Shown here: positions 1 through 6,326 of the stretch, in pieces
Numbering within the stretch: position 1 is the stretch's first letter
How the letters are laid out: the number at the start of each line of letters is the position of its first letter
From: Anaerolineales bacterium
Lineage (GTDB): Bacteria; Chloroflexota; Anaerolineae; Promineifilales; Promineifilaceae
Direction: 5' to 3'
Assembly: GCA_020432595.1 (NCBI GenBank)
Contig: JAGQGA010000330.1
Coordinates: forward strand, 1 to 6,326
Length of the DNA stretch: 6,326 bases
Program-made: the position numbers and the translations under genes
The notes under the pieces: model-generated
Seen by the model: only the letters and a program-made list of their open reading frames with translations
Database searches by the model: none
Told to the model about the DNA's origin: nothing

Positions 1-243
1 ATGTACCTGCCTGACGCTACCGGCGAAGAACTCCTCTTAAAAATCCGTCAGGATACCCGTTTAGCAAAGACCCGCGTTGTCATCGTCACCGCATTTCCCC
101 AAACCACTCGCTTTATGGCCGCCAAAGCTGACACAGTGCTTTGCAAACCCTTACGGCTAGAGCAAATGCGGCATATCGCTTCCCGCTTTTACCCCACCAA
201 CCGCGAAAACTCCACAGAAGATATATTGCTTTCACCCAACTAA
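1..243 (+). CDS. Response regulator receiver domain, C-terminal part (5' truncated)
   Basis: This is the second half of a CheY-like phosphoacceptor receiver domain, which passes a signal from a sensor histidine kinase. The visible residues start with Met-Tyr-Leu-Pro-Asp-Ala-Thr-Gly, which fits the usual 'D-x-x-M/L-P-x-x-x-G' loop, so the phosphorylated Asp should be the codon just before the window. The first ATG is therefore very probably an internal Met rather than the start. The conserved signalling Thr is residue 30 (IVTAFP) and the conserved Lys is residue 49 (CKPL), in the beta4 and beta5 positions of the fold. The protein ends about 17 residues after the receiver fold, so no output domain follows. 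It could be a stand-alone CheY/Spo0F-type receiver or the C-terminal receiver of a hybrid kinase; the upstream sequence would decide. The stop is TAA at 241-243. Confidence 0.85.
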   Translation: MYLPDATGEELLLKIRQDTRLAKTRVVIVTAFPQTTRFMAAKADTVLCKPLRLEQMRHIASRFYPTNRENSTEDILLSPN

Positions 244-265
244 ACGAACAAAACCAGCTTTCGCA

Positions 266-294
266 TTGGGCTTACGCCTCTAATAATTTATACT
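266..294 (+). promoter_or_regulatory. Possible sigma70-type promoter for the selenoprotein gene
   Basis: TTGGGC (266-271) and TATACT (289-294) are separated by 17 bases, the optimal spacing for a housekeeping promoter. The -10 box is good and the -35 box is weak. A second TATACT lies ten bases further on (299-304) without a recognisable -35. If the first box is used, transcription would start near position 301. This is pattern-based only. Confidence 0.3.
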
Positions 295-304
295 CCTTTA
301 TACT
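287..304 (+). repeat. Direct repeat TTTATACT, 10-base period
   Basis: TTTATACT occurs at 287-294 and again at 297-304, exactly one helical turn apart and separated by CC. Each copy contains a TATACT that could act as a -10 box, so the pair could be a doubled promoter element or an operator for a dimeric regulator. Chance similarity in AT-rich DNA is also possible. Confidence 0.35.
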
Positions 305-370
305 GAACAGGTAATCCATAACACCAGCCTAACCGAGCAGCCTGATGCGGTTAGCTGTATATAAGGAGTA
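291..370 (+). promoter_or_regulatory. Inverted repeat that could mask the ribosome binding site
   Basis: The left arm TACTCCTTTATAC (291-303) is complementary to the right arm GTATATAAGGAGTA (357-370) apart from one extra base. The right arm contains the AAGGAG ribosome binding site of the next gene. Inside lies a second, bulged hairpin, AGCCTAACCG (326-335) against CGGTTAGCT (348-356), directly abutting the outer right arm. If the whole region is transcribed, the RNA could fold to hide the Shine-Dalgarno. If transcription begins near 301, the outer left arm is mostly absent and only the inner hairpin can form. Confidence 0.35.
363..368 (+). promoter_or_regulatory. Ribosome binding site AAGGAG that fixes the GTG start
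   Basis: A strong AAGGAG sits six bases before the GTG at 375. The upstream in-frame ATG at 345 would place this Shine-Dalgarno inside the coding region and has no comparable site in front of it. This favours GTG 375 as the true start. Confidence 0.75.
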
Positions 371-374
371 CAGT

Positions 375-1157
375 GTGGAGATAGTTGAAAATTTAGCCAA
401 TTGGTACGATGAATATCGTGCTGGTTGGCTGGCACATTACCAACAGACCGGGCAAACCGATTTCCAGCTTTACAAACGGCCGAAAAACGAAAACAGTCCA
501 GGCATTCCGGGCATCAATCTGGCTCAGAGCCGCCTCATGTTCATCACCACTGCGGGGGCTTATTTGTCAGCCGGCCAAGAGCCATTTGATGCGGAAAATG
601 ATCTGGGTGATTATTCTATCCGTCAGTTTAGCTCAGACGTAACCTTTGACCAGTTAGGCTATGCCCATACCCATTATGACCACGCAGCCGTCAATGCTGA
701 CCCGCAGGTGCTGATGCCACTAACCCATTTGCGCCACAAAGTAGCGGACGGAGAAATTGGTGAGTTAGCCCCCTCAATTATCAGCTATTGTGGCTACCAG
801 CCAGACCTCAAGCAAGTGGTTGAGACCATGATCCCCCAAATTGTGGCCGTGGCGCTGGCCGAAAAAGTAGACGGTGCCCTGGTGGTACCCGCCTGACCGC
901 TTTGTATTCAGTCCGGTGGACTGGTTGCCAGAGCTTTAGAAATGAACGGCATTGCTACCACAACCACCAGTTGGAGTGGCTTCCGCATTGAGTTAGCGAA
1001 ACCACCGCGCACCACCATCACCTCCTTGGCACGGGGTGCCACCTTGGGGCAGCCCGGTGACAGCGCCCAACAGCTTCGGGTGTTGAATGCCACCCTGGCG
1101 CTACTGGCTCAAGATGCGCCCATTCCACCTGTGCGTTTGCGTGAGCGGGCAGAGTAA
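375..1157 (+). CDS. Selenoprotein of the PrdB/GrdB reductase selenoprotein B family (TGA read as Sec)
   Basis: I read this as one 260-residue selenoprotein. The in-frame TGA at 894-896 is codon 174, and the frame stays open after it to the TAA at 1155-1157. The family resemblance is continuous: GDYSIR (78-83), a His/Asp-rich segment HTHYD (98-102), PLTHLR (115-120), GEIGELAP (126-133), DGALVVPA (166-173), then U-P-L-C-I-Q-S-G-G-L-V-A-R-A-L-E and a C-terminal GATLGQPGD segment. Relatives have Cys or Sec at the first position of this CxxC-like motif, here Sec174/Cys177. The length is close to PrdB (about 240 aa) and much shorter than GrdB (over 400 aa). In anaerobes PrdB is the selenocysteine subunit of D-proline reductase. 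No gene for the pyruvoyl-bearing partner PrdA is visible, so the substrate is unknown; a thiol/selenol redox role is inferred. Start chosen at GTG 375 because of AAGGAG at 363-368. The protein appears cytoplasmic, with no signal peptide or membrane segment. Confidence 0.85.
894..896 (+). other. TGA selenocysteine codon (Sec174)
   Basis: This in-frame TGA lies exactly where Cys or Sec stands in PrdB/GrdB-like proteins, three residues before the conserved Cys177. Family-like protein sequence continues directly on its 3' side without a frame change. A hairpin of SECIS type follows. Together these argue for recoding and against a nonsense mutation. Confidence 0.85.
899..934 (+). promoter_or_regulatory. 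Putative bacterial SECIS element
   Basis: The upper stem CAGTCC (909-914) pairs perfectly with GGACTG (918-923), closing a three-base GGT loop (915-917). A lower stem pairs GCTTTG (899-904) with CAGAGC (929-934), including one G-U pair. Between them is an internal loop, TATT against GTTGC. Eighteen bases separate the TGA from the loop GG. Bacterial SECIS elements lie within the coding sequence just 3' of the UGA and carry a G/U-containing apical loop bound by SelB, which this matches. The same bases encode Gln-Ser-Gly-Gly-Leu of the conserved motif. Confidence 0.75.
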
Positions 1158-1160
1158 ACG

Positions 1161-1195
1161 AAAAAGGGGCAATCCAAACGGATTGCCCCTTTTTT
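1161..1195. terminator. Bidirectional intrinsic terminator
   Basis: A perfect stem GGGGCAATCC/GGATTGCCCC (1166-1175 with 1180-1189) closes a four-base loop AAAC. It is flanked by five A's on the left and six T's on the right. It works as a rho-independent terminator on either strand and sits between the convergent selenoprotein gene (ends 1157) and the anti-sigma-like gene (ends 1215). Confidence 0.93.
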
Positions 1196-1214
1196 GTGCC
1201 ACTTGACAAGCAAA

Positions 1215-3209
1215 CTATGGCGTTGGCGATTGGACCAAGGCAGGGTCAACCGCTTGCACAAACAGGCTAATTAACTCGTTGGTGTCGGTTTCACCCTGGA
1301 AACGCCACGCTGGCTGCAGATAGAACTGCGTTTCTGTCGTTTCCGGGTCGTAGACCGGTGAAAAGATGTAGATAAGATCTACGCTGCTAATTGTGGCTTG
1401 CCCAATCTTGTATTCCACATAGGGCATGTCAATAATTGGCTCATCAATGGTTACTGGTGGTACATCTACAATTCGATCCAGGCTTTGCCAGCCAAGAATA
1501 ACCGTTTCGCCATTTTCATTGAGACCGCGCCAGCCGTTGAAGTAGACGCGCTCGCCATCAGCCAGGTCGGCCGGCGGGTTAGGCAGGATAAAGCTTTGGC
1601 CGTCGGTGCTGTTAAAGGTCACGGTGTCGCCGCTGCGGCTAATGCTGCCTTCCAGCCAGATGTATTCATAGCTGTTGTTAACGATTGGTTCCCAGCTTTG
1701 CAGCGTCAGCGTGGGGGTTGTTTCCATGTCGTTGACGGTGCCGACGATGCGGATTTGTTGCCCAACGTAGGGGGCGATGGCTTGTAGGTCAGCGTCGCTG
1801 GCGATGAGGCGGTATTGGTCAACCATAATGCGGGGTGGGGCATCGTTATTAACGGCCGTCATCACACTTGGATAAGGGAAGATCGTAACCGTGCCACCAT
1901 TCTGCGGCAGATTTTGCCATGACTTATACAAACTGTCGTCAACACCCGGTACCGGTACTGGGGTTGGGTAGACGTAGTTAGAGCCGGGCGTGGTGAAGAA
2001 GGTAATGCGGTTGTAATCAATCTCGCCGCTGGTCAGCAATTCCCAAGCCGCTTGCGCCGACTGAATGGGGTAGTTGCCAATGGCGGATAAATTGCTGAGC
2101 GGATTGTAGGCCACGGACAGGATTTGGCCGTTGTTGTTAACGCTGACCATGTATTCGGGATAGTTCACGATGCGCCCATCCAAAATGCGGTGGAATTCCA
2201 GATCACTGCCCCATGGAGCCACTACTTCGTATTCAAAATTGAGCAGACCACGGTCGCGCAGGAATGCTTCGGCGATGGGTTTGGCCTGGTCAACGGGCAT
2301 GGGTTCATAGTTGTAGTTTGGTGCAGCATTTTGGTCATAGTAGTACCAGCCATCTTCACGGACGGCGAGGTTACGCAGACCATCAAAGGTTTGGTAGACG
2401 GGGGGCGGTGTCCAAACTGTGCCGTTTTCGTCGGTGTAGGGTTGGTATTGATCTTGATAGAGCGTGGTGGGCATTCCAAACAGCTCCGCCAAGCGTACAG
2501 CATCTTCAAGGGTGAGCAGTTTGTTGCCGGGCTGGTGGTAGACAGTAACGGCCGTTTCTCCCTCTGGCAGCGTCGTGTTCAGCACAAAGTTAGTCTTGCC
2601 CAGTGGGTTCCATTCTGGGAAGCCCCCATCAACCGGCATTGGGTCAATGGCAATATCGCTAGTCGCTGCGCCACCGCCGCCACCACCCATGCCCATGCTC
2701 ACGCCTGCCGCCCCGCTGAGGCTAGGCAGCTTTGCCAAGGTTGTTGGGTCAGAGGTCGACACAACTGCGGCTTCACCTTCCTCAACTATTACGGTAGGCG
2801 TTATACCCGCCACTGCTGCTGGCTCCACGCTGCCGGGAGCTGCTGCCTGGAACATTGTCCAGGCGAAATAAGCGACTACCGCCAAAATGGCGACAGTTCC
2901 AAGTGCAAATACTGGTCGTTTCATGGTAAAAAATTCCTTTACAAATTGGCTGAAACCATTGGTTTCAGGTTGTTGTATTTTTGGCGTTGGCCGCCTGGAG
3001 GCACTGCGCGTCAGTTGTGCCTCCAGCGCGGCCACAAAATCAATGTCCGCTTCAGTTGATTGTGCCAGCCCGGCAAACTGGTCAGCCAGATGAGCCAATA
3101 CCATTACGTCTTCAGACGGCAGCAACCCCTCTGGCAGAGGTTGCTGCTTGAGCTTGCTGGTTATCAAGCTGTCCAGTTCATCGGCTAGCTGTTGCTCTGT
3201 CTTCTTCAT
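1215..3209 (-). CDS. Single-pass membrane protein, probable anti-sigma factor/sensor of the adjacent ECF sigma
   Basis: A 664-residue protein with a charged, helical N-terminal part (about 1-97), one hydrophobic membrane segment (about 99-121, after MKRP), a low-complexity Ala/Gly/Ser linker including MGMGGGGGG (172-180), and a large C-terminal region (about 195-664) rich in Tyr, Asn, Pro and beta-type sequence. The cytoplasmic N-terminus with an external C-terminal domain is the usual anti-sigma topology. Its ATG overlaps the sigma gene's stop by ATGA (3206-3209), and a GGAG lies inside the end of the sigma gene, so the two are translationally coupled. The external part has stretches such as PEYMVSVNNNGQILSVAYNP (351-370) and a terminal FYLQPAWRFQG (629-639) that vaguely recall YycH/YycI- or PepSY-like regulatory domains; I do not claim a family. 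No classical HxxxCxxC zinc anti-sigma motif is present. The role rests mainly on gene order and topology. Confidence 0.7.
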   Translation of the reverse strand: MKKTEQQLADELDSLITSKLKQQPLPEGLLPSEDVMVLAHLADQFAGLAQSTEADIDFVAALEAQLTRSASRRPTPKIQQPETNGFSQFVKEFFTMKRPVFALGTVAILAVVAYFAWTMFQAAAPGSVEPAAVAGITPTVIVEEGEAAVVSTSDPTTLAKLPSLSGAAGVSMGMGGGGGGAATSDIAIDPMPVDGGFPEWNPLGKTNFVLNTTLPEGETAVTVYHQPGNKLLTLEDAVRLAELFGMPTTLYQDQYQPYTDENGTVWTPPPVYQTFDGLRNLAVREDGWYYYDQNAAPNYNYEPMPVDQAKPIAEAFLRDRGLLNFEYEVVAPWGSDLEFHRILDGRIVNYPEYMVSVNNNGQILSVAYNPLSNLSAIGNYPIQSAQAAWELLTSGEIDYNRITFFTTPGSNYVYPTPVPVPGVDDSLYKSWQNLPQNGGTVTIFPYPSVMTAVNNDAPPRIMVDQYRLIASDADLQAIAPYVGQQIRIVGTVNDMETTPTLTLQSWEPIVNNSYEYIWLEGSISRSGDTVTFNSTDGQSFILPNPPADLADGERVYFNGWRGLNENGETVILGWQSLDRIVDVPPVTIDEPIIDMPYVEYKIGQATISSVDLIYIFSPVYDPETTETQFYLQPAWRFQGETDTNELISLFVQAVDPALVQSPTP
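1852..1859. repeat. Palindrome ACGGCCGT (copy 1, one mismatch to the decamer)
   Basis: AACGGCCGTC at 1851-1860 matches the decamer AACGGCCGTT except for its last base. Read on the minus strand it encodes Thr-Ala-Val (residues 451-453) of the membrane protein. Confidence 0.6.
2547..2556. repeat. Palindrome AACGGCCGTT (copy 2)
   Basis: Exact decamer. On the minus strand it encodes Thr-Ala-Val (residues 219-221) of the membrane protein. Confidence 0.65.
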
Positions 3210-3796
3210 GCCTTACTCTCCTGCGTAACGTTTAATTGGGTTTGCAGGTCGCGCAGCCCACGGAACAGCAACATACGCACGGCTGCCTCGTTTTTGTCCA
3301 ACAGTCGCGCAATGTCGGGTACCTCCAGCCCCGCCATGAGGCGAAGCGTGATGACTTCGGCGCGATCTGGGGCGATGGTTTGCAGCTTGCGTGTGACCCG
3401 GGCAATGTCAAGCTGCTGGTCGAGTTGTTCGTCGGGGTCGTCGGTATTGGTGTCGGTGAGGGAAACGGCCGTTTCCAAATCCACCTGCGGCTTCTGGCGG
3501 CGAAACTGGTCTGCCACCTTATGCCGCGCAATCCCCAACAGCCACGCCACAAATGGCTGTGTGCTGCGGTACGACTTCAACCCCTCCATCGCCGCCAAAA
3601 ACGTCTGCGATGTCAAATCCTGCGCATCCTGTACATTTCCACCCACCCGCACCAGCACATACCGATACACCCGCTGCACATGCCGCTGGTACAGTTCCGA
3701 AAACGCGCCTAAATTTTGTTGCGCCCGCGCCACCAGCATGTCATCCTCTACCACATTCACTGGTTCCAACGGGCTAATCAGTTGCATCAACATCAT
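3206..3796 (-). CDS. ECF-family RNA polymerase sigma factor
   Basis: A 196-residue sigma70-family factor of the extracytoplasmic-function type, with only regions 2 and 4. Region 2 spans about residues 30-102: FSELYQRHVQRVYRYVL, then DAQDLTSQTFLAA (57-69), the core-binding and -10 melting helices, then PFVAWLLGIARHKVADQFRR (81-100). An acidic linker follows (about 103-130). Region 4 is about 135-188, with the helix-turn-helix EVPDIARLLDKNEAAVRMLLFRGLRDL (158-184), which would read the -35 box. The start at 3796 is preceded by AGGAG ten bases upstream; a second ATG follows immediately, so the first or second Met may be used. It overlaps the downstream membrane protein by four bases, the standard arrangement of a sigma and its anti-sigma. 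The regulon cannot be told from the window. Copy 3 of the AACGGCCGTT palindrome lies inside it. Confidence 0.93.
   Translation of the reverse strand: MMLMQLISPLEPVNVVEDDMLVARAQQNLGAFSELYQRHVQRVYRYVLVRVGGNVQDAQDLTSQTFLAAMEGLKSYRSTQPFVAWLLGIARHKVADQFRRQKPQVDLETAVSLTDTNTDDPDEQLDQQLDIARVTRKLQTIAPDRAEVITLRLMAGLEVPDIARLLDKNEAAVRMLLFRGLRDLQTQLNVTQESKA
3461..3476. repeat. 16-base palindrome containing AACGGCCGTT (copy 3)
   Basis: GGAAACGGCCGTTTCC is a perfect palindrome; the decamer is 3464-3473. On the minus strand it encodes Thr-Ala-Val (residues 109-111) in the acidic linker of the sigma factor. Confidence 0.65.
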
Positions 3797-4036
3797 GCAA
3801 GACTGTCTCCTAAAGAAGGTTGGAATGATTTTGTTCCGTTCTATCTCTAATATCGCACTTCGTCACCCATTTATAACAGGCAATTTCAAAATTGGTTTTT
3901 TGGTCCTTTGCAACCGTTTGACAGTCCCCCACCCATCATGCAAAATTACCCAACCCAAATAACTTGAAGATTGGAAATTGGAGATTAGCCCATGCGCGGC
4001 TGAAATCTCCAATCTCCAATCTCCAACCTCCCATTC
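3797..4036. other. Divergent intergenic region, sigma factor / amidase
   Basis: No gene is visible in these 240 bases. The left part (3797-3965) must hold the promoter of the minus-strand sigma operon, but I found no convincing -35/-10 pair and no clear ECF-type GGAAC...GTC promoter at proper spacing. The right part is the heptamer hairpin described separately, which ends five bases before the amidase ATG. No Shine-Dalgarno is visible for the amidase. Confidence 0.6.
3966..4031. repeat. Heptamer repeats forming a long hairpin
   Basis: Three heptads on the left (GAAGATT, GGAAATT, GGAGATT; 3966-3986) face three exact AATCTCC copies plus a degenerate AACCTCC on the right (4004-4031). The arms GATTGGAAATTGGAGATT (3969-3986) and 4004-4021 pair over 18 positions with one mismatch. 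AGCC/GGCT (3987-3990 with 3998-4001) extends the stem beyond a two-base bulge, leaving a seven-base loop. There is no T-run, so it is not a normal terminator. Confidence 0.8.
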
Positions 4037-5449
4037 ATGAACGATCTTTGTTTTCTTCCCGCAACCGAACTAGCCCAGCGTATTCAGCGCAAAGAACTGT
4101 CTGCCCGCGAGGTGATGGCGGCTCATTTGGCGCAAATTGAACAAGTAAACCCCCACGTGAACGCCATTGTCACCCTGCTGCCGGAGCAGGCCATGGCCGC
4201 TGCCGCTGCCGCCGACGAAGCACAGGCGCGGGGCGAACCGCTAGGCCCCCTGCACGGCCTGCCCATTGCCCACAAGGATTTAGCCAACACCAAAGGGATT
4301 CGCACCACCTTTGGCTCGCCCATACTTAAGGACAATGTGCCTGATTTTAACGATTTGATTATTGATCGCTTGCAGGGGGCGGGGGCGTTGACCATTGGCA
4401 AAACCAACACGCCTGAATTTGGCGCGGGGTCACAAACGTTTAACCAGGTGTTTGGGGCGACGCGCAACCCATATGACCTGGGCAAAACGTGTGGCGGCAG
4501 CAGTGGCGGGGCGGCGGTGTCGCTGGCAACGGGGATGATCCCGATTGCCGACGGCAGCGACATGGGCGGCTCGCTGCGGAACCCGGCCAACTATTGCAAC
4601 ATTGTGGGAATGCGGGTGTCGCCGGGGCGAGTGCCGGATTATCCAAAGGTGCTGGGGTGGGGAACGTTGTCGGTGGTGGGGCCAATGGCGCGAACGGTGT
4701 CTGATGTGGCGCTGCTGCTGACGGCGATTGCTGGCCCTGACCGTCGTGACCCGCTTTCAATTCAGCAGCCGGGTAGCCTGTTTGCTCAACCGCTGGCGCG
4801 GGATTTTCGCGGGACGAAGGTGGCGTGGAGTTTGGATTTGGGGGAATTGCCGGTGGATGGGCGGGTAACGGCCGTTCTCCAATCCCAACGCCATATCTTC
4901 ACCGATCTTGGCCTGGAGCTGGTGGAAACAATGCCCGACTGGAGCGGTGCCGATGAAGCGTTCAAGGTGGGTCGCGCCCTATCCTTCGCCCATAGCATGG
5001 CTCCCCTGCTAGAAAACCACCGCGATCAACTGAAGCAAACCATCATCTGGAACGCCGAATCTGGCCTCAAGCTGTCGGCACTTGATTACGCCCGCGCCGA
5101 AGCGCAGCGCACCGAGCTATATCACCGCGTGCGCGAATTTATGGAAGAGTACGAATACCTCATCCTGCCCGTTAGCCAGGTGCCGCCGTTTGACATCAAC
5201 CAAGAGTTCATTACCGAAATCAACGGGGGGCAGATGGAGACCTATATTGACTGGATGAAGTCGTGTTACTACATTTCCGCCACCGGCTTGCCTGCCATTT
5301 CCGTGCCGTGTGGCTTCACCGACGATGGGCTGCCCGTGGGGGTGCAAATTGTGGGGCGGCACCAGGATGATTTTGGTGTGCTGCAACTGGCGTATGCGTT
5401 TGAGCAGGCAACGCAGGTGTGGCGGAGAAGGCCGGAGATTGGGGATTAG
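4037..5449 (+). CDS. Amidase-signature family hydrolase
   Basis: A 470-residue enzyme of the amidase signature family, which hydrolyses amide bonds to acid plus ammonia or amine through a Ser-cisSer-Lys triad. Lys80 lies in PIAHKDLANTKG. The cis-Ser is Ser155 in CGGSSGGAA and the nucleophile is Ser179 in GSDMGGSLRNPA. The spacing Lys to Ser to Ser (75 and 24 residues) equals that of fatty acid amide hydrolase (142, 217, 241). The usual Thr of the GSDTGGS motif is Met176 here, a variant also found in the family. The C-terminus carries the typical ATGLPAISVPCGFTDDGLPVG segment. The length is normal, and the N-terminal 'ATELAQRI..KELSAREV' pattern supports the start at 4037. No gatB/gatC neighbours are seen, so GatA of the tRNA amidotransferase is unlikely; the substrate is unknown. 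It probably acts in the cytoplasm, as there is no signal peptide. No Shine-Dalgarno precedes the ATG; a heptamer hairpin does. The stop codon lies inside another heptamer array. Confidence 0.93.
   Translation: MNDLCFLPATELAQRIQRKELSAREVMAAHLAQIEQVNPHVNAIVTLLPEQAMAAAAAADEAQARGEPLGPLHGLPIAHKDLANTKGIRTTFGSPILKDNVPDFNDLIIDRLQGAGALTIGKTNTPEFGAGSQTFNQVFGATRNPYDLGKTCGGSSGGAAVSLATGMIPIADGSDMGGSLRNPANYCNIVGMRVSPGRVPDYPKVLGWGTLSVVGPMARTVSDVALLLTAIAGPDRRDPLSIQQPGSLFAQPLARDFRGTKVAWSLDLGELPVDGRVTAVLQSQRHIFTDLGLELVETMPDWSGADEAFKVGRALSFAHSMAPLLENHRDQLKQTIIWNAESGLKLSALDYARAEAQRTELYHRVREFMEEYEYLILPVSQVPPFDINQEFITEINGGQMETYIDWMKSCYYISATGLPAISVPCGFTDDGLPVGVQIVGRHQDDFGVLQLAYAFEQATQVWRRRPEIGD
4867..4876. repeat. 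Palindrome AACGGCCGTT (copy 4)
   Basis: Exact decamer on the plus strand, encoding Thr-Ala-Val (residues 278-280) of the amidase. Confidence 0.65.
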
Positions 5450-5454
5450 AGATT
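5434..5454 (+). repeat. Heptamer repeats across the amidase stop codon
   Basis: GGAGATT, GGGGATT and AGAGATT follow one another without a gap and are followed by GG. They are the same heptamer as at 3966-4031, here opposite in orientation to the AATCTCC array at 4004-4024. The TAG stop of the amidase (5447-5449) lies within the array, so the last residues Glu-Ile-Gly-Asp are encoded by repeat sequence. Confidence 0.75.
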
Positions 5455-5471
5455 GGCGAGGTGTTCTTCAA

Positions 5472-5558
5472 TTAAAGAATAGGCGTTTGAACAAATTGAA
5501 CGTTTGGGTTTTGTTGGATGCTTCGTTTGAAAGCAGTGAAGTATTGTTCGATGTCCAT
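5472..5558 (-). pseudogene. Possible truncated toxin remnant (TumE/DUF6516-like N-terminus)
   Basis: A 28-codon reading frame beginning MDIEQYFTAFKRSIQQNPNV starts 15 bases after the putative antitoxin stop on the same strand, a normal operon distance. It resembles the first helix of TumE/DUF6516-type toxins, which open with 'M-x-[IL]-E-x-Y-F' and run to 100 residues or more. Here the frame stops at TAA (5474-5472) soon after the helix, and the next sequence is the heptamer array and the amidase end in antisense. The simplest reading is a toxin gene cut off by a deletion or rearrangement at the repeats. The match is from memory of the family pattern over about 20 residues, so chance is possible. 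No Shine-Dalgarno is seen. Confidence 0.35.
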
Positions 5559-5573
5559 AAAGGCAGGAAGGTG

Positions 5574-5870
5574 TTATGGATTGTCTTGTAGCCAAAATTC
5601 GTATAAAGCGGCCCAGCTAATATAATCGGCATTGTCACCAAGCTGGCCTGATTGGAACAAGTTATAGAAAACTGCACTTGGCATTTGATACTGCTTCTCA
5701 AAAGCTTGAAGTTGTTGTGACAGATCGCTTTCTTTGATCACAAATGTTTTGTCTGTGGGCGCAGTGATAACAATAACTTTGAGATTAGCATGAGGGTCAA
5801 TGCCTGTAGGCTGTTTTTTTAAGCGAATGAGGCCGTTACCTTCATAAGTTGCTTCCAAGAGTTCAGACAT
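5574..5870 (-). CDS. Small protein, putative antitoxin of a type II toxin-antitoxin pair
   Basis: A 98-residue soluble protein. The N-terminal part (about 4-35, LLEATYEGNGLIRLKKQP...LKVIVI) is a short beta-rich segment of the AF2212-like antitoxin kind ('x-x-x-A-x-Y-E-x-G-x-[LI]-x-[LP]'). The C-terminal part (about 58-95) has the pattern F-E-K-Q-Y-Q-M-P-S..FY.LFQSGQLGD..DYISWAALYEFW, which I associate with antitoxins and orphan small proteins in Chloroflexota and cyanobacteria. The start is well supported: GGAGAA (5882-5877) lies six bases before the ATG. A possible toxin remnant follows 15 bases after the stop, so this may now be an orphan antitoxin. The family assignment is by pattern only; that the ORF is a real gene is much surer than its role. 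Confidence 0.6.
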   Translation of the reverse strand: MSELLEATYEGNGLIRLKKQPTGIDPHANLKVIVITAPTDKTFVIKESDLSQQLQAFEKQYQMPSAVFYNLFQSGQLGDNADYISWAALYEFWLQDNP

Positions 5871-5876
5871 CGTATG

Positions 5877-5882
5877 TTCTCC
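5877..5882 (-). promoter_or_regulatory. Ribosome binding site GGAGAA of the putative antitoxin
   Basis: GGAGAA on the minus strand with a six-base spacer to the ATG at 5870. This makes the 98-residue frame a credible gene. Confidence 0.6.
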
Positions 5883-5944
5883 ATGAGGATCATTTTTTTG
5901 TTCCTACCGATACTATTTTAGCTGAGCCGTCAAGTGGGCGCAGC

Positions 5945-5948
5945 AGGA
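5945..5948 (+). promoter_or_regulatory. Ribosome binding site of the S9 peptidase gene
   Basis: AGGA eight bases before the ATG at 5957. A further AAGGA at 5951-5955 is too close to the start to be the main site. Confidence 0.5.
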
Positions 5949-5956
5949 AAAAGGAT

Positions 5957-6326
5957 ATGATCGAATTACGTGCAGTTGAACCGGATGATTTGTTTAAGCT
6001 GAAGTTTTTGCAGGGGGCGGCGTGGGGGCAAAACGGCCGTTTTGTCGCCTACACCCTCACCCACTACGATGCCGAAAGCGACAGCGACGTGGGCTGTTTG
6101 TGGCTGGTTGATGTGGACACAGGTGAACAGAAGCAGTTGACCTATGGCAACGACAGCAGCCCGGCCTGGTCGCCGGACGGCCAGACACTTGCTTTTGTAG
6201 GCAAACGAGGAGAGACCAAGCCGCAAATTTACCTGCTGCCGCTGGCGGGTGGCGAGGCGCAGCAGTTGACCAACCTGCCGCAAGGGGTGGCCGGTAAACC
6301 TGTCTGGTCGCCCGACGGCACACAAA
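5957..6326 (+). CDS. S9-family (acylaminoacyl-peptidase type) peptidase, N-terminal propeller (3' truncated)
   Basis: The frame opens at ATG 5957 and runs off the window after 123 complete codons. It starts MIELRAVEPDDLFKLKFLQG, then shows beta-propeller blades of WD40/TolB-like form: a first blade with GQNGRFVAYTLT (25-36), LWLVDVDTGEQKQLT (48-62), a second blade with SPAWSPDGQTLAFVGKRG (67-84) and IYLLPLAGGEAQQLT (90-104), then a third WSPDG near the edge. This order, with 'DL..L+F' at the front, is typical of the N-terminal propeller of prolyl-oligopeptidase family S9C enzymes, whose catalytic alpha/beta-hydrolase domain is C-terminal and outside the window. No signal peptide is seen, so a cytoplasmic peptidase acting on short peptides is likely. 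A TolB-like propeller without a hydrolase domain is the alternative. The gene is divergent from the putative antitoxin. Copy 5 of the palindrome lies inside it. Confidence 0.82.
   Translation, partial: MIELRAVEPDDLFKLKFLQGAAWGQNGRFVAYTLTHYDAESDSDVGCLWLVDVDTGEQKQLTYGNDSSPAWSPDGQTLAFVGKRGETKPQIYLLPLAGGEAQQLTNLPQGVAGKPVWSPDGTQ
6029..6044. repeat. 16-base palindrome containing AACGGCCGTT (copy 5)
   Basis: CAAAACGGCCGTTTTG is a perfect palindrome with the decamer at 6032-6041. It encodes Gln-Asn-Gly-Arg-Phe, a different reading frame from the Thr-Ala-Val of the other copies. Confidence 0.65.

Follow-up and report, generated by a model that had tools for sequence, protein, structure and literature searches.

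Results

A single in-frame TGA interrupts a PrdB-like gene

We analyzed a stretch of 6326 nucleotides from an Anaerolineales bacterium (hereafter, the window), which carries on its plus strand, at positions 375–1157, a PrdB-like (PF07355) gene for a putative selenoprotein. The frame that opens with GTG 375 and closes with TAA 1155–1157 contains one internal stop, a TGA at 894–896, and reading through it yields a product of 260 aa with predicted selenocysteine (Sec) at codon 174, in the motif U174-P-L-C177. The codon for Cys177, the second residue of UxxC, is the TGT at 903–905. The original prediction, made from the letters of the window, was that the frame continues past TGA 894 to 1157 and that a 71-aa ORF at 942–1157 wrongly looks unrelated. 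Translation confirmed both points: TGA 894–896 is the only interruption of a single frame, and what looks like a separate ORF is the C-terminal part of the 260-aa protein, in that same frame. The score against the NCBIfam PrdB model was 84.5 bits with read-through and 51.2 bits without it.

Six nucleotides upstream of GTG 375 lies AAGGAG (363–368, plus strand), which we take to be a Shine–Dalgarno-like motif. Because of this motif, and because 91 of the 120 listed database homologues are exactly 173 aa long, we consider GTG 375 a better start than ATG 345, which is used by P0002 (183 aa), the nearest of the database proteins. Directly after the TAA, in the gap that separates the gene from a convergent one (1215–3209), is a terminator-like hairpin (1161–1194, strand not assigned). 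The prediction gives it, with 15 pairs, for the minus strand alone; the plus strand likewise closes with a T run. With one terminator-like hairpin found compared to 1.2 expected in shuffles, it is weak on its own.

Database copies of the protein end at the TGA

A total of 159 database proteins matched. The 120 that were listed are 170–246 aa long, and their C termini (113 VPA or VPS, 5 APA, 1 IPA, and 1 APL) all fall just before the TGA, as expected from the proposal that standard annotation truncates the protein. A different reading of this pattern is that TGA 894 is a true stop, which would make this a truncated gene or a pseudogene and its tail a relic: all 120 listed gene calls end there, and the tail after the TGA stays open in 5.9% of base shuffles. 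The open tail by itself is weak evidence, and its strength comes from the comparison with clade loci given below. P0002 (98% identical to the first part of the window protein, cluster of 12 sequences) has the same end point, which argues against a sequencing error at TGA 894.

A protein search with the tail region, in which full-length Cys homologues were sought, returned one full-length match, P0122, with Trp at the Sec column (its residue 192). This Trp probably arose because the gene caller applied code 4 to a TGA. Genes of the P0122 type may be misread as well as truncated.

The TGA lies in a Cys column and is followed by sequence under coding selection

A single scan of the contigs of GTDB genomes yielded 15 loci (L001–L015; by record title, 14 Chloroflexota and 1 Zixiibacteriota) that are 50–61% identical to the window protein over nearly all of residues 1–260. 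Each of the 15 has TGA at column 174, and their aligned frames contain no other stop. In 28 further, more distant loci (L022–L049), the codon in this column is TGA in 24, TGC in 3, and TGT in 1. Over the 43 distinct loci formed by these two sets (second copies of L001 and L008, designated L020 and L021, being kept separate), the column thus holds 39 TGA and 4 Cys codons and never TAA or TAG, which agrees with the original proposal that the TGA replaces a family Cys and argues against a true stop.

The window and its 15 relatives, with TGA in 16 of 16, form a clade that extends over Anaerolineae, Caldilineae, Oscillochloris, Thermoflexus, and one Zixiibacteriota genome. L008 comes from Oscillochloris sp. 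ZM17-4, presumably an isolate, as its record bears no MAG label. In a tree of 32 rows, 14 of them from the clade, it is monophyletic with support of 100/100; the row nearest to the window protein is that of genome G002, at a fork whose support (85/79) is not firm. Among 132 genomes of the Zixiibacteriota, a match was found in 4, and only the genome of L015 itself reaches the level of the clade. We also surveyed 301 Chloroflexota genomes, counting relatives at E ≤ 1e-10, and found them in 65 genomes and 72 places in total. An in-frame TGA is present in 62 of the 72 places and absent from 10, and one of the 62, a fragment in G255, also has a TAA. The 28 further loci are drawn from these 72 places; of the other places, column 174 was read in the second copies L020 and L021.

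Mismatches between the window and the 15 relatives at the three codon positions were 0.369, 0.266, and 0.627 before the TGA and 0.321, 0.247, and 0.603 after it, and amino-acid identity was 0.528 before the TGA and 0.648 after. We conclude from this comparison that the tail is under coding selection and behaves as translated. The tail matches or exceeds the head in conservation (65% vs 53% identity) and has third-position bias, which speaks against a relic. Cys177 is invariant in a 29-row alignment (A2). Outside A2, the locus L039 (1969–2016) keeps the TGA and the hairpin, and the second Cys of its UxxC is replaced (U-P-R-D-H).

A conserved hairpin fits the rules for a bacterial SECIS element

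At 908–924 on the plus strand, we identified a candidate bSECIS hairpin by its fold, covariation, geometry, and synonymous conservation. The stem (908–914 with 918–924) has 7 pairs, the outermost being U-G, and the loop (GGU, 915–917) begins 18 nt after the TGA. A 48-nt stretch containing the hairpin folds at −17.6 kcal/mol, with a z of −2.74 for the window alone. The rules for bSECIS elements in the available sections of PMC13188914 are a loop of 3–9 nt with G among its first two nucleotides, a stem of 4–16 bp, a spacing of 16–37 nt, and an MFE ≤ −7.5 kcal/mol, and the hairpin agrees with all of them.

A hairpin with a spacing of 18 and a 3-nt G loop is present in 35 of 40 TGA rows. L036 has 4 bp only, and L041, L044, L049, and L045 carry another hairpin, of 6 bp, which also conforms to the rules. 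These last four loci, with a spacing of 23 or 17 nt and, in three of them, a U-P-D-C-C motif, are by sequence comparison another subfamily with its own predicted SECIS. Of the four Cys rows, two have no candidate hairpin and two have a 5-bp stem with one G-C pair, so that none of the 4 Cys genes has a hairpin like that of the TGA genes.

Across 38 distinct rows, 90.2% of cells were paired, compared to 82.6% in shuffles, and there were 10 two-sided cell changes, compared to 2.2 in shuffles; for neither measure was any of 500 shuffles as high. A weak measure of covariation, the number of pairs with a two-sided change, was 3 and was reached by 57 of 500 shuffles. As a control, sliding the partner by 1–3 columns in the 38-row alignment gave 8–53% paired. 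Synonymous codon identity was 0.734 in codons 179–184, where the hairpin lies, vs 0.402 and 0.343 elsewhere, and the hairpin's value was reached by 2 of 251 six-codon stretches, its own included. In the window alone, the hairpin score was reached in 30 of 2000 shuffles; the case for the hairpin is made by comparison rather than by the window alone. An Rfam search gave no match. A covariance model of the hairpin recovered 16 of 16 clade sites at E ≤ 2e-8, these being its training rows, and among other rows at E ≤ 1 it found only the Cys locus L046 (0.53) and L053 (0.63).

The conservation of this hairpin adds to the codon column, the conserved tail, and the end point shared with P0002, and together they make it very improbable that TGA 894 is a true stop.

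Genomes of relatives encode Sec machinery

A tRNA-Sec over the cut-off was found in all 15 relatives' genomes (best hits of 63–76 bits), with a cut-off that is not fully specific, as 5 of 14 control genomes also pass it. At E ≤ 1e-10, only Escherichia coli and Methanocaldococcus jannaschii remain among the controls, and all 15 relatives are below 1e-11. Over the cut-off in these genomes, mostly draft MAGs, were SelA in 13 of 15, SelD in 13, and SelB in 11; tRNA-Sec, SelA, SelB, and SelD occur all together in 8, G002 among them. SelD genes have an in-frame TGA of their own in 12 of 13 cases. The four genomes with no SelB over the cut-off (G001, G005, G008, and G014) have, beyond paralogous elongation factors, partial pieces only, that of G005 being a 40-residue end piece. 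In the Zixiibacteriota genome, the selA match (G015:C64:9741-11075) contains an in-frame TGA.

Within the Chloroflexota sample, 56 genomes have a TGA copy, as defined by an in-frame TGA in the matching place and not by reading the column copy by copy. Of these, 53 contain tRNA-Sec (E ≤ 1e-10, searched with stricter filters), vs 167 of 236 genomes without a match (Fisher p = 6e-5). At the same threshold, it was found in 6 of the 9 genomes of the sample whose copies all lack a stop. The three TGA-bearing genomes without a tRNA-Sec match are G099, G136, and G179.

The original prediction had named a variant code as a danger to the Sec reading. Decoding of TGA as Trp, or as some other amino acid, across the whole genome would agree with the W of P0122 at this column. 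Against this, the stop codon of the window's sigma-factor gene is itself a TGA (3206–3208), which overlaps the next ATG, and three clade members, L003, L008, and L013, end the same protein with TGA. The amidase of the window is full length (profile positions 1–445 of 445) with no sense TGA and with all 6 of its Trp encoded by TGG, bearing in mind that the absence of TGA from the counted window frames is partly circular, as the frames were chosen open under table 11. From these stops and the amidase, we conclude that TGA is not a general sense codon. The column also aligns with Cys in 4 loci, and we regard a variant code as extremely improbable.

The Sec174 claim of the original prediction thus finds support in the column of TGA and Cys codons, in coding selection before and after the TGA, in the conserved bSECIS hairpin, and in the Sec machinery of relatives. 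Taken together, the Sec reading of TGA 894–896 is strongly supported by comparative sequence evidence.

The protein is a PF07355 member, and the genomes of the 15 relatives show no match to the PrdA/GrdE family

We next consider what kind of selenoprotein this is. The original prediction of a PrdB/GrdB protein stands at the level of the family: the protein scores 30.2 bits against PF07355 (GRDB), above the gathering score of 22, and PF07355 matches 28 of the 29 A2 members at E ≤ 0.001. At the level of function it is not supported. TIGR04483, the PrdB equivalog, is the best model for the window protein and matches all 29 A2 rows, but the score of 84.5 bits is below its cut-off of 300. The GrdB models were missed as well (TIGR01917, 29.3 bits vs 602.2; TIGR01918, 34 vs 65.45), and the window motif is UPLCIQS rather than the UxxCxxC of GrdB.

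We take PF09338 (Gly_reductase) to be the family that holds PrdA and GrdE. PF09338 was found in none of the 15 relatives' genomes, most of which are drafts, and the 14 control genomes were silent in the same search; GrdA was likewise found in none of the 15. The search works, since it finds PF09338 in 8 of the 301 Chloroflexota genomes, 7 of which also have GrdA. In the Chloroflexota sample, four of the 65 genomes that have a relative contain PF09338 (G088, G184, G246, and G284), on contigs other than that of the relative, which in fragmented assemblies is no proof of distance. The available text of PMC9751293 reports glycine reductases in some Chloroflexota, in agreement with the 8 genomes found here.

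Among the window frames scanned, there was no PrdA (PF09338) or prd operon, and the window contains no PrdD. No cluster of neighboring genes is shared by more than two loci in the set made up of the window and its 15 relatives; for L001 and L008, this analysis took an antisense frame in place of the gene. L060, a Ligilactobacillus PrdB in an annotated prdA-prdB-prdD operon, is outside the window clade in the tree. Relatives on plasmids amount to 17 records; of the three examined, one is a prd operon and two are Cys forms beside unrelated genes. A search of the PDB by sequence gave no match for the single window protein. Profile matches in the PDB to a designed repeat protein (E 1.2e-4, no stretch of which passes alone) and to two glutaredoxins (E 0.45 and 0.5, on the C-x-x-C stretch) were judged to be chance.

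Other features of the window

A palindrome, AACGGCCGTT, is iterated in two relatives' genomes: G002 (5.7 Mb) has 2526 copies, against 22 of the reversed string as a control, and G014 (6.6 Mb) has 3716, against 6. In the five other relatives searched, there are 0–16 copies. In the window, ACGGCCGT occurs at 1852, 2548, 3465, 4868, and 6033, four of the five copies having the full ten bases. This gives 10 strand matches vs 0.18 expected; a high-order Markov estimate puts the expectation, at 4.3, nearly as high as what is seen, but the 7-mers of the repeat itself went into that estimate. L004 contains TCGGCCGA 10 times in 10.8 kb. By analogy, the genome-wide iterated AACGGCCGTT looks like the cyanobacterial HIP1 element, and none of the HIP1 papers listed in a literature search names Anaerolineae. 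The minus-strand stretch 1215–3796 holds two genes: one for an ECF-type sigma factor and one for a protein of 664 aa, whose ATG is overlapped by the TGA stop of the sigma-factor gene. The 664-aa protein has no Pfam match at E ≤ 0.01 and is, by position only, a candidate anti-sigma-like partner.

Discussion

Sec in PrdB and GrdB is already established, as described in the available sections of PMC13188914. The window protein is homologous to PrdB (TIGR04483; Clostridium sticklandii) over residues 48–245 and is similar to it in length, the model having 238 positions, and both have UxxC with Sec according to the same sections (PMC13188914). It is unlike PrdB in its score far below the equivalog cut-off, in the absence of PrdA and PrdD from the window and of PF09338 matches from the 15 relatives' genomes, and in the separation of its clade from the single operon-borne PrdB compared (L060). 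With GrdB, GrdF, and GrdH (PF07355), it shares a score above the PF07355 gathering threshold and Sec in UxxC, whereas its 260 aa compare with models of 431–435 positions, of which only the second half is matched. GrdB further differs in having UxxCxxC (PMC13188914, available sections) where the window has UPLCIQS, and GrdA and GrdE were not found in the 15 relatives.

UxxC selenoproteins named PrdB are known from marine metagenomes, with 42 from the Sargasso (PMC1088965, available text) and 235, plus 110 Cys homologues, from GOS (PMC2398784, available text). Like the window protein, they are PrdB/pfam07355 proteins with Sec in UxxC found via TGA and SECIS, and were catalogued in 2005–2008; unlike it, they are metagenome sequences named by similarity, and we liken them to the clade by description only. 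Cys proteins on Haematobacter and Roseomonas plasmids, annotated as "glycine/sarcosine/betaine reductase selenoprotein B family protein" (302–308 aa, CPxC as annotated), resemble the window gene in having no annotated PrdA in their 5-kb flanks, as judged from PLSDB gene tables that are incomplete, but are distant from the window clade in the tree. The available portions of PMC5029168, PMC12013277, and PMC9312934 contain no mention of such a clade, and among the open-licence papers listed in our literature searches, none dealt with a PrdA-less, Sec-bearing PrdB-like clade of Chloroflexota.

The protein might nevertheless be the PrdB subunit of a real D-proline reductase, or a GrdB-like subunit, with a pyruvoyl partner encoded elsewhere or too diverged. 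Its family membership, the rank of TIGR04483 as best model (29 of 29 A2 rows), and the UxxC common to PrdB (PMC13188914, available sections) are in line with this, and PrdA could escape detection in draft genomes or through divergence. We consider such a subunit unlikely for the following reasons: The score is 84.5 bits where the equivalog demands 300. PF09338 is found in 0 of 15 clade genomes and, in the Chloroflexota, in 4 of 65 genomes with a relative, on other contigs. The PrdB of the prdA-prdB-prdD operon lies outside the clade. Finally, the third Cys of the GrdB motif is absent.

We instead favor, with high confidence, a 260-aa PF07355 selenoprotein whose UGA is recoded through SelB and the hairpin, with a Sec174/Cys177 redox centre, and which stands alone, without PrdA or GrdE, likely outside Stickland metabolism. 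In this model, SelB and Sec-tRNA would recode UGA 894–896 with the aid of the hairpin at 908–924; comparison shows the codon, the hairpin with its conservation, and the machinery in relatives, and decoding in this organism is inferred. Sec174-x-x-Cys177 would, judging from the motif, form a redox centre that cycles between selenol/thiol and selenenyl-sulfide. The enzyme would do without the pyruvoyl PrdA/GrdE subunit on which D-proline and glycine reductases depend. Given that no partner, operon, or GrdA was found in relatives, it is most likely a stand-alone selenol oxidoreductase, or a reductase of a small substrate for which no pyruvoyl subunit is needed, rather than a Stickland enzyme. The UxxC motif predicts thiol/selenol redox activity. 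For the clade as a whole, we lean toward a separate selenoenzyme that uses the PrdB/GrdB scaffold with no pyruvoyl subunit and catalyzes a reaction other than Stickland amino-acid reduction.

Sec in PF07355 has long been known, so the protein is not new in kind, and the label PrdB should not be taken to mean D-proline reductase here. The redox centre of the family is invisible in standard annotation, as all 120 listed copies are cut at the active site and P0122 is misread. According to the available text of PMC2398784, proteins called PrdB rank with the most abundant selenoproteins of the sea. If many of these marine proteins are orphans like the window gene, the D-proline reductase label that they have carried since 2005 would be wrong.
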